Source of the DNA: Stenotrophomonas maltophilia
Lineage (GTDB): Bacteria > Pseudomonadota > Gammaproteobacteria > Xanthomonadales > Xanthomonadaceae
Length of the DNA stretch: 64,000 bases
Reading direction: 5' to 3'
NCBI RefSeq assembly: GCF_006974125.1
Contig: NZ_CP037858.1
Location: 4,471,001 to 4,535,000, forward strand
Shown here: positions 1 to 64,000 of the stretch, piece by piece
How the letters are laid out: each line of letters opens with the position of its first letter
Position numbering within the stretch: the stretch's first letter is position 1
The notes under the pieces: model-generated
The model's input: the letters and a program-made list of their open reading frames with translations, nothing else
What the model was told of the DNA's origin: nothing
Databases searched by the model: none
Translations under genes and position numbers: made by a program

Positions 1-731
1 TGCTCCACGAAGCTGCGGATGCCGCCTTCGTAGTGGAAGTCGTCGCGGCGGCCGTCGCCACGCTCGTCAGCAAGAACGATCTTGACGCCGGAGTTCAGGA
101 ACGACAGTTCGCGCAGGCGGCGTGCCAGGATGTCGTAGTGGAATTCCACGTTGTCGTGGAAGGCAACGGTGGACGGCCAGAAGCGCACGGTGGTGCCGCG
201 CTTGGTGGTGGTTTCCAGCGTGGCCAGTGCGGTCACGGCGGCGCCGTCGCTGAATTCCTGCTGGTAGTGGAAGCCGTTCTGGAACACGTCCACCAGCAGC
301 TTCTGCGACAGCGCGTTGACCACGCTGACGCCGACGCCATGCAGGCCGCCCGAAACCTTGTAGCTGTTGTCGTCGAACTTGCCGCCTGCGTGCAGGACGG
401 TCATGACGACTTCGGCCGCAGACACTTCGCGACCGAGCTTGGCACTCATCTGTTCGTGCTTGCCGGTCGGGATACCACGGCCGTTGTCGGACACCGAAAC
501 CGAACCGTCAGCGTGGATCGTCACCGCGACATGGTCGGCGTGGCCGGCCAGCGCTTCGTCGATCGAGTTGTCGACGACCTCGAACACCATGTGGTGCAGA
601 CCGGTGCCGTCATGCACATCACCGATGTACATACCGGGACGCTTGCGGACAGCCTCCAGGCCTTCCAGGGCGGTAATGCTGTTGGCGTCGTAATTGCCGT
701 TGTTTGCCGGGGTGTTCTGTTCGTCGCTCAT
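1..731 (-). CDS. gyrB: DNA gyrase subunit B, N-terminal part (cut by window start)
   Basis: GyrB is the ATPase subunit of DNA gyrase, which introduces negative supercoils. Only the first 243 codons are in the window; the rest lies beyond base 1. The GHKL ATPase motifs are all present: VVDNSIDEA (the Asn/Glu region that binds Mg-ATP), DNGRGIP, and the glycine-rich [14 protein letters not shown]. The ATG at 729-731 starts [11 protein letters not shown]. It is the last gene of the leftward set dnaA-dnaN-recF-gyrB and has its own extended -10 promoter upstream. Identity is very secure. Confidence 0.97.
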
Positions 732-805
732 TGCGCTTGCCGTAGGCTCCGCAGGTCGGCCACCGCTTGGAGCGATGCGCCGAGAATGAAAGGATTCCAA
801 CCCGA

Positions 806-815
806 ATTATACCAG
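806..815 (-). promoter_or_regulatory. gyrB promoter, extended -10 element
   Basis: Read on the minus strand the sequence is TGGTATAAT, a perfect -10 hexamer (806-811) preceded by the TGn of an extended -10 promoter. It lies 75 bases upstream of the gyrB start and inside the recF-gyrB gap. I see no good -35, which is normal for extended -10 promoters. It implies that gyrB can be transcribed independently of recF. Confidence 0.6.
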
Positions 816-843
816 CCGGGGTCGAGCGGCCCTGGTGTGCCCA

Positions 844-1938
844 CTATGGCACAGCCACGATCTGTGCATGTTCCACGTGGAACCGGGCGATCTGGGTCAA
901 TTCCTGCAGCGCCGCCGGAGTTTCGGTGGCGGTGATGAAGATCTGTGCTGGGCCATTGAGCAGGCGCTCCAGTACCCGCGCCTGGTGGGTGCGATCCAGC
1001 TCCGAAGCCAGATCATCCAGCGCGATCACCGGCCATTCGCCACGCTGTTCGGCATAGTCTTCGGCCTGCGCGAGCAGGCAGGCCAATGCCGTCAGCTTGG
1101 CCTGGCCCCGGGACAGCGCATCGCGACCAGGAATGCTCTGGAAATCCACACTCCAGTCCGCCCGGTGCGGGCCGACCGAGGTGTAGCCGGCCTGACGGTC
1201 GCGCTCGCGAGCCAGAAGCAGGGCATCGGCCAGCGGAAGTTCATGCCGCCGCCATCCAGGACTCAGTTCCAGTCCCTGGATGGCGAGTTGCGGTGCCAGG
1301 CTGGCGGCCAAGGCCACAGTGCGTTGCTGCAGACGCTCCAGGTAGTGCTGGCGGTGGCTGGTCAGTGGTTCTCCAGCCTCGGCCAGCTCGTGATCCCAGG
1401 TATCGAGCATCCGCGACGGCCCGCCCTGCTTGAGCAGGGCATTGCGCTGCTTCAGCGCCCGGGAGTAGCGGCGCCACAAGGACAGAAAGTCCGGTTCCAC
1501 GTGGAACAAGCCCCAATCGAGGAAGCGGCGGCGAGGTTCCCCACCACCACTGACCAATGCATGGCTCCCAGGCTCGAACGTCACCACGGCCAGCGCTGCG
1601 CAGAGATTGCCCAGTTGCGCGACATCTTCGCCGTCCAATCGCCCCTTCCAGTCCTGGCCACTGTGGCGCAGGCCAGCCTTTCGGCGGTGGGGCGAGTGAT
1701 CGGCACGCTGTTCGTCCCATTCCACGAAGATTTCCAACGCTTCCTGGCCCTGGCGCACCAATCCATCACGCACCCGGCCACGGAAGCTGCGTCCATAGGC
1801 CATCAGATGCAGGGCTTCCAGCACGCTGGTCTTGCCGGCACCGTTGTCGCCGGTCAGCAGGTTCAATCCCGGCTGGGGCGACAGGTCCACCGCACTGAAG
1901 CGACGCAGTTGGTGCAGGGCGAGGCGGCGGATAAGCAT
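844..1938 (-). CDS. recF: DNA replication and repair protein RecF
   Basis: RecF is an SMC-like ATPase that helps load RecA at single-strand gaps with RecO and RecR. The 364-residue protein starts with [14 protein letters not shown] and has the Walker A motif [14 protein letters not shown] near residue 30; the late [10 protein letters not shown] segment (about residue 310) is the Walker B/D-loop region. Length is normal for the family. Unlike many bacteria, recF does not abut dnaN but is separated from it by 993 bases. Two parS palindromes lie within the coding sequence, one near the middle and one close to the 3' end, where they encode the recurring peptide FHVE. Confidence 0.96.
869..884. 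promoter_or_regulatory. parS site (inside 3' end of recF)
   Basis: TGTTCCACGTGGAACC, the same 16-mer I know as a Pseudomonas aeruginosa parS sequence. This is a ParB (Spo0J family) binding site for origin segregation. It overlaps recF codons that read FHVEH, so the coding sequence accommodates the site. Confidence 0.85.
1493..1508. promoter_or_regulatory. parS site (inside recF)
   Basis: GGTTCCACGTGGAACA, a 14-bp perfect palindromic core in the middle of recF, encoding FHVE in the RecF frame. It matches the parS consensus used by ParB of pseudomonads and xanthomonads. Confidence 0.85.
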
Positions 1939-2069
1939 GGGGCGCGAAAGACCATCCGCACGAGGCGGTACCGGGGCAGGGAATCCATCAGCTTACTGCA
2001 TCGGTCAAGCAGGACGCGCTGCGCCAGCTGCAACGCGGAGCAGAGAGCTCTGCGCGCCAGGCAATCGCA

Positions 2070-2085
2070 CGTTCCACGTGGCACC
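2070..2085. promoter_or_regulatory. Imperfect parS site
   Basis: CGTTCCACGTGGCACC: the CCACGTGG core and left arm match the neighbouring parS sites, with one mismatch in the right arm (GCAC instead of GAAC). It lies 132 bases upstream of the recF start. Binding may be weaker. Confidence 0.65.
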
Positions 2086-2318
2086 AGGGCATCCGCTTGA
2101 CCGCTTACAGGCCTGGACCTGGCCAGAATCCCTTCAATTCTGCTGAGGGCGGCAGGGCATCGACCCTCAGATTTCAACGATTTAAGGGCCTTTGTACAGC
2201 CATGAGTGCGCGCTTCGGCGGGGGGCGTTCGGATGACCCGGCGGATTCCTTCAAATCTGCGATCCAGTGTCCTGGAGGGTTCCACAGATTTCAAAGAATT
2301 CAGCCCCTTCGTTTCACG

Positions 2319-2410
2319 CTGTCCACAGCGGGTCTGTATGACTTATACACAAGGTATGGGCAATCTGTGGATAAAAAAGGCCTTTTCCCTGCCGCTTAAA
2401 ACTATCCACA
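2319..2410. promoter_or_regulatory. DnaA-box cluster in the dnaN-recF gap
   Basis: Four boxes in 92 bases: CTGTCCACA (2319-2327, two mismatches to TTATCCACA), TTATACACA (2343-2351, an R2-type box), TGTGGATAA (2366-2374, a perfect box on the minus strand) and CTATCCACA (2402-2410, one mismatch). A weaker TGTGGACAG follows at 2587-2595. An AT-rich stretch lies just to the right of the cluster. This could be an initiator-titrating site or part of the origin. Confidence 0.6.
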
Positions 2411-2855
2411 GGTTCCCCCCCAGCCTGAGGGGCCTCTATACAGGGGGTTTCAGCCGTATAAATTTGTTTTAAATCATGCAGATAGCTGGTTTTTCCACGA
2501 GATCTGGCCCTACCATCACCACCATGCTTTAGATTTATACCCAGATTTAGAAGCTAGGCTCGGCCCGTTCTGCCCCGAATCAGCCCTGTGGACAGACGCG
2601 TTTGCAGAAGCAGCGGAGATCGCAGCATCAGTGGTGCCTCGCTTCGCCAATCCAGTCAGATCTGGCCGAATACACCCACGTTGAGAATCCAGGTACTGGC
2701 GTTTCCGATTGAATGTGATGCGTCAGCGAGCATTGGCCGCAATCGCGCTGGTCCCAACACCCGCCGTGAATCGTACTGAAGGCAGAGCGCTAGAAGGGGA
2801 CCAGCGATGAGGGGGACGTCCCTGCAAACGGATGCTGCTCAACACCCCGACCCAA

Positions 2856-2871
2856 TGCTCCACGTGGAACA
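2856..2871. promoter_or_regulatory. parS site
   Basis: TGCTCCACGTGGAACA, one mismatch in the left arm relative to the perfect palindrome. It touches the T-tract of the dnaN terminator, 60 bases beyond the dnaN stop codon. Confidence 0.78.
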
Positions 2872-2900
2872 AAAAAAAACGCCCGGGAAGATCCCGGGCG
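2871..2900 (-). terminator. Intrinsic terminator of dnaN
   Basis: On the minus strand a 9-bp GC stem (CGCCCGGGA / TCCCGGGCG, loop of three) is followed directly by nine T residues. It lies about 30 bases after the dnaN stop and should end dnaA-dnaN transcription before recF. It is squeezed between two parS sites. Confidence 0.9.
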
Positions 2901-2906
2901 TCGTTC

Positions 2907-2922
2907 GGTTCCACGTGGAACC
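2907..2922. promoter_or_regulatory. parS site (perfect palindrome)
   Basis: GGTTCCACGTGGAACC, a perfect 16-base palindrome directly after the dnaN stop codon. Together with the site at 2856-2871 it forms a pair about 51 bases apart centre to centre, with the dnaN terminator hairpin between them. Confidence 0.87.
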
Positions 2923-2931
2923 GCGCTGCTG

Positions 2932-4032
2932 TCAGAGGCGCAGCGGCATGACCACGTGACGCGACTTCTCGCTGCTGGATTCACGCACCAGCGCGGAGGA
3001 GTTGGAGTCGCGCAGCTGGATGATGACTTCCTCGTCGCGCAGCGCGGACAGCGCATCCAGCAGGTAGTTCACATTGAAGCCAATGGCCAGATCGCTGACC
3101 GTGGTGTCGGCCTCGATCTCTTCCTGGGCTTCTTCCTGCTCCGGGTTATGCGCACTGATCTTCAGGTTGCCCGGCGAGACTTCCACGCGGATGCCGCGGT
3201 ACTTCTCGTTGGACAGGATCGCGGCACGCTGCAGCGAGGCACGCAGGGCTTCGCGATCCACCTTCACTTCACGGTCGGCACCGATCGGAATCACTGCTTC
3301 GTAATCCGGGAAGCGACCGTCGATCAGCTTCGAGGTGAAGGTGACATCGTCGCGCTTCACGCGGACATGGCTGCGGCCGACTTCCAGCTCGATCTCGCGA
3401 TCGCCGCTTTCCAGCAGGCGCTGCAGCTCGGTCACGCCCTTGCGCGGCACGATGATCTGGCGCTTGGAACCGCTGGGCTTGGCCAGGTCGGTTTCGCACA
3501 GGGCCAGGCGATGGCCGTCGGTGGCAACAGTGCGCAGGGCATCGCCGCGCAGATCGAACAGCAGGCCGTTGAGGTAGTAGCGCACGTCCTGCTGGGCCAT
3601 CGCGAACGCGGTGCGTTCGATCAGTTCCTTCAGGGTCGCTTCGCCGATGGCCACGCGCTCAGTGGCTTCCACTTCGTCCACCGACGGGAAGTCGTTGGAA
3701 GGCAGGGTGGCCAGGGTGAAGCGGCTGCGGCCGGCCTGCACGGTGATCTTGTCACCGGTCTGCGAGACGGTGATCCGGCTGCCGTCGGGCAGGGCGCGGA
3801 TGATCTCGAACAGCTTGCGGGCGGGAATGGTGGTTTCGCCGTCCTGGGCGTCTTCAACCGCGATCCGCGACACCATCTCCACTTCCAGGTCGGTACCGGT
3901 CAGCGACAGCTGGCCGTTCTGCACCTGGACCAGGAAATTGGCCAGAACCGGAAGGGTCTGGCGGCGTTCGACCACGTTGACGACCTGTGCCAACGGCTTG
4001 AGAAAGGCTTCGCGCTGCAGTGTGAAACGCAT
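2932..4032 (-). CDS. dnaN: DNA polymerase III sliding clamp (beta subunit)
   Basis: The beta clamp is a ring-shaped dimer that tethers DNA polymerase III and many repair proteins to DNA. The 366-residue protein begins MRFTLQREAFLKPLAQVVNVV and ends with the typical MPLRL motif; clamp segments such as TDLEVEM, ATDGHRLA and FNVNYLLDAL are clear. Length is exactly that of the family. It follows dnaA by a 275-base gap that contains two perfect DnaA boxes, which suggests DnaA control of dnaN expression. Confidence 0.98.
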   Translation of the reverse strand: MRFTLQREAFLKPLAQVVNVVERRQTLPVLANFLVQVQNGQLSLTGTDLEVEMVSRIAVEDAQDGETTIPARKLFEIIRALPDGSRITVSQTGDKITVQAGRSRFTLATLPSNDFPSVDEVEATERVAIGEATLKELIERTAFAMAQQDVRYYLNGLLFDLRGDALRTVATDGHRLALCETDLAKPSGSKRQIIVPRKGVTELQRLLESGDREIELEVGRSHVRVKRDDVTFTSKLIDGRFPDYEAVIPIGADREVKVDREALRASLQRAAILSNEKYRGIRVEVSPGNLKISAHNPEQEEAQEEIEADTTVSDLAIGFNVNYLLDALSALRDEEVIIQLRDSNSSALVRESSSEKSRHVVMPLRL

Positions 4033-4307
4033 GTGGTTCCGTGCCCCTATGCTTTAAAAAATGTGGAATAAATCAAAAGCTTGGTGGTGCTGGTAGAGAC
4101 AGAATCGCTGGAAAACAACGCTAAGTCTTTGTAAATAAAAGAATTTCAGACCTCGAAACCCTCTGTATTACCGACCCCCAGAGGGTGGGGAAAGTTGTGG
4201 ATAAATTCAGCGCGATTTCAAACGCCATTTTTATCCACAACGTGTCCCGCGCTTGCTACCGGATTCTGCACCGTTTTGTGCGATGACGCCTCATCGGCAT
4301 CCGTGCA
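4033..4307. other. dnaA-dnaN intergenic region
   Basis: AT-rich next to dnaN (about 4040-4150) and holding two perfect DnaA boxes at 4196-4239. An inverted repeat ACCCTCTG ... CAGAGGGT (4158-4165 and 4179-4186, loop 13) has no T-tract and may be a weak attenuator or terminator after dnaA. No gene is seen. Confidence 0.6.
4196..4239. promoter_or_regulatory. Two convergent perfect DnaA boxes
   Basis: TGTGGATAA at 4196-4204 (minus-strand box) and TTATCCACA at 4231-4239 (plus-strand box), both exact matches to the consensus, facing each other with 26 bases between them. They sit downstream of dnaA and upstream of dnaN and may act in initiation or in autoregulation of the operon. Confidence 0.8.
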
Positions 4308-5639
4308 TCATTCGCTCAGCTTCCGGATCAGCTTGTCCCAGTCCTCGCGGAGCTTGCCGTCGGTTTCCATCAGGGTGCGGATCTGGCGGCAGGCATGCAG
4401 CACCGTGGTGTGATCGCGACCGGCAAAGGCGTCGCCGATCTCGGGCAGGCTGTGCTCGGTCAGTTCCTTGGTCAGGGCCATGGCGACCTGGCGGGGGCGG
4501 GCCAGCGAGCGGGTCCGACGCTTCGACAGCAGATCCTTGATCTGCAGGCCGTAGTAGTCGGCAACGGTTTTCTGGATGTTGGGAATGCTGATCGCCTGCT
4601 GCTGGGCGCGCAGCAGATCGCGCAGGGTTTCCTGGGCGAATTCGGTGGTGATCGCGCGGCCGGTGAAATTGGCGCGGGCGGTCAGCGTATTGAGCGCGCC
4701 CTCGAGGTCGCGCACGTTGGAGCGCATCTTCTTGGCGATCAGGAACGCAACATCATCGGGAATCTCGGCACCGCGCTCGCGCGCCTTGGCCAGCACGATC
4801 GCGGCGCGGGTCTCGAAGTCCGGCGGTTCGATCGCGACCGACAGGCCCCAGGCAAGCCGCGACTTCAGGCGCGCTTCCAGGCCCTCGACTTCGCGCGGAT
4901 AGCGGTCACAGGTCAGGATGATCTGCTGCTTGCCATCGAACAACGCGTTGAAGGTGTGGAAGAACTCTTCCTGGGTGCGGTCCTTGCCGGCGAAGAACTG
5001 GATGTCATCGATCAACAGCGCGTCCACCTGCTGGAACTGGCGCTTGAACTGATCCATGGTCTTTTCCTGAAGGGCCCGGATCATCGCGCTGAAGAACTGT
5101 TCCGAACGCAGGTACAGCACCTTCGCGCCCGGATTGGCCTGGCGCATGGCGTTGCCGGCGGCGAACATCAGGTGGGTCTTGCCCAGGCCGGTGCCTCCGT
5201 ACAGCAGCAGCGGGTTGTGCGCGCGGTCGCCCGGCTTCTGCGCCGCCTGGAACGCGGCGGCCAGGCCCAGCTGATTGCTGCGGCCTTCAACGAAGTTGGC
5301 GAACGTGTAGTGATTGTCCAGGTTGCCGGCAAACGGCACCTGCGGTTCGCTGGACACATGCGCCGATGGCGTGGAAACCGGCGCGTTCTGCGCCTCCACA
5401 GGGCGCGGGCGCGAGCCGATTTCAAGGAAAACGTCGCTGAAACCGGCGAAATGCGCCAGCAGTTCGCGGATCCGGGCCAGATACAGCTCGCGGACCTGGT
5501 CGACGATGAAGGCATTCGGTGCATACAGCACCAGGCTGTCCACGCGCAGATCGGCCTGCAGCGGCTTCAACCAGGTATGAACGTCTTCCGGCGGGAACTC
5601 CGCTTCGAGGCGCTCGAGACTACGGGACCAAGCATCCAT
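4308..5639 (-). CDS. dnaA: Chromosomal replication initiator DnaA
   Basis: DnaA is the AAA+ initiator that binds DnaA boxes and opens oriC. The 443-residue protein starting at the ATG ([16 protein letters not shown]) has domain I, a proline/alanine linker, the Walker A motif [12 protein letters not shown] at about residue 145, Walker [10 protein letters not shown], and the C-terminal DnaA signature [16 protein letters not shown] two codons upstream (5643-5645) could also serve, but the ATG matches Xanthomonas DnaA starts as I recall them. Transcription is leftward, away from the putative oriC. Confidence 0.97.
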
Positions 5640-5764
5640 CAGCAATAATCGTCCGGTGGCCGGGGCATGGACGCGACAAGGCGCCCAAACACAGGCCGGA
5701 AAGGGGGGAAATGGATGGCTCAGACTACCACCGAGCGCCCGCCTTCGGAATGCTTGTCCCCTAC

Positions 5765-5796
5765 TTATTCACAAAAACATCCACAGCTATTGCACA
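5765..5796. promoter_or_regulatory. DnaA boxes near rpmH/dnaA
   Basis: TTATTCACA (5765-5773) fits the TTATNCACA consensus; ACATCCACA (5777-5785) and TATTGCACA (5788-5796) each have two mismatches. They are in direct tandem array 11-12 bases apart, about one helical turn, which favours cooperative DnaA binding. Confidence 0.6.
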
Positions 5797-5825
5797 GCCC
5801 AGTGAATTCGCGTAGCTGCCAGGGG

Positions 5826-5855
5826 TTGACTTGGGCCGGGGTACCTCTCTAGAAT
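5826..5855 (+). promoter_or_regulatory. rpmH promoter
   Basis: TTGACT (5826-5831) and TAGAAT (5850-5855) separated by 18 bases, a good sigma-70 promoter 39 bases upstream of the rpmH start codon. It should drive rpmH-rnpA-yidC. Confidence 0.75.
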
Positions 5856-5894
5856 TTCCGGTTCTTTCCGTCCCATTCATACGAGAGGCCCCCA

Positions 5895-6035
5895 ATGGCC
5901 ACGAAGCGCACCTACCAGCCCAGCAACCTCAAGCGTAAGCGCGACCACGGCTTCCGTGCCCGTATGAAGACCGCTGACGGCCGCAAGATCCTGTCGCGTC
6001 GCCGCGCCAAGGGCCGCAAAGTCCTGAGCGCCTGA
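5895..6035 (+). CDS. rpmH: 50S ribosomal protein L34
   Basis: L34 is a 46-residue, very basic protein of the large ribosomal subunit. The translation [16 protein letters not shown], then GFRARM and [14 protein letters not shown], covers the whole family signature. It is the first gene rightward of the origin and the start of the rpmH-rnpA-yidC operon. Confidence 0.98.
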
Positions 6036-6040
6036 TTGCC

Positions 6041-6535
6041 ATGCCGCACATCGCGGCAGACGCAATCCCTTCGACAGTGAATACTGCAGACCCGCGCAAG
6101 CGATTCCCTCGCTCTGCGCGGGTTCGCACGCGTGCCGAATATTCAACGGTCTTCAACGGCGCCCGCCGTGTGTCCGATCCGCTGATGACCCTGCACTGGC
6201 TGCCGGCTGACCGGCCGGCCAGGCTGGGTCTGGCGGTTTCCCGCAAGGTTGATCCGAACGCCGTCGGGCGTAACCGGATCAAGCGCGTCCTGCGCGACAT
6301 CCTGCGTCAGACACGTACCGACATCCAGCCAGGCGACTTTGTCGTCGTGGCTCGTAGTGCTGCGCGTTCCGCCAGCAACGACGAGATCCGCCAGGCCTTC
6401 CTGCGCCTGCTGCGTCGCCTGCGTGCATTGCCCACGCCGGGCGTGGACGGCACAATGCCGCCGCCTGATGGCATCGCAACTCCTTCTTTGACCGAGCCGG
6501 CATCGCGTCCCGGCCCCGCCGAGCCTGTCCGCTGA
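6041..6535 (+). CDS. rnpA: Ribonuclease P protein component
   Basis: RnpA is the protein cofactor of RNase P, which matures tRNA 5' ends. The family motif RNRIKR ([11 protein letters not shown]) and the [15 protein letters not shown]-terminal segment are clear. The frame opens at an ATG at 6041 just after rpmH; a GTG at 6077 ([13 protein letters not shown]) is an equally plausible start. The C-terminal tail after about residue 130 is proline-rich and longer than in many RnpA proteins. Its stop overlaps the yidC start (TGATG), leaving no room for yidD. Confidence 0.95.
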
Positions 6536-8250
6536 TGAACCAGACCCGCGTATTCCTCATTTTTGCCTGGCTGATGGTGGCCGTGCTGCTGTGGATGGAG
6601 TGGAGCCGTGAAAAGGCTGCTCCGACCCCGGCACCGACGACCACGTCGGCCCCGGCCGCCGCACAGAGTGTTCCGGGCGCGACCCCGGGCGCCATCCCCA
6701 GTGCCCAGGTGCCGGGCGCCCCGGGCCAGGCTGCCGTGCAGGCCCAGGCCAGCGCCACCCCGGCCAGCCAGCGCGTGACCGTCACCACCGACGTGCTGCG
6801 CCTGGTGCTCGACGGCGGCCGCGTGCTGGACGCCGAGCTGCTGCAGTTCCCGCAGACCAAGGACGAAGGCAGCCCGCCGGTCCGCCTGCTGACCGAAGAC
6901 CCCGCGCACCCGTACAGCGCGATCAGCGGCTGGGCCAGCGAAGACAAGAACACCCCGGTGCCGGGTGCCGACGGCTTCAAGCTGGTCGGCGACACCAAGG
7001 ACTTCGTGCTGGCCAAGGGCCAGAACGAGCTGCAGATCCCGTTCGTGTGGACCGCCGACAACGGCGTGACCATCAAGCGCACCCTGACCGTCTCGCGCAA
7101 CGAGTACGCCGTGCGCTTCAAGGACGAAGTCAGCAACGCTGGCGCCGCCCCGTGGAACGGCTACGTCTACCGCACCCTGGACCGCACCCCGACCATCCTG
7201 TCGCGGAGCATGACCAACCCGGATTCGTTCAGTTTCAACGGTGCCACCTGGTACGACAACGACAAGAAGTACCAGCGTCGTGCGTTCAAGGACTACCTGG
7301 AAGACGGCACGCTGAACCAGAACATCACCGGTGGCTGGCTGGCGATGCTGCAGCACCACTTCTTCACCGCCTGGATCCCGCAGAAGGACCAGACCGCGCA
7401 CTACGTGCTGTCGCAGGTGGCCGGTCGTGACCTGATCGAAGCGCGTGGCCCGGCCTTCACCGTGGCCCCGGGCCAGTCCACCAGCACCGAAGCCCGCCTG
7501 TGGGTTGGCCCGAAGCTGGTCAACCTGATCGCCAAGGAAGACGTGCCGGGCCTGGACCGCGTGGTCGACTACAGCCGCTTCTCGATGATGGCGGTGATCG
7601 GCCAGGGCCTGTTCTGGGTGCTGAACCAGGTGCACAAGCTGGTCGGCAACTGGGGCTGGGCGATTGTCGGCCTGGTGGTGCTGCTGAAGCTGGTGCTGTA
7701 CCCGCTGTCGGCCGTGCAGTACAAGAGCGGCGCCAAGATGCGTCGCTTCCAGCCGCGCATCGCGCAGTTGAAGGAACGCTACGGCGATGACCGCCAGAAG
7801 TTCCAGACCGCGATGATGGAGCTGTACAAGAAGGAAAAGATCAATCCGATGGGCGGCTGCCTGCCGATCCTCATCCAGATGCCGATCTTCTTCGCCCTGT
7901 ACTGGGTGCTGGTCGAGTCGGTCGAACTGCGCCAGGCGCCGTGGCTGGGCTGGATCCAGGACCTGACCGCACGCGACCCGTACTTCATCCTGCCGGTGAT
8001 CAACGTGGCGGTGATGTGGTTCACCCAGAAGCTCACCCCGGCACCGGGCATGGACCCGATGCAGCAGAAGATGATGCAGTTCATGCCGCTGGTGTTCGGC
8101 GTCATGATGGCCTTCATGCCGTCCGGCCTGGTCCTGTACTGGGTGGTCAACGGCGGCCTGGGCCTGCTGCAGCAGTGGTGGATGACCAAGCGCCATGGCG
8201 GCGAGCCGGTCCCGGCCACCACCGCCCCGGCTCCGGTCAAGAAGAAATAA
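6535..8250 (+). CDS. yidC: Membrane protein insertase YidC
   Basis: YidC inserts and folds inner-membrane proteins alone or with SecYEG. The 571-residue protein has an N-terminal membrane anchor (residues 4-22), an Ala/Pro-rich linker, the large periplasmic beta-sandwich domain (about 80-345), and the conserved C-terminal transmembrane core with [20 protein letters not shown] and [18 protein letters not shown]. The C-terminus ends in KKK. It overlaps rnpA by one base and is followed by a strong bidirectional terminator. Confidence 0.97.
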
Positions 8251-8265
8251 TCCCGACCGACCCGC

Positions 8266-8291
8266 AAAAGCCCGCCGCAAGGCGGGCTTTT
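8266..8291. terminator. Terminator after yidC
   Basis: AAAAGCCCGCC, a GCAA loop, then GGCGGGCTTTT: a perfect 11-bp stem-loop with A and T runs on both sides. It ends the rpmH-rnpA-yidC transcript, so the next gene at 8346 needs its own promoter. Confidence 0.9.
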
Positions 8292-8345
8292 CGCATGCGG
8301 CGTTAGAATTCCCCGGACACCGTTCCTCCCACTTCCGAGTCCGCC

Positions 8346-11018
8346 ATGCCGCGTGCGTCGTCGTTCCGCCTGTTCCTGCCTTCGCTGCTGCTCACCCTGG
8401 TCGTTGCCGGCTGTGGTGACAAGGACGCGAAGGCACCGGCGACCACCGTCACCCAGCCCAGCGCGCAGGCGGCTGCTGCTGCCGATCCGGCCGCTGCACC
8501 GTTGCTGGCTGCGTTGCAGAAGCAGCTCGACGGCTACCGCCGGATCATCGTGCTGCTGGCCGACGAGGAACAGCAGTCGGCCGCCGACCGTGGTACCTCC
8601 ACGCGCGTGGGCCAGCAGCTGTTCCACGATGGGCTGGAACAGCGCACGGCGATCGCCGCACAGTTCGATACGCTGCTGCGTGGTTCCAGCCCCCAGCGCT
8701 TCGCCACCCTCGGCACCGTGCTGGACTACATCGAGTCGGCGCCGGAACTGTTCGACGCCGACCGCCTGGCTTTCCGCGAAGTGCTGCGCGATCTGCATGA
8801 GCGCGTCGGCACCGACTCTTCGCTGCCGGCGGTGAAGCTGCACCAGCGCATCGGCGAGGACCTGGAAGCGCTCGATGAGATCGAACGCAACTACAACCAG
8901 GAACTGACCCGCATCTTCAGCCGCTTCGAACGCACCCGTGCCATCGAGCTCAAGCGCGAGAAGTGGGAGGACTACATCGCCCACCTGCACAAGGACTACA
9001 ACCGCGAAGCGATCCTGCGCGACTACGGCGTGATCGAGCCGTACCCGATGTCGATGAAGGACAGTGACCGCGAGATCTTCGGCCGCGACCTGCCGGCCAA
9101 GACCGTGGTGCTGACCTTCGACGATGGCCCGCACAAGGCCTATACCGATGAAGTGGTGGCCATCCTCAAGCGCTACGACGTGCCGGGAGTGTTCTTCGAA
9201 GTGGGCCGCAACCTGGGCAAGGTGGAAGCCGATGGCAAGGTCAGTCTCGGCCCGATGGCGAAGATCAGTCGCAATCTGATGGAGGAGGGCTATGCGGTGG
9301 GCAACCACAGCCTGACCCACGCCCAGCTCTCGCGCACCACCGGTGATGCGCTGCGCCAGCAGGTGCTGGACACCGACACGCTGCTGAAGGATGTCGACAG
9401 CAAGCGTGCACCGCTGTTCCGCTTCCCCTATGGCGCGCGCAACGCCGAAGGCCTGCAGCTGCTCAACGAGGCCGGGCTGAAATCGATCATGTGGAACATC
9501 GACTCGATGGACTGGGCCGACCCGGTCCCGGAGTCGATCGTGCAGCGCGTGCTCGACCAGGTGAACAAGGAACAGCGCGGCATCATCCTGTTCCACGACA
9601 TCCACGATCGTGCGGTGAAGGCGCTGCCGCAGATCCTCGACCGCCTGATTGCCGATGGCTACCAGTTCGCAGGCTGGAACGGCCGCGACTTCACCGTTGC
9701 CCGCGCGCGCAAGGGCGACACCGGTGCCGCCACCGTCACCACTGGCTACGAGAAGTCGTGGGCGATCGTGGTCGGCATCGACAACTACGCCAAGTGGCCG
9801 AAGCTGGAGTACGCCAGCCATGACGCGCAGGCGGTGGCCGACACGCTGACCGGGCAGTTTGGTTTCCCGTCCTCGCAGGTGATCGTGCTGAAGAACGAGC
9901 AGGCCACCCGCAACAACATCCTGGCCGCCTTCCACGACCGCCTGGCCGATGACCGCACCGGAAAGAACGATCGCGTGTTCGTGTTCTTCGCCGGCCATGG
10001 TGCCACCCGCCAGCTCGCCTCCGGACGCGACCTTGGCTACATCATTCCGGTCGATTCGGACCCGAAGGAATTTGCCACCGACGCCATTGCGATGACCGAC
10101 ATCCAGAACATCGCCGAGAGCATGCAGGCCAAGCATGTGATGTTCGTGATGGATGCCTGCTACAGCGGCCTGGGCCTGACCCGTGGCGGCCCGGCGTCGT
10201 CGTCGTTCCTGCGCGAGAACGCACGCCGCAGCGCACGCCAGATGCTGACAGCCGGCGGCGCCGACCAGCAGGTCGCCGACGCCGGTCCCAATGGCCATTC
10301 GGTGTTTACGTGGGTGCTGCTGCAGGCGCTGGCCGGCAAGGGCGACCTCAACGGCGATGGCCTGATCACGGGTACCGAACTGGCCGCCTACGTGGCGCCG
10401 GCCGTCTCGGCCGTTTCGCACCAGACGCCGGCCTTCGGCAGCCTGCCCGGTTCGCAGGGCGGGGAGTTCGTGTTCCAGGTGCCGGACAGCCAGGAGTTCC
10501 TCAATGCCGATACGCGCCAGCTGACCGCCGATGCGATCGCACTGAACAACAAGGTCGAAGCCGCCAGCGAAGCCAAGGGCAGCCAGGCGCCGGTGACGGT
10601 GGCCGACCTGCAGGGTGGCAAGGCCAAGCTTGTGGTGCCCACTGCCGGCCCGGCGTCGGATCGCCAGCGCGCGCAGCAGGCCAATGACCGTGGCCTGCAG
10701 CTGTACCGCGAAAAGCAGTACGACGAGGCGGTGGCGCAGTTCACCGAGGCGCTGAAGCTGCGCCCGGACTTCGCCCAGGCTGCCAACAACCTCGGATTCG
10801 TCTACTACCGCCAGCAGCGTTACGCTGAAGCCGCACGCTGGCTGGAGAACACGCTGAAGATCGACCCCTCGCGTGCCGTGGCCTATCTCAACCTGGGCGA
10901 CGCCTACTTCAACGCGGGCGACAGGGCCAAGGCGAAGCAGGCCTACACCACCTACCTGGCGCTGCAGCCGCAGGGCAGCGGTGCTGCACAGGCGCGCGCG
11001 CAGCTGGAGAAACTCTGA
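8346..11018 (+). CDS. Lipoprotein with NodB deacetylase, caspase-like and TPR domains (orf900 homologue)
   Basis: 890 residues with four parts. The signal peptide ends in a lipobox VAGC (Cys23). An alpha-helical segment (about 50-240) precedes a polysaccharide deacetylase (NodB) domain: TFDDGP at 257-262, the metal-site HSLTH at 321-325, RFPYGARN at 359-366 and a late LFHDIHD. Then comes a caspase-like (C14) domain from about 468, with catalytic-type His551 in FFAGHG and Cys605 in MDACYSG, plus an EF-hand-like loop DLNGDGLITGTE at 667-678. Two to three TPRs fill 775-880. It probably sits on the periplasmic side of a membrane and acts on an envelope polysaccharide, with the protease-like part of unknown target. 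It is three bases from mnmE. This is the orf900 position of the Xanthomonas origin region. Function is inferred from domains only. Confidence 0.88.
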   Translation: MPRASSFRLFLPSLLLTLVVAGCGDKDAKAPATTVTQPSAQAAAAADPAAAPLLAALQKQLDGYRRIIVLLADEEQQSAADRGTSTRVGQQLFHDGLEQRTAIAAQFDTLLRGSSPQRFATLGTVLDYIESAPELFDADRLAFREVLRDLHERVGTDSSLPAVKLHQRIGEDLEALDEIERNYNQELTRIFSRFERTRAIELKREKWEDYIAHLHKDYNREAILRDYGVIEPYPMSMKDSDREIFGRDLPAKTVVLTFDDGPHKAYTDEVVAILKRYDVPGVFFEVGRNLGKVEADGKVSLGPMAKISRNLMEEGYAVGNHSLTHAQLSRTTGDALRQQVLDTDTLLKDVDSKRAPLFRFPYGARNAEGLQLLNEAGLKSIMWNIDSMDWADPVPESIVQRVLDQVNKEQRGIILFHDIHDRAVKALPQILDRLIADGYQFAGWNGRDFTVARARKGDTGAATVTTGYEKSWAIVVGIDNYAKWPKLEYASHDAQAVADTLTGQFGFPSSQVIVLKNEQATRNNILAAFHDRLADDRTGKNDRVFVFFAGHGATRQLASGRDLGYIIPVDSDPKEFATDAIAMTDIQNIAESMQAKHVMFVMDACYSGLGLTRGGPASSSFLRENARRSARQMLTAGGADQQVADAGPNGHSVFTWVLLQALAGKGDLNGDGLITGTELAAYVAPAVSAVSHQTPAFGSLPGSQGGEFVFQVPDSQEFLNADTRQLTADAIALNNKVEAASEAKGSQAPVTVADLQGGKAKLVVPTAGPASDRQRAQQANDRGLQLYREKQYDEAVAQFTEALKLRPDFAQAANNLGFVYYRQQRYAEAARWLENTLKIDPSRAVAYLNLGDAYFNAGDRAKAKQAYTTYLALQPQGSGAAQARAQLEKL

Positions 11019-11021
11019 GCG

Positions 11022-12371
11022 ATGGACGATACCTTTCGCACTGACACCATCGTCGCCATCGCCAGCGCACCCGGTGCCGGTGGCGTCGGCCTGCTGCGCC
11101 TGTCCGGCCCGCGCGCTGCGGCCATCGCCAACGCGCTGGGTGCGCCCGCGCTGCGCCCGCGCCATGCGCACTACGCACGCCTGCGCGATGCCGACGATGA
11201 GGTGATCGACGATGGCATCGTGCTGTGGTTCCCGGCGCCGAACAGCTTCACCGGCGAAGAGGTGGTGGAACTGCAGGGCCATGGCAGTCCGGTGCTGCTG
11301 CAGCAACTGGTTGCGCGCTGCATCGCGCTGGGCGCGCGCCAGGCACGGCCGGGCGAGTTCAGCGAACGCGCGTTCCTCAACGGCAAGCTCGACCTGGCCC
11401 AGGCCGAGGCCATCGCCGACCTGATCGCCGCCGGCGACAACCGCGCCGCACGCGCCGCTCGCCGTTCGCTGGATGGCGTGTTCTCACGGCGCATCGACGC
11501 CGTGGCCGAGCAGCTGGTGCTGCTTCGCATCCATGTGGAAGCGGCCATCGACTTTGCCGACGAACCGCTGGATACGCTCGGTGGTGCGCAGGTGCGCCTC
11601 GGGCTGGAACAGGCGCGCAGCGATCTGGCCCTGCTGCGCCGCGACGCCGAACGTGGCCGTCGCCTGCGCGATGGCCTGCACGCGGTGCTTATCGGTCCAC
11701 CCAATGCAGGCAAGAGCTCACTGCTGAACGCGCTGGCCGGCAGCGAACGCGCCATCGTCACCGATATCGCGGGCACCACCCGCGACACCCTGCGCGAGAC
11801 CATCCGCCTGGATGGCCTGGAACTGACCCTGGTCGACACCGCGGGACTGCGCGACGGCGGCGACGCCATCGAACGTGAAGGCATGCGCCGCGCCCACGTG
11901 GAGATCGAGCGCACCGATCTGGCACTGATCGTCCTGGATGCGTGCGATCCGGCGGCCGGTGAGGCTGCGCTGGGGCAGGCCGTGGCGGCGGTGCCGCACA
12001 AGGTCTACATCCACAACAAGTCGGACCTGCTGGATACGTTGCCCGCGCTGGATGACCCGGACCGTGTGTTCGTTTCGGCCGCCACCGGCGCCGGGCTGGA
12101 CGACCTGCACGCGCGCCTGCGCAGCATCGCCTCGGCCGGGGCAGGGGAGCAGGTGGATGGCGAGTTCTCCGCGCGCACCCGCCACGTGGATGCGATCGAA
12201 CGCGCACAGGAACACGCACAGCGCGCCGATGGCGAGCTTGCGCACGAACACCTGGAACTGGCCGCCGAAGAACTGCGGCTGGCACATGACGCGCTGGGCG
12301 AGATCACCGGCCAGATGAGTGCCGATGACCTGCTGGGCAGGATCTTCTCCAGTTTCTGCATCGGCAAGTAA
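11022..12371 (+). CDS. mnmE: tRNA uridine-5-carboxymethylaminomethyl GTPase MnmE
   Basis: MnmE with MnmG modifies the wobble uridine of several tRNAs. The 449-residue protein (formerly ThdF/TrmE) has the N-terminal tetrahydrofolate-binding domain, the G domain with Walker [10 protein letters not shown] at about residues 225-233, DIAGTTRDT (switch II region), DTAGLRD and NKSD, and the invariant C-terminal CIGK. Length is typical. It follows orf900 by three bases, so the two are probably co-transcribed. Confidence 0.98.
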
Positions 12372-12377
12372 GCCTTG

Positions 12378-12400
12378 GTAGTGCCGGCCGCTGGCCGGCA
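12378..12400 (+). repeat. SMAG-like REP element
   Basis: GTAG followed by the hairpin TGCCGGCC-gct-GGCCGGCA, seven bases after the mnmE stop codon. This is the Stenotrophomonas GTAG-headed repetitive palindrome layout. Confidence 0.8.
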
Positions 12401-12421
12401 ACCCAGCCGAACGAGCTGCTC

Positions 12422-12452
12422 GGGATCAGATCTCCGAAGGGGCTCTGACCCC
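12422..12452. repeat. GGGGTCAGA-type palindrome
   Basis: GGGATCAGATCTCC, GAA, GGGGCTCTGACCCC: an imperfect inverted repeat of the same family as the elements at 16026, 25914 and 42494. Confidence 0.6.
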
Positions 12453-12505
12453 GTCATCGATCAACCGCGCGGCTCACGCTCGGGTAGGTGCCAACCCTCG
12501 CTCAG

Positions 12506-12529
12506 GTAGGTGCCAACCTTGGTTGGCAC
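12506..12529 (+). repeat. SMAG-like REP element
   Basis: GTAG then GTGCCAACC-TT-GGTTGGCAC. A broken copy (GTAGGTGCCAACCC) precedes it at 12484. Confidence 0.8.
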
Positions 12530-12564
12530 AGTGCGTCCGGGGCCATGGACGCCGGCTGGCAGAG

Positions 12565-12587
12565 CGCCGACCAAGGTCGGCGACTAC
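12565..12587 (-). repeat. SMAG-like REP element, reverse orientation
   Basis: CGCCGACC-AA-GGTCGGCG then A and CTAC, so the GTAG head is on the minus strand. It faces the element at 12506. Confidence 0.75.
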
Positions 12588-12664
12588 CGAATCCATGGGG
12601 TCCCCCACCTGTCACATTCCCGCCGCATACTGACGCCCATCACATACCGCTTGGGGAAGTCGCA

Positions 12665-13780
12665 GTGAAGTCGTGGGGTTGTGCGTTGCTGTTGTCGCTG
12701 GCCGTGGCACCATCGGTGGCCATGAGTGCTGAATCCTCCACCCCGGCCGCACCCAAGGTGTCGGTCTACGGCCATCGCGGGGCAAGCGCACTGTTGCCCG
12801 AGCACACCCTGGCGGCCTATGCACAGGCCATCGCCGATGGCGCCGACTACATCGAACCGGACCTGGTGATGACCAGGGACGGGGTGATGGTGGCCCGCCA
12901 CGAGAACGAGATCGGCGGTACCACCGACGTCGCCTCGCATCCGGAGTTCGCCAGCCGCCGCACCAGCAAGGTGATCGACGGTCAGAAGGTCGACGGCTGG
13001 TTCACCGAAGACTTCACCCTGGCAGAGCTGAAGACCCTGTACGCCCGTGAGCGCCTGCCGGAACTGCGCAGCACCGCCTACGACGGCCAGTTCCGTATCG
13101 CCAGCCTGGACGAGATCCTGGCCTTCCTGGTGCAGCAGGCCGGGCGCGCCAACCGTGGCATCGGCCTGGTCCCGGAGATCAAGCACCCGACCTACTTCCA
13201 GTCCATCGGCCTGCCGATGGAAGACAAGCTGCTGGCCGCACTGCGTGGCAATGCCTATACCAACGTTGGCCCGGTCACCATCCAGTCGTTCGAGACCGCC
13301 AATCTGCGCTACCTGCGCGGCAAGATTCCGCGCGGCAGCAACATCCGCCTGCTGCAGCTGCTGTGGAAGGGCGACACCCAGCCAGCCGACATCGCCAAAG
13401 CCGGTGGCAAGCTGACCTACGCGCAGATGATGACCCCGGCCAGCTTGAAGGACATCGCCAGCTACGCCGACAGCATCGGCCCGGAGCTGCGTTCGATCAT
13501 TCCGCTGGATGACAAGGGCGCGCTGGGCACGCCGACCACACTGGTGCGCGATGCGCATGCGGCTGGCCTGATGGTGATTCCGTACACCTTCCGCCCGGAG
13601 AACCACTTCCAGGCCAGCAACCTGCGCAAGGGCGCCGACAACGCGCGCAATGCCGAGGGCTCGATTGCCGAGATGCGTGCCTATCTGGCCACCGGCATCG
13701 ATGCGTTCTTCACCGATGACCCGGCGCTGGGCCGGCAGGCGGTGGATGGAATGGGCGCGGCGGGCAACGCGGCGGACTGA
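12665..13780 (+). CDS. glpQ: Glycerophosphodiester phosphodiesterase, exported
   Basis: Hydrolyses glycerophosphodiesters to glycerol-3-phosphate and an alcohol, scavenging phospholipid breakdown products. I chose the GTG at 12665 because it gives a proper signal peptide (KSWGCALLLSLAVAPSVAMSA) and has a GGGGAAG ribosome site nearby; the frame is open further upstream through repeats. The mature protein has YGHRGASALLPEHTL and the metal-binding IEPDLVMTRDG, the GDPD signature with catalytic His residues. 371 residues is normal for the periplasmic type. Confidence 0.9.
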   Translation: MKSWGCALLLSLAVAPSVAMSAESSTPAAPKVSVYGHRGASALLPEHTLAAYAQAIADGADYIEPDLVMTRDGVMVARHENEIGGTTDVASHPEFASRRTSKVIDGQKVDGWFTEDFTLAELKTLYARERLPELRSTAYDGQFRIASLDEILAFLVQQAGRANRGIGLVPEIKHPTYFQSIGLPMEDKLLAALRGNAYTNVGPVTIQSFETANLRYLRGKIPRGSNIRLLQLLWKGDTQPADIAKAGGKLTYAQMMTPASLKDIASYADSIGPELRSIIPLDDKGALGTPTTLVRDAHAAGLMVIPYTFRPENHFQASNLRKGADNARNAEGSIAEMRAYLATGIDAFFTDDPALGRQAVDGMGAAGNAAD

Positions 13781-13841
13781 CCGGCGTCAATGCGGCCGGG
13801 CATGGCCCGGCGCTACCCGGGGTGCCGGTGTGCTCTGGCAG

Positions 13842-13861
13842 GTGCCAACCTTGGTTGGCAC
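13842..13861. repeat. SMAG-like hairpin
   Basis: GTGCCAACC-TT-GGTTGGCAC preceded by GCAG instead of GTAG, a slightly decayed copy between convergent glpQ and the rhomboid gene. Confidence 0.65.
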
Positions 13862-13871
13862 ACAACAACCG

Positions 13872-13894
13872 CGCCGACCAAGGTCGGCCACTAC
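13872..13894 (-). repeat. SMAG-like REP element, reverse orientation
   Basis: CGCCGACC-AA-GGTCGGCC, then CTAC at 13891-13894. It is the second of three hairpins in the glpQ/rhomboid gap. Confidence 0.72.
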
Positions 13895-13907
13895 CGGGTC
13901 ATGAGGT

Positions 13908-13930
13908 TGCCGGCCAGCGGCCGGCACTAC
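13908..13930 (-). repeat. SMAG-like REP element, reverse orientation
   Basis: TGCCGGCC-agc-GGCCGGCA then CTAC (13927-13930), directly before the rhomboid stop codon. It may serve as the terminator of this minus-strand gene. Confidence 0.75.
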
Positions 13931-13937
13931 CGTCACC

Positions 13938-14708
13938 TCAGCTGCGCGGCTCGTCCGGCCGGCGGAACGGGATCACCACGTAGTCCTGGCCTTCGCGCGG
14001 CTGCCACAGCACCGGCACGCGCTGCGGAGATGGCGGCTCCAGCTCGTCGTCGGCCAGCGGCTCGACCTCGTCCTCTTCGTCTTCCCAGCTGTAGCGTTGG
14101 CGCGGCGGCAGCGGGTCGGCGTTGCGGAACAGCAGCGCGGCGATGATGCCGGCGAAGGCGCCGCCCATGTGTGACTGCCAGGACACGCCGTCGGCGTGCG
14201 GCAGGATGGTCATCAGCATGCCGCCGTAGAACAGCATGCCGATCAGGCCGGTGGCAATCGCTGCACGGTCGCGGCGCAGCAGGCCCAGGCTGGCCAGCAG
14301 GAACATCAGGCCATGGGTCACGCCGCTGGCGCCCAGGTGCACGCTGCCCGGATTGCCCAGCATCCACGCGCCTATGCCCGAGCCCAGCCACAGCAGGGGC
14401 AGGGCGCGCACGGTGGCTTTCGGGTAGACGCTGCCGGCCAGCGTGCCGAGGATCAGGATCGCGATGCTGTTGGCGACGATGTGCTCGACCGAGGCATGCA
14501 GCATCGGGCCGCCGATCAGGCCAAGCAGGCCCTTGGCTTCCAGCGGCGCGACCGCCCACGGTCGCCAGTCGAACGTGCCCTGCAGGGCGAACACGGCCAC
14601 CAGCGCCAGCACGGCGGCCAGGCTGACATTGAACGCCCGCAGGATGCGCGAGCGGTCATTGCGGGGGGCCGGCACGTCGCCGGCGGGCAGGGGCGCGTTG
14701 TTGTCCAT
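13938..14708 (-). CDS. Rhomboid family intramembrane serine protease
   Basis: A 256-residue polytopic membrane protein of the rhomboid family, which cleaves transmembrane substrates. The catalytic Ser is in GASG (Ser128), the catalytic His in QSHMGG (His180), and the HIVAN motif of the second membrane helix supplies His76 and Asn80. Six membrane segments fit residues 28-190. The C-terminal 55 residues are acidic and proline-rich and probably cytoplasmic. It is convergent with glpQ across three hairpin repeats. No substrate can be inferred from the neighbours. Confidence 0.9.
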   Translation of the reverse strand: MDNNAPLPAGDVPAPRNDRSRILRAFNVSLAAVLALVAVFALQGTFDWRPWAVAPLEAKGLLGLIGGPMLHASVEHIVANSIAILILGTLAGSVYPKATVRALPLLWLGSGIGAWMLGNPGSVHLGASGVTHGLMFLLASLGLLRRDRAAIATGLIGMLFYGGMLMTILPHADGVSWQSHMGGAFAGIIAALLFRNADPLPPRQRYSWEDEEDEVEPLADDELEPPSPQRVPVLWQPREGQDYVVIPFRRPDEPRS

Positions 14709-14761
14709 ACCTCAGCAATGGCGGTGACTGGCGCGAAACCAAGGCCACCGCTGCGGGAGAG

Positions 14762-14793
14762 TGGAAACGGCCGGCGGGACAATCCCGCCGGCC
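14762..14793 (-). terminator. Terminator-like hairpin after terC
   Basis: An 11-bp perfect stem (GGCCGGCGGGA / TCCCGCCGGCC, loop of three) lies 22 bases after the terC stop. On the minus strand it is followed by GTTTCC, a short T run, so termination may be only partial. Confidence 0.6.
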
Positions 14794-14814
14794 GCGCCGT
14801 TCAACGGGTCAGGC

Positions 14815-15777
14815 TCAGGCCTGGCCTTCGCCTTCCTTCGGCGGGTACTTCAGGCTCAGCACCACGGTGGCGGCGATGATCACTGCGACCACGCCCAGCG
14901 ACACCGGGGTCGGGATCTTGAACAGGTCGATGATCATCATCTTGATGCCGATGAAGCCCAGCACCAGCGCCAGACCGTACGGCAGCAGGTGGAAGCGGTC
15001 GGCCATGCCGGCCAGCAGGAAGAACATCGCACGCAGGCCCAGCACCGCGAACACGTTGGAGGTGAGCACGATGAACGGGTCGGTGGTGATTGCGAAGATT
15101 GCCGGGATGCTGTCCACCGCGAAGATCACGTCGGTGACCGCGATCAGGATCAGCACCGCGAACAGCGGGGTGAACCAGCGCACGCCGTCGCGCTTCACGC
15201 TCAACGCGTTGCCGGCGTAATCCGGCAGCAGGCGCAGGTGCTTGCGCATCCAGCGCAGCGCCGGGTTGGTTTCCAGATCAGGCTCCTGGCCAGCGGCGAA
15301 CCACATCTTCCAGCCGGTGAAGAGCAGGAAGGCGCCGAACACGTAGAGCAGCCAATGGAACTGGCTGATCAGCACGCTGCCAGCGAAGATCATGATCGTA
15401 CGCAGCACGATCGCACCCAGGATGCCGATGATCAGCACCTTCTGGCGCTGTTCCTCGGGCACCGCGAAGTAGCTCATGATCATCAGGAAGACAAAGATGT
15501 TGTCGACCGCCAGCGCCTTCTCGACCAGGTAGCCGGTCAGGAACTCGAGGCCGACCTTGTTGGCCACCACCTGGCCCGCGGTCTCATTCAGGTAGTACCA
15601 GAGGCCCGCATTGAACAGCAGGGCCAGCGCGACCCAGCCGATGGACCACCACAGGGCCTCCTTGAAGGTGACCTTGTGCGGTCCACCATGGCGCATCAAC
15701 ACGAGGTCGACCAGCAGGGCGATGACCACCACCGCTGCGAAGCCGCCCCACAACCACACGTTACCGATCGTCTGCAT
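14815..15777 (-). CDS. TerC family membrane protein (Alx-like, probable manganese exporter)
   Basis: A 320-residue protein with about nine membrane segments. Family motifs include VEKALAVDNIFVFLMI and VDSIPAIFAITTDPFIV, whose acidic residues line the proposed metal path, and NVFAVLGLRAMFFLL. TerC/Alx proteins are linked to tellurite resistance and, in several bacteria, to manganese efflux. The start is the ATG at 15777 (MQTIGNVWLWGG); the frame stays open upstream through the riboswitch leader. A yybP-ykoY element in the leader supports manganese control. Confidence 0.93.
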   Translation of the reverse strand: MQTIGNVWLWGGFAAVVVIALLVDLVLMRHGGPHKVTFKEALWWSIGWVALALLFNAGLWYYLNETAGQVVANKVGLEFLTGYLVEKALAVDNIFVFLMIMSYFAVPEEQRQKVLIIGILGAIVLRTIMIFAGSVLISQFHWLLYVFGAFLLFTGWKMWFAAGQEPDLETNPALRWMRKHLRLLPDYAGNALSVKRDGVRWFTPLFAVLILIAVTDVIFAVDSIPAIFAITTDPFIVLTSNVFAVLGLRAMFFLLAGMADRFHLLPYGLALVLGFIGIKMMIIDLFKIPTPVSLGVVAVIIAATVVLSLKYPPKEGEGQA

Positions 15778-15850
15778 TGGGAATGTCCGTTGGAAAGATG
15801 AATGCCAGGCCGGACGGCGAGGATCTGCAACGGAGGATCGGGAGGGGGAT

Positions 15851-15980
15851 CCAGGGACAGAGCTTCGCCAGTACGGCGAAGGTCTCGCTCGCAGTTCCAG
15901 TCGGCTGGAACTGCCGTTGCACCGGAGCCTGCGGGCTCGAAATGACGGCGACAACGTCTGGGAGCTACTCCCCTTCTGGC
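15851..15980 (-). promoter_or_regulatory. yybP-ykoY manganese riboswitch upstream of terC
   Basis: On the minus strand the leader shows the class hallmarks in order: AAGGGGAGTAGC near 15966-15977, an internal variable arm, GGTGCAACGG, then GCGAGACCTTCGCC and, after a short loop, GGCGAAGCTCTGTCC near 15855-15870. These are the conserved junction and loop segments of the yybP-ykoY class, which senses Mn2+ and commonly controls TerC/Alx-family genes. It ends about 75 bases before the terC start codon. Limits are approximate. Confidence 0.85.
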
Positions 15981-16025
15981 GCCGATTCTGCCGTCTGGCC
16001 GGGCCGCCGTCAAATGGGCGGCGGC

Positions 16026-16056
16026 GGGGTCGGAGCCCCTTCGGGGATCTGACCCC
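16026..16056. repeat. GGGGTCAGA-type palindrome
   Basis: GGGGTCGGAGCCCC-TTC-GGGGATCTGACCCC, 14-base arms with two mismatches, 24 bases before the methyltransferase start codon. It is unusual for this repeat family to lie in a 5' region; it could affect translation or be the end of the terC regulatory region. Confidence 0.65.
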
Positions 16057-16079
16057 GGTGCCCGGTTTACAATAGGTGG

Positions 16080-17249
16080 ATGAATACCCCCCTTCCGATT
16101 GTCCGCCTCAAGAATGCGTGGCGTTCCAGCCACCCGTGGATCTTCCAGAAACTGGTCGAGAAGCCGACCGTCCGGCCCAAGCCCGGTTCCATCGTCGACG
16201 TGGTCGGCATCGATGGCGAGTTCATTGGCCGCGGGTTCTACAACGGGCACTCGCGCATTGCCGTGCGCATCCTCGAAACCGACCAGAACGTACCGGTCGA
16301 TGCCGGCTGGTTCTCGCGCAAGATCGCCCAGGCGGTGTCGCTGCGCCGTGAGGTGCTGAAGCTGGACGCGGTGTCCGACGCCTGGCGCGTGGTGCACAGC
16401 GAAGGCGACGGCCTGTCCGGGCTGGTGGTCGACCGCTACGGCGACCTGGTGGTGGTCGAGTTCTTCGCCGCCGGCATGTTCCGCCATCGCGAGTGGATCT
16501 ATGACGCCCTGCGCGAGCAGTTCCCGGGTTGCCGCTTCCACAGCTTCGCCGACGAGCACGTGCAGAAGCAGGAAAGTTTCGACTTCCACGGCAACACCAC
16601 CACCGAAGCGTCGGTGATCACCGAGTACGGCATCAAGTTCCGCGCCGACCCGGCCGGTGCGCACAAGACCGGCTTCTTCGCCGACCAGCGCGAGAACCGC
16701 GAGTGGCTGAGTCAGCAGGTGGAAGGCAAGAGCGTGCTGGACCTGTGCTGCAACACCGGCGGTTTCGCCGTGTATGCGGCTGCGCGTGGTGCTTCGGAAG
16801 TGGTCGGCATCGACATCGATGAAGACGTCATCCAGATCGCCAAGGGCAATTCGCGCCTGAACAACGTGCGTCCGAAGTTCGTCCAGTCCGACATCTTCCC
16901 GTGGCTGCGTGATGCCGCCAACCGCGGCGAGCAGTACGACGTGGTGATCCTGGATCCGGCGAAGATGACCCGCGACCGCGACCAGGTGATCACCGCGCTG
17001 AAGAAGTACCTGGACATGAACAAGCTGGCGCTGGGCGTGGTCAAGCCCGGTGGCCTGTTCGCCACGTTCTCCTGCACCGGCCTGGTGGCCGAGGACCAGT
17101 TCCTCGACATGCTGCGCCGCGCGGCCTATTTCTCCGGCCGCACGATCCAGATCCTGAAGGTGGCCGGCGCTGGTCCGGACCACCCGTTCATGGCCCACGT
17201 GCAGGAATCGCGTTACCTGAAGGCCGTGTTCTGCCGCGTGGTGGATTGA
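16080..17249 (+). CDS. rlmI: Class I SAM-dependent rRNA methyltransferase (RlmI-like)
   Basis: RlmI methylates a cytosine (C5) in 23S rRNA. The 389-residue protein has an N-terminal PUA domain (about 1-75), the EEHD-like middle domain, and a Rossmann methyltransferase with SAM motif VLDLCCNTGGF at about residues 219-229, acidic motif VVGIDID, and catalytic region LDPAKMTR followed by FSCTG, where the Cys is the expected nucleophile. The start ATG at 16080 follows AGGTGG. Exact target base is inferred from family. Confidence 0.88.
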   Translation: MNTPLPIVRLKNAWRSSHPWIFQKLVEKPTVRPKPGSIVDVVGIDGEFIGRGFYNGHSRIAVRILETDQNVPVDAGWFSRKIAQAVSLRREVLKLDAVSDAWRVVHSEGDGLSGLVVDRYGDLVVVEFFAAGMFRHREWIYDALREQFPGCRFHSFADEHVQKQESFDFHGNTTTEASVITEYGIKFRADPAGAHKTGFFADQRENREWLSQQVEGKSVLDLCCNTGGFAVYAAARGASEVVGIDIDEDVIQIAKGNSRLNNVRPKFVQSDIFPWLRDAANRGEQYDVVILDPAKMTRDRDQVITALKKYLDMNKLALGVVKPGGLFATFSCTGLVAEDQFLDMLRRAAYFSGRTIQILKVAGAGPDHPFMAHVQESRYLKAVFCRVVD

Positions 17250-17265
17250 TCCAAGGCTTCGGTGT

Positions 17266-17284
17266 TGCCGGTCGCTGGCCGGCA
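17266..17284. repeat. Degenerate SMAG-like hairpin
   Basis: TGCCGGTC-gct-GGCCGGCA without a clear GTAG head, between the convergent stop codons of the methyltransferase and the membrane protein. Confidence 0.55.
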
Positions 17285-17289
17285 GCACC

Positions 17290-18168
17290 TCACGGTTGTG
17301 CGCTGGCCTGCGGGGGCGGTGGCTGAAGTTGCTGCAGCAGGCCGTTGATCACCCGGGCCCGGCCGCGCACGTGGTAGCCCAGGGTGGTCAGGCCGATGCC
17401 GGCGATGACAAGCAGCAGCAGTGACCAGGCGATCGCCATGCCGATGACGTGCAACACGTCCATGCGCAGCCAATGGGCATGCAGCCACGCCTGGCTGCGC
17501 GCCGAATAGGGAACCTTGGCTTTGGCTTCAAGGCGCGCACGGATGACATCGGGCACCGCGATACCGATGTCCTCGCCGCGGGCGATGGCCAGGCCGGTGT
17601 CGTTCAAGGGGGTGCTGGTCCTTGCAAGCGAGTGCTGCGCCTGCAGGTAACCCTGCCATTGCGGGCTCAGCGCGGTGAATCCGGGGCTGTCGATGAGCTT
17701 GCCGAGCTGCGTGCTGTCGAGCTTCGTGCCATCGCCGACGTCGGCCCGGCTGAAGTCGGGACTGACGATTCCGTTGCCAGCCATCAGGACGACCAGCATG
17801 GAGCCGCCGATCACGAACGAGAAGGTGAAGTGGCGTACACCGCGATTGAGCAGCACCCTGCGCAGGCCGAACCCCATCCAGACCAGCATGCCGCCAGCGA
17901 AGCACAGGCTGGCAGACAGCAGCAGGGTGATTGTGGACGGGTCATTGCCGTAGCCGGCCGGAACGTGCGCCGAGGGCGGGCTGCCGGTCAGGCCCTGCAG
18001 GAAGATCATGGACAACAGCGCAGCGGCCGGCAGCACCGCGAAACAGGCCAGGCCCACGGTGCGTGCGAACGAACCCCGGCGATACAGCGCGCGCAGGCCG
18101 GAAACCGCTTCGACCCGCTGCTGCAGCTCTGCTGGCACCTTCAGTGGATCGGGCCGGGACGTGATCAT
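17290..18168 (-). CDS. Uncharacterised membrane protein, partner of TelA-like gene
   Basis: 292 residues with four likely membrane segments at about 37-60, 80-102, 114-135 and 245-270. The soluble part between the third and fourth segments (about 110 residues) should be periplasmic if the N-terminus is cytoplasmic. The C-terminus is proline- and glutamine-rich. The start overlaps the stop of the TelA-like gene by four bases, so the two are translationally coupled and probably act together. I do not recognise a family. Confidence 0.75.
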   Translation of the reverse strand: MITSRPDPLKVPAELQQRVEAVSGLRALYRRGSFARTVGLACFAVLPAAALLSMIFLQGLTGSPPSAHVPAGYGNDPSTITLLLSASLCFAGGMLVWMGFGLRRVLLNRGVRHFTFSFVIGGSMLVVLMAGNGIVSPDFSRADVGDGTKLDSTQLGKLIDSPGFTALSPQWQGYLQAQHSLARTSTPLNDTGLAIARGEDIGIAVPDVIRARLEAKAKVPYSARSQAWLHAHWLRMDVLHVIGMAIAWSLLLLVIAGIGLTTLGYHVRGRARVINGLLQQLQPPPPQASAQP

Positions 18169-18980
18169 GCGGGTTCTCCGGAAGCACGAAGCAGCTGCTG
18201 CAGGGCCTGTTTCAGCTGGTCCTGGGCCTGTGCCGCACGCGCGACCATCTGCGGGCTGGCGTTGTCGCTGTTCTGCAGCGCCTGGATGGTCTGGCGCCAG
18301 ATCGGCACAAGGATCTGCACGGTCTCGCAGTAGCGGTCGAGCAGTTCAATGGCGTGGTTGCGTGCCAGCTGCACCTGGATGCGGCTGATCGAGTGGCTGG
18401 CCAGCAGCGCGGTCAGATTGGCCACGCGCCGCTGCAGGCGTTCCACGGGGCGGTCCAGCACCAGCGGATCGTCCACGGCGCCATTGTCCGCTGGCAGTTC
18501 CTGCAGGAACTGCACCCCCGCATCGATGTAGATCTGCAGGCGTGCACCCTGCGCATCATGCTCATCGAGTTGCGCATTCAAGCGGTCGACGCTGCTGCGC
18601 ACCGCTGCGGCCTGGTGCTCGACCTCGGACAGCACGTCGCCGTTGCCGCCCAGCGCGATGCGCCGGCGAAGCCGCCGCTCGATATCGGCGCCGGTGAACC
18701 GATCCCACCAGCTGGCACGTTCCAGCAGAGCATTGGGGTCGTGTTCGGCAAGGCGGCTGACCAGACCGGCCAATGCTCTGGCCAGCGCGTGGGCGCTGCC
18801 ATCCTGCCAGGCAGGCTCCGCGCTGGCGTTGGCCAGTTCGGCGGGGCCATAGCGACCGATGTCGATGCGCCCGGCGAACAGGACCGGCAGTACATCGCGC
18901 TTGAGCTGTTCGACGCTGAGCGGCGCACCCTCAGGTGCAGGGTGAGCGGTAGGAAGGGGGGGCGGGGCGGAATGGGACAT
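18165..18980 (-). CDS. TelA-like protein (toxic anion resistance family, tentative)
   Basis: 271 residues, mostly alpha-helical, with no membrane segment. The C-terminal half (RLNAQLDEHD, LQIYIDAGVQFL, QVQLARNHAIELLDRY, VPIWRQTIQALQ) has the pattern of TelA/YceH family proteins, which occur beside TerC-type genes and in tellurite or envelope-stress loci. It is shorter than most TelA proteins (about 350-400 residues), missing part of the N-terminal region. It is coupled to the membrane protein downstream. Assignment is by eye from helix patterns and should be taken as tentative. Confidence 0.6.
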   Translation of the reverse strand: MSHSAPPPLPTAHPAPEGAPLSVEQLKRDVLPVLFAGRIDIGRYGPAELANASAEPAWQDGSAHALARALAGLVSRLAEHDPNALLERASWWDRFTGADIERRLRRRIALGGNGDVLSEVEHQAAAVRSSVDRLNAQLDEHDAQGARLQIYIDAGVQFLQELPADNGAVDDPLVLDRPVERLQRRVANLTALLASHSISRIQVQLARNHAIELLDRYCETVQILVPIWRQTIQALQNSDNASPQMVARAAQAQDQLKQALQQLLRASGEPA

Positions 18981-19134
18981 CGGAATTCCGTTTCAGGGGC
19001 GACGCAGCCGGTGGGTTGCCGTCATCGATAGCGGCTGCCGCCGAGTGTAATGGAGTGCGCAGGGTCACCCGGCACTACCGGAGGTTGCCGACACAGCGCT
19101 ATGGTCGGGTTCTTCTCCTTGCCGGTGAGCGTCC

Positions 19135-20376
19135 ATGCCATCGCTGTGTCGCCTGTCTCTGTTGCTTACCCTGGCGCTGTGCGCGCCGTTGTCTGCCCAT
19201 GCCATCGAGTTCAGCGCGCAGGAACTGGCCCGCGCCAAGGCACTGCAGCAGCGCCTGGTCACCCTCGACAGCCATCTGGATACGCCGGCCAATTTCGGCC
19301 GTACCGGTTTCGACATCGAGCAACGCCACGACCGCAATGCCCTTTCGCAGGTCGATTACCCGCGCATGGTCGAAGGCGCGCTGGACGGCGGTTTCTGGGC
19401 GATCTATACCGACCAGGGCGACCGCACCGCCGCCGCCCATCTTGCCGAACGCGACCACGGCCTGCAGCGCCTGATGGAAATCCGCGAAATGCTGGCCGCC
19501 AATCCCGAGCGCTTCGCACTGGCGCTGACCGCCGATGATGCCGCGCGGATCAAGGCCGCCGGCAAGCGCGTGGTCTACATCAGCATGGAAAACGCCAGCC
19601 CGCTGGTGGCCGACCCGAGCCTGTTGTCGTTCTACCACCGCGCCGGCCTGCGCCTGCTCAGCACCGTGCACTTCGCGAACAACGAGTTCGCCGATTCGGC
19701 TACCGACCCCAAGGGCGCGGAATGGAAAGGCCTGAGCCCGGCCGGCAAGGAGCTGGTGCGGCAGGCGGTGAAACTGGGCATCGTGATCGACCAGTCGCAT
19801 GCATCGGACGCGGTGTTCGATGACCTGGTGGCGATGATGCCGGTGCCGTTCGTGCTCTCGCACAGCTCGGCCAAGGCCGTCTACGACCACCCGCGCAACC
19901 TGGATGATGCGCGGTTGCGCAAGCTGGCCAAGGCCGGTGGCGTGATCCAGGTGAACGCCTATGGCGGCTACCTGATCGACACTGCCAAGACGCCCGAGCG
20001 CAAGCAGGCCGAGGAAGCGCTGAGCAAGCAGCTGGGCGGCTGGGAAGGCATGGGCATCGAGCAGGGGGTTGCTCTGCTGAAAGCCGAACAGGCGCTGGAC
20101 CACGAGCACCCGGTGCGCCACGCCAGCCTGGACGACTTCTTCGCCCACTTCGAGCACATCCTCAAGGTGGTCGGCCCGGAACATGTGGGCATCGGCCTGG
20201 ACTGGGATGGCGGCGGTGGCCTGAGTGACCTGCCCGATGTCAGCCAGCTGCCGAAGATCACCGCGTGGCTGCTGCGCAAGGGTTACACCGAGCAGCAGAT
20301 CGCCGGCATCTGGGGCGGCAACCTGTTGCGGGTGATGCGCAGGGCGCAGGATTACGCCGCAAAGCAGGGCGGTTGA
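19135..20376 (+). CDS. Membrane dipeptidase (M19, renal dipeptidase family), exported
   Basis: A zinc dipeptidase of family M19 that hydrolyses dipeptides, in some cases with D-residues. The 413-residue protein has a signal peptide (to about AHA-IEF, residue 24), the DSHLDTP metal motif near residue 45, the long ISMENASPL segment with the bridging Glu, STVHFANNEFADS, DQSHASD and LSHSSAKAVYDHPRN carrying His ligands, and GIGLDWDGGGG near the C-terminus. Length and order fit the family. It stands alone; the stop codon lies inside a hairpin. Confidence 0.92.
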   Translation: MPSLCRLSLLLTLALCAPLSAHAIEFSAQELARAKALQQRLVTLDSHLDTPANFGRTGFDIEQRHDRNALSQVDYPRMVEGALDGGFWAIYTDQGDRTAAAHLAERDHGLQRLMEIREMLAANPERFALALTADDAARIKAAGKRVVYISMENASPLVADPSLLSFYHRAGLRLLSTVHFANNEFADSATDPKGAEWKGLSPAGKELVRQAVKLGIVIDQSHASDAVFDDLVAMMPVPFVLSHSSAKAVYDHPRNLDDARLRKLAKAGGVIQVNAYGGYLIDTAKTPERKQAEEALSKQLGGWEGMGIEQGVALLKAEQALDHEHPVRHASLDDFFAHFEHILKVVGPEHVGIGLDWDGGGGLSDLPDVSQLPKITAWLLRKGYTEQQIAGIWGGNLLRVMRRAQDYAAKQGG

Positions 20377-20385
20377 CCGCCCTGC
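20364..20385 (+). terminator. Hairpin over the dipeptidase stop codon
   Basis: GCAGGGCGGT-TG-ACCGCCCTGC, a 10-bp perfect stem that contains the TGA stop. No T-run follows, so it is more likely an RNA-stabilising 3' structure than a classical terminator. Confidence 0.5.
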
Positions 20386-20390
20386 GGTCG

Positions 20391-20409
20391 TGCCGGCCTC
20401 TGGCCGGCA
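20391..20409. repeat. Degenerate SMAG-like hairpin
   Basis: TGCCGGCC-TC-TGGCCGGCA preceded by GTCG rather than GTAG, in the gap between convergent dipeptidase and permease genes. Confidence 0.6.
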
Positions 20410-20434
20410 TTGCCCGTATCAACAGGATGCAAGT

Positions 20435-20457
20435 TGCCGGCCAGCGGCCGGCACCAC
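20435..20457 (-). repeat. SMAG-like hairpin, reverse orientation
   Basis: TGCCGGCC-agc-GGCCGGCA followed by CCAC in place of CTAC. It pairs tail to tail with the hairpin at 20391. Confidence 0.6.
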
Positions 20458-20468
20458 CGATGAACCGG

Positions 20469-21896
20469 TTATTTCGCGATCAACGCGTGGCGGCGGCTGT
20501 ACAGGAAGTACAGCACCAGGCCGACCACGTTCCACAGCAGGAAGTACAGCTGGGTGCTGTGCGGCAGGCTGAGGAACAGGTAGATGCAGCCCAGCGCGGC
20601 CAGCGGGCCGACCACGAAGGCCAGCGGCGTGCGGAACGTGCGCTCTCGGTTCGGCTCGCGCAGGCGCAGCACCACCAGGCAGATGCCCACGGCAGTGAAC
20701 GCGGCCAGGGTACCGGCATTGGCCAGCGCCGCGATCTCGTCCAGGCGCGCCACACCGGCCAGCGCCGACACAACCACCGCGGTGAACAGCGTGGTCGCCA
20801 CTGGCGTGCCGGTGCGTGCGTTGACCTTGGACAGGCCACGCGGCAGCAGGCCGTCGCGGCTCATCACGAAGAAGATGCGGCTCTGGCCGTACAGGAAGGC
20901 CAGCAGCACCGTCGGCAGGGCGATGATCGCGATCACGCCGATCACCATCGCCGCGGTCGGATGGCCCAGCTGACGCATGATCAGGGCCAGCGGCTCAGCG
21001 CTGTGGCCGAACACGGCGTAGCTCATCGCACCCACGGCGGCCAGCGCCACCAGCACGTAGACGATGGTGCAGCCGATCATCGAACCGATGATGCCGATTG
21101 ACAGGTCGCGGCCCGGGTTCTTGGTTTCCTCGGCGGCGGTGGAGATCGCATCGAAGCCGTAGAAGGCGAAGAAGATGATCGCCGCTGCCGCCATCACGCC
21201 GTGCTCGACGCCATCAGGGCCCATCGACTTGGCGAAGCCATACGGCATGAACGGCTGCAGGTTGTTGCTGTCGAAGGCGGGCAGGGCCACGGCCACGAAG
21301 ATGGCCAGCGCGATCAGCTTGAACACCACCAGGATGGCGTTGAGGGTGGCGCTTTCCTTGGTGCCGGCCATCAGCATGCCTGCCACCAGCCAGGTGATGA
21401 TGATCGCCGGCAGGTTGATCATGCCGCCTTCCACGTGCGGGCCGGCGGCAAGCCAGGCCGGCAGGTGCACGTTCCAGCCGAACTGGGTGTGGACCCATTC
21501 GAGGAAGCCGACGAAGTAGCCGGACCAGCCCACCGCCACCGTACTCACCACCAGCGAGTACTCCAGGATCAGGCTCCAGCCCACCACCCAGGCGAATACT
21601 TCGCCCAGCGCACTGTAGCTGTAAGTGTAGGCACTGCCGGCGGCCGGCATCATCGTCGACAGCTCGGCGTAGGACAGTGCCGCGCAGGCGCAGACCGCAC
21701 CGGCAATGGCGAAGGAGATCAGTACGGCCGGGCCGGCCAGGTTGGCACCGACGCCGATCAGTGTGTAGATGCCGGTACCGACGATGGCGCCAATACCCAG
21801 CGCGATCAGGTGCGGCCAGCTGAGCGTCGGGATCAGACGCCTGCCGGCTTCGTGGACGGTGACGGAATCTAGGGACTTGCGCCGGAACAGGGACAT
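20469..21896 (-). CDS. APC family amino acid permease
   Basis: A 475-residue inner-membrane transporter of the amino acid-polyamine-cation superfamily with about twelve membrane segments. GIGAIVGTGIYTLIG in the first helix and GFDAISTAAEETKNPGRDLS in the sixth helix/loop are APC (YfnA/cationic amino acid transporter-like) signatures. The start is the ATG at 21896 (MSLFRRKSLDSV); the open frame extends further upstream without support. Substrate cannot be told from sequence; cationic amino acids are likely by family. Confidence 0.88.
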   Translation of the reverse strand: MSLFRRKSLDSVTVHEAGRRLIPTLSWPHLIALGIGAIVGTGIYTLIGVGANLAGPAVLISFAIAGAVCACAALSYAELSTMMPAAGSAYTYSYSALGEVFAWVVGWSLILEYSLVVSTVAVGWSGYFVGFLEWVHTQFGWNVHLPAWLAAGPHVEGGMINLPAIIITWLVAGMLMAGTKESATLNAILVVFKLIALAIFVAVALPAFDSNNLQPFMPYGFAKSMGPDGVEHGVMAAAAIIFFAFYGFDAISTAAEETKNPGRDLSIGIIGSMIGCTIVYVLVALAAVGAMSYAVFGHSAEPLALIMRQLGHPTAAMVIGVIAIIALPTVLLAFLYGQSRIFFVMSRDGLLPRGLSKVNARTGTPVATTLFTAVVVSALAGVARLDEIAALANAGTLAAFTAVGICLVVLRLREPNRERTFRTPLAFVVGPLAALGCIYLFLSLPHSTQLYFLLWNVVGLVLYFLYSRRHALIAK

Positions 21897-22062
21897 GCAG
21901 GCCTCGGAAGGGGTGACTAAGAACGACAAGTTCCCGAGTGTGACCGAACGCAGCGCAGCATTACCACTGATGGGGGTCATGCATGGCGGGGCGCGCGCTG
22001 CCCCCCGGCCAGGCTGCCGGAATCGGCACAAACGCTGGCAGGATTCGAAATGATTCGATCCC

Positions 22063-22761
22063 TCAAGGCGAGCCCGGAGGCGATTGAAGTACGAGAGCAG
22101 GGGCCAGATCGATGCTGACCCGCTGCGGATCGACCACCGGCGCCGCACCTTGGGTTCTCAACTGGGCCACCAGCACTTCGAAGCCATGCGCGCGGCCGAA
22201 CGCGTGCTCGTCCAGGGTCAACGGCAGCAGCTGCAGGAAGTCGAATCGTCCCGATGGCAATTGCTGGGGTCCCGGAAAATGCAGTGACGGCACGAAGACG
22301 GCCGCCTGCAGCATGCTCCCTGCGTGATCCACCGGCCCCCCCAGCTTCAGCCGGTCCCATGGCGTCAACGGATTGCCGGGCATGCGTGAGTGGCACAGCA
22401 GCAGGTGGTACGCGGTGAACCAGCGCAAGGTGGTCAGCGCCCACGTCGCTTCTTCCTGCGTCTCAAGCATCAGTTCGATGCCCCACCCCGAATCTCCATC
22501 TTCGTGCCGCCCTTCCCAGGGGTTGGACAGGCCGGTGCTGACATAGATCCAGTGCCGTCGATCACCGTGCGGAGGGCACGCATTGACACCGACATGCAGC
22601 CAGCGCGGGTCGATCTGCTCCTGCTTGAAGACGTTGCGCAGCAGATCCATGTCGAGGGGGTAGATCCCCGGTCCGGTATCGCCGAACAACCGCCGGTACA
22701 GCGTCTCCTCCCGATACTCCCAGCTGCGCTCCAGCAGGGTGTCGTCGTCGATGGTGCTCAC
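22063..22761 (-). CDS. Suppressor of fused (SUFU) domain protein
   Basis: 232 residues, soluble. The central part (HVGVNACPPHGDRRHWIYVSTGLSNP, read in short pieces, then GWGIELMLET, WALTTLRWFTAYHL and FLQLLPLTLDE) is typical of bacterial SUFU-domain proteins. Such proteins often turn up as immunity-like or regulatory partners in bacteria, but no function is established for this one. Its start overlaps the end of the preceding small gene by four bases; together with lysE they form a three-gene operon. Confidence 0.8.
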   Translation of the reverse strand: MSTIDDDTLLERSWEYREETLYRRLFGDTGPGIYPLDMDLLRNVFKQEQIDPRWLHVGVNACPPHGDRRHWIYVSTGLSNPWEGRHEDGDSGWGIELMLETQEEATWALTTLRWFTAYHLLLCHSRMPGNPLTPWDRLKLGGPVDHAGSMLQAAVFVPSLHFPGPQQLPSGRFDFLQLLPLTLDEHAFGRAHGFEVLVAQLRTQGAAPVVDPQRVSIDLAPALVLQSPPGSP

Positions 22762-23180
22762 TCAGCCACCCTGCCGGGCCAGCGACAGCCGTCTTCCTGC
22801 CAGGCTTCGGGGTCGTCGTGGAAGGTGGTGCTGCGGCCATCGCGGGCGCGTTCGTAACGCAGATCCAGCACCAGGGCACCCTGCGTGCTCAGCAGGTAGC
22901 GGCCGTTGAGGCGCCCGTCGATGCGTTCTTCCCAGACGCTGTCGAACTGGTACGGGCGATCTTCGGCCAGCACCGTGGTCTCCATCGAGATCCGGTGCAG
23001 GGGCAGGCGCTCGCGCTGCCCGGCGTAGCGCACATCGGCCCGGCCGTCCTCCAGCCAGCGCCATTCCAGGTGGATGCTGTCATTGCGACCGCCGCTCAGG
23101 CAGCGATGGTCCTGCACGGTGGTGCCAGAGGCGGTGCCGGCGAGCAGGAGTGCGACCGCGGCTGCCAGCCAGGCCTTCAT
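22758..23180 (-). CDS. Small exported protein of unknown function
   Basis: 140 residues with a clear Sec signal peptide (MKAWLAAAVALLLAGTASG). The mature part has two cysteines, one near each end (HRCLSGG and DGCRWPG), which may form a disulfide, and a beta-rich central region. It overlaps both neighbours by four bases (lysE-like upstream, SUFU downstream), so it is translated in that operon. No family recognised. Confidence 0.75.
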   Translation of the reverse strand: MKAWLAAAVALLLAGTASGTTVQDHRCLSGGRNDSIHLEWRWLEDGRADVRYAGQRERLPLHRISMETTVLAEDRPYQFDSVWEERIDGRLNGRYLLSTQGALVLDLRYERARDGRSTTFHDDPEAWQEDGCRWPGRVAE

Positions 23181-23806
23181 CCATTCAACCCCAACCGGAT
23201 GCCGAATCCCACCAGGAACAGGCCGGCCACCCGGCGCAGCGCATCGCTGATGCGCGGATGCTGGATCAACCGGCGGCGGGCCAGGTTGCCCACGCCGATC
23301 AGCATCGAGCAGTACGCAATGCTGACCACCAGGATGATCCCGGCCAGCGCCGCGAAGGTGGCAATGCCCTGGTGTGCCTTGGGATCGATGAACAGCGGCA
23401 GGAAGGCCATGTAGAACAGGATCGCCTTCGGATTGAGCAGGCTGACCAGGATTGCCTGCTGGAAATAGCGGCCCGGCTGCATGCGGATCGGGCCAGCATC
23501 ACCGCCCTCGTGCTTCGGCGTACGCAGCAGGCTGATGCCCATCCACACCAGGTAGGCCGCACCCAGGTACTGCACGGCGTGGAACACCAGCGGGTTGGCT
23601 TTCAGCAGCGCAGCCACGCCGGCCAGCGCCAGCCACATCAGGATCTGGTCACCGACCAGCAGGCCGGCCAGTGCCGTGTAGCCACCGCGCACGCCGCCTC
23701 GGCCGGTGGCGGTCAGCAGGGTGAAGGTGCCGGGACCGGGCAGGGCGAGAAACACCAGCACGGCGACCAGAAAGGTCCACAGGTCCTGGATGCCCATCCA
23801 CGGCAT
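23177..23806 (-). CDS. LysE/RhtB family amino acid exporter
   Basis: 209 residues with six membrane segments. The N-terminal LALPGPGTFTLLTATGRGG motif and SLLNPKAILFYMAFLPLF in the fourth region are hallmarks of RhtB/LysE exporters, which pump out homoserine, threonine or other amino acids. The start ATG at 23806 (MPWMGIQDLW) is chosen over the ATG three codons later. It lies 14 bases from the stop of the LysR gene and heads the operon with the exported protein and SUFU gene. Confidence 0.88.
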   Translation of the reverse strand: MPWMGIQDLWTFLVAVLVFLALPGPGTFTLLTATGRGGVRGGYTALAGLLVGDQILMWLALAGVAALLKANPLVFHAVQYLGAAYLVWMGISLLRTPKHEGGDAGPIRMQPGRYFQQAILVSLLNPKAILFYMAFLPLFIDPKAHQGIATFAALAGIILVVSIAYCSMLIGVGNLARRRLIQHPRISDALRRVAGLFLVGFGIRLGLNG

Positions 23807-23820
23807 GGCGGTGTTCTCTC

Positions 23821-24792
23821 TTACGGGGGGCCGCCATTGTCGGCCAGCACCGGGGCGGGCGACAGGGGGCCGGCGAGTCCATCGGGCATGCCAGACAGCA
23901 GCGGTTGCAGGTGCTGGCGCAGCTGCGCGTGCAGCTGCCGCACCGCCGGCGAGAACTGCTTGCGATGCGGGCACACCAGCTGCAGTGGAATGTGGCTGCC
24001 GACGCCGTCGAGCAGCAGCTGCAGGCGCCCGGCCAGCACGTCTTCGCGCAGGTCCAGCCAGGATTTGTAGGTGATGCCCTCGCCCGCCACCGCCCAGCGG
24101 CGCACCACGTCGGCGTCGTCGCAGACCAGCGGGCCGCGCACCGGGATCACGGTGCGGCGCCCGTCGACCTCGAACGACCAGCGATCATAGGCGCGGCCAC
24201 TGAGCTGGTAGACTAGGCAATCGTGCTCGCGCAGTTCGTCCAGGCGCACCGGCGTGCCCCGTCGCTGCAGGTAATCGGGCGAGGCCGCGAGTACACGGCG
24301 GTTGCCTTCGAGCAGGGGCAGGGCCACGTAGTTGGCGTCGTCGAAGTGGCCGATGCGGATCGCCACATCGACCGGATCGCGGAACACGTCGGCCACTTCA
24401 TCGGACAGCCGCAGGTGCAGGCGCAGCCGTGGATGGGCGGCTCGGAACGCAGTCAGCCACGGCAGCAGCAGGTTGCGACCGAAGTCCGACGGCGCCGACA
24501 GCTGCAGCGTGCCATGCAGTTCGGCGTCCTCGCCCTGCACGCGGGCCCGCCCTTCGCGCAGGGTAGCCAGCACCTCCTGCGCATACGGCAGGTACAGCGC
24601 GCCCTCGCCGGTCATGCGCAGGCTGCGGGTGGTACGCACGAACAGGCGCAGGTCCAGCTCGCGTTCCAGCCGCGCCACGGCAGCAGCGACCTGGCCGGGT
24701 AACAGATCGGCCTCGCGGGCCGCCTGCGAGAAGCTGCCCAGTGCGGCCGTGCGGACGAACAACTGCAGGTCATCGAAGCGGATCATCTTCAT
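23821..24792 (-). CDS. LysR family transcriptional regulator
   Basis: 323 residues: an N-terminal winged helix-turn-helix (IRFDDLQLFVRTAALGSFSQAAREADL) written here in its family order FVRTAALGSFSQAA, then the substrate-binding domain from about residue 90 with the SAPSDFGRNLLLP and DVAIRIGHFDD segments seen in regulators of oxidoreductases. The start is ATG at 24792 or two codons later at 24786. It is divergent from the zinc-type dehydrogenase gene with 91 bases between starts, so that gene is its most likely target; it also precedes lysE in the same direction. Confidence 0.9.
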   Translation of the reverse strand: MKMIRFDDLQLFVRTAALGSFSQAAREADLLPGQVAAAVARLERELDLRLFVRTTRSLRMTGEGALYLPYAQEVLATLREGRARVQGEDAELHGTLQLSAPSDFGRNLLLPWLTAFRAAHPRLRLHLRLSDEVADVFRDPVDVAIRIGHFDDANYVALPLLEGNRRVLAASPDYLQRRGTPVRLDELREHDCLVYQLSGRAYDRWSFEVDGRRTVIPVRGPLVCDDADVVRRWAVAGEGITYKSWLDLREDVLAGRLQLLLDGVGSHIPLQLVCPHRKQFSPAVRQLHAQLRQHLQPLLSGMPDGLAGPLSPAPVLADNGGPP

Positions 24793-24883
24793 TGCCGGAG
24801 TGAAAGTGCTGCCCGATTCTGCGCCTTTCTGAGCGACCGTGCGCGGCGCAACCTGTGCACTCCTTCCCCACTGGACCGCTGCC

Positions 24884-25891
24884 ATGCGCGCCATTGCCTA
24901 CACCCACGCCGGCCTGCCGATCGACGACACCCGGGCCCTGATCGATATCGAACTGGAACTGCCGCAGCCCGGCCCACGCGACCTGCGGGTGGCGGTGCGT
25001 GCGGTGGCGGTGAACCCGGTCGACACCAAGGTCCGTCGTGGCGTGGCCACCGATGGACCGCGCGTGCTGGGCTGGGACGCGGTCGGCATCGTCGACGCCG
25101 TGGGTAGCGAAGTGACCCTGTTCCAGCCCGGCGATGCGGTCTACTACGCCGGCGTGATCGACCGGCCGGGCAGCAATGCCGAATACCAGCTGGTGGACGA
25201 GCGCAGCGTCGGCCGCAAGCCGGCCAGCCTTGATGATGCGGCTGCCGCCGCGCTGCCGCTGACCGCGATCACCGCCTGGGAGCTGCTGTTCGACCGCCTG
25301 CGTATTCCCGAAGGCGGTGGCGAGGGCCAGACCCTGCTGGTGATCGGGGCCGCCGGTGGCGTCGGCTCGATCCTGGTGCAGCTGGCGCGGAAGCTGACGA
25401 AACTGACGGTGATCGGCACCGCATCGCGCCCGGACACCCAGGACTGGGTGTATGCGATGGGCGCGCACCACGTGATCGACCACAGCCAGCCGCTGGCCGA
25501 AGGCCTGGCACGGCTGGGCATCAGCGAGGTGCAGCATGTGGCCAGCCTGACCCATTCCGACCAGCACTACGCGCAGATCGTCGAGCTGCTGGCGCCGCAG
25601 GGCCAGTTCGGCCTGATCGACGATCCGGGCCAGGTGGATGTGATGGCGCTCAAGCGCAAGGCGCTGTCGCTGCACTGGGAATCGATGTTCACCCGCCCGC
25701 TGTACAAGACCGCGGACATGCAGCGCCAGCACGACCTGCTGGGCCGGGTGGCCGAGCTGATCGACGCCGGCGTGCTGCAGACCACCCTGGGCGAGCACTT
25801 CGGGCGCATCGACGCGGCCAACCTGCGGCGCGCGCATGCGCTGCTGGAGAGCCACCGCGCCAAGGGCAAGATCGTGCTGGAAGGCTGGTAA
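24884..25891 (+). CDS. Zinc-type alcohol dehydrogenase-like protein (quinone oxidoreductase family)
   Basis: 335 residues of the MDR superfamily. The GroES-like N-terminal half has AVNPVDTKVRRG and GWDAVGIV; the Rossmann half has the NADPH motif IGAAGGVGSILVQLA. The zinc-ligand residues of true alcohol dehydrogenases are absent, so it is probably an NADPH-dependent quinone or enone reductase despite the common annotation. It is divergent from a LysR regulator. A perfect 16-bp palindrome follows 22 bases after the stop. Confidence 0.88.
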   Translation: MRAIAYTHAGLPIDDTRALIDIELELPQPGPRDLRVAVRAVAVNPVDTKVRRGVATDGPRVLGWDAVGIVDAVGSEVTLFQPGDAVYYAGVIDRPGSNAEYQLVDERSVGRKPASLDDAAAAALPLTAITAWELLFDRLRIPEGGGEGQTLLVIGAAGGVGSILVQLARKLTKLTVIGTASRPDTQDWVYAMGAHHVIDHSQPLAEGLARLGISEVQHVASLTHSDQHYAQIVELLAPQGQFGLIDDPGQVDVMALKRKALSLHWESMFTRPLYKTADMQRQHDLLGRVAELIDAGVLQTTLGEHFGRIDAANLRRAHALLESHRAKGKIVLEGW

Positions 25892-25913
25892 GGCTGGTTG
25901 TTCCCGCGCCCTT

Positions 25914-25948
25914 GGGGTCAGATCCCTTTCCCAAAGGGATCTGACCCC
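25914..25948. repeat. Perfect GGGGTCAGA-type palindrome, likely bidirectional terminator
   Basis: Left arm GGGGTCAGATCCCTTT, three-base loop, right arm AAAGGGATCTGACCCC: 16-bp arms with no mismatch. It fills the gap between the convergent stop codons of the dehydrogenase (25891) and the GST (25953). Best copy of a family with members at 12422, 16026 and 42494. Confidence 0.75.
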
Positions 25949-25952
25949 TGCT

Positions 25953-26558
25953 TCAGGCCACGCCGTTGTCGACGTGGTCGGCGAAACCCGGCTGCTGGCG
26001 CAAGCGCTCGAACCAGGCCTCTACGTGTGCCAGTGCGGGCCTGCGCCCCGGTGTGCTGCGCCAGCGTTGGGTCGACAGGCCAAGCACGATGTCGGCGAGG
26101 GTGAAGGTGCTGCCCGCCGCGTAGGCATCGGTGGCGGAAAGCTGTGCATCAAGCACACCCATCAGCCGGTTCCACTGCGCCAGGCTGGCCTCGGCGCGGG
26201 CATCGTCCGGGTAGTCCGGATGCTGGCGCACGCGCGCCATGAACACGTGCCGCCAGGCGCTGTTGAGGTCGCTGGCCTGCCAGTCCATCCACTGCTCGAC
26301 CGGGGCGCGGCCTTGCGCCGTACCGGGCAGCAGGTCATCACGGCCAGCGCGTACGGCCAGGTAGCGGCAGATGCTGTTGGACTCCCACAGCACGAAGTCG
26401 CCATCACGCAGCACCGGCACCTGCCGGTTGGGGTTCAGTGCGGCCAGCAGGTCCGCCGGTGGCGCAGGCTCATGGTGCAGGGACAGATCCAGCCCTGCGC
26501 ACAGCCACAGCACCTTGCGCACATTGATGGAGGTGGGCTTTCCGTAAAGAGAGAGCAT
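25953..26558 (-). CDS. Glutathione S-transferase family protein
   Basis: 201 residues. The thioredoxin-like N-terminal domain begins MLSLYGKPTSINVRKVLW, with the Ser of TSINV in the position of the catalytic residue, the cis-Pro motif RQVPVLRDG and the Glu-Ser pair LWESNSICRYL that binds the glutathione gamma-glutamyl group. The C-terminal helical domain has FTLADIVLG. Start at the ATG at 26558 because it begins the fold; the frame is open a little further. Probably a detoxification enzyme of unknown substrate. Confidence 0.9.
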   Translation of the reverse strand: MLSLYGKPTSINVRKVLWLCAGLDLSLHHEPAPPADLLAALNPNRQVPVLRDGDFVLWESNSICRYLAVRAGRDDLLPGTAQGRAPVEQWMDWQASDLNSAWRHVFMARVRQHPDYPDDARAEASLAQWNRLMGVLDAQLSATDAYAAGSTFTLADIVLGLSTQRWRSTPGRRPALAHVEAWFERLRQQPGFADHVDNGVA

Positions 26559-26603
26559 GGTTCCGGCGCAGCAGCTGAGACTCTGCCAGCCTACACTTGC
26601 CCC

Positions 26604-28139
26604 ATGCAAACCGAATATCTGCTCATTGGCGGCCTTCTATTGGCCGTGCTCATCCTGCAGCTTGTGGCCCTGCTGCGCCGCCCGCCGCACGACCGCCTGG
26701 AACAGGCGGTGCGTGAGGAGGCGCGCGCCGGGCGCAGCGAGCTGCGCGAACAGCTCGATGGCTTCGCCCGCGCGCTGACCGATCTGTCCACCCGCACCGA
26801 CCAGCGCCTGGACCTGCTGCGCGAAGCACTGGGCGAAGATGCCCGCAAGGCGCGCGCCGAAGCGGCCGAGAGCCAGCAGCGGGGCGCGGCGTTGATGGGA
26901 CAGCGGCTGCAGGAACTGCGCAGCCAGCTGGAGACCTTCGGCCAGCAGCAGGAAGCGCGCATCCATGCGTTTGGCCAGCAGCTGCAGGAGCTCACCGGGC
27001 GTACCGATACCCAGCTCGGCGCGCTGCGCCAGACCCTGGTGGACGATGCACGCAAGGGCCGCGAGGAGGGCGCGCAGTCGCAGCAGCGGCTGACCGAAAG
27101 CCTTGGCCTGCGCCTGCAGGAACTGACGCAGCGCAACGAGCAGCGCATCGCCGAGATGCGCACGACGCTGGAAGAACAGCTGCGCGCGCTGCAGAGCGAC
27201 AATGCGCAGAAGCTGGAACAGATGCGCGTGACGGTGGATGAAAAGCTGCAGTCCACTCTGGAAACACGCCTGGGCCAGTCCTTCAAGTTGGTCTCGGAGC
27301 GTCTGGAACAGGTGCAGCGTGGCCTCGGCGAGATGCAGCAGCTGGCCACCGGCGTGGGTGACCTCAAGCGCGTGCTGACCAACGTCAAGACGCGCGGCAG
27401 CTGGGGTGAAGTACAGCTGGAGAACATCCTCGAGCAGACCCTGATCCAGGAGCAGTACGCGCGCGGGGTGAAGGTACGCCCGGATAGTGGCGAGATGGTC
27501 GATATCGCCGTGCGCCTGCCGGGCCGCAGCAGCGATGACACGCCGGTGTGGCTGCCGATCGACTCCAAGTTCCCACGCGAAGACTACGAGCGCCTGCTGG
27601 ACGCGCAGGAACAGGGCGACGCCGAACTGGTACGCGTGCAGGGTACGCAGCTGGAACGTGCGGTGAAGGTGCAGGCCAAGTCGATCTGCGAGAAGTACAT
27701 CGTGCCGCCGCACACCACCGACTTCGCGGTGATGTTCCTGCCCACCGAAGGCCTGTATGCCGAGGTGATCCGGCGCCCCGGCCTGGTCGATCTGCTGCAG
27801 CGTGACCACCGCGTGGTGGTCGCTGGGCCAACCACGATCACCGCACTGCTCAACAGCCTGCAGATGGGTTTCCGCACACTGGCCATCGAGAAGCGGTCCA
27901 GCGAGGTGTGGAGCCTGCTGGGTGCGGTGAAGACCGAGTTCGGCAAGTTTGGCGATGTGCTGGACAACGTGAAGGCCAAGCTGGACCAGGCCAGCAAGCA
28001 GATCGACCAGACCGGGGTGCGCACCCGCGCGATCGCCCGCAAGCTGAGGGATGTCGAGTCGCTGCCGGTTGAGCAGAGCCGCCAGTTGCTGCCGGACGCG
28101 CTGCCAGCAGAGGAAGGCAGTGACGGCGACGAGGCCTGA
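26604..28139 (+). CDS. rmuC: DNA recombination protein RmuC
   Basis: 511 residues: an N-terminal membrane anchor (about residues 6-24), a long coiled-coil (about 30-240) and the RmuC nuclease-like domain (about 250-470) with VLTNVKTRGSWGEVQL, LPIDSKFPREDYERLL and TTDFAVMFLPTEGLYAEV. RmuC limits recombination between short inverted repeats, as known from E. coli. It is divergent from the GST gene with 45 bases between starts. The C-terminus is acidic. Confidence 0.94.
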   Translation: MQTEYLLIGGLLLAVLILQLVALLRRPPHDRLEQAVREEARAGRSELREQLDGFARALTDLSTRTDQRLDLLREALGEDARKARAEAAESQQRGAALMGQRLQELRSQLETFGQQQEARIHAFGQQLQELTGRTDTQLGALRQTLVDDARKGREEGAQSQQRLTESLGLRLQELTQRNEQRIAEMRTTLEEQLRALQSDNAQKLEQMRVTVDEKLQSTLETRLGQSFKLVSERLEQVQRGLGEMQQLATGVGDLKRVLTNVKTRGSWGEVQLENILEQTLIQEQYARGVKVRPDSGEMVDIAVRLPGRSSDDTPVWLPIDSKFPREDYERLLDAQEQGDAELVRVQGTQLERAVKVQAKSICEKYIVPPHTTDFAVMFLPTEGLYAEVIRRPGLVDLLQRDHRVVVAGPTTITALLNSLQMGFRTLAIEKRSSEVWSLLGAVKTEFGKFGDVLDNVKAKLDQASKQIDQTGVRTRAIARKLRDVESLPVEQSRQLLPDALPAEEGSDGDEA

Positions 28140-28210
28140 GCCACGCTGACACGCCGCCTGCATCGCCGATGCGTATGCTGGCGGCCTGTCCTCCTGGATC
28201 AGGTACCACC

Positions 28211-28603
28211 ATGCGCCTGCGCCTCTGCACCAGTCTCATCCTGACCGTGCTGCTTGCCGCCTGCAGCAGCGCACCCCCGGCTGCCGACACGGCGCCGGCC
28301 GCAGCCACCAGCCCCGAAGCGGCCGAAGCCTACCGCGAAGCACGTGACGTCGACTGCCAGGCCGCGGGCGGCACCCTGCAGCGGCTGGGCCGGCTGCAGC
28401 GCGTGCAGTGCGTGATTCCGTATGCCGACGCCGGCAAGACCTGCAGCCGCAAAAGCGACTGCACGGGCCAGTGCCTTGCCAGCGGCGAAGTGGCGGCTGG
28501 CAGTGCCGCCACCGGTACCTGCCAGCGCGACGTGCGCCAGAATTTCGGCTGCCGCCAGCGCATTGATGACGGCAAGGCACAGGGCACGATCTGCGTGGAT
28601 TGA
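28211..28603 (+). CDS. Cysteine-rich small lipoprotein
   Basis: 130 residues with a lipoprotein signal (ILTVLLAACSS, Cys19 as lipid site). The mature part has eight further cysteines in a spaced pattern (DC, QC, TC, DC, QC, TC, GC, IC), including CSRKSDCTGQC, suggesting four disulfides in the periplasm. An Ala-rich linker follows the lipid site. No family recognised. It is upstream of the glutathione peroxidase gene in the same direction with 66 bases between, so an oxidative-stress link is possible but not shown. Confidence 0.78.
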   Translation: MRLRLCTSLILTVLLAACSSAPPAADTAPAAATSPEAAEAYREARDVDCQAAGGTLQRLGRLQRVQCVIPYADAGKTCSRKSDCTGQCLASGEVAAGSAATGTCQRDVRQNFGCRQRIDDGKAQGTICVD

Positions 28604-28669
28604 TCGTCGTGCCGACATCGCGCGGCGCTATGCTGGTGGGCCATTCCCCGCCGTAGCCGGAGCCCCCGC

Positions 28670-29215
28670 GTGAGCACCCCGATCCAGGACATTTCCCTCA
28701 CCACCATCGACGGCCAGCCGTCCTCGCTTGCCGATTACCAGGGCAAGGTACTGCTGCTGGTCAACGTCGCCTCCAAGTGCGGCCTGACCCCGCAGTACGA
28801 AGGCCTGCAGGCGCTGTATGCGGAAAAGCACGCGCAAGGCCTGGAAGTGCTGGGCTTCCCCGCCAACAACTTCCTCGGCCAGGAGCCGGGCAGCGAAGCG
28901 GAGATCCAGCAGTTCTGCCAGCTCACCTACGATGTCAGCTTCCCGATGTTCTCCAAGATCAGCGTGGCCGGCGACGACACCCACCCGCTGTACCAGCAGC
29001 TGACCGCGGCCCAGCCGCAGTCGATCGGCGAAGGCCCGCTGCGCGAGCGCCTGGCCAGCAAGGACATTCCGATCCATGCCGCGCCGGCAGTGCTGTGGAA
29101 CTTCGAGAAGTTCCTGGTCGGCCGCGACGGCAAGGTCATCGCCCGCTTCGCCCCGGACGTGGCGGCTGATGATGCGCGCCTGCGCGAGGCCATCGAGGCC
29201 GCACTGGCGGCCTGA
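28670..29215 (+). CDS. Glutathione peroxidase (cysteine type)
   Basis: 181 residues of the thiol peroxidase/GPx family that reduces peroxides, often using thioredoxin. The catalytic triad is visible: Cys37 in NVASKCGLTPQY, Gln71 in NNFLGQEPG and Trp143-Asn144 in LWNFEKFLV. The start codon is GTG at 28670 (translated as Met, STPIQDISL). There is no signal peptide, so it acts in the cytoplasm. A SMAG repeat and a strong terminator follow. Confidence 0.94.
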   Translation: MSTPIQDISLTTIDGQPSSLADYQGKVLLLVNVASKCGLTPQYEGLQALYAEKHAQGLEVLGFPANNFLGQEPGSEAEIQQFCQLTYDVSFPMFSKISVAGDDTHPLYQQLTAAQPQSIGEGPLRERLASKDIPIHAAPAVLWNFEKFLVGRDGKVIARFAPDVAADDARLREAIEAALAA

Positions 29216-29222
29216 GGAAAGC

Positions 29223-29246
29223 GTGCCAACCGAGGTTGGCACCTAC
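29223..29246 (-). repeat. SMAG-like REP element, reverse orientation
   Basis: GTGCCAACC-GA-GGTTGGCAC followed by CTAC, starting eight bases after the peroxidase stop codon. Confidence 0.78.
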
Positions 29247-29254
29247 CGGAAAAG

Positions 29255-29280
29255 AAAAACCCCGCCGAGGCGGGGTTTTT
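29255..29280. terminator. Bidirectional terminator between gpx and mlaA
   Basis: AAAAACCCCGCC, two-base loop, GGCGGGGTTTTT. The A and T runs on both sides let it stop transcription of both the peroxidase (plus) and the mla operon (minus). Confidence 0.9.
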
Positions 29281-29299
29281 CATGCGTCGCTGAAAGGGC

Positions 29300-30316
29300 T
29301 CAGTGGGTCCACTGCGGCATCGGCATCGCATCGACCGGAATCGGCGAGTTGGCATCGTCGTGGCCACGCTCGCGCTTGCTGCGCAGGTCGTTCTCGATCT
29401 GGTAGTTGCGACGCTGCATCCATGCATCGCGCACCAGCGAGTACTCGTCCACCGCAGTGTCGCGCAGGTCGTCGATCGCCAGCAGCTGCGCGCGGGTATC
29501 GACCAGCTGCAGGCCCTGCAGGCCGATGCGGATCTTGTCCTCTTCGATGCGGCGGATCGGCGACAGCGGGATGTCGCCGGCCAGGCCGAACACGTCGCGC
29601 ACGGTACGCGGGCCGAAGAACGGCAGTTCCACGTAGCGCGAACGACGCCAGCCCCAGGCACCCAGGGTCTGGCCGAAGTCTTCATTGCGGCGCGGCACCA
29701 TCGCCTTGCTGGCCGGATCGAACAGGCCGCCGATGCCCAGCGTGCTGTTCATCAGGAAGCGGCCGAGGCTGTCCCATGCATCGGCACCGCGGCCCTGCAG
29801 CAGCTGGTTGGTGATGGTCACCGGCGCGCGCAGGTTGCTGAAGAAGTTGCTGACGCCGGTGCGGGCGAAGCGCGGCACCACGTGGGTGTAGGCGGTGGCC
29901 AGCGGGCGTGCGACGCCGCGGTCGACCGCATTGTTGAACTTGTGCACCTTGCGGTTGAACGGTTCCCACGGGTCGTAGGCCGCCGCGTTGGTGGTGTTGC
30001 CGGCACCGCCATAGAGGGCATCGAAGTCGTCATCGCCACCGGGTGCGGTGGCCGCTGCGGTCTTCGCTGCACTGCTGTCGCCGCTGTCGGTCGGCGTAGC
30101 CGGCGACGATGCGGCAGCCGCCGGCGGATTGACCACGGATGCGACCGGTGCAGTGTCAGCCGTGCTGGCATCGGTGGCCGCGGCAGCGGGCGAGGTGGTG
30201 GTACTGGCCGGAACCAGGGTGCTGGCCGCGGGTGCATCGCTGCGCGCGGGCTTGCCGGCACAGGCAGTGAGGGCGGTGGCCAGGACGATCAGGGGGAGGG
30301 TGCGCACGACGTTCAT
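29300..30316 (-). CDS. mlaA: MlaA (VacJ) outer-membrane lipoprotein
   Basis: MlaA extracts mislocalised phospholipids from the outer leaflet of the outer membrane and hands them to MlaC. 338 residues with a lipobox (ALTAC, Cys19). An Ala/Thr/Ser-rich low-complexity linker spans about residues 25-100, longer than in E. coli MlaA, and the MlaA domain begins at DPWEPFNRKVHKFN. It continues with RFLMNSTLGIGGLFDPAS and PFFGPRTVRD. It is the last gene of the mla operon, one base after mlaB. In E. coli mlaA is unlinked to mlaFEDCB. Confidence 0.94.
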   Translation of the reverse strand: MNVVRTLPLIVLATALTACAGKPARSDAPAASTLVPASTTTSPAAAATDASTADTAPVASVVNPPAAAASSPATPTDSGDSSAAKTAAATAPGGDDDFDALYGGAGNTTNAAAYDPWEPFNRKVHKFNNAVDRGVARPLATAYTHVVPRFARTGVSNFFSNLRAPVTITNQLLQGRGADAWDSLGRFLMNSTLGIGGLFDPASKAMVPRRNEDFGQTLGAWGWRRSRYVELPFFGPRTVRDVFGLAGDIPLSPIRRIEEDKIRIGLQGLQLVDTRAQLLAIDDLRDTAVDEYSLVRDAWMQRRNYQIENDLRSKRERGHDDANSPIPVDAMPMPQWTH

Positions 30317-30317
30317 G

Positions 30318-30629
30318 TCAGCTCGCAGCAGAAGTAGCGTTGAAATCCAGGTTGGGCGACAGCCGATAGGCCGCGCTCAGTTCGTTGTAGCCAGCCGGCG
30401 CGCCGGTGATCACCAGCGGATGGCCGGCCTTGCGGGCACGTGCTGCCAGCTCGGCCAGCAGGGCCAGGCCGGCGCTGTCCACGCGCTCGACCTCACCCAG
30501 CTCCAGCCGTGCCAGCTTTGCCGGCAGGGCCTGCAGCTGCGGCCACAGCGCGATCACTGCGGCGCGGTCGAGCACCCCGCGCAGGCGCAGGGTGTCGCCT
30601 TCCAGCAGCGCCAGTGCGTTACTTGCCAT
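30318..30629 (-). CDS. mlaB: MlaB STAS-domain protein
   Basis: 103 residues; a STAS domain protein that binds the MlaF ATPase and supports the MlaFEDB complex. ERVDSAGLALLAEL contains the conserved STAS loop Ser. Its 5' end overlaps mlaC by 11 bases. Small size matches MlaB. Confidence 0.85.
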   Translation of the reverse strand: MASNALALLEGDTLRLRGVLDRAAVIALWPQLQALPAKLARLELGEVERVDSAGLALLAELAARARKAGHPLVITGAPAGYNELSAAYRLSPNLDFNATSAAS

Positions 30630-31281
30630 TGCCCGCGGGCCCGGCCTGCATGCTGCCGCTGTGCAGTTCGCTGGCCACCTGCTTGATGCCCTTCTGGCGC
30701 AGCGGGGTATCGAACTGGTTGCGGAAGGTCTGCACGTAGGAGATGCCTTCGATGTTGACGTCGAAGATCTTCCACTGGCCGTTCACGTTGCGCATCCAGT
30801 ACTCGACCGGGGTCGGCTCGCTGCCGGCACGTACCAGCTCGGTGCTCACGCGCACGCCGCGGTTGCCCGGCAGCGGGCTTTCACCCTTCAGGCGGAAGCT
30901 CGGCTTGCCCTGGATGTTGAGCAGGGTCGAACCGTAGCGCTGCATCAGGCTGTCGGCCATGGCATCGGCGAACAGCTTGATGTCGGCATCCGAGGCGCCG
31001 CGGGCATGCGGGCCCAGCACCAGGCGTGCCGCATAGTCGCGGTCGAAGGTGCGGTTCAGTTCGCTGTCGATGTAGCTGCGCAGGCTGGCCGGGTTGCTGC
31101 CGAACTCGCTCCTGCGCTGCTGCAGGGTGGTGAGGATGCGCGTGCTGGCATCGATCACCACCTTGCCGGCCTGGCCCTGCGTCGCGGCAGCGGCGGGAGC
31201 GGCGGCCTGGGCCTGGGCGAGGAACGGAGTAGCTGCCAGCAGCGCCGAGGCGAGCAGGGCCGGGATCAGTTTCATCTTCAT
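30619..31281 (-). CDS. mlaC: MlaC periplasmic phospholipid-binding protein
   Basis: 220 residues with a signal peptide (cut near FLAQA). MlaC shuttles phospholipid between MlaA and the MlaFEDB inner-membrane complex. The family pattern NRTFDRDYAARLVLG and VNGQWKIFDVNIEGISYVQTFRNQF (given in parts) is clear. It overlaps mlaD by four bases and mlaB by 11. Confidence 0.94.
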   Translation of the reverse strand: MKMKLIPALLASALLAATPFLAQAQAAAPAAAATQGQAGKVVIDASTRILTTLQQRRSEFGSNPASLRSYIDSELNRTFDRDYAARLVLGPHARGASDADIKLFADAMADSLMQRYGSTLLNIQGKPSFRLKGESPLPGNRGVRVSTELVRAGSEPTPVEYWMRNVNGQWKIFDVNIEGISYVQTFRNQFDTPLRQKGIKQVASELHSGSMQAGPAGNGK

Positions 31282-31802
31282 GGTTGCGGTTCCGTTGCAG
31301 GCGCCTGCGCGCCATCGTTGGGCTTCTGAGCAGCGCCACCACCGGCGCCACCACTGAACATGTACTTGCCGACCAGCTGGATCAGGTCAACCGCCGGCTG
31401 GGTGAAGACAATTTCGTCGCCGGCCTTCAGCACGTCCGGATCACCGCCCGGCTGCAGACCGATATAGCTCTCGCCGAGCAAACCACTGGTGAAGATGCCG
31501 GCCGAGGTGTCCGCCGGCAGGTCCTTGACCTTGCTGTCCATGCGCAGGGTCACGATCGATTCGAACTTCACCGGGTCCAGGTCGATCGAGGCGACCTGGC
31601 CGACGGTGACGCCGCCGATCTTCACTGGCGCCTGCTTGCGCAGCTGGCCGACCTGGGAGAAGCGCGCCTTCAGCTCGTAGCCCTGGCTGCCCCAGCTCCA
31701 GCGCTGGTTGGTCGAGGCCACGGCCAGCACCATCAGCGAGGCCAGGGCCAGCAGCAGAAAAGCGCCGACGGAGAATTCGAGTCTGGGACCGCGGATGGCC
31801 AT
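31278..31802 (-). CDS. mlaD: MlaD MCE-domain protein
   Basis: 174 residues: one N-terminal membrane helix (about 11-27) and one MCE domain (LKARFSQVGQLRKQAPVKIGGV region to IVFTQPAVDL), which forms a hexameric ring in the periplasm. The start is the ATG at 31802 (MAIRGPRLEFSVG). C-terminal tail is Gly/Ala/Pro-rich. 59 bases separate it from mlaE. Confidence 0.94.
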   Translation of the reverse strand: MAIRGPRLEFSVGAFLLLALASLMVLAVASTNQRWSWGSQGYELKARFSQVGQLRKQAPVKIGGVTVGQVASIDLDPVKFESIVTLRMDSKVKDLPADTSAGIFTSGLLGESYIGLQPGGDPDVLKAGDEIVFTQPAVDLIQLVGKYMFSGGAGGGAAQKPNDGAQAPATEPQP

Positions 31803-31861
31803 GTGGATTACCTGATCGAGTCGTGGTGGCCGCGCGCGCCTGCGCACCGCCGGTGGAGGGG

Positions 31862-32611
31862 TTAGGTGAACAACATTGCCGACAGCACGAAGTTGAACAT
31901 CAGCACCAGCAGCGAGGCGTTGACCACCGCACGGGTGGTCGCCACCGAGGTGCCCTCGATGGTCGGCTCGGCATGGAAGCCAACGTAGGCGGCAACCAGC
32001 GCGGCGGTGCCGCCGAAGATCGCCGACTTCAGCATCGCCACGCCGAAGTCATCCCAGAAATCGACGCTGTTGCGCAGCGCCGACCAGAACACGCCATTGT
32101 CCAGGCCCAGCACGTGCACGGCCTCGAAGTAGCTGGCACTGATCGCCAGCGAGCAGAAGATGCCGGTCAGCAGCGGCACGGTCAGCACCGCCGCCCAGAA
32201 GCGCGGTGCCACGGCTTTGGCCACCGGGTCGATGGCCATCAGCTCCAGCGCCTTGATCTGGTCGGTGGCGCGCATCAGGCCCAGCTCGGCGGCGATCGAA
32301 CTGCCGGCGCGACCGATGAACAGCAGTGCGGTCAGCACCGGCGCCAGCTCGCGGTACAGCGACAGGCCGAGCAGGGTCGACAGCGCGTCGGCGGCACCGA
32401 AGGTGGTCAGCGTGCGGTAGCCCTGCAGGGTCAGCACCAGGCCGACGAAGGCGCCACCGACGGCGATGATCGGCAGCGAGCGCGCGCCGATCTTGTAGAT
32501 CTCGCGGGTCAGTTCGGCCAGGAAATCACGGGTCGGCAGCGAACCGCGCAGCACGGTCAGCGAGAACAGGCCGGCGCGGCCCAGCGAGCGGGTGGCTTGG
32601 ACGAACGGCAT
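31862..32611 (-). CDS. mlaE: MlaE permease
   Basis: 249 residues, the membrane subunit of the Mla ABC transporter with about five membrane segments. Family motifs include ELAPVLTALLFIGRAGSSIAAELG (in parts) and EALELMAIDP-like KALELMAIDPV. Start ATG at 32611 overlaps the mlaF stop by one base. Confidence 0.95.
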   Translation of the reverse strand: MPFVQATRSLGRAGLFSLTVLRGSLPTRDFLAELTREIYKIGARSLPIIAVGGAFVGLVLTLQGYRTLTTFGAADALSTLLGLSLYRELAPVLTALLFIGRAGSSIAAELGLMRATDQIKALELMAIDPVAKAVAPRFWAAVLTVPLLTGIFCSLAISASYFEAVHVLGLDNGVFWSALRNSVDFWDDFGVAMLKSAIFGGTAALVAAYVGFHAEPTIEGTSVATTRAVVNASLLVLMFNFVLSAMLFT

Positions 32612-33408
32612 CAGGCAACCCTCGCGCGTGGCGCGGCATCGAACGGAATCGGACCATCGGGCTGGCCATGCAGGAACTGCCGCAGCAGCGGATCCTGGCT
32701 GGACTGCAGTGCCTCGGGCGTGCCCTGGAACACGATGCCACCATTGGCGATGGCGATGACCTGGTCGCAGATCGGCAGGGTCTCGTGCACGTGGTGGCTG
32801 ACGATGATGCTGGTCAGGCCCAGGCTGTGGTTGAGGCGCTGGATCAGGCTCATGATCACCCCGGAGGCGATCGGGTCCAGCCCGGTCAGCGGCTCGTCGT
32901 AGATCATCAGCGGCGGATCCAGGGCCAGTGCACGGGCCAGCGCGACGCGGCGCGCCATGCCGCCGGACAGCTCGCGCGGCCACGCATCGGCGGCGGCCAG
33001 CAGGCCCACCGCATGCAGCTTCATCTCCACCAGCCGGCGCAGCACCGCCCTCGGCAGGCGCGTATGCGTGCGCAGCGGCAGCGCGACGTTTTCGGCCACG
33101 GTGAGGTCGGTCAGCAGGCCATTGCCCTGCAGCAGCACACCCACGCTCTTGCGCATTTCCAGCAATGCGCTGCTGTCATGCGGGATCGGCTTGCCGAACA
33201 GGGTGACGTCGCCAGCGACCGGGCGCAGCTCACCGGTCAGCGCGGCCAGCAGGGTCGACTTGCCGCTGCCGGACGGGCCAAGAACCGCGGTGATACTGCC
33301 CTTGGGCACCTGCAGCGACACGTCGCGCAGGATCGTGCGTCCGCTCCGGTCGATGCGGACGTTGGACAACTGCACCAGACTGGAGGTGGAAGCCGACATG
33401 GGCACCAT
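32611..33408 (-). CDS. mlaF: MlaF ATP-binding protein
   Basis: 265 residues, the ATPase that powers phospholipid transport by MlaFEDB. Walker A GPSGSGKSTLL (about residue 40), ABC signature LSGGMARRVALARAL, Walker B LMIYDEPLTGLDP and the switch SHHVHE are present. Start ATG at 33408; an in-frame ATG three codons later (33399) is an alternative. First gene of the operon, divergent from recC. Confidence 0.96.
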   Translation of the reverse strand: MVPMSASTSSLVQLSNVRIDRSGRTILRDVSLQVPKGSITAVLGPSGSGKSTLLAALTGELRPVAGDVTLFGKPIPHDSSALLEMRKSVGVLLQGNGLLTDLTVAENVALPLRTHTRLPRAVLRRLVEMKLHAVGLLAAADAWPRELSGGMARRVALARALALDPPLMIYDEPLTGLDPIASGVIMSLIQRLNHSLGLTSIIVSHHVHETLPICDQVIAIANGGIVFQGTPEALQSSQDPLLRQFLHGQPDGPIPFDAAPRARVA

Positions 33409-33588
33409 TAACGTTTTTTAGACATCGAAGGATCGGGCCAGCCGGCTGAACATAAGCAGACTGGACGGTCCAGTATTGTTGCACGGCAGGGCTTGGCGCA
33501 GGCCGGGACAATCGGCCGGCAGCCCGGAACAATCCGTACCGTCGATGGGCCAACCATTGAATACTGCCTGCCGTCCTGCACACTGTGC

Positions 33589-36500
33589 ATGATGAGTGAC
33601 CCAGGCAGCGATTTCCGCCTCTACCATTCCAACTCCCTGGACGTGCTGGCCGCGCTGCTGGCGCGCAACGTGCGTGCGCCGGTAACGGGCCAGCCGCTGC
33701 TGGCGCCGGAAGTGGTGCTGATCCCGCAGGTGGCGATGCGCCGCTGGCTGCAAGCGACACTGGCCGCCGAATTCGGCGTCGCTGCCAACCTCGAATTCCT
33801 CACCCCGGGCGAGTTCGTGGCGCGCGCGCTGAAGGCCAATGTCAGCGGTGAGCAGGACGATCTGGACGCGGCTGGCCTGCACTGGAAGCTGTACCAGGCA
33901 CTGCGCGACCCGGCGTTGCTGGCGCAGCCACCGATGCGCGCGCTGCAGTCCTATCTTGCCGGCGGTGACGCATTGAAGCCGTGGGCGCTGGCCGGCGAGC
34001 TGGCCTCGGTATTCGAGAAGTACCAGGCATGGCGCCGTGACTGGCTGCTGCGCTGGGCAGCCGGTGCCGATCCGGCCGATCCGCAGGCGATCCTGTGGCG
34101 CACCATCACCCGCGGCCACGACTACCGCGCGCGTCGCATCCAGGAGTATCTGGACCGTTTTGAAGGCGCCGGCCAGCCGCTGCCGCGGGGGCTGCCGCCG
34201 CGCATGTCTGCGTTCGCGACGCTCAACATTTCGCCCGATGTGCTGCGGGTGATGGCCACCCAGGCGCGGGTGGGCGAACTGCACTTCTACATGCCCACCC
34301 CGGTGCAGTCGTACTGGGGCGACCTGCAGACGCTGGCCGAGCGCCTGCGCAGCGGCGCGCCCGATCCCTTCGGTGAAGCGGCCGGCGAGAACCGCCTGCT
34401 GGAAGCCTGGGGCGCGGCCGGGCGCGATTTCATGGCGGTGCTGGGCAGCTATGAGGTGGTGCACCCGGCCGGCGAGATCGCCGCCTATTCCGATCCGGAG
34501 GAGGACACCCGGCCGACCCTGGACGAAGGTGGCCTGTCCGACAGCCTGCTGCATCGCCTGCAGCGCGATCTGTTCCACCGCCGCGCGCTGCCCTCGGGCG
34601 AGCTGCGCGAGGCTCTGCGCAGCGACGATCCCGGCCTGCAGGTGCATGCCTGCCATACCCGCCTGCGCGAGCTGCAGGTGCTGCACGACCAGCTGCGCAG
34701 CCTGCTGCAGGACCCGCGCTTCGACCCGCCGTTGCAGGCGCGCGAGGTCGCGGTGCTGGCGCCGGATATCGATCCCTATGTGCCCTACCTGGAGGCGGTA
34801 TTCGGTGGCCGGGGAGGCGACGAGGAGCGCATTCCGTATGCGCTGGCCGACAGCAGCCCACTGGCCGGCGAGCCGTTGGCCGATGTGTTCGTGCACCTGC
34901 TGGGCCTGCCGGTCTCGCGTTTCGGCCTGAACGAAGTGCTGGACCTGCTGGCCAGCGCGCCGCTGGCCGAAGCGGCCGGCCTGGAAGCGGTGGACTTCGA
35001 CCGCCTGCACGGCTGGCTGCAACAGGCCGGCGCGCGCTGGGGGCTGGATGCGAAGCATCGCGACCAGCATCAGGCGCCAGCCGACGATGCCTATACCTGG
35101 CAGTTCGCACTGGATCGCTTGGTACTCGGCCATGCCACCGGCAGCGAGGCCGACCTGGCCGGCGTGGCGCCGTGGATCGAACTGGAAGGCGGCGCGTTGG
35201 ACGCCTTGGACCGGCTGCTGCGCCTGCTGCGCGTGCTGGCGGTGTATCAGCGGCGCCTCGGCGAGCTGCTGACCCCCGCGCAGTGGCGGCAGCGCCTGCT
35301 GTCGCTGCTGGATGCACTGCTGCCAACCGCTCCCAGCTCGCCAAACAGCCAGCGTGCCCTTGAGCGCCTGCGCAAGCTGCTCAACCAGTTCGCTGAAGAC
35401 GCGGCCAAGGCCGGTTTCGTGGACGGCGTGCCCCCGGAGGTGGTGCGCGCGCACTTCGCTGGCGCGCTGGGCGAGGCCGATACGCGTGCGCCGTTGCTGA
35501 CCGGTGGCATCAGCTTCGGCCGCATGGTACCGATGCGCCTGCTGCCATTCCGGGTGATCTGCGTGCTGGGCCTGAATGATGGTGACTTCCCGCGCCGTGA
35601 CCCGGCCGCTGGCCTGAACCAGCTGACCGCCGAGCTGGATACGCCGCGCCGCCGCCCGGGCGACCGCTCCACCCGCGAGGACGATCGCTTCCTGTTCCTG
35701 CAGCTGTTCGCCGCCGCGCAGGAGGTGTTCTATCTCAGCTATCTCGGCGCTGATCCGCGCGATGGCAGCGTGCGTGAGCCGTCAGTGCTGGTCAGCGAAC
35801 TGATCGATGCTGCTGCCGCGTATCACCTCGATCCGGCTGCGGCGGTCCGTGACTTCATCGTCCGTCATGCCTTGCAGCCGTTCTCGCCAGCCGCGTTTGG
35901 TGATGGCGACCCGCGTCGCTTCAGCTATCGCCGCCAGTGGCATCCGGCCGCCGGTCGCCTCACCGGCCGGCGCGGTGGCCTGCAGCCGTGGTTCGACGCA
36001 CCGTTGCCGCCGCCGGCCGACGATGCGGTGGAAGACGAGGTCGCGCTCGATACCCTGCGCCGCTTCCTGTGCGACCCGGCCGGGCAGTTTCTCGCACAGT
36101 CGCTGGGCCTGCGCCTGGCCGACGAGGTCGAGGAGGTGGATGACCTGGAACCGCTGGTGCTGTCTTCGCGGGGGCCGGAAAAGCGCAGCGTGCAGGCCGC
36201 GGTGGTGCGCGCCACGCTCAGCGGCGATACCGAGCCGTTGTACCCGCGGCTGCGCGCGCGCGGCCTGCTGCCCTCGGGTCCATTGGGCGAGCGTCAGTTC
36301 GAGGTGGAGCAGTTGAAGACGCGTCCGTATGCCAGTGCGCTGCTGGGCTGGGTGCAGGGCGAACCGCTGGAGAGCCGTCGCTACGAAGTGGACATCGACG
36401 GTGTGCGCCTGCATGGCCGCGTGGCCGATCGGCATCCCGAAGGGCTGGTGCGCCTGCGTGCTGGCACGCTCAATGGCAATGCAGTGATCCGCCAGGGCCT

Positions 36501-36936
36501 GGACTGGCTGCTGGCCAACGCCGCCGGCGACGCATTGCCGCTGGTGCAGTTCCACGATGGCGGTGACGCCGGTCCCGGCCCGCATGTGCTGCCGGCGCTG
36601 AGTGTTCCCGCTGCGCGCGCGGCACTGCGTGCGCTGCTGCAGCTGCGCCAACGCGGCCTGCGCGAGCCGCTGCGCTTCGCCCCGTATACCGGTTGGGTGC
36701 TATACAACGCACCGACAGAAAAACAGCGAAGCGAAGGCTGGAAGCAGTGGCACGGCAGCGACCGCACCTGGGGTGAATCCAGCAGCGACGCCTGGCAACT
36801 GCTGCTGCGCGGTGCCGACCCGTTCGCTACCGATGCCAGCTATGCCGACCTGCTGCGCAACAGCCAGGTGGTCTTCAGTGCGGTGCGCGAAGGCCGCACT
36901 CTTGGCACCGAAGCGCGCCAGGAGGGCAACGCATGA
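33589..36936 (+). CDS. recC: Exonuclease V gamma subunit RecC
   Basis: RecC is the Chi-recognition subunit of RecBCD. The protein of 1115 residues starts at the ATG-ATG pair at 33589 (MMSDPGSDFRLYHSNSLDVL); the YHSNSLDVLAALL start and PQVAMRRWLQ are typical. The inactive helicase and nuclease folds are recognisable from PFRVICVLGLNDGDFPR and AYLE-type segments. The stop overlaps recB by four bases. A frame extension upstream from a TTG at 33493 lies in the divergent promoter region and is not supported. Confidence 0.95.
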   Translation: MMSDPGSDFRLYHSNSLDVLAALLARNVRAPVTGQPLLAPEVVLIPQVAMRRWLQATLAAEFGVAANLEFLTPGEFVARALKANVSGEQDDLDAAGLHWKLYQALRDPALLAQPPMRALQSYLAGGDALKPWALAGELASVFEKYQAWRRDWLLRWAAGADPADPQAILWRTITRGHDYRARRIQEYLDRFEGAGQPLPRGLPPRMSAFATLNISPDVLRVMATQARVGELHFYMPTPVQSYWGDLQTLAERLRSGAPDPFGEAAGENRLLEAWGAAGRDFMAVLGSYEVVHPAGEIAAYSDPEEDTRPTLDEGGLSDSLLHRLQRDLFHRRALPSGELREALRSDDPGLQVHACHTRLRELQVLHDQLRSLLQDPRFDPPLQAREVAVLAPDIDPYVPYLEAVFGGRGGDEERIPYALADSSPLAGEPLADVFVHLLGLPVSRFGLNEVLDLLASAPLAEAAGLEAVDFDRLHGWLQQAGARWGLDAKHRDQHQAPADDAYTWQFALDRLVLGHATGSEADLAGVAPWIELEGGALDALDRLLRLLRVLAVYQRRLGELLTPAQWRQRLLSLLDALLPTAPSSPNSQRALERLRKLLNQFAEDAAKAGFVDGVPPEVVRAHFAGALGEADTRAPLLTGGISFGRMVPMRLLPFRVICVLGLNDGDFPRRDPAAGLNQLTAELDTPRRRPGDRSTREDDRFLFLQLFAAAQEVFYLSYLGADPRDGSVREPSVLVSELIDAAAAYHLDPAAAVRDFIVRHALQPFSPAAFGDGDPRRFSYRRQWHPAAGRLTGRRGGLQPWFDAPLPPPADDAVEDEVALDTLRRFLCDPAGQFLAQSLGLRLADEVEEVDDLEPLVLSSRGPEKRSVQAAVVRATLSGDTEPLYPRLRARGLLPSGPLGERQFEVEQLKTRPYASALLGWVQGEPLESRRYEVDIDGVRLHGRVADRHPEGLVRLRAGTLNGNAVIRQGLDWLLANAAGDALPLVQFHDGGDAGPGPHVLPALSVPAARAALRALLQLRQRGLREPLRFAPYTGWVLYNAPTEKQRSEGWKQWHGSDRTWGESSSDAWQLLLRGADPFATDASYADLLRNSQVVFSAVREGRTLGTEARQEGNA

Positions 36937-39900
36937 ACACCGCCATCGCCGAAGACGGCATCGAATCCCTCAGCCGCGATCCCTATCTGGCGCTGCCGCT
37001 GGAGGGCATCCGGCTGATCGAAGCCAGCGCCGGCACCGGCAAGACCTTCACCCTGGCCACGTTGTTCACCCGCCTGGTGGTGGAGCAGGGCCTGCGCATC
37101 GGCCAGATCCTGGCGGTGACCTTCACCGATGCCGCCACCCAGGAACTGCGCAAGCGCATCCGCGAGCGGCTGGCGCTGGCCGCGCGCCTGGTCGATCTGG
37201 AACCGGCCGAGGGCGAAGCACCGGACGTGCGATTGACCCGCGACGTGCTGCAGCGCCATCTGCACGGCGGCTCCGAGAACTCCACCGCACTGAAGCGCCG
37301 CCTGCAGGTGGCCGCCGACGAGATCGACCTGGCGTCCATCTTCACCATCCACGGCTTCTGCACCCGCGTGCTGCGCGAGCATGCGCTGGAAAGCGGCCAC
37401 ACCTTTGATCCGCCGGAACTGCTGGGCAGCGATCGTGAACTGCTGGAGGAGCTCGCGGCCGATCTGTGGCGCGTGCATGCCAACGACCCGGCCACGCTGG
37501 AGCCGCTGACCTGGCTGTGGTCCAACCCGGACGCGCTGGCCGCCGATCTGCGCGCGCTGCTGGGCACGCCGCCGCTGCACCCGTTGCCACGGCCGGTGGC
37601 GCTGGCCGATCCACACCCGGCATTGCAGAGCGCGGCGGAAGCCCTGTCCGCAAGCGTGCGCGAGCATGGCGAGCAGTTCTTCATCGACCTCTGCGATGCA
37701 GTCGACAACAAGTGGCTCAACGGCGTGTCGTACAAGCTTGGCTGGCTGCACCCACTGGGCCGGCAGCTGCTGGGTTGGGCCGGGCGCGGCGACCCGCGCG
37801 AGCTGCTGGCCGGCGATCGCCTGCCGGCACTGCTGCCGGAGGTGCTGGCCGACAAGACCAACAAGAAGTTCCCGGATCGCACGCCGTCGTCGCCGCTACA
37901 GGCGCCGTTGGCGCGCTATGTCGCGCTGCTGGCTGAACGCGATGCCTGGTTGCGTGCCACAGCGCTGAATTTCCTGCACGCGCTTCGCGCCGAAGCCGCG
38001 CAGCGCCTGCAGGCGCTGAAGCGCACGCGCCGGGTGCAGACCTACGACGATCTGATCGATGGCGTAGCGCTCGCCCTGGAAGGCCCGCAGCGGCTGACGC
38101 TGGTCAAGCAGCTGCGCGCGCAGTACCGAATCGCGCTGGTCGATGAGTTCCAGGATACCGACGACCGCCAGTGGGGCATCTTCCACACCGTGTTCGGCGA
38201 TTCGCCGGAGGTGCGCGAGCTGGGCCTGGCGCCGGCGCTGTTCCTGATCGGCGACCCCAAGCAGGCGATCTACGGTTTCCGCGGCGGTGATATCCACACC
38301 TACCTGAAGGCCAAGCGGGTGGCGCAGCAGGCGCCGGTGCTGGACCAGAACTTCCGTTCGCGACCGTCTGTGCTGCGCGCGTTGCAGGCGCTGTACGACA
38401 ACGGTGGCGAAGACGCCTTCCTCGAACGCGACATCCGGTTCGAGCCGGTGCGTTCCGGTGGCCTGCGTACCGACGAGGACTACCAGCGCGACGGCCATGC
38501 CGCCGCGGCGCTCACCCTGCGCGTGCTGCGCACTGGCGGCGACAAGGCGATGAGCGCCGATGCCTCGCGTGATGCGGCGACCCAGGCCTGCGTGGCCGCG
38601 ATTCACCAGATCCTGGTCGAGGCGCGTGCGGGCAGTGCCATGTTGCGTGGGCGACCGGTGCAGCCCGGTGATATCGCGGTGCTGGTGCGCTCGCATCGCG
38701 AGGCCACCCTGGTACAGCGCGCGTTGGCTGCAGTCGGTATCCCGGCGGTGGCGGCCGGCAAGCAGAGCCTGTTCGCCACTGCTGAAGCGCGCGATCTTCG
38801 CGCGCTGCTGCTGGCGCTGCTGCAACCGGCCGACGAAGGCCGCCTGCGTACGGTGCTGGCCACCGTGCTGCTTGGCCAGCGCGCAAGCGCGATCGCGGCG
38901 ATGGAGCGCGAGGGCGACCTGCAACGCGGGTTCCAGGCGCAGCTGCTGCACTGGCGAGAGCGCTGGCAGCGCGGCGGACCGTTCGCAGTGATTGCCGATG
39001 TCTGTGCCGCACAGGGTGAACGCTTGCTGGCGCTGATCGATGGCGAGCGCCGCCTGACCAACTACCTGCAGCTGGGCGAACTGCTGCAGGAAGCTTCGGC
39101 GCAGGCGCTGGGCATGCACGGGCTGCTGGACTGGCTGCAGGGGCAGATGGCCAGCGCCGACCAGGATGACGAGCAGCAGCTGCTGCGCCTGGAATCGGAT
39201 GCGCGCCGCGTGCAGATCATCACCCTGCACAAGAGCAAGGGCCTGGAGTATCCGCTGGTGTTCCTGCCGTTTGTCGGCATCGACGGCGGCGCAACGAACA
39301 CCGCCTCGCACTGCACCGTGCACGTCGGCGGCCAGCGCCAGCTGCACTGGAAGCTGGACAAGGACGAGGCCTGGGAAGCGGCCAGCACGCAGCGTGAGCG
39401 CGAGCAGCGCGCCGAGGATGCTCGCCTGCTCTATGTAGGACTGACCCGTGCCGAGCATGCGCTGTGGATCGCAGTGGGTGATCTGGCCGGGCTCGGCAGG
39501 ACGCGTCTGGCGCCGCTGCTGGGTGACCTGCAGGCGCTGCGCGCGCACGCCGATGTGCACATCGATGACAGTGAGGCACCAGCCGCGCTGCCGCAGCTGG
39601 CGGCTGAAGTGGAAGGTGACCTTCCGGCGGTGCGTGCGCTGACCCGGCGCGTGCCGCACGACTGGTGGGTGTACAGCTTCACCCAGCTGGCCCACGCCGA
39701 TGCTGGCGCCGGCGACGATATCGAAGCGGCCGCCACGGAACTGCCAGCACCGGCGGCCGACGAACCGGCTGGTCCGGAACTGCCGCTGGAACCGGCCCTG
39801 CCGGAACCCGCCGCGGCCGCCGCGGACAGCGCACCGCTCGATCCGCGTTTCATGGGCAGTCGTTTCGGCAACGTGCTGCATGAGGCGATGGAGAATGTCG

Positions 39901-40613
39901 ACTTCGCTGCATGGGCGGATTGGCAGCCGGGCCGGGAAGCGCCCGAGGGGCAGGCCGAGGTGCTGCGCAAGGCGCTGCACGACGAAGGCTATGCCGATGT
40001 CGACCTGGACGATGGCGTGGCGGTGCTGGTGCCATTGGTTGGCCACACGCTTACCGTACCGCTGCCCGAAGGCGGCGCCCTGTACAGCCTGGCCGAAGGC
40101 GAGCGCCGCGCGGAAATCGACTTCCACTTCGCCATCGAACCGACCACGGTGCCGGCGCTGCTGCAGGTGCTGCACGCGCACGGCGTTTCCAGCAGTCGTC
40201 GAGGGTTCGGCCAGCGCCGCCGGTTGGAAGGCCTGATGACCGGCATGATCGACCTGACCTACGTGCGCGACGGGCGCTGGTACGTGCTCGACTACAAGTC
40301 CAACCGCCTGCCGGGCTACAGCCCGGACCTGCTGGCCATCGCCATGCGCCACAGCGAATACGACCTGCAGGCGCTGATCTACACCGTGGCCCTGCATCGC
40401 TGGCTGCGCTTCCGCCTGGGTGCGGCCTACAACTACGAGCGCGACATGGGCGGCATCCGCTACCTGTTCTGCCGCGGCCTGGATGGCGCCGGCAACGGCG
40501 TGCATGTGGACCGCTTCCCGCTGGCACTTGTGGATGCACTGGACGCGTTGTTCGCTGGTGGCGAGCAGGCCCAGGCCGAATTGGCCGCGCGTGCGCGTGG
40601 AGCCAGCGCATGA
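36933..40613 (+). CDS. recB: Exonuclease V beta subunit RecB
   Basis: 1226 residues; RecB is the 3'-5' helicase and the nuclease of RecBCD. Walker A ASAGTGKTFTLA (residues 31-42), Walker B region LVDEFQDTDDRQW, motif GDPKQAIYGFRGGDI, and LHKSKGLEYPLVFLP are superfamily 1A motifs. The C-terminal nuclease has GMIDL and VLDYKSNRL, the Asp and Lys of the active site, intact. An Ala/Pro/Glu-rich linker joins helicase and nuclease near residue 930-970. Overlaps recC and recD by four bases each. Confidence 0.96.
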   Translation: MNTAIAEDGIESLSRDPYLALPLEGIRLIEASAGTGKTFTLATLFTRLVVEQGLRIGQILAVTFTDAATQELRKRIRERLALAARLVDLEPAEGEAPDVRLTRDVLQRHLHGGSENSTALKRRLQVAADEIDLASIFTIHGFCTRVLREHALESGHTFDPPELLGSDRELLEELAADLWRVHANDPATLEPLTWLWSNPDALAADLRALLGTPPLHPLPRPVALADPHPALQSAAEALSASVREHGEQFFIDLCDAVDNKWLNGVSYKLGWLHPLGRQLLGWAGRGDPRELLAGDRLPALLPEVLADKTNKKFPDRTPSSPLQAPLARYVALLAERDAWLRATALNFLHALRAEAAQRLQALKRTRRVQTYDDLIDGVALALEGPQRLTLVKQLRAQYRIALVDEFQDTDDRQWGIFHTVFGDSPEVRELGLAPALFLIGDPKQAIYGFRGGDIHTYLKAKRVAQQAPVLDQNFRSRPSVLRALQALYDNGGEDAFLERDIRFEPVRSGGLRTDEDYQRDGHAAAALTLRVLRTGGDKAMSADASRDAATQACVAAIHQILVEARAGSAMLRGRPVQPGDIAVLVRSHREATLVQRALAAVGIPAVAAGKQSLFATAEARDLRALLLALLQPADEGRLRTVLATVLLGQRASAIAAMEREGDLQRGFQAQLLHWRERWQRGGPFAVIADVCAAQGERLLALIDGERRLTNYLQLGELLQEASAQALGMHGLLDWLQGQMASADQDDEQQLLRLESDARRVQIITLHKSKGLEYPLVFLPFVGIDGGATNTASHCTVHVGGQRQLHWKLDKDEAWEAASTQREREQRAEDARLLYVGLTRAEHALWIAVGDLAGLGRTRLAPLLGDLQALRAHADVHIDDSEAPAALPQLAAEVEGDLPAVRALTRRVPHDWWVYSFTQLAHADAGAGDDIEAAATELPAPAADEPAGPELPLEPALPEPAAAAADSAPLDPRFMGSRFGNVLHEAMENVDFAAWADWQPGREAPEGQAEVLRKALHDEGYADVDLDDGVAVLVPLVGHTLTVPLPEGGALYSLAEGERRAEIDFHFAIEPTTVPALLQVLHAHGVSSSRRGFGQRRRLEGLMTGMIDLTYVRDGRWYVLDYKSNRLPGYSPDLLAIAMRHSEYDLQALIYTVALHRWLRFRLGAAYNYERDMGGIRYLFCRGLDGAGNGVHVDRFPLALVDALDALFAGGEQAQAELAARARGASA

Positions 40614-42490
40614 GCCTGTTGAAGGAACTGCACCAGAAGGGTCTGCTGCGCACTCTTGACCATGCACTGGCGACCAGCCTGCAGCGGCTGCGCGACGACA
40701 CCCCGGACAGCGTGGCGTTGGCGGCAGCACTGGCCTCGCTGGCGGTGGCGCAGGGCCACGCCGGCTTCGATCCGGCGCAGCCGCAGCGCCTGCTGGAAGG
40801 CGTGCCGGAATGGCCGGATGCGCAGGCCTGGCTGGCACAGCTGCGTGCATCGCCGTGGGTCGCCGCGCCGGAGCAGGCCGAAGCAATCGCCGAGGACGCG
40901 CCGCTGGTGCTGGAGAACGGCCTGCTCTACCTGCGCCGCTATCGCGAGTACGAACGGCAGTTGGCCGCCGGGCTGCAGCGCATCGGCCGGTATTCGCTGC
41001 CGGCACCGGACATGGCCGCGCTGGCACCGTTGTTCGCGCAGCTGTTCCCGCAGGCATCGGGCACTGAAGATCACCAGGCACGCGCCGCCGGCGTGACCCT
41101 GCGCCACCCGCTGGCGCTGGTCACCGGCGGCCCCGGCACCGGCAAGACCACCACCATCGCGCGCCTGTTGCTGCTGCTGGCCGCACAGGCCCGGCACGCT
41201 GGCCAGCCGCTGCCCGAGGTGGCGCTGGCCGCGCCTACCGGGCGCGCCGCCGAGCGCATGGCCGAGAGCCTTCGCGTCGCCGTGCAACGCCTGCAGGAAC
41301 AAGGACTGGACCCGGCGTTGTGCGCGGCATTGCCCAGTACCGGCACCACCCTGCATCGCCTGCTCGGCGTGATTCCCGATTCACCACGCTTCCGCCACCA
41401 CGCCGACAATCCGCTGCCGGTGGACGTGGTGGTGGTCGACGAAGCCTCGATGATCGATCTGCCGATGATGGCCAAACTGGTCGACGCGATCGCCAGCGGC
41501 ACCCGGTTGATCCTGCTTGGCGATCCCGATCAGTTGCCGTCGGTCGAGGCAGGTGATGTGCTCAGCGCGATCCTGCGTGCCAGCGGCGACGGCATCGGCA
41601 CCCGTGCCGACGACGCGCAGGCACTGCATGGTCTGCTGCTTCCGGCCACGCTGCAGCCGCAGGCGGCACCACGCGCCTTCGCTGGCCGCCGGGTGCAGTT
41701 GCAGCGGGGTTACCGGCAGAGCGATGCGCTGGACCTGGCACCGCTGGCGCACGCCGTGCGCGAAGGCGACGGCAGTACCGCGCTGCGGCTGCTGCGCGGC
41801 GGTGCATTGGCTGGTGTGCATTTCCATGAAGGCGAAGCCGATCCACTGCGTGGCGAGCGCGAGCACCTGCTGGGCCACTGGCGTGCACTGGCAGACGCGG
41901 CCGATCCAGCGCTTGCCCTGCAGCAGGCCGGGCGCCTGCGCGTGCTGACCGCGTTGCGCGAAGGCCCGCAGGGTGCGCGCGGGCTCAACAGCCGCATCGA
42001 ACAGCTGCTGGCCGGCAACACCCCGGGCTACTTCCAGGGCCGCCTGCTGCTGGTCACCGAGAACAGCTACCGGCACCGCCTGTTCAACGGCGATATCGGA
42101 ATCTGCCTGCGCGATGGCAGCGGCGCGATGGTGGCCTGGTTCCCCGGCGACAGCGTCGACCAGCCGCGCGCCTTCCATCCCGCAGCACTGCCCGCACACG
42201 AAAGCGCCTTCGCGATGACCGTGCACAAGGCACAGGGCTCGGAGTTCGATGAAGTGTGGTTGCAGCTGCCACGCCAGGACAGCCGCGTGTTGTCGCGCGA
42301 ACTGGTCTATACCGGCCTGACCCGCGCCCGCCAGGTGCTGCATGTGGCGGGCAGCGCTGATGTGCTGCAGGCCGCGTTGAAACGCCACGCCAGCCGGTTG
42401 GGTGGCCTGGCCTGGCGGCTGGGTGCGGAAGACGTGGCCGAAGCACCAACGCGCGTCGAACAGCCCACGGTGCAGGGCACGTTGTTCTGA
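40610..42490 (+). CDS. recD: Exonuclease V alpha subunit RecD
   Basis: 626 residues; the 5'-3' helicase of RecBCD. Walker A GGPGTGKTTTIARLL at about residues 173-187, VVDEASMIDLPMM, GDPDQLPSVEAGDVL and the late TVHKAQGSEFDEV are RecD motifs. The start ATG at 40610 overlaps the recB stop (ATGA). A GGGGTC-type palindrome follows the stop directly. Confidence 0.95.
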   Translation: MSLLKELHQKGLLRTLDHALATSLQRLRDDTPDSVALAAALASLAVAQGHAGFDPAQPQRLLEGVPEWPDAQAWLAQLRASPWVAAPEQAEAIAEDAPLVLENGLLYLRRYREYERQLAAGLQRIGRYSLPAPDMAALAPLFAQLFPQASGTEDHQARAAGVTLRHPLALVTGGPGTGKTTTIARLLLLLAAQARHAGQPLPEVALAAPTGRAAERMAESLRVAVQRLQEQGLDPALCAALPSTGTTLHRLLGVIPDSPRFRHHADNPLPVDVVVVDEASMIDLPMMAKLVDAIASGTRLILLGDPDQLPSVEAGDVLSAILRASGDGIGTRADDAQALHGLLLPATLQPQAAPRAFAGRRVQLQRGYRQSDALDLAPLAHAVREGDGSTALRLLRGGALAGVHFHEGEADPLRGEREHLLGHWRALADAADPALALQQAGRLRVLTALREGPQGARGLNSRIEQLLAGNTPGYFQGRLLLVTENSYRHRLFNGDIGICLRDGSGAMVAWFPGDSVDQPRAFHPAALPAHESAFAMTVHKAQGSEFDEVWLQLPRQDSRVLSRELVYTGLTRARQVLHVAGSADVLQAALKRHASRLGGLAWRLGAEDVAEAPTRVEQPTVQGTLF

Positions 42491-42493
42491 ATC

Positions 42494-42534
42494 GGGGTCG
42501 GATCCCGTTCCCATCGGGAACGGGCTCTGACCCC
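42494..42534. repeat. GGGGTCAGA-type palindrome after recD
   Basis: Arms of 19 bases (GGGGTCGGATCCCGTTCCC and its near-complement, two mismatches, loop of three) start three bases after the recD stop. It probably ends recCBD transcription or stabilises the mRNA. Confidence 0.65.
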
Positions 42535-42620
42535 ATCGCCCCGATGTCGCATTTGCCCTTTGATGACGCCGTCGGCGCTACCTATCCTGAGTTGCTATCC
42601 CACGACACAGGAACCGGCAC

Positions 42621-43148
42621 ATGGCGCTTATCGCCCTGGATGACCCGCGCTGGGCCGAACTACAGCATGCCTACGGGGCTGCGGATGACATTCCGGAGTT
42701 GCTGGTGAATCTGAGTATTCCGAAGGGTGAAAGAGCGGACGACGATCCGATTGAAGATACCTGGGAGGAATTGTGGAGCAGCTTGTGCCATCAAGGGGAT
42801 GTCTACAGCGCTTCGTTTGCAGCGGTGCCGCATATTGTTGATGCGCTTCTGCGGCAGCCAGAGCTCCTGATGTTCGACTTCGTTGGGCTGCCGATCAAAA
42901 TTGAAGTTGAGAGACGAGAAGCCGACATCGTGCTCCCGGACTTTCTGGAGCCGCAGTACTCAGAGGCGCTCCAGAACCTCGCTCGCTTTGCCGCCAGCGT
43001 AATCCTGGAGACGCATGATAGAAGCATGAGTTCAGCGTTGCTGACATCGCTCGCGTTGGCCCACGGCAATACCGGCGTCGCACGCATGCTTGGGCAGATA
43101 ACCGCTTACGAAGCGGATGAAGCGGTTGATCTGTTCCTCAATCGCTAG
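42621..43148 (+). CDS. Uncharacterised protein, low-GC, possibly immunity-like
   Basis: 175 residues, acidic, no signal peptide or membrane segment. Helical pattern with WEELWSSLCHQGDVYSAS and FAAVPHIVDALL; proteins with this LCHQGxVY...PHIV pattern are in my recollection widespread and unannotated, sometimes near toxin genes. GC is clearly lower than neighbours (two lines counted by hand gave about 55%, against 65-70% around it), with codons such as AAA, ATT and AGA that are rare in this window. This suggests recent transfer. No toxin gene is next to it. Confidence 0.7.
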   Translation: MALIALDDPRWAELQHAYGAADDIPELLVNLSIPKGERADDDPIEDTWEELWSSLCHQGDVYSASFAAVPHIVDALLRQPELLMFDFVGLPIKIEVERREADIVLPDFLEPQYSEALQNLARFAASVILETHDRSMSSALLTSLALAHGNTGVARMLGQITAYEADEAVDLFLNR

Positions 43149-43156
43149 CCAGAAGC

Positions 43157-43179
43157 AGTCGAGCATGGCTCGACTCTAC
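43157..43179 (-). repeat. SMAG-like hairpin, reverse orientation
   Basis: AGTCGAGC-ATG-GCTCGACT followed by CTAC. Confidence 0.7.
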
Positions 43180-43208
43180 AAAAGCGTACTTCGATCATTC
43201 CGACGTTC

Positions 43209-43231
43209 ATCCACGCATGGCGTGGATCTAC
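43209..43231 (-). repeat. SMAG-like hairpin, reverse orientation
   Basis: ATCCACGC-ATG-GCGTGGAT followed by CTAC; same layout as 43157 with a different stem sequence. Confidence 0.7.
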
Positions 43232-43232
43232 C

Positions 43233-43252
43233 GTGTCGACCAAGGTCGACAC
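43233..43252. repeat. Degenerate SMAG-like hairpin
   Basis: GTGTCGACC-AA-GGTCGACAC followed by CCACTAG in place of CTAC. It is the third hairpin in 100 bases. Confidence 0.6.
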
Positions 43253-43299
43253 CCACTAGAGCAGAACGCCGTGCCGACAGATCGCAGGAAACTGTCGAA

Positions 43300-43401
43300 G
43301 GCGGGGTGGGTCCGGTTGAGGGGGTGTGAGCGGCATGGATGCCGCGACCAAGCCCCCATGGATGGGTTTACGGCGTCCCCCTCAACCGGACCCACCCCGC
43401 C
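43300..43401. repeat. Long palindrome with two internal mini-hairpins
   Basis: Perfect 25-base arms (43300-43324 and 43377-43401, beginning GGCGGGGTGGGTCCGG) enclose two nested hairpins: GCGGCAT-GG-ATGCCGC (43330-43345) and CCCAT-GG-ATGGG (43355-43366). As RNA or cruciform DNA this would be a three-way junction. Related structures occur at 49221-49410 and 49597-49771. Confidence 0.8.
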
Positions 43402-43471
43402 ATCCCACGGAATGCCCGCTTTTGACGTTGACGTTGCCTCGGCAGGTGCAGGGCGCAGCCCTGCCGCCACT

Positions 43472-43870
43472 TCATTCCGCGATCAACACCAGCCCATCCG
43501 GGAACACGATCGCCGTTTCATCAGCACTCACGTCGAAGAAGCCCACGCCGTGCTTCTCGGCCAGGTCCTGCACGAGGCCATGCGCACGTTCGGCTACCGA
43601 ATAGGAAAACGCGCCGTAGATCACCTGCTGGCCGATGCTGTACTCGGTCACCTCGGCACGGTCGTCATCATCGTTGCTCAACGGCCCGTTCAACGGCGGG
43701 AATTCCTGCGCCATCTCCGCGAACCACGCCTGCAGCGCCGGGCTGCTGACGGCCGGGTCGTCGTACTCGTGGCGCTCGTTCCACTGCGTCTGCTTTTCGA
43801 ACCAGGCGATGAAAGCCGCCGCCTCACGTGGGGCGGCGCTGGCCTCGAACACCATCATGTCGTAACTCAT
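43472..43870 (-). CDS. Uncharacterised conserved protein
   Basis: 132 residues, very acidic, soluble. Begins MSYDMMVFEASAAPREA and has YDDPAVSSPALQAWF and FPPLNGP; the pattern MxYDLMVFxxxxAP is familiar from a widespread family without assigned function. GC and codon use match the genome, so it is resident. It ends next to a hairpin and starts 61 bases from the FUSC gene end. Confidence 0.78.
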   Translation of the reverse strand: MSYDMMVFEASAAPREAAAFIAWFEKQTQWNERHEYDDPAVSSPALQAWFAEMAQEFPPLNGPLSNDDDDRAEVTEYSIGQQVIYGAFSYSVAERAHGLVQDLAEKHGVGFFDVSADETAIVFPDGLVLIAE

Positions 43871-43931
43871 TGAACCATCCTGCTGGCGTGGCGAAAGGCT
43901 GCCGGGCATCGCCCGGCGCCACCGATCATTA

Positions 43932-45971
43932 TCAGGCTGATGCAGCGTCGGCGTCCGCCCATCCCGGCGCCAACGCCTTGGCTTCCGGGAACAGCGCGAA
44001 GCGCAGGCCGATCAGGCCCATCAGCGCCTCGTCGCGGGCCTTGCAGGCGCTCACGCTGCCGACCCGGCCCAGCGAGGTATCCAGCCGCTCGCGCAGCGCC
44101 TCGGCCGCCACAATCGGCCTGCGTGCGGTGATCTGCCGGCGGTAGTGCGCCGCGATTTCCTCCAGGATGTGCTCGACCGCCTCGCGGCTGCGCTCGGGCA
44201 GTTCCAGCCGGGCGCGGCGCAGCTGCAGGATGTTCAGGCCAATGCGCGCTTCATTGAGCATGTCCACCGAAGCGATGTCGCTGCCCTCCGGCGTCGCCGC
44301 CAGGCGCGGTGCGAGCAGGCCCAGCAGGTCGAGCATGCGTGCGGCGAAGCGCTGCCGGTCCTGCTGGCCACGGCCTTCGGCGGCTTCGGCCAGCGTGGTC
44401 CAGCCCTGCCGCACCAGCCGGCGCGCGGTCCACTCGGCACCCACCGAACGGAACAGGCGGGTCATCACCACCGCAAAGCCAATGCCGATGAACATCGCGA
44501 TCGACGAGTTGAGGAAGGTCTGGATGTTGGCGCTGTAGGTGTTCTGCAGGCTCAGCAGCGCGGCCAGGTTCACCGTCAGTGGCAGCGCGAACAGCGCGCT
44601 CTTGGGGTGGTGCAGCATCAGGCCCAGCGGCAGGAACGCCACCGCCAGCACCAACGCCAGCAGGCCGAAGTCGTGCACGGCCGGGAACACGCCGAACAGG
44701 TACACGCCGGCCACCACCGAGGCGACCATCGCCCATACCAGGAATGACACCATGCTCGGTGCCGGATCGTCCTGTGCGGCGAAGAACGCGGCGGTCACCG
44801 CAGCCATCATCGCGCCGTTGCCGCCGCCTTCCCAACCCAGCGCGATCCACAGCACGCAGTAGCTCATCAGTGCCACGCCGGCACTGAGCGCGGAGAACAG
44901 CGCCATGCCGTAGTCGACGTGCTTGTCGGCGGCTACGCGTTCGGTGCGGATGCGGTAGTGCGCGCGGTCCAGCGGCGCGGTGCCGTGGTCGATGGCGTGC
45001 TGCAGGGTGCGGCAGTCCTGCCACAGGTCCACCAGTTCTTCCAGGCGCAGCAGCAGGCTGGCCAGCTGCAAGTGCTGCAGGTCGCGGTCCACCTGCGGCT
45101 TCAGCGCGCTGATGCGCGCGCGCAGACGGGCGTATTCGCTGGCGTTGGTCGGGCCATCCAGCCAGTCGTGGATGTCATCGACCAGCGCCGGCAGCCCTTC
45201 GGGCAGGGCCTGGCCGTCGCTGCGCAGCGCGCTCAGGCGATCGGCAATCGAGGACAGCACCGGCAACAGCAGCAGCATGCGCTCGCGCAGGCGCTCCATC
45301 GATACCGCCGAACCGGCGTGGCGCGGGTCGTCGCGGCGCAGGAACTCGATCAGTGCCTCGAACTGCACCAGGTCGGCGGCCAGCCGGTTGCGCGGCGCGT
45401 GTGCGCGGCCACGTTCAAGGATCTGCCGGCACCACTGCGCGGCGTCCTCCATCCAGTTGCCGATGCGGGCGCGCAGCATCGGGCGCACCGAGGCCGGGAA
45501 CAGCAGCGAAGCAAACAGCACTGCCACCACCGTGCCGAGGATGATCTCCTCGCTGCGTGCCACCACCGTGTCGAAAATGGTTTCCGGCGAGGTTACCGCC
45601 GGAAAGCCGATGAAGGCGGTGGTGTAGCCGGCCAGCAGGAACGCGTAACCGCGCGGACCGCGGTTGAGCAGGGCCATGAACAGGCAGCCGGCCAGCCAGA
45701 TCGACATCGCCGCGCTCAGCACCAGCGGCGTTTCCACCAGCGCCGGCAGCACCAGCAGGGTGGCCAGGCCGGCCACCAGGGTGCCAACGATGCGGTACAC
45801 GCCCTTGGCCCGGGTTGGGCCCAGCAGCGGCTGGCTGACGATGTACACCGTGCCCATCGCCCAGTACGGGCGCGACAGGTTGCCGGCCATGGCGATGTAC
45901 AGCGCGGCCACCGCGGCCAGGTAGGTCTTGATCGAGAACAGCCAGGCCTGGCGGTCGGTCAGCGCGTTCAT
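43932..45971 (-). CDS. FUSC/AaeB-type efflux permease
   Basis: 679 residues with two sets of about five to six membrane segments (about 10-165 and 350-510) separated by a cytoplasmic helical domain, the AaeB/FUSC fold. Motifs include RPYWAMGTVYIVSQP near the start. AaeB family pumps export aromatic carboxylic acids. It is the last gene of a tripartite system following DUF1656, HlyD and outer-membrane factor genes, three bases after the latter. Confidence 0.9.
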   Translation of the reverse strand: MNALTDRQAWLFSIKTYLAAVAALYIAMAGNLSRPYWAMGTVYIVSQPLLGPTRAKGVYRIVGTLVAGLATLLVLPALVETPLVLSAAMSIWLAGCLFMALLNRGPRGYAFLLAGYTTAFIGFPAVTSPETIFDTVVARSEEIILGTVVAVLFASLLFPASVRPMLRARIGNWMEDAAQWCRQILERGRAHAPRNRLAADLVQFEALIEFLRRDDPRHAGSAVSMERLRERMLLLLPVLSSIADRLSALRSDGQALPEGLPALVDDIHDWLDGPTNASEYARLRARISALKPQVDRDLQHLQLASLLLRLEELVDLWQDCRTLQHAIDHGTAPLDRAHYRIRTERVAADKHVDYGMALFSALSAGVALMSYCVLWIALGWEGGGNGAMMAAVTAAFFAAQDDPAPSMVSFLVWAMVASVVAGVYLFGVFPAVHDFGLLALVLAVAFLPLGLMLHHPKSALFALPLTVNLAALLSLQNTYSANIQTFLNSSIAMFIGIGFAVVMTRLFRSVGAEWTARRLVRQGWTTLAEAAEGRGQQDRQRFAARMLDLLGLLAPRLAATPEGSDIASVDMLNEARIGLNILQLRRARLELPERSREAVEHILEEIAAHYRRQITARRPIVAAEALRERLDTSLGRVGSVSACKARDEALMGLIGLRFALFPEAKALAPGWADADAASA

Positions 45972-45974
45972 GGC

Positions 45975-47435
45975 TTACTTCGCTGCGGTCGGGGTGCCGG
46001 TCGCGGCGGCGCTGGCCTGCCAGCCGCCACCCAGCACCAGGAACAGGTGGATCTGGTCGCGCGAGACCTGCGCTTCGGCGGCGGCCAGGGTGGCATCGCT
46101 GGTGGCCAGGCTGCGGTCGGCATCCAGGCTCGACAGGTACGGCGTGCGGCCGCCCTGATACAGCCGGCGGTTCTGCTCGGCGGCCAGCGCGGCCTGCTCC
46201 TGCGCGATGCGCAGCGACTGCAGCCGGCGCAGGTCCTGCGCATAGCGGTCCAGCGCGGTCTGGGTCTCACGCAGCGCCTGCAGCACGGTGTGGTCGAACT
46301 CGGCCAGGGCGGCATCGGCACCGGCTTCGGCGGCGTGGATGCGTGCGTGCGTGCCGGACGACGGCAGCGTCCACGAGATCAGCGGACCGATCGACCACTG
46401 CTGGGTCATCGGCGTGCCGAAGTCCTCCAGCAGGCCGGCAGCACCGAGCGAGGCTCCCAGGCGGATGTCCGGGTACAGCTCAGCGGTGGCCACACCAATC
46501 CGAGCCGTGGCCGAGGCCAGCTTGCGCTCGGCCTGGCGCACGTCCGGGCGACGCTGCAGCAGCGCCCGGCCATCGCCGACCGGCAACGGCTGCGCCAGGC
46601 GGGGGGCGTGTGCACAGTCGATCACGCCGGCTGGCAACTGGCCCGGGGTCTGGCCCAGCAGCGCGGCCAGCGAATACGCTGCTGCAGAACGCTGCGCATG
46701 CAGCGGCGGCAGTGCAGCTTCCAGCAGTGCCACCTGGGCATTGGCGCGGGCCAGTTCCGGTGGCGTACCGCGACCGGCCGCAATCAGGCGCTCGGTGACC
46801 GTGCGGCTGCGCTGCTGCAGCTGCAGCGAATGCTCGGCCACGTGCAGTTCGTGGTTGGCGTGGCAGATCTCCAGGTAGCTGTCGGCCACCTGCGCCACCA
46901 CGCTGACCTGGGCCAGGTCGCGCGCCGCAGCGACCGACTGCTCGTCGGCACGCGCTGCTTCGGCGCCGCGCTTGAGCTTGCCGAACAGGTCGAACTGGTA
47001 GCTGACCGCGAACTTGCCATCGGCCAGGTTGATCACCGGCAGTTCGTGCTCCTGCAGGAACGATTCGGCCGACAGCTGCGCGCGGCTGACGCCGGCCTCG
47101 GCCTCGTACTCGAAGCCACCGGCGTCCAGCGCCTGTTCGTACACGGCTGCAGCGCGACGCAGGTGCGCGTCGGCGGCCTTCAGTTCCACGTTGTCGCGCA
47201 GCGCCTGGGTGATCAGGCCGTCCAGTACCGGGTCGTTGTACAGCGACCACCAGCGGTCGGGCAGCGCCTGGTTGGCGGCCACCTGCGGGTTCTGCGTATC
47301 GATGAAGGCCGCATTGGCCTCCGGGCGCTTGAACGCCGAGCCTTCCGGCAGCGCGTAGTCGGGGCCGACGGTCCTGCACGCAGCCAGGCTGGCCAGCGCA
47401 ACGATCAGGCCGAGACGGGGCAGGGCAGCGTTCAC
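45975..47435 (-). CDS. Outer-membrane efflux lipoprotein (NodT/OprM-type)
   Basis: 486 residues with a lipoprotein signal (LASLAACRTVGPDY; Cys20) and two OEP repeats forming the TolC-like channel. Motifs such as VAANQALPDRWWSLYNDP and QRRPDVRQAERKLASATARIG (in parts) are typical of the NodT family. It overlaps the HlyD gene by four bases. E. coli aaeXAB has no such gene, so here the system carries its own outer-membrane part. Confidence 0.93.
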   Translation of the reverse strand: MNAALPRLGLIVALASLAACRTVGPDYALPEGSAFKRPEANAAFIDTQNPQVAANQALPDRWWSLYNDPVLDGLITQALRDNVELKAADAHLRRAAAVYEQALDAGGFEYEAEAGVSRAQLSAESFLQEHELPVINLADGKFAVSYQFDLFGKLKRGAEAARADEQSVAAARDLAQVSVVAQVADSYLEICHANHELHVAEHSLQLQQRSRTVTERLIAAGRGTPPELARANAQVALLEAALPPLHAQRSAAAYSLAALLGQTPGQLPAGVIDCAHAPRLAQPLPVGDGRALLQRRPDVRQAERKLASATARIGVATAELYPDIRLGASLGAAGLLEDFGTPMTQQWSIGPLISWTLPSSGTHARIHAAEAGADAALAEFDHTVLQALRETQTALDRYAQDLRRLQSLRIAQEQAALAAEQNRRLYQGGRTPYLSSLDADRSLATSDATLAAAEAQVSRDQIHLFLVLGGGWQASAAATGTPTAAK

Positions 47436-48349
47436 AGGCCCGCCTGTGTCGGCGCGGTGCCGGCCTTGTCGTTGTGCGGATGGCGGCCGGTGTCCACGGT
47501 CACCGTGGCGGTGCGACCGGCGATCAGTTCCACGCCCTTGGGTACTTCGTCGATGGCGATGCGCACCGGAATGCGCTGCGCCAGCCGCACCCAGTCAAAG
47601 GCCGGGGTCACGTTTGGCAGCAAGGTACTGCCGTTGCTGCGGTAGCGATCCTCGATGCCGGCGGCGATGCTCTCGACATGGCCGCGCAGCGGGGCCGACT
47701 CGCCCATCAGGCGGATGTCCACGCTCTGTCCCGGGGCCACGCCGCGCAGGCGGGTTTCCTCGAAGTAGCCATCGATGCGGAACGAGCCGGTATCCAGCAG
47801 CGCCAGCACCGGCTTGCCGGCCACCACGTAGTCGCCCACGCGCATGGTGCGGTCGTTGACCCGGCCGTCGGCCGGTGCGCGCACCTCGGTGCGGCCGAGG
47901 TTGAGTTCGGCCAGGTCGACCGCGGCCTGTGCGGTGGCCAGCGCAGCCTGTGCAGCCTGCAGCTTGGCGCGGCGCACTTCGGCGTCCTCGGCGGCGACCA
48001 GGTCCTGCAGGCTGCGGTCACGGCCGATCTCGCGGCGCAGCTGTGCCACCGAGGCCTGGCGCTCGCCCAGGCTGGCGCGGGCCTGCTCCAGCGCGATGCG
48101 GTAGCGGGCGCGGTCGACCACGAACAGCAGGTCGCCCTTCTTCACCGCCTGGTTGTCGGCCACCTGCACCGTTTCCACCAGCCCGGACACGTCCGGCGCC
48201 ACCTGCACCACGTCGGCACCGACATGCGCATCGCGGGTCCACGGCTCATCCATGTAATAGACCCACAGCTGGCGCAGCACCAGCAGGGCGACGATCACGG
48301 CTGCGCTGGTGAGCAGCACCGGCAGGGTCTTCTTCACGATCTTGTTCAC
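47432..48349 (-). CDS. HlyD/AaeA-type membrane fusion protein
   Basis: 305 residues: N-terminal membrane anchor (about 7-27), then the barrel-sandwich hybrid with a helical hairpin (LEQARASLGERQASVAQLR) and beta-barrel domain. DAHVGADVVQVAPDVSGLV is typical for the EmrA/AaeA group. I chose GTG at 48349, which overlaps the stop of the DUF1656 gene by four bases; a TTG four codons earlier is the alternative. Confidence 0.9.
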   Translation of the reverse strand: MNKIVKKTLPVLLTSAAVIVALLVLRQLWVYYMDEPWTRDAHVGADVVQVAPDVSGLVETVQVADNQAVKKGDLLFVVDRARYRIALEQARASLGERQASVAQLRREIGRDRSLQDLVAAEDAEVRRAKLQAAQAALATAQAAVDLAELNLGRTEVRAPADGRVNDRTMRVGDYVVAGKPVLALLDTGSFRIDGYFEETRLRGVAPGQSVDIRLMGESAPLRGHVESIAAGIEDRYRSNGSTLLPNVTPAFDWVRLAQRIPVRIAIDEVPKGVELIAGRTATVTVDTGRHPHNDKAGTAPTQAGL

Positions 48350-48555
48350 GATTGCATCCAACGCAGGAGGTGGAACAGCAGGCCAAGCACGATCCCGTAC
48401 AGCGCCAGGTTGAACAGCGGCGGGTGCCAGATATGGCGATAGGCACCGGCACGCTGCAGCAGCGCGTGCAGGCCGCTGTTGACCAGATAGGCCAACAACA
48501 TCAACCCGAGCAGGGTCGGGACAAACACTCCGTGGAGACTGAATTCACCAGGCAT
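48346..48555 (-). CDS. DUF1656 (AaeX-like) small membrane protein
   Basis: 69 residues with two membrane helices. MPGEFSLHGVFVPTLLGLM and ALYGIVLGLL match AaeX/DUF1656 proteins, which accompany AaeA/AaeB pumps. First structural gene after marR (108-base gap). Start at 48555. Confidence 0.88.
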   Translation of the reverse strand: MPGEFSLHGVFVPTLLGLMLLAYLVNSGLHALLQRAGAYRHIWHPPLFNLALYGIVLGLLFHLLRWMQS

Positions 48556-48663
48556 CGGTAGGGGCGGGGGCGAGGAGGGGGAGGGGAGGGACAACAGAAC
48601 AACGGCAACGGGCAAAAGCCGCTGGCGTGTGCACGGCAGCGGCGGTGTTCGGGGGCAGCGGTC

Positions 48664-49119
48664 TTACGTGATGCGGTCGGCGGCCTCGGCCAGCAGGCGC
48701 CATGCCTTCAGCACGGCGTGCAGTTCATCCATGGAAAGCTCGCCGAACACGTCCTGGCGCAAGCCGATCAACTGGTCTTCAAGTTCGCTGACCAGCGCAT
48801 GGCCTGCGTCGGTCAGCCACAGCAGGTTGGCGCGGCGGTCGCTGGCGTCGCTCTCGCGGCGGACCAGGTCGCTGGCGCACAGCTTGTCCAGCAGGCGCAC
48901 CAGGGAAGGGCCTTCCATGCCCAGCTGCTGGGCCAGCGCCACCTGGCGGATGCCACCGCCGGAGCGGCCGATCATCAGCAGGGGCATGGTGCAGGCGGTG
49001 GAGATGCCGTAGCTGCCGAGCCGGCTGTCGGCCAGGCGCTGCCACTGCCGCCCTGCGTACAGCAGGCCGGAGCTGAGCTGCATCTGCAGCACGGTGCGCT
49101 CGTCGAGGGGTCGGTCCAT
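48664..49119 (-). CDS. MarR family transcriptional regulator
   Basis: 151 residues with the MarR winged helix: IRQVALAQQLGMEGPSLVRLLDKL and LVRRESDASDRRANLLWLTDAG (wing with the DxRA motif). It likely represses its own operon and the efflux genes downstream until an aromatic ligand binds. A dyad operator candidate lies just upstream (49128-49156). Confidence 0.92.
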   Translation of the reverse strand: MDRPLDERTVLQMQLSSGLLYAGRQWQRLADSRLGSYGISTACTMPLLMIGRSGGGIRQVALAQQLGMEGPSLVRLLDKLCASDLVRRESDASDRRANLLWLTDAGHALVSELEDQLIGLRQDVFGELSMDELHAVLKAWRLLAEAADRIT

Positions 49120-49127
49120 AAGAGATA

Positions 49128-49156
49128 GATAGGATACTACTAATTTCATTCCTATC
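49128..49156. promoter_or_regulatory. Candidate MarR operator
   Basis: GATAGGA (49128-49134) and TCCTATC (49150-49156) form a perfect 7-bp dyad with a 15-base AT-rich centre, 9 bases upstream of the marR start codon. Size and position fit MarR autorepression. Confidence 0.6.
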
Positions 49157-49220
49157 AATGGGTTTTTCTGAATGGGTGGGGTGTAGTGAGGAAAGCATTG
49201 CGCCTGTTGGCTATCGGTTG

Positions 49221-49410
49221 GGGTGGCGGAGGGCCGGACGGGGCAGGGCACGCTGCAAGTACCCCTCCGGGGCCCGGCCCAGCCGCTGGCAGCTGGGCGT
49301 TCGGTCGCTTGCGAAACAGTGCTTCGCAAGCAAAGCGCCCTCACCCATGTAAGCTCGATCGGCGCATCCATGCGCCTCACGGCCCTGTCCCGCCCGGCCC
49401 TCCGCCACCC
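49221..49410. repeat. Long inverted repeat unit A
   Basis: Arms 49221-49249 and 49382-49410 pair over 27 of 29 bases. Inside are CTTGCGAA/TTCGCAAG (49308-49330) and GGCGCAT-CC-ATGCGCC (49361-49376). The stretch 49262-49346 is an inverted copy, about 90% identical by eye, of 49652-49740. Confidence 0.75.
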
Positions 49411-49596
49411 ACCCCACATCCCCCGAGCGCGGTGGGTTGGCTCTTGGAAGCAAGAGCAGAAGCAGTGCGGACCAACGGTCCGCACCCACCAAAGCAGAAG
49501 AGACCACAGCAGCGGCGCGCTGCTTCCGAAGCCATGAACCCCCGCTTTTGCCCCCGCTTTCGGGCGGTCCGGCCGCGTCCGCGGGAAACCGTCAGG

Positions 49597-49781
49597 GAGG
49601 GGGAGAGGGGGCTGCGCAGGACCGTTGGCGCCATGGATGGCGCCATCGAGCCCCCAGGGGTGAGGGCGCTTTGCTTGCGAGGCATGCCTCGCAAGCGACC
49701 GAACGCACAGCCGCCAGCGGCTGGGCCGGACCCCGGAGGGGGGTTTACGGCGTGTCCTGCCCTGCCGCCCTTCCCCATCCA
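49597..49781. repeat. Long inverted repeat unit B
   Basis: Outer arms are degenerate (21 of 27). Internal hairpins are perfect: GGCGCCAT-GG-ATGGCGCC (49627-49644) and GCTTGCGAGGC-AT-GCCTCGCAAGC (49673-49696). The GTTTACGGCGT motif near the right arm recurs in the palindrome at 43300-43401. Confidence 0.7.
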
Positions 49782-49890
49782 AGCCGATACCAAACAAGGC
49801 GCCGCCAGCCCCCCGATGAACCGTCCCAACAGGACGACCCACCCCCCGGTCGGGTACGATGCTCGCCCCCCGTTCGGGACGCTGTACGCA

Positions 49891-52772
<2,882 letters not shown>

Positions 52773-52788
52773 GAGACCCGACCATCGC

Positions 52789-55700
52789 ATGGCTATCTCC
52801 AAGCACACCCCCGCCCTGTTCAACGAAGGCCTGCCGGACCCGCGCCTGCAGCAGTTCCGCATGCGCCGCCTGCAGGTGCACAACTGGGGCACCTTCAACG
52901 GCCTGACCGAAGTGCCGATCGCCGAGCGCGGTTTCCTGTTCGTCGGCCGTTCCGGCTCGGGCAAGTCGACCCTGCTCGATGCCATGTCCGCGCTGCTGAC
53001 GCCGCCGGCCATCGTCGACTTCAACGCCGCCGCGCGTGAAGCCGAGCGCAGTGGCCGCGACCGCAACCTGGTGTCCTATGTGCGTGGCGCGTGGGCCGAC
53101 CAGCAGGACAGCGGCACCGGCGAAATCGCTACCCAGTACCTGCGCAAGGGCGCGACCTGGACCGCACTGGTGCTGGAATACCGCGCCGGCGACGGCCGCG
53201 TGGTCAGCCTGGTGCGCCTGCTGTGGATCTCCGGCAACGGCACTTCGGCCGGTGACGTGCGCAAGCACTACATGATCGCCGAGCGTCCGTTCGACATCGC
53301 CAAGGATCTCGGCGGCTTCGACCTGGACCTGCGCAAGCTCAAGCAGAAGCTGTCCGATCTGCACCACTTCGACGCTTTCTCCGGCTACGCCGAGCGCTTC
53401 CGCGACCTGCTCGGCATCGACAACGAGATGGCGCTGCGCCTGCTGCACAAGACGCAGTCGGCGAAGAACCTGGGCGACCTCAACGTCTTCCTGCGCGACT
53501 TCATGCTCGACACGCCGAAGACCTTCGACGCCGCCGAGCGCCTGGTCAGCGACTTCGCCGAGCTTGATGGCGCGCACCAGGCGGTGGTCACTGCCCGCCG
53601 CCAGGTGGAAACCCTGCTGCCGGCACGCGCCTACTACAACGACCTGAAGGAAATGCACCGCCAGCGCGGTGACGACGAAGCACTGAAGCTCGGCGTCGAC
53701 AGCTTCCGCGAAAGCCGTCGCCAGGCGCTGATCGAAGCGCGCCTGCGCGAGATGGATGTGCGTGACCGTGGCCTGCTCGGCGAAGAAGCCCAGCGCCGCG
53801 CCGCACTGGACAATCACACCGAGCGCCTGGCCGAACTGGAACTGCAGCGCCGCCAGCAGGGCGGTGAGCGCATCGAGGAACTGGAACGCGAGCAGGGCCG
53901 CGCCGAAGCCGAGCGCGACCGGCGCAAGGCCAAGCGTGATCAGGCCCAGGAAGCCGCACAGCAGCTGCAGGCCGAACTGCCCGACGATGCCCACGGCTTC
54001 GCCGAACTGGTCGAGCGTGCGCAGAACGAACTGCAGGACCGCCAGCGCGCCTCGGCAGCACTGGACGATGCGATCAGCGACCGCCTCGGCGGCAAGCGCG
54101 ATGACGAGCGCCGCTTCGGTGAAGTGCGCAGCGAACTCGAAGCGATGCAGCGCACCCCCTCCAACATCCCGGCGCCGATGCAGAAGCTGCGCGCGCGCCT
54201 GGCCGAGGAAACCGGCATCGCCGAGGCGGCGTTGCCGTTCGTCGGCGAGCTGATCCAGGTCCGCTCGGAAGAGCAGGGCTGGCAGGGCGCCATCGAGCGC
54301 GTGCTCGGCGGCTTCGCACTGTCGCTGCTGGTCGATGACAAGCACTACAACGACGTCGCCGAGTGGGTGAACCGTACCCACCTGGGCATGCGCTTCACCT
54401 ACTACCGCGTGCGCCGCAACGACGATGCGTTCGCCCGCGAGCCGTCGGCGAAGTCGCTGCTGCACAAGCTGGAACTTCGCGAGCATGTGTTCGAAAGCTG
54501 GCTGCGGCGCGAGCTCGGCAAGCGCTTCGACTACGAGTGCGTGGACGCCAAGCAGCTGCGCAACGTCGACCGTGGCATCACCCGCGAAGGCCAGGTCAAG
54601 CATCCGGGCGACCGTTTCGAGAAGGACGACCGCAGTGCGGTGGGCGACCGCCGTCGCTGGATCCTCGGCTTCAACAACCACGACAAGGTGGGCGCCTTCG
54701 AGCGCGAAGCACAGGAACTGGCCAAGCGCATCGCCAGCTGCGAGACCGATATCGCGCGCCTGCGCGGCCAGCGTGATCGCGACAACGAACGCCGCCTGGC
54801 CTGCCATGAGCTGGTCAGCATCAGCTGGAACGAGATCGACATCGCCGCCCCGCAGCAGCGCCTGGGCGATATCGAGGCCACCCTGCGCGATCTGCGCGAA
54901 GGCAATGCCGACCTGGCCAAGCTGGCCAAGCAGATCGACGCCGTGCGCGCCGACATCGAGCAGTCGCGCCGCACCTATGAAGACGTCCGCGTCGAGCGTG
55001 GCCAGCTGGTCAAGGAACGTGATCGCCTTGACCGCGCACGCCAGCAGAGCCGTGCGCTGGTGCTGCCGAGCCTGGCCCAGGAGCAGGAAGCCGGTCTTGC
55101 CGAGCGCCTGCAGGAGCAGGGCCCGCTCAGCCTGGAAACGCTGGAAGCGCACATGCGCCAGGTCAGCAACGCGTTGAACGAGCAGCTGTCGTCCTCGCAG
55201 CAGGACCTCAACCGCATCGAAAACCAGCTGATCGGTTGCTTCCGTCGCTTCATCCAGCAGTGGCCAGAGGAATCGGGCGACTTCACCGTCTCGGTGGCCT
55301 CGGCCGAGGACTTCCTCGCTCGCCTCGAACGCCTGGAGCGCGATGGCCTGCCGCAGCACGAAGAGCGCTTCTTCGATCTGCTGCAGAACCAGAGCAAGAA
55401 CAACCTGCTGGCCCTGCAGCGCCACAGCGCCGAGGCCCGCAAGTCGATCGGCCAGCGCCTGGACGAAGTGAACGCCAGCCTGGAACAGGTGCCGTTCAAC
55501 CGCGGCACGTTGCTGACCATCGAACTGAACGACCGACGCCTGCCGGAAGTCGGCGAGTTCCACCTGCAGCTGCGCGAAGTGCTGTCGCAGCAGCAGACCG
55601 AGCAGCGTGAGCTGGCCGAATCGCAATTCACTGTGCTGCGCCAGCTGGTCAACCGCCTGGGCTCGCAGGAAGGCGAGGACAAGCGCTGGCGCGAGCTGGT

Positions 55701-56169
55701 GCTGGACGTGCGCATGCACGTGGAGTTCATCGGCGTCGAGCTGGATGCGGAAACGCGCCAGCAGGTCGAGATCTATCGCAGCGGCGCCGGCAAGTCCGGT
55801 GGCCAGCGCCAGAAGCTGGCCACCACCTGCCTGGCGGCCGCGCTGCGCTACCAGCTCGGCGGTGCCGACAGCCAGCTGCCCAGCTACGCTGCCGTCGTGC
55901 TCGACGAAGCCTTCGACAAGGCCGACAACGAGTTCACCGCACTGGCGATGAACATCTTCGACAACTTCGGCTTCCAGATGGTGGTTGCCACCCCGCTGAA
56001 GTCGGTGATGACGCTGGAACCGTTCATCGGCGGCGCCTGCTTCGTCGAGATCAGCGGCCGCCACGACTCGGGCGTGCTGCTGATCGAGTACGACGAAGAG
56101 GGCAAGCGCCTGAAGCTGCCGGAGCGCAGCCGTCAGCAGGCCAACGAACCGGAAGAAGCCGAGGCCTGA
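52789..56169 (+). CDS. jetC: SMC-like ATPase (JetC/MksB-type)
   Basis: 1126 residues. Walker A GRSGSGKSTLLDAM at residues 53-66, long coiled-coil arms (about 290-920) with a hinge-like globular region at about 480-600, ABC signature GKSGGQRQKLATT at about residue 1000 and Walker B VVLDEAFDKAD at about 1035-1045. Length and layout match JetC/MksB, shorter than MukB. It would form a ring-shaped DNA-loop-extruding complex with JetA and JetB. No JetD (DUF3322/DUF2220 nuclease) gene follows. Confidence 0.9.
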   Translation: MAISKHTPALFNEGLPDPRLQQFRMRRLQVHNWGTFNGLTEVPIAERGFLFVGRSGSGKSTLLDAMSALLTPPAIVDFNAAAREAERSGRDRNLVSYVRGAWADQQDSGTGEIATQYLRKGATWTALVLEYRAGDGRVVSLVRLLWISGNGTSAGDVRKHYMIAERPFDIAKDLGGFDLDLRKLKQKLSDLHHFDAFSGYAERFRDLLGIDNEMALRLLHKTQSAKNLGDLNVFLRDFMLDTPKTFDAAERLVSDFAELDGAHQAVVTARRQVETLLPARAYYNDLKEMHRQRGDDEALKLGVDSFRESRRQALIEARLREMDVRDRGLLGEEAQRRAALDNHTERLAELELQRRQQGGERIEELEREQGRAEAERDRRKAKRDQAQEAAQQLQAELPDDAHGFAELVERAQNELQDRQRASAALDDAISDRLGGKRDDERRFGEVRSELEAMQRTPSNIPAPMQKLRARLAEETGIAEAALPFVGELIQVRSEEQGWQGAIERVLGGFALSLLVDDKHYNDVAEWVNRTHLGMRFTYYRVRRNDDAFAREPSAKSLLHKLELREHVFESWLRRELGKRFDYECVDAKQLRNVDRGITREGQVKHPGDRFEKDDRSAVGDRRRWILGFNNHDKVGAFEREAQELAKRIASCETDIARLRGQRDRDNERRLACHELVSISWNEIDIAAPQQRLGDIEATLRDLREGNADLAKLAKQIDAVRADIEQSRRTYEDVRVERGQLVKERDRLDRARQQSRALVLPSLAQEQEAGLAERLQEQGPLSLETLEAHMRQVSNALNEQLSSSQQDLNRIENQLIGCFRRFIQQWPEESGDFTVSVASAEDFLARLERLERDGLPQHEERFFDLLQNQSKNNLLALQRHSAEARKSIGQRLDEVNASLEQVPFNRGTLLTIELNDRRLPEVGEFHLQLREVLSQQQTEQRELAESQFTVLRQLVNRLGSQEGEDKRWRELVLDVRMHVEFIGVELDAETRQQVEIYRSGAGKSGGQRQKLATTCLAAALRYQLGGADSQLPSYAAVVLDEAFDKADNEFTALAMNIFDNFGFQMVVATPLKSVMTLEPFIGGACFVEISGRHDSGVLLIEYDEEGKRLKLPERSRQQANEPEEAEA

Positions 56170-56189
56170 GCGCCTCGGTCCATCTACCT

Positions 56190-56212
56190 GTAGAGCCGAG
56201 CCATGCTCGGCT
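56190..56212 (+). repeat. SMAG-like REP element
   Basis: GTAG then AGCCGAGC-CAT-GCTCGGCT, 20 bases after jetC. Confidence 0.8.
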
Positions 56213-56234
56213 GCTCTTCGCGGCCGGACTCAGC

Positions 56235-56258
56235 GTGCCAACCAAGGTTGGCACCTAC
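56235..56258 (-). repeat. SMAG-like REP element, reverse orientation
   Basis: GTGCCAACC-AA-GGTTGGCAC followed by CTAC. With the element at 56190 it forms a head-out pair between convergent genes. Confidence 0.8.
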
Positions 56259-56275
56259 CTGGTCATCAAGCTCAT

Positions 56276-57055
56276 TCACGCACCGCGGAACGTATCCCAC
56301 GCCATCCGCGCGATCAGCACCACCACCAGCCCCACGAACAGCTTGCGGATGAACGGCGTACCGCCCTTCAGCGCCAACCGCGTGCCCACCACCGAGCCGA
56401 TGATGTTGGCCGCCGCCATCGGCAGCGCGAACAGCCACAGGATGTTGCCGGTCGGCACGAAGAACGAGATCGCCGCTACGTTGGTGGCCAGGTTCACCAC
56501 CTTCGATGCCGCCGAGGCGCGCAGGAAATCCAGGCCGAAGAAGCGCACGAACAGGAAGATCAGGAAGCTGCCGGTGCCCGGCCCGAAGAAGCCGTCGTAG
56601 AAGCCGATCGCCGCACCGATGGCCAGCGCGATCGCCAGCTCACGCCGGCCGATGTCCTGCGGCCGGTGCAGCGCGCCGAAATCCTTCTTCCACAGCGTGT
56701 AGGCCAGCATCGCGATCAGCAGCACCAGCACCAGTGGGCGTACCGCGTCCTTGGGCAGCAGGCTTACCGCGGTGGCGCCGGCGAAGGAGAAGATGAAGGC
56801 CGTGCCTGCCGCGAACAGCACCGGCTTCCACGGGAAGCGCACGTTGCGCGCATAGCGCCAGGCGGCTGCACCGGTGCCGAACATCGAGCTGAATTTGTTG
56901 GTACCGAACAGCATTGCCGGCGTCTGCTGCGGCAGCACGGTGAACAGGCCGGGTAACTGCACCAGCCCACCGCCACCGACGGCGGCATCGACCAGGCCGG
57001 CGATGAAGGCGATCACCACCAGCCACCACAACTCAGGGGGAACCAGTTCCAGCAC
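56276..57055 (-). CDS. TSUP family permease (sulfite exporter TauE/SafE type)
   Basis: 259 residues with seven to eight membrane segments. FIAGLVDAAVGGGGLVQLPGL near the N-terminus and GFYDGFFGPGTGSFLIF in the second half are the duplicated TSUP motifs. Start is the GTG at 57055 (VLELVPPELWW); the frame extends further without support. Substrate unknown; sulfur anions by family. Confidence 0.87.
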   Translation of the reverse strand: MLELVPPELWWLVVIAFIAGLVDAAVGGGGLVQLPGLFTVLPQQTPAMLFGTNKFSSMFGTGAAAWRYARNVRFPWKPVLFAAGTAFIFSFAGATAVSLLPKDAVRPLVLVLLIAMLAYTLWKKDFGALHRPQDIGRRELAIALAIGAAIGFYDGFFGPGTGSFLIFLFVRFFGLDFLRASAASKVVNLATNVAAISFFVPTGNILWLFALPMAAANIIGSVVGTRLALKGGTPFIRKLFVGLVVVLIARMAWDTFRGA

Positions 57056-57157
57056 GGCGATCAATCGATGTGGGGGCGCGACAGCATACGCCTGTCCTGC
57101 ACCGGCTGACCCGTGCCCCGCGTGGATCAATCCGCACAACCCGGCGACAATGCCTGC

Positions 57158-57550
57158 ATGAGCCGAAAATCCACCGACCCCTGCCCCTGCGGCCTTCCCG
57201 CCGATTACGCCGCCTGCTGTGGCCGTTTCCATGCCGGTGAGGCAGCACCCGATGCCGAGCGCCTGATGCGATCGCGCTACAGCGCCTATGTGCGGGGGCT
57301 GGCGGACTACCTGCGCCAGAGCTGGCACCCGGACACCCGTCCGGCCGAGCTGGCGTTGGATGATGCGCCGGGCCAGCGTACGCACTGGCTGGGCCTGACC
57401 GTGCACGAACACACGGCCACCGGTGCCGACAGCGCCGAAGTGCGCTTCACCGCCCGCTACCGCGTGGGTGGCGGCAGCGCGGTGAAGATGACAGAGCACA
57501 GCCGCTTCCTGCGTGTCGACGGCCGCTGGTACTACCTCGACGCCGTGTGA
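57158..57550 (+). CDS. YchJ-like SEC-C motif protein
   Basis: 130 residues. A short cysteine-rich N-terminus ([19 protein letters not shown]) is the SEC-C zinc motif; the rest is an NTF2-like domain with MRSRYSAYV and [14 protein letters not shown], the pattern of the UPF0225/YchJ family. Function unknown. The ATG at 57158 is chosen because the family starts here. Confidence 0.88.
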
Positions 57551-57553
57551 GCC

Positions 57554-58834
57554 TCAGCCGCCGCGCACCGCCAGCACGCGCTGGCCGGCATGCGCGCGGA
57601 CCTGGTTGCGGCCGCCGTCCTTGGCTGCATACAGCGCCTGGTCGGCAGCCTTGATCACCGCTGCTGGCCGCTCATCCACGCGGCTGTCCGCCAGGCCGAT
57701 GCTCACCGTCACCTGCACCGTCTGCCCGCTCCCGCCGCGTCCGCGTTGCTGGCGTCCCGTTTCATCGTCGCGGCTGCGGGTGCTGCGGTCGCGCAGCTGC
57801 ATGCGGGTGTCCTCGATAGTCTGCCGCAGCGCCTCGACCGCATCCACGCAGGCCGCTGCGGGACGATCCAGGAACACCACCGCGAACTCCTCGCCGCCAT
57901 AGCGGAACGCACGGCCACCGTCGCCCACCCGCCCCAGCCGCGAGGCCACCAGGCGCAGCACATCGTCGCCGGTGTCGTGGCCGTGGGTGTCGTTGAACGA
58001 TTTGAAGTGGTCCACGTCCACCATCGCGATGCTGTAGGTGCCGCGCGCCCGTTGCAGGGTCTCATTGAAGGCGCGGCGCCCCGGCAGGCCGGTCAGTTCA
58101 TCGCGGAAGGCCATATGGAAGGACTCCTGCAGCATCGCGCCCAGCATCAGCAGCAAGGCCGCGCTGGCCAGCGCCGGCAGCAGCACCGGCTGCAGGAACA
58201 CCCGCGGCAGCATCCACCACAGGCACAGCAGGGCCAGCAGCATTGCCGTGTGCAGCGGCCGCGGATGCCGCCAGGCCTGCCAGCCCAGCGCGGCGGTTGC
58301 CAGGAGGAACAGCAGGGCTGGCAGCTGTGCCAGCGCGTTCCAGTCGGCCGGAATCCAGCTCCAGTGGCGGTTGGACAGCAGATCGTGCATGCCTCGCGGT
58401 TGCTGCGTGGCCAGCAGCAGGAAGATCATCAGCGCGGTGCCACTGGCAACACCCCGCAGCAGCAGGTCGCGGCGGCGGCGGCCGCGCTCGGGCCACAACG
58501 CCAGGCCCGCGAACAGCAAGGGCAGCCAGGCCGAAATGGCATGGAAGCGCAGCGGTGTCAGCGTCGTGACATGACCGTTGCGCAGATAGCCACCCACGTC
58601 CAGGTGCAGCAGGGCGAACATCACGGCCACCACCAGCATCAGGCAGAGCGTACGCACCTGGTGGTAGAGCAGCGCAAGGCCGGCGCCGAGGCAGGCCAGC
58701 AGCCAGGGCAGGATGCGTTGGGCCGGATTGGCCACGTCTTCGTTGCCCAGTGCCGCCCACAGCACCACGGCAACCAGCACGGCGGGCAGCACGAACAGGT
58801 AATGCGCAGGCTGGCGGAGCGGATGCAGGGGCAA
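57554..58834 (-). CDS. Membrane-bound diguanylate cyclase (GGDEF)
   Basis: 426 residues with an N-terminal membrane part of about seven to eight helices (10-235) followed by a GGDEF domain. The active-site motif is RYGGEEF, with FRDELTGLPGRRAF and DVDHFKSFND upstream, so cyclase activity making c-di-GMP is expected. An Arg/Asp-rich insert (about 355-375) interrupts the end of the domain. An RxxD inhibitory site is not obvious. Start at TTG 58834; no in-frame ATG or GTG lies nearby upstream, so the start is less certain. Confidence 0.87.
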   Translation of the reverse strand: MPLHPLRQPAHYLFVLPAVLVAVVLWAALGNEDVANPAQRILPWLLACLGAGLALLYHQVRTLCLMLVVAVMFALLHLDVGGYLRNGHVTTLTPLRFHAISAWLPLLFAGLALWPERGRRRRDLLLRGVASGTALMIFLLLATQQPRGMHDLLSNRHWSWIPADWNALAQLPALLFLLATAALGWQAWRHPRPLHTAMLLALLCLWWMLPRVFLQPVLLPALASAALLLMLGAMLQESFHMAFRDELTGLPGRRAFNETLQRARGTYSIAMVDVDHFKSFNDTHGHDTGDDVLRLVASRLGRVGDGGRAFRYGGEEFAVVFLDRPAAACVDAVEALRQTIEDTRMQLRDRSTRSRDDETGRQQRGRGGSGQTVQVTVSIGLADSRVDERPAAVIKAADQALYAAKDGGRNQVRAHAGQRVLAVRGG

Positions 58835-58984
58835 GCAGGAATTCCAGCGCGGTGACGACGCGGCCGCAGCATTGCCGTTAGCGGCCTCTGCACCGGCTTC
58901 TTGAATGCGGGATGGTCACGCATGTGAACGCGTTGACGTCGAACCATGACGTCGCACTCACCCTGCTGCGCAGATGCTCCCCGG

Positions 58985-60256
58985 ATGGACAGCGCAGCCA
59001 CCGCCGTCGCTGCCCCGCAGCGCGATCTCGCCCGCCAGTACGCACGTGTGCGGGACCGCAGCATGCAGTTGGCGGCCCCCCTCAGCGCCGAAGACGCCAT
59101 GCTGCAGAGCATGCCCGATGCCAGCCCGAGTAAATGGCACCTGGCCCACACCACCTGGTTCTTCGAACGTTTCGTGCTGGCCGGCTTCCCACCTGCACCG
59201 GCGCATGACCCTGCCTGGGACTACCTGTTCAACAGCTACTACAAGAGCCTCGGCCCGGCCCACGCGCGGCCGCAGCGCGGGCTGCTGTCACGGCCCTCGC
59301 TGCAGCAGGTGCAGGACTACCGCCGCCAGATCGATGCGCAGGTACAGTCACGGCTGGACGCGGGTGATCTCGACGATCAGGCGCTGCAGCACCTGCAGCT
59401 GGGCCTGCAGCACGAACAGCAGCACCAGGAGCTGCTGCTCACCGACATCAAGCACGCGTTCTGGTGCAATCCATTGCAGCCGGCCTACCGCGACGACCTG
59501 CCAACCGTCCCCGGCACTGCCAGTGCACAGGGCTGGATCGAATCGCCCGAACGCATCATCACCATCGGTGCCGCAGCCTGGCCACGGCATGCCGCGTTCG
59601 CCTATGACAACGAATCGCCGCCGCATCGCGTGCTGCTGCCCTCCCATGCCCTGGCCGAGCGCCCGCTCAGCAACGCCGAGTACCGCGCCTTCATCGAGGC
59701 CGGAGGCTACCGCGAGCCACGCTGGTGGCTCAGCGAAGGCTGGGCACTGCGTGAAACCGAAGACTGGCGGCACCCGCTGTACTGGGACGACAGCCTGCAG
59801 CGCGAATACACCCTGGGCGGTTGGCGCGAACTGGACCCGCATGCGCCGGTCTGCCATCTCAGCTACTTCGAGGCCGACGCCTGTGCCCGCTGGGCCGGGG
59901 CGCGCCTGCCCAGCGAGTTCGAGTGGGAGGCTGCGGCCGCGTCTCAGCCGGTGCGGGGCCACTTCGCCGATGACGATCACCTGCACCCACAGGCCGGGCA
60001 GGGCGGTGGACTGCGCCAGCTGTTCGGCGATGTATGGGAATGGACCCACAGCGCCTATGGCGCCTATCCGGGCTTCCATCCCTTTGCCGGCAACCTCGGC
60101 GAATACAACGGCAAATTCATGTGTGGCCAATGGGTGCTGCGCGGCGGTAGCTGCGCCACGCCCCGTGGCCATGTGCGCGCCAGCTACCGCAACTTCTTCA
60201 TGCCACCGGCGCGTTGGCAGTTCTCCGGCCTGCGCCTGGCCAGGGACCTCGCATGA
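58985..60256 (+). CDS. egtB: Ergothioneine biosynthesis sulfoxide synthase EgtB
   Basis: 423 residues. EgtB joins a thiol donor to hercynine using non-heme iron and oxygen. The N-terminal DinB-like domain has HLAHTTWFFERF and HEQQHQELLLTD, giving the three-His iron site; the C-terminal FGE-sulfatase domain has LPSEFEWEAAA, DVWEWT, and VLRGGSCATP. Start ATG at 58985. It overlaps egtD by four bases. Confidence 0.92.
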   Translation: MDSAATAVAAPQRDLARQYARVRDRSMQLAAPLSAEDAMLQSMPDASPSKWHLAHTTWFFERFVLAGFPPAPAHDPAWDYLFNSYYKSLGPAHARPQRGLLSRPSLQQVQDYRRQIDAQVQSRLDAGDLDDQALQHLQLGLQHEQQHQELLLTDIKHAFWCNPLQPAYRDDLPTVPGTASAQGWIESPERIITIGAAAWPRHAAFAYDNESPPHRVLLPSHALAERPLSNAEYRAFIEAGGYREPRWWLSEGWALRETEDWRHPLYWDDSLQREYTLGGWRELDPHAPVCHLSYFEADACARWAGARLPSEFEWEAAAASQPVRGHFADDDHLHPQAGQGGGLRQLFGDVWEWTHSAYGAYPGFHPFAGNLGEYNGKFMCGQWVLRGGSCATPRGHVRASYRNFFMPPARWQFSGLRLARDLA

Positions 60257-61227
60257 GTACGGTGCACGACGCGCTGCAGGCATTGACCGATCTCACCCCC
60301 GGCCGCCAGCAGATCCTCACCGACGTGGTGGCCGGGTTGTCGCGCACACCGCGCCAGCTGCCGTCCAAGTACTTCTACGATGCACGTGGCTCGCGCCTGT
60401 TCGAACAGATCACCCAGACCCGCGAGTACTACCCCACGCGTACCGAGCTGGCCCTGCTTTCGCGGGTACTGCCAGACATCGCCCGCAGCGTCGGCCCGCA
60501 CCTGCACGTGGTGGAACTGGGTAGTGGCAGCGGCCGCAAGACCGCGCTGCTGCTGGCCGCGCTGCGTGAACCGGTGGCCTATACACCCATCGAGATCTCG
60601 CGCGCCGCGCTGCTGTCCAGCATCGACCATCTCGCCCCGGCGCTGCCGGAGGTCGAGATGCTGCCGGTCTGTGCAGACTTCACCCGTCCCGTTGCCGTGC
60701 CCATGCCCGAACGCGAACCCGCGCGGCGGTTGCTGTTCTTCCCCGGGTCTACGCTGGGCAACTTTGAAGGTGAGGACGCGGTCGCCCTGCTGCGCGCGAT
60801 GCGCCAGACCATGGGCCGTGATGGCCTGGCCCTGGTCGGCATCGACCTGCACAAGGAGCCAGCGTTGATCGAGGCGGCCTACAACGATGCACAGGGTGTC
60901 ACCGCCGCCTTTACCCTCAATCTGCTGGCCCGCCTCAACCGCGAGATCGGCAGCGATTTCGATCTGGATGGCTTCCGCCATCGTGCCCGCTACAGCGTCG
61001 CGCGACTGCGCATCGAGACCGATCTGGTCAGCCAGCGGGCACAGGACGTCCATCTGGATGGCCGCACCTTCCATTTCGAGGCCGACGAACCGATCCGCGT
61101 CGAATACAGCCACAAGTACACCGACGACAGCTTCGAAGCACTGCTGCAGCCGGCTGGCCTGCAGGTCATGCAGCGCTGGGATGCTGAAGGCCCGGCCTAT
61201 GGCCTGCGCCTGTTGCGCGGCATATAG
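60253..61227 (+). CDS. egtD: L-histidine N(alpha)-methyltransferase EgtD
   Basis: 324 residues; trimethylates histidine to hercynine, the first step of ergothioneine synthesis. PSKYFYDARGSRLFEQIT at the N-terminus and the SAM motif VVELGSGSGRKT (about residue 88), plus FFPGSTLGNF, are EgtD signatures. Translationally coupled to egtB. No egtA, egtC or egtE is beside the pair, as in many proteobacteria. Confidence 0.94.
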   Translation: MSTVHDALQALTDLTPGRQQILTDVVAGLSRTPRQLPSKYFYDARGSRLFEQITQTREYYPTRTELALLSRVLPDIARSVGPHLHVVELGSGSGRKTALLLAALREPVAYTPIEISRAALLSSIDHLAPALPEVEMLPVCADFTRPVAVPMPEREPARRLLFFPGSTLGNFEGEDAVALLRAMRQTMGRDGLALVGIDLHKEPALIEAAYNDAQGVTAAFTLNLLARLNREIGSDFDLDGFRHRARYSVARLRIETDLVSQRAQDVHLDGRTFHFEADEPIRVEYSHKYTDDSFEALLQPAGLQVMQRWDAEGPAYGLRLLRGI

Positions 61228-61308
61228 CCGCCGGCAGCCGGCGCCGCTTCAGGTTCGACGGCGACGCTGCGCCTAAGATGACCCTGCAACGGCAACACGG
61301 AGGACGCC

Positions 61309-62577
61309 ATGCCCATTCTGACCACGCTCGGCCTGGCGGCCGCTCTTGCCTCGGCACCGACAGCGCCTGCCGTTCCTGCCGCCGGCATCGATCCGGCCTT
61401 CAGCCGCTGCCTGTCGGGCCTGCAGGCCACCGCTGCGACACAAGGCATCAGTCCCGACCGTTTCAACGAGATCACCGTCGGCCTCACACCCGACCCCAGC
61501 GTGCTCGGCCTGCTTGATGCACAGCCCGAATTCACTACGCCGATCTGGGACTACCTCGCCGCGCTGGTCGATCGCCAGCGCGTTGACGATGGGCGCGCCC
61601 TGCTGCTGCTGCACCGCGACCTGCTCGATCGGGTGTCGGCGCAGTACGGCGTCGATCCGGCCACCATCGTCTCGGTCTGGGGCGTGGAGAGCGACTACGG
61701 CCGCGTGTTCGGCAAGCGCCCGTTGTTGCAGTCACTGGCCACGCTGTCCTGCGCCGGCCGTCGCCAACCCTTCTTCCGCGGTGAACTGCTGGCCCTGCTC
61801 AAGCTGATCGACCGCGGGGACCTGCAGGCCCAGGGGCTCACCGGTTCCTGGGCCGGTGCCTTCGGGCATACGCAGTTCATGCCCAGCACCTATGCACGCA
61901 TCGCCGTGGACGGTGATGGCGATGGCCGCCGCGATCTGGTCGGCAGCATTCCCGATGCACTGGCCTCCACTGCCAACTACCTCAAGCGCGCCGGCTGGCG
62001 CAGCGGCGAGCCGTGGGGCATGGAAGTCCGCGTTCCTGCGGGCTTCAACGCCAGCCAGGCCGGCCGCACCCAGCGTCGCTCCCTGGCCGACTGGCGTGCG
62101 CAGGGCGTGACCGCGCTGGATGGCAGCGTGTTGGCTCCGGCCAACCTGCCGGCGGATGCACGTGCGGCGCTGCTGCTGCCGGCCGGCAGCAAGGGCCCGG
62201 CGCTGCTGGTGTTCCGCAACTACGACGCGATCTACAGCTACAACGCCGCCGAAAGCTACGCGCTGGCGATCGCGACGCTGGCCGATCAGCTGCGTGGCGG
62301 CACCGGGTTGGCCACCGCCTGGCCGACCGATGACCCGGGCCTGGGCCGCGATGAGCGCCGCCAGCTGCAGACCCTGCTGCTGGCCCGTGGTCACGACATC
62401 GGTGCCGCCGACGGCATGATCGGTACCGCCACGCGTCGCGCGATCCAGGCCGAGCAGCAGCGCCTGGGCTGGAGCGAGGTGGACGGCCGCGCCGGCCAGC
62501 GCATCCTGCGCACGCTGCAGGAAGAGGCAGCCGCTATCGCACCCACTGGGCAGAAGGCCTTGCCGGCGGCACGTTGA
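61309..62577 (+). CDS. Lytic murein transglycosylase, MltB type, with peptidoglycan-binding domain
   Basis: 422 residues. The signal peptide is short (to about VPAAG). The catalytic Glu is in VWGVESDYG (near residue 129), followed by GSWAGAFGHTQFMPSTY, the MltB family signature. The C-terminal 60 residues carry a peptidoglycan-binding domain 1 (LQTLLLARGHDIGAADGMIGTATRRAI region). Cleaves the glycan strand in the periplasm to 1,6-anhydro products. Confidence 0.93.
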   Translation: MPILTTLGLAAALASAPTAPAVPAAGIDPAFSRCLSGLQATAATQGISPDRFNEITVGLTPDPSVLGLLDAQPEFTTPIWDYLAALVDRQRVDDGRALLLLHRDLLDRVSAQYGVDPATIVSVWGVESDYGRVFGKRPLLQSLATLSCAGRRQPFFRGELLALLKLIDRGDLQAQGLTGSWAGAFGHTQFMPSTYARIAVDGDGDGRRDLVGSIPDALASTANYLKRAGWRSGEPWGMEVRVPAGFNASQAGRTQRRSLADWRAQGVTALDGSVLAPANLPADARAALLLPAGSKGPALLVFRNYDAIYSYNAAESYALAIATLADQLRGGTGLATAWPTDDPGLGRDERRQLQTLLLARGHDIGAADGMIGTATRRAIQAEQQRLGWSEVDGRAGQRILRTLQEEAAAIAPTGQKALPAAR

Positions 62578-62617
62578 CCGCGACATCATCGCCGCGGTCT
62601 TGAAGGAGCGTCATCGC

Positions 62618-63484
62618 ATGCAGTCGAATCCGGACATCAGCACCGGCCTGTATCACGGCCTGGAGGCCTGGCTGGTGCGAACCGCCAACGCCACGGCGGT
62701 CGTCAGTGTGTTTGGTGGCCAGCTGCTGTCGTTCATTCCCGATGGGCAGCCCGATCTGCTGTGGCTTTCGCCCACGCGCGCCGAGCTGCCCACGCCGATC
62801 CGCGGTGGCGTCCCGGTGTGCTGGCCGTGGTTCGGTCGGCAGGGCCAGAGCGCCGATGTACCGGCGCATGGCCTGGTGCGTACCGCGCGCTGGGAGCTTC
62901 TGCAGGCCAGCCAGCGCGATGATGGCGAGGTCGAGCTGCAGTTGGCGCCTGCGCCCAGCGCCGATCCCGGCCTGCGCCTGCAGGTGCAGCTGCGCATCGG
63001 CCGCCAGCTGCGCCAGCAGCTGGTCACCGAGAACATCGGAACCTCGCCGGTGACCTTCACCCAGGCCCTGCACAGCTATTTCCGGGTGGGCGATGCCAAG
63101 CGGGTCGAGGTCGAGGGCCTTGATGGCCTGCAGTACCTGGACAAGTACGAGGACCCTGCGCAGCTGCGCCTGCAACAGGGACCGTGGTCATTGCGCGATC
63201 CACGTGATCCCGGTCGCAGCGATCGAATCTATACCGGTGCCGGCGGCCATTACGTGCTGCGTGATCCTGTCCTGCAGCGACGCATCGAGATCCGTAGTGA
63301 AGGCAGCCAGACCCTGGTTGTCTGGAATCCGGGCGCCGAAGCCGCGGCGGAAATGGCCGATGTGGGTGAAGGCTGGCGTGACTATGTGTGCCTGGAAGTG
63401 GCCAACGCCGGGCCAGAGCAGATTACCCTTGTGCCAGGCGCGCGCCATCAGCTGGTGCAGACCCTGGCCAGTTCCATGCTGTAA
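62618..63484 (+). CDS. D-hexose-6-phosphate mutarotase-like protein
   Basis: 288 residues of the aldose 1-epimerase superfamily (YeaD type). GGVPVCWPWFGRQG and ALHSYFRVGD, with the catalytic His region, and LVVWNPGAEAAAEMADVG mark the family. The start ATG at 62618 has a strong AAGGAG ribosome site 13 bases upstream; the earlier TTG is not needed. Interconverts anomers of hexose 6-phosphates. Confidence 0.92.
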   Translation: MQSNPDISTGLYHGLEAWLVRTANATAVVSVFGGQLLSFIPDGQPDLLWLSPTRAELPTPIRGGVPVCWPWFGRQGQSADVPAHGLVRTARWELLQASQRDDGEVELQLAPAPSADPGLRLQVQLRIGRQLRQQLVTENIGTSPVTFTQALHSYFRVGDAKRVEVEGLDGLQYLDKYEDPAQLRLQQGPWSLRDPRDPGRSDRIYTGAGGHYVLRDPVLQRRIEIRSEGSQTLVVWNPGAEAAAEMADVGEGWRDYVCLEVANAGPEQITLVPGARHQLVQTLASSML

Positions 63485-63534
63485 GCGCTGGCAGCAGTTC
63501 CAGTTTGTCGATGTGGATAGCAAGGATGGAAAAC

Positions 63535-64000
63535 ATGCAGGAAGCACAGTGGTGGTATGCCAACGGCAGGCAGAGCGAAGGACCGGTGGACCTGGCCGGT
63601 TTGCGTCGCCTGCAGCAGGACGGGACGGTGACTGCACGCACGCTGCTGTGGTGCGAAGGCATGCCCTCGTGGCGGCCGTTGGCGGAACTGGAACAGGCTT
63701 CCACCCCCATCGAGGTGGCTCCGCTCCCGGATATCGACGCGGTCCCGGCGGTTGAGAGCATCGCGCCAAGTGCCGGCGACCCGTCCGATCCGTATCGTGC
63801 GCCTGCCGCTGCACCGGAGATGGCTGCGGCTGCCGGGCTGGAGGGTGAGATGGCCTTGTACGCCAGCGTGGTCGGCGGCAACTTCCCGATCTATCGCCAG
63901 CGCTGGCGGCTGGATCAGGGCATTGCCACGGGCAGTGGCACCTGGCATTGGCCGGCATTCCTGCTCGGCCTGATCTGGATGATGTACCGCAAGATGTACC
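63535..64000 (+). CDS. GYF_2 (DUF4339) domain protein, C-terminus cut by window end
   Basis: The first 155 codons are in the window. WWYANGRQSEGPVDL through LLWCEGMPSWRPLAEL is a GYF_2/DUF4339 domain (residues 5-55). A low-complexity linker follows, then SGTWHWPAFLLGLIWMMYRKMY, which begins a membrane region like that of DUF2628 proteins. Start ATG at 63535 has AAGGA upstream; 63526 is an alternative. Probably a membrane protein of unknown role. Confidence 0.82.
   Translation, partial: MQEAQWWYANGRQSEGPVDLAGLRRLQQDGTVTARTLLWCEGMPSWRPLAELEQASTPIEVAPLPDIDAVPAVESIAPSAGDPSDPYRAPAAAPEMAAAAGLEGEMALYASVVGGNFPIYRQRWRLDQGIATGSGTWHWPAFLLGLIWMMYRKMY

Follow-up and report, generated by a model that had tools for sequence, protein, structure and literature searches.

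Proteins in which a polysaccharide deacetylase domain (PF01522), a metacaspase domain and TPRs are combined have been described as Xanthomonas-type metacaspases (Asplund-Samuelsson 2012, PMC3501461). In the portion of that paper available to us, the type is reported from Xanthomonas, Xylella, Stenotrophomonas and two Acidobacteria. The gene has trmE (mnmE) as a conserved neighbour there, all 17 sequences retain the catalytic dyad, and the type is linked to the reported death of X. campestris pv. glycines. For metacaspases in general, the N-terminal helices are described there as possible signal peptides, and a role outside the cell is considered. The terms "EF-hand" and "calcium" both occur 0 times in its text. 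No other paper describing this family was found by title or abstract start in the open-licence literature searched. Orthocaspases are caspase homologues of prokaryotes; they carry an HC dyad and cut behind positively charged residues (PMC6426788, accessible part); MaOC1 of Microcystis is an orthocaspase (PMC7935541, accessible part).

The fusion protein and its locus

The window analysed here is a stretch of 64,000 nucleotides from Stenotrophomonas maltophilia. The gene of interest starts with an ATG at 8346 and runs uninterrupted to a stop at 11018, and it encodes a protein of 890 residues (P0001; Table 1) whose closest named matches are from S. maltophilia and relatives. Since NCBIfam models identify DnaA (4308-5645, minus strand), DnaN, YidC (6535-8250) and MnmE as its neighbours, the gene is located beside the replication origin, between yidC and mnmE and about 2.7 kb from dnaA, as the original prediction had supposed. 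The complementary strand is open for 1175 codons (7779-11306, minus strand); this frame is probably a by-product of the high G+C content and shows no sign of being a gene. Downstream of yidC a terminator-like hairpin could be read by eye, and was not reported by a strict hairpin scan. A similar hairpin, also read by eye, is found 3' of yidC in all 20 intergenic sequences viewed (12 of the 57 gene-bearing loci and 8 of the 8 gene-less ones). It is followed in the window by a weak -10-like element that may drive the gene and mnmE. TANAAT occurs at most 130 nt after yidC in 33 of the 57 loci, and a promoter scan found none.

Pfam places the NodB domain (Polysacc_deac_1, PF01522) at residues 248-379 (E 5.5e-26) and the caspase domain (Peptidase_C14, PF00656) at residues 471-667 (E 2.6e-22), and several TPR models match from about 777 to 888. 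The NodB motifs TFDDGP (D259, D260) and HSLTH (H321, H325), the caspase dyad (H551 in GHG, C605 in DACYSG), the TPRs and the lipobox (VAGC-23) of a predicted lipid-anchored protein are thus united in one polypeptide, as first noticed from the sequence. All metal-site and catalytic residues of CE4 motifs 1-5, which we take to be D, HxxxH, R, W and H, are present, and the structure model predicts a CE4 fold. Compared with the CE4 peptidoglycan deacetylases SpPgdA, Bc1960 and Bd3279, this CE4 domain differs in being part of a larger anchored protein. The NodB domain is preceded by a conserved helical domain for which sequence searches gave nothing convincing in Pfam or the PDB: the best PDB match has an E-value of only 0.11, Pfam matches are scattered, and an Eap1 match at 1e-4 came from one of 12 members. 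The helical domain was found in 6 of 398 phylum genomes, always inside an open frame of at least 903 codons.

With PF01522, C14 and TPR following each other in one protein, and mnmE downstream in Xanthomonadaceae, the protein agrees with the Xanthomonas-type metacaspase in domains, order, genera, trmE/mnmE neighbour and intact dyad (PMC3501461, available part). The original prediction is therefore supported for the parts and not for the novelty of their fusion, which was already in print with Stenotrophomonas and the trmE/mnmE link included. It had also matched the gene's position, coupled to mnmE, to that of orf900 of Xanthomonas; the mnmE neighbour is real, but the name orf900 together with Xanthomonas is absent from the open-licence literature searched. 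A lipid anchor for this type, the calcium loop, the helical domain and Burkholderiales members do not appear in the available part of the published account. Beyond the fusion, the present analysis adds the loop, the exchange of anchors, conservation counts, a wider set of orthologues, and the absence of the gene from some genomes together with a remnant.

Table 1. Features of the gene and its surroundings (positions in the window)
Feature	Position	Strand	Basis
Terminator-like hairpin GCCCGCC-GCAA-GGCGGGC-TTTT between yidC and gene	8266..8291	+	read by eye
-10-like TAGAAT, possible promoter of gene and mnmE (weak)	8304..8309	+	sequence reading
Entire gene for an 890-aa lipoprotein with helical domain, CE4/NodB domain, caspase fold (EF-hand-type loop inside) and TPR	8346..11018	+	frame, translation, Pfam
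Signal peptide with lipobox VAG-C23, followed by Gly at +2	8346..8414	+	eye, pattern
Conserved helical domain, residues 45-236	8478..9053	+	sequence searches; helices in structure model
CE4/NodB deacetylase domain, residues 248-445 (D259 D260 H321 H325 R359 D386 W390 H417)	9087..9680	+	Pfam, conservation, model
Caspase-fold (C14) domain, residues 468-712	9747..10481	+	Pfam, domain model
Catalytic His551 codon (GHG)	9996..9998	+	motif, conservation
Catalytic Cys605 codon (DACYSG; D-x-C-x-S-G)	10158..10160	+	motif, conservation
EF-hand-type loop D667-E678, linking alpha4 to alpha5 of the caspase domain	10344..10379	+	alignments, domain model, pattern
TPR domain, residues 771-890	10656..11015	+	Pfam, model
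mnmE, 3 bases downstream of gene (neighbour)	11022..12371	+	NCBIfam, locus comparison

Anchor, caspase domain and EF-hand-type loop

Like bacterial lipoproteins, the protein has a signal peptide with a lipobox cysteine, by eye and by pattern. Its Gly at +2 fits sorting to the outer membrane, presuming that the E. coli rule applies. Anchor and signal calls are based on patterns and hydropathy throughout, and by these a cysteine is found in the lipobox column in 62 of 80 loci (in at least three of them, L099, L108 and L110, unusual residues precede it), a hydrophobic helix instead in 16, and no N-terminus in two (L086, L102). The 16 loci outside the family (Xanthomonadaceae) begin with one hydrophobic stretch and a spacer of 34-44 residues. 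All 78 loci that possess an N-terminus thus show either a lipobox Cys or a hydrophobic stretch. We infer that lipid and helix replace each other and that the constant element would be tethering, the body of the protein lying outside the cytoplasm, which would fit poorly with a cytoplasmic death caspase.

Because the full-length structure model was poor over the caspase part (pLDDT 66.6), the caspase domain was modelled separately, and a caspase fold was recovered in this predicted structure. All 80 named loci and all 25 loci collected without a pattern (L031-L055) retain the catalytic residues, dyad included, and the loop ligands; the named-genome contigs were scanned with the peptides FVMDACY and [YF]DADRLAF (325 candidates, 80 kept), so that conservation of Cys605 among the 80 is partly built in, and the 25, free of such bias, are close relatives (73-99% identity). 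Thirty other loci (L136-L165) were left out because the motif search gave no usable dyad; L136, the one read, has another active-site motif. Acidic residues in the S1 pocket direct cleavage after Arg or Lys. Two S1 positions are occupied here by D493 and D603, and the domain is predicted to cut after Arg or Lys, not Asp. The acidic insertion found behind the catalytic His in Yca1 is missing by alignment, so the metacaspase calcium site, taking its residues to be those we presume for Yca1, looks incomplete. The protein resembles orthocaspases such as MaOC1 in being a prokaryotic caspase homologue with an HC dyad (PMC6426788 and PMC7935541, accessible parts); it differs in its predicted export, its anchor and its fusion to a deacetylase.

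The calcium-loop-like sequence that the original prediction had pointed out inside the caspase part reads DLNGDGLITGTEL (residues 667-679), of which D667-L-N-G-D-G-L-I-T-G-T-E678 forms a 12-residue loop with ligands at positions 1, 3, 5, 9 and 12. In the domain model (protein numbering minus 461) it connects a helix at 192-204 with a helix at 215-229, as in a predicted EF-hand-type helix-loop-helix. The PROSITE-type EF-hand pattern, in the form we assume for it, matches the protein only at this loop, and any match occurs in 86 of 20000 shuffled versions of its sequence. Counting a match anywhere in the protein, the pattern occurs in 110 of 120 caspase-domain relatives (the best 120 of 400 matches, fragments and near-duplicates included) versus none of 120 proteins of a sister C14 family. 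Loop columns were counted in the 114 of 121 sequences readable by the loop pattern, seven being left out. D occupies position 1 in all 114, position 3 is N, D or S in 112 and K in 2, position 5 is D, N or E in 114, position 6 is G in 105, position 9 is T or S in 114 and position 12 is E in 114. Position 7, where the EF-hand ligand is a backbone oxygen, is filled by eight different residues. As the PF13202 match of the window's domain lies below the Pfam cut-off (11.7 bits versus 25.9, E 0.19), we call the loop EF-hand-type and not a member of the EF-hands. The caspase alignment has 66 members, 22 of them from the sister family; at E up to 1 the same model hits 32 of the 66, the best value being 8.5e-4.

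The sister C14 family (L166, L030, P0243-P0362) occurs in Stenotrophomonas, Lysobacter, Pseudomonas and other hosts. Its proteins are mostly about 580 aa long, with the dyad motif in 118 of 120, no calcium loop, a similar turn without acids at the loop site, and a hydrophobic N-terminus in none of the 120. A loop generic to bacterial C14 proteins could be rejected, as it was found in 0 of 15 readable proteins (16 loci) and in 0 of the 118 dyad-bearing sister proteins. Nor does every exported caspase carry it: four of the 14 loop-less C14 relatives read have a hydrophobic N-terminal stretch, several of the remaining ten possibly being truncated at that end, so that export alone does not demand the loop. 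In another group of caspase proteins (L168, L172, L173 and L176), a hydrophobic N-terminus is combined with a loop-less caspase domain at the C-terminus, in open frames of 660-682 codons. The alpha4-alpha5 turn of a caspase fold would lie at the far end from the active-site loops. By this topology calcium may be structural only, and it is more likely that it would stabilise the p10 half than enter catalysis. The position of the loop between alpha4 and alpha5 sets the protein apart from the MALT1 paracaspase and the plant and yeast metacaspases, which share the C14 fold. In seven archaeal orthocaspases an EF-hand motif is an extra domain (PMC6426788, accessible part), whereas the loop described here is inside the caspase fold.

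Distribution, loss and possible transfer

Of 37 same-genus genomes, 29 have a full-length or near-full-length copy, one of these copies being truncated by a contig end. The gene is dispensable, being missing from the other eight. At the family level, matches at 1e-30 were obtained in 35 of 247 genomes and 8 of 54 genera. In the gene-less same-genus genomes, yidC and mnmE are separated by about 88-153 bp in seven cases and by 330 bp in the eighth (L192 of G034), where an apparent signal-peptide start of the gene remains ahead of mnmE; this remnant argues for loss by deletion rather than for a gene that was never present. Together with the gene-less yidC-mnmE loci and the hairpin seen with and without the gene, it indicates that the gene can drop out between yidC and mnmE. 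In three of the 35 family genomes (G150, G249, G299) the copies are in pieces, and two Xanthomonas copies (L102, L134) are truncated or N-terminally incomplete, so decay appears to be under way in some lineages or assemblies.

Orthologues outside the family belong to Burkholderiales, Hydrogenophilales and Fluviicoccus, with hosts, by record title, including Polaromonas, Rhodoferax, Janthinobacterium, Massilia, Undibacterium and Thiobacillus; they are nearly full length and 59-66% identical. Compared with the window's proteins, those of nine genomes outside the family share 54-66% identity for the metacaspase and 48-54% for MnmE, values which hint at transfer and do not prove it. Spread by plasmid or phage was rejected: the single plasmid record at 1e-30 is a 29% piece at 41% identity, and from 19 phage records the 10 matches listed cover only the surroundings of NodB (residues 187-442). 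Copies 79-89% identical on contigs labelled Bacillus subtilis, Azonexus or Betaproteobacteria (L101; L088, L089, L091, L092) are probably due to contamination or mislabelled assemblies.

Possible roles

From the export signal and anchor, the CE4 metal site, the dyad within a caspase fold, the loop and the TPRs, all present by sequence or model, we tentatively propose an exported, membrane-tethered two-enzyme Xanthomonas-type metacaspase, held by lipid here or by an N-terminal helix outside the family. It would probably combine a glycan deacetylase acting on the periplasmic side with an Arg/Lys-specific protease that calcium stabilises. In the proposed mechanism, the CE4 domain would N-deacetylate a GlcNAc glycan of the envelope, peptidoglycan or a different one, the caspase domain would cleave after Arg or Lys, calcium in the alpha4-alpha5 loop would stabilise the p10 half after exit from the calcium-poor cytoplasm, and the TPRs would hold a partner or substrate. 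Self-cleavage in the Arg-containing loop after Cys605, or cleavage of a TPR-held partner, could then control the deacetylase or its release. Only the co-retention of the two enzymes suggests this link.

A different possibility is that two independent enzymes share one anchor without any cross-control of deacetylase and protease. P0144, a loop-bearing caspase protein with a hydrophobic N-terminus and without NodB, suggests that the protease may work alone. We nevertheless consider independence rather unlikely, as the 16 loci outside the family retain, over nearly the full length, the succession helical domain-NodB-caspase-TPR. Somewhat less likely again is that the loop has become a frozen structural turn and no longer binds calcium, the protease being constitutive. 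The loss of Gly at position 6 in 9 of 114 loops, the Lys at position 3 in two, the sub-threshold PF13202 match and the acid-free turn of the sister family could be understood in this way, but positions 1, 5, 9 and 12 are calcium-compatible in every one of the 114, in contrast to the drifting position 7. A stricter form of our proposal is also doubtful, and a shade more so: the caspase would be locked to its compartment, idle or unfolded at cytoplasmic calcium, and calcium met after export would make it active at the membrane, where it would process itself or a TPR-held partner and so gate the peptidoglycan deacetylase.

That the protein is a programmed-cell-death caspase, behind the stress-induced death of Xanthomonas and killing its own cell, seems improbable. 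The available part of PMC3501461 assigns a deacetylase-caspase gene of X. campestris pv. glycines to this family and reports that antibodies to caspase and PARP cross-reacted with its product; for extracellular metacaspases in general, it also considers killing from the cell surface. Against this, the same paper records a discrepancy in size, 55 kDa versus about 100 kDa, and attributes it to processing. A cytoplasmic executioner is made unlikely by the lipobox or hydrophobic stretch in all 78 of the 80 loci that have an N-terminus. By the S1 rule given above, D493 and D603 predict Arg/Lys and not Asp, unlike caspase-3 activity, and 8 of 37 same-genus genomes do without the gene. We therefore rate the reading as an exported enzyme well above that as a death caspase.

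The association with mnmE looks positional. The two genes are adjacent in 60 of 80 loci; mnmE lies on the downstream side in 59 of them and on the upstream side in L111. None of yidC, rnpA and mnmE was found in the examined flanks (up to 5 kb, shorter in some) of 20 loci, namely the 16 outside Xanthomonadaceae and four MAG loci with doubtful-looking taxon labels (L088, L089, L091, L092). No other conserved partner emerged outside Xanthomonadaceae, no neighbour cluster being common to more than 3 of the 20 loci with a rough ORF caller. A role in tRNA modification or translation through the mnmE operon, for which an apparent function in translation is mentioned in the available part of PMC3501461 and which the 3-base spacing would suit, is hardly credible given these 20 loci, the inverted order in L111 and the eight genomes in which yidC, a similar hairpin and mnmE follow each other without the gene.

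Bacterial caspase homologues are common, and few have a known function. Earlier discussion treated this one as a bacterial apoptosis caspase. Its export signal, predicted basic specificity and losses favour instead a role in the envelope. The loop and the anchor, not the fusion, are the parts worth testing, and the conserved in-fold loop provides a simple biochemical handle on calcium. If the protease controls the deacetylase, proteolysis would be linked to cell-wall editing in Gram-negative bacteria.
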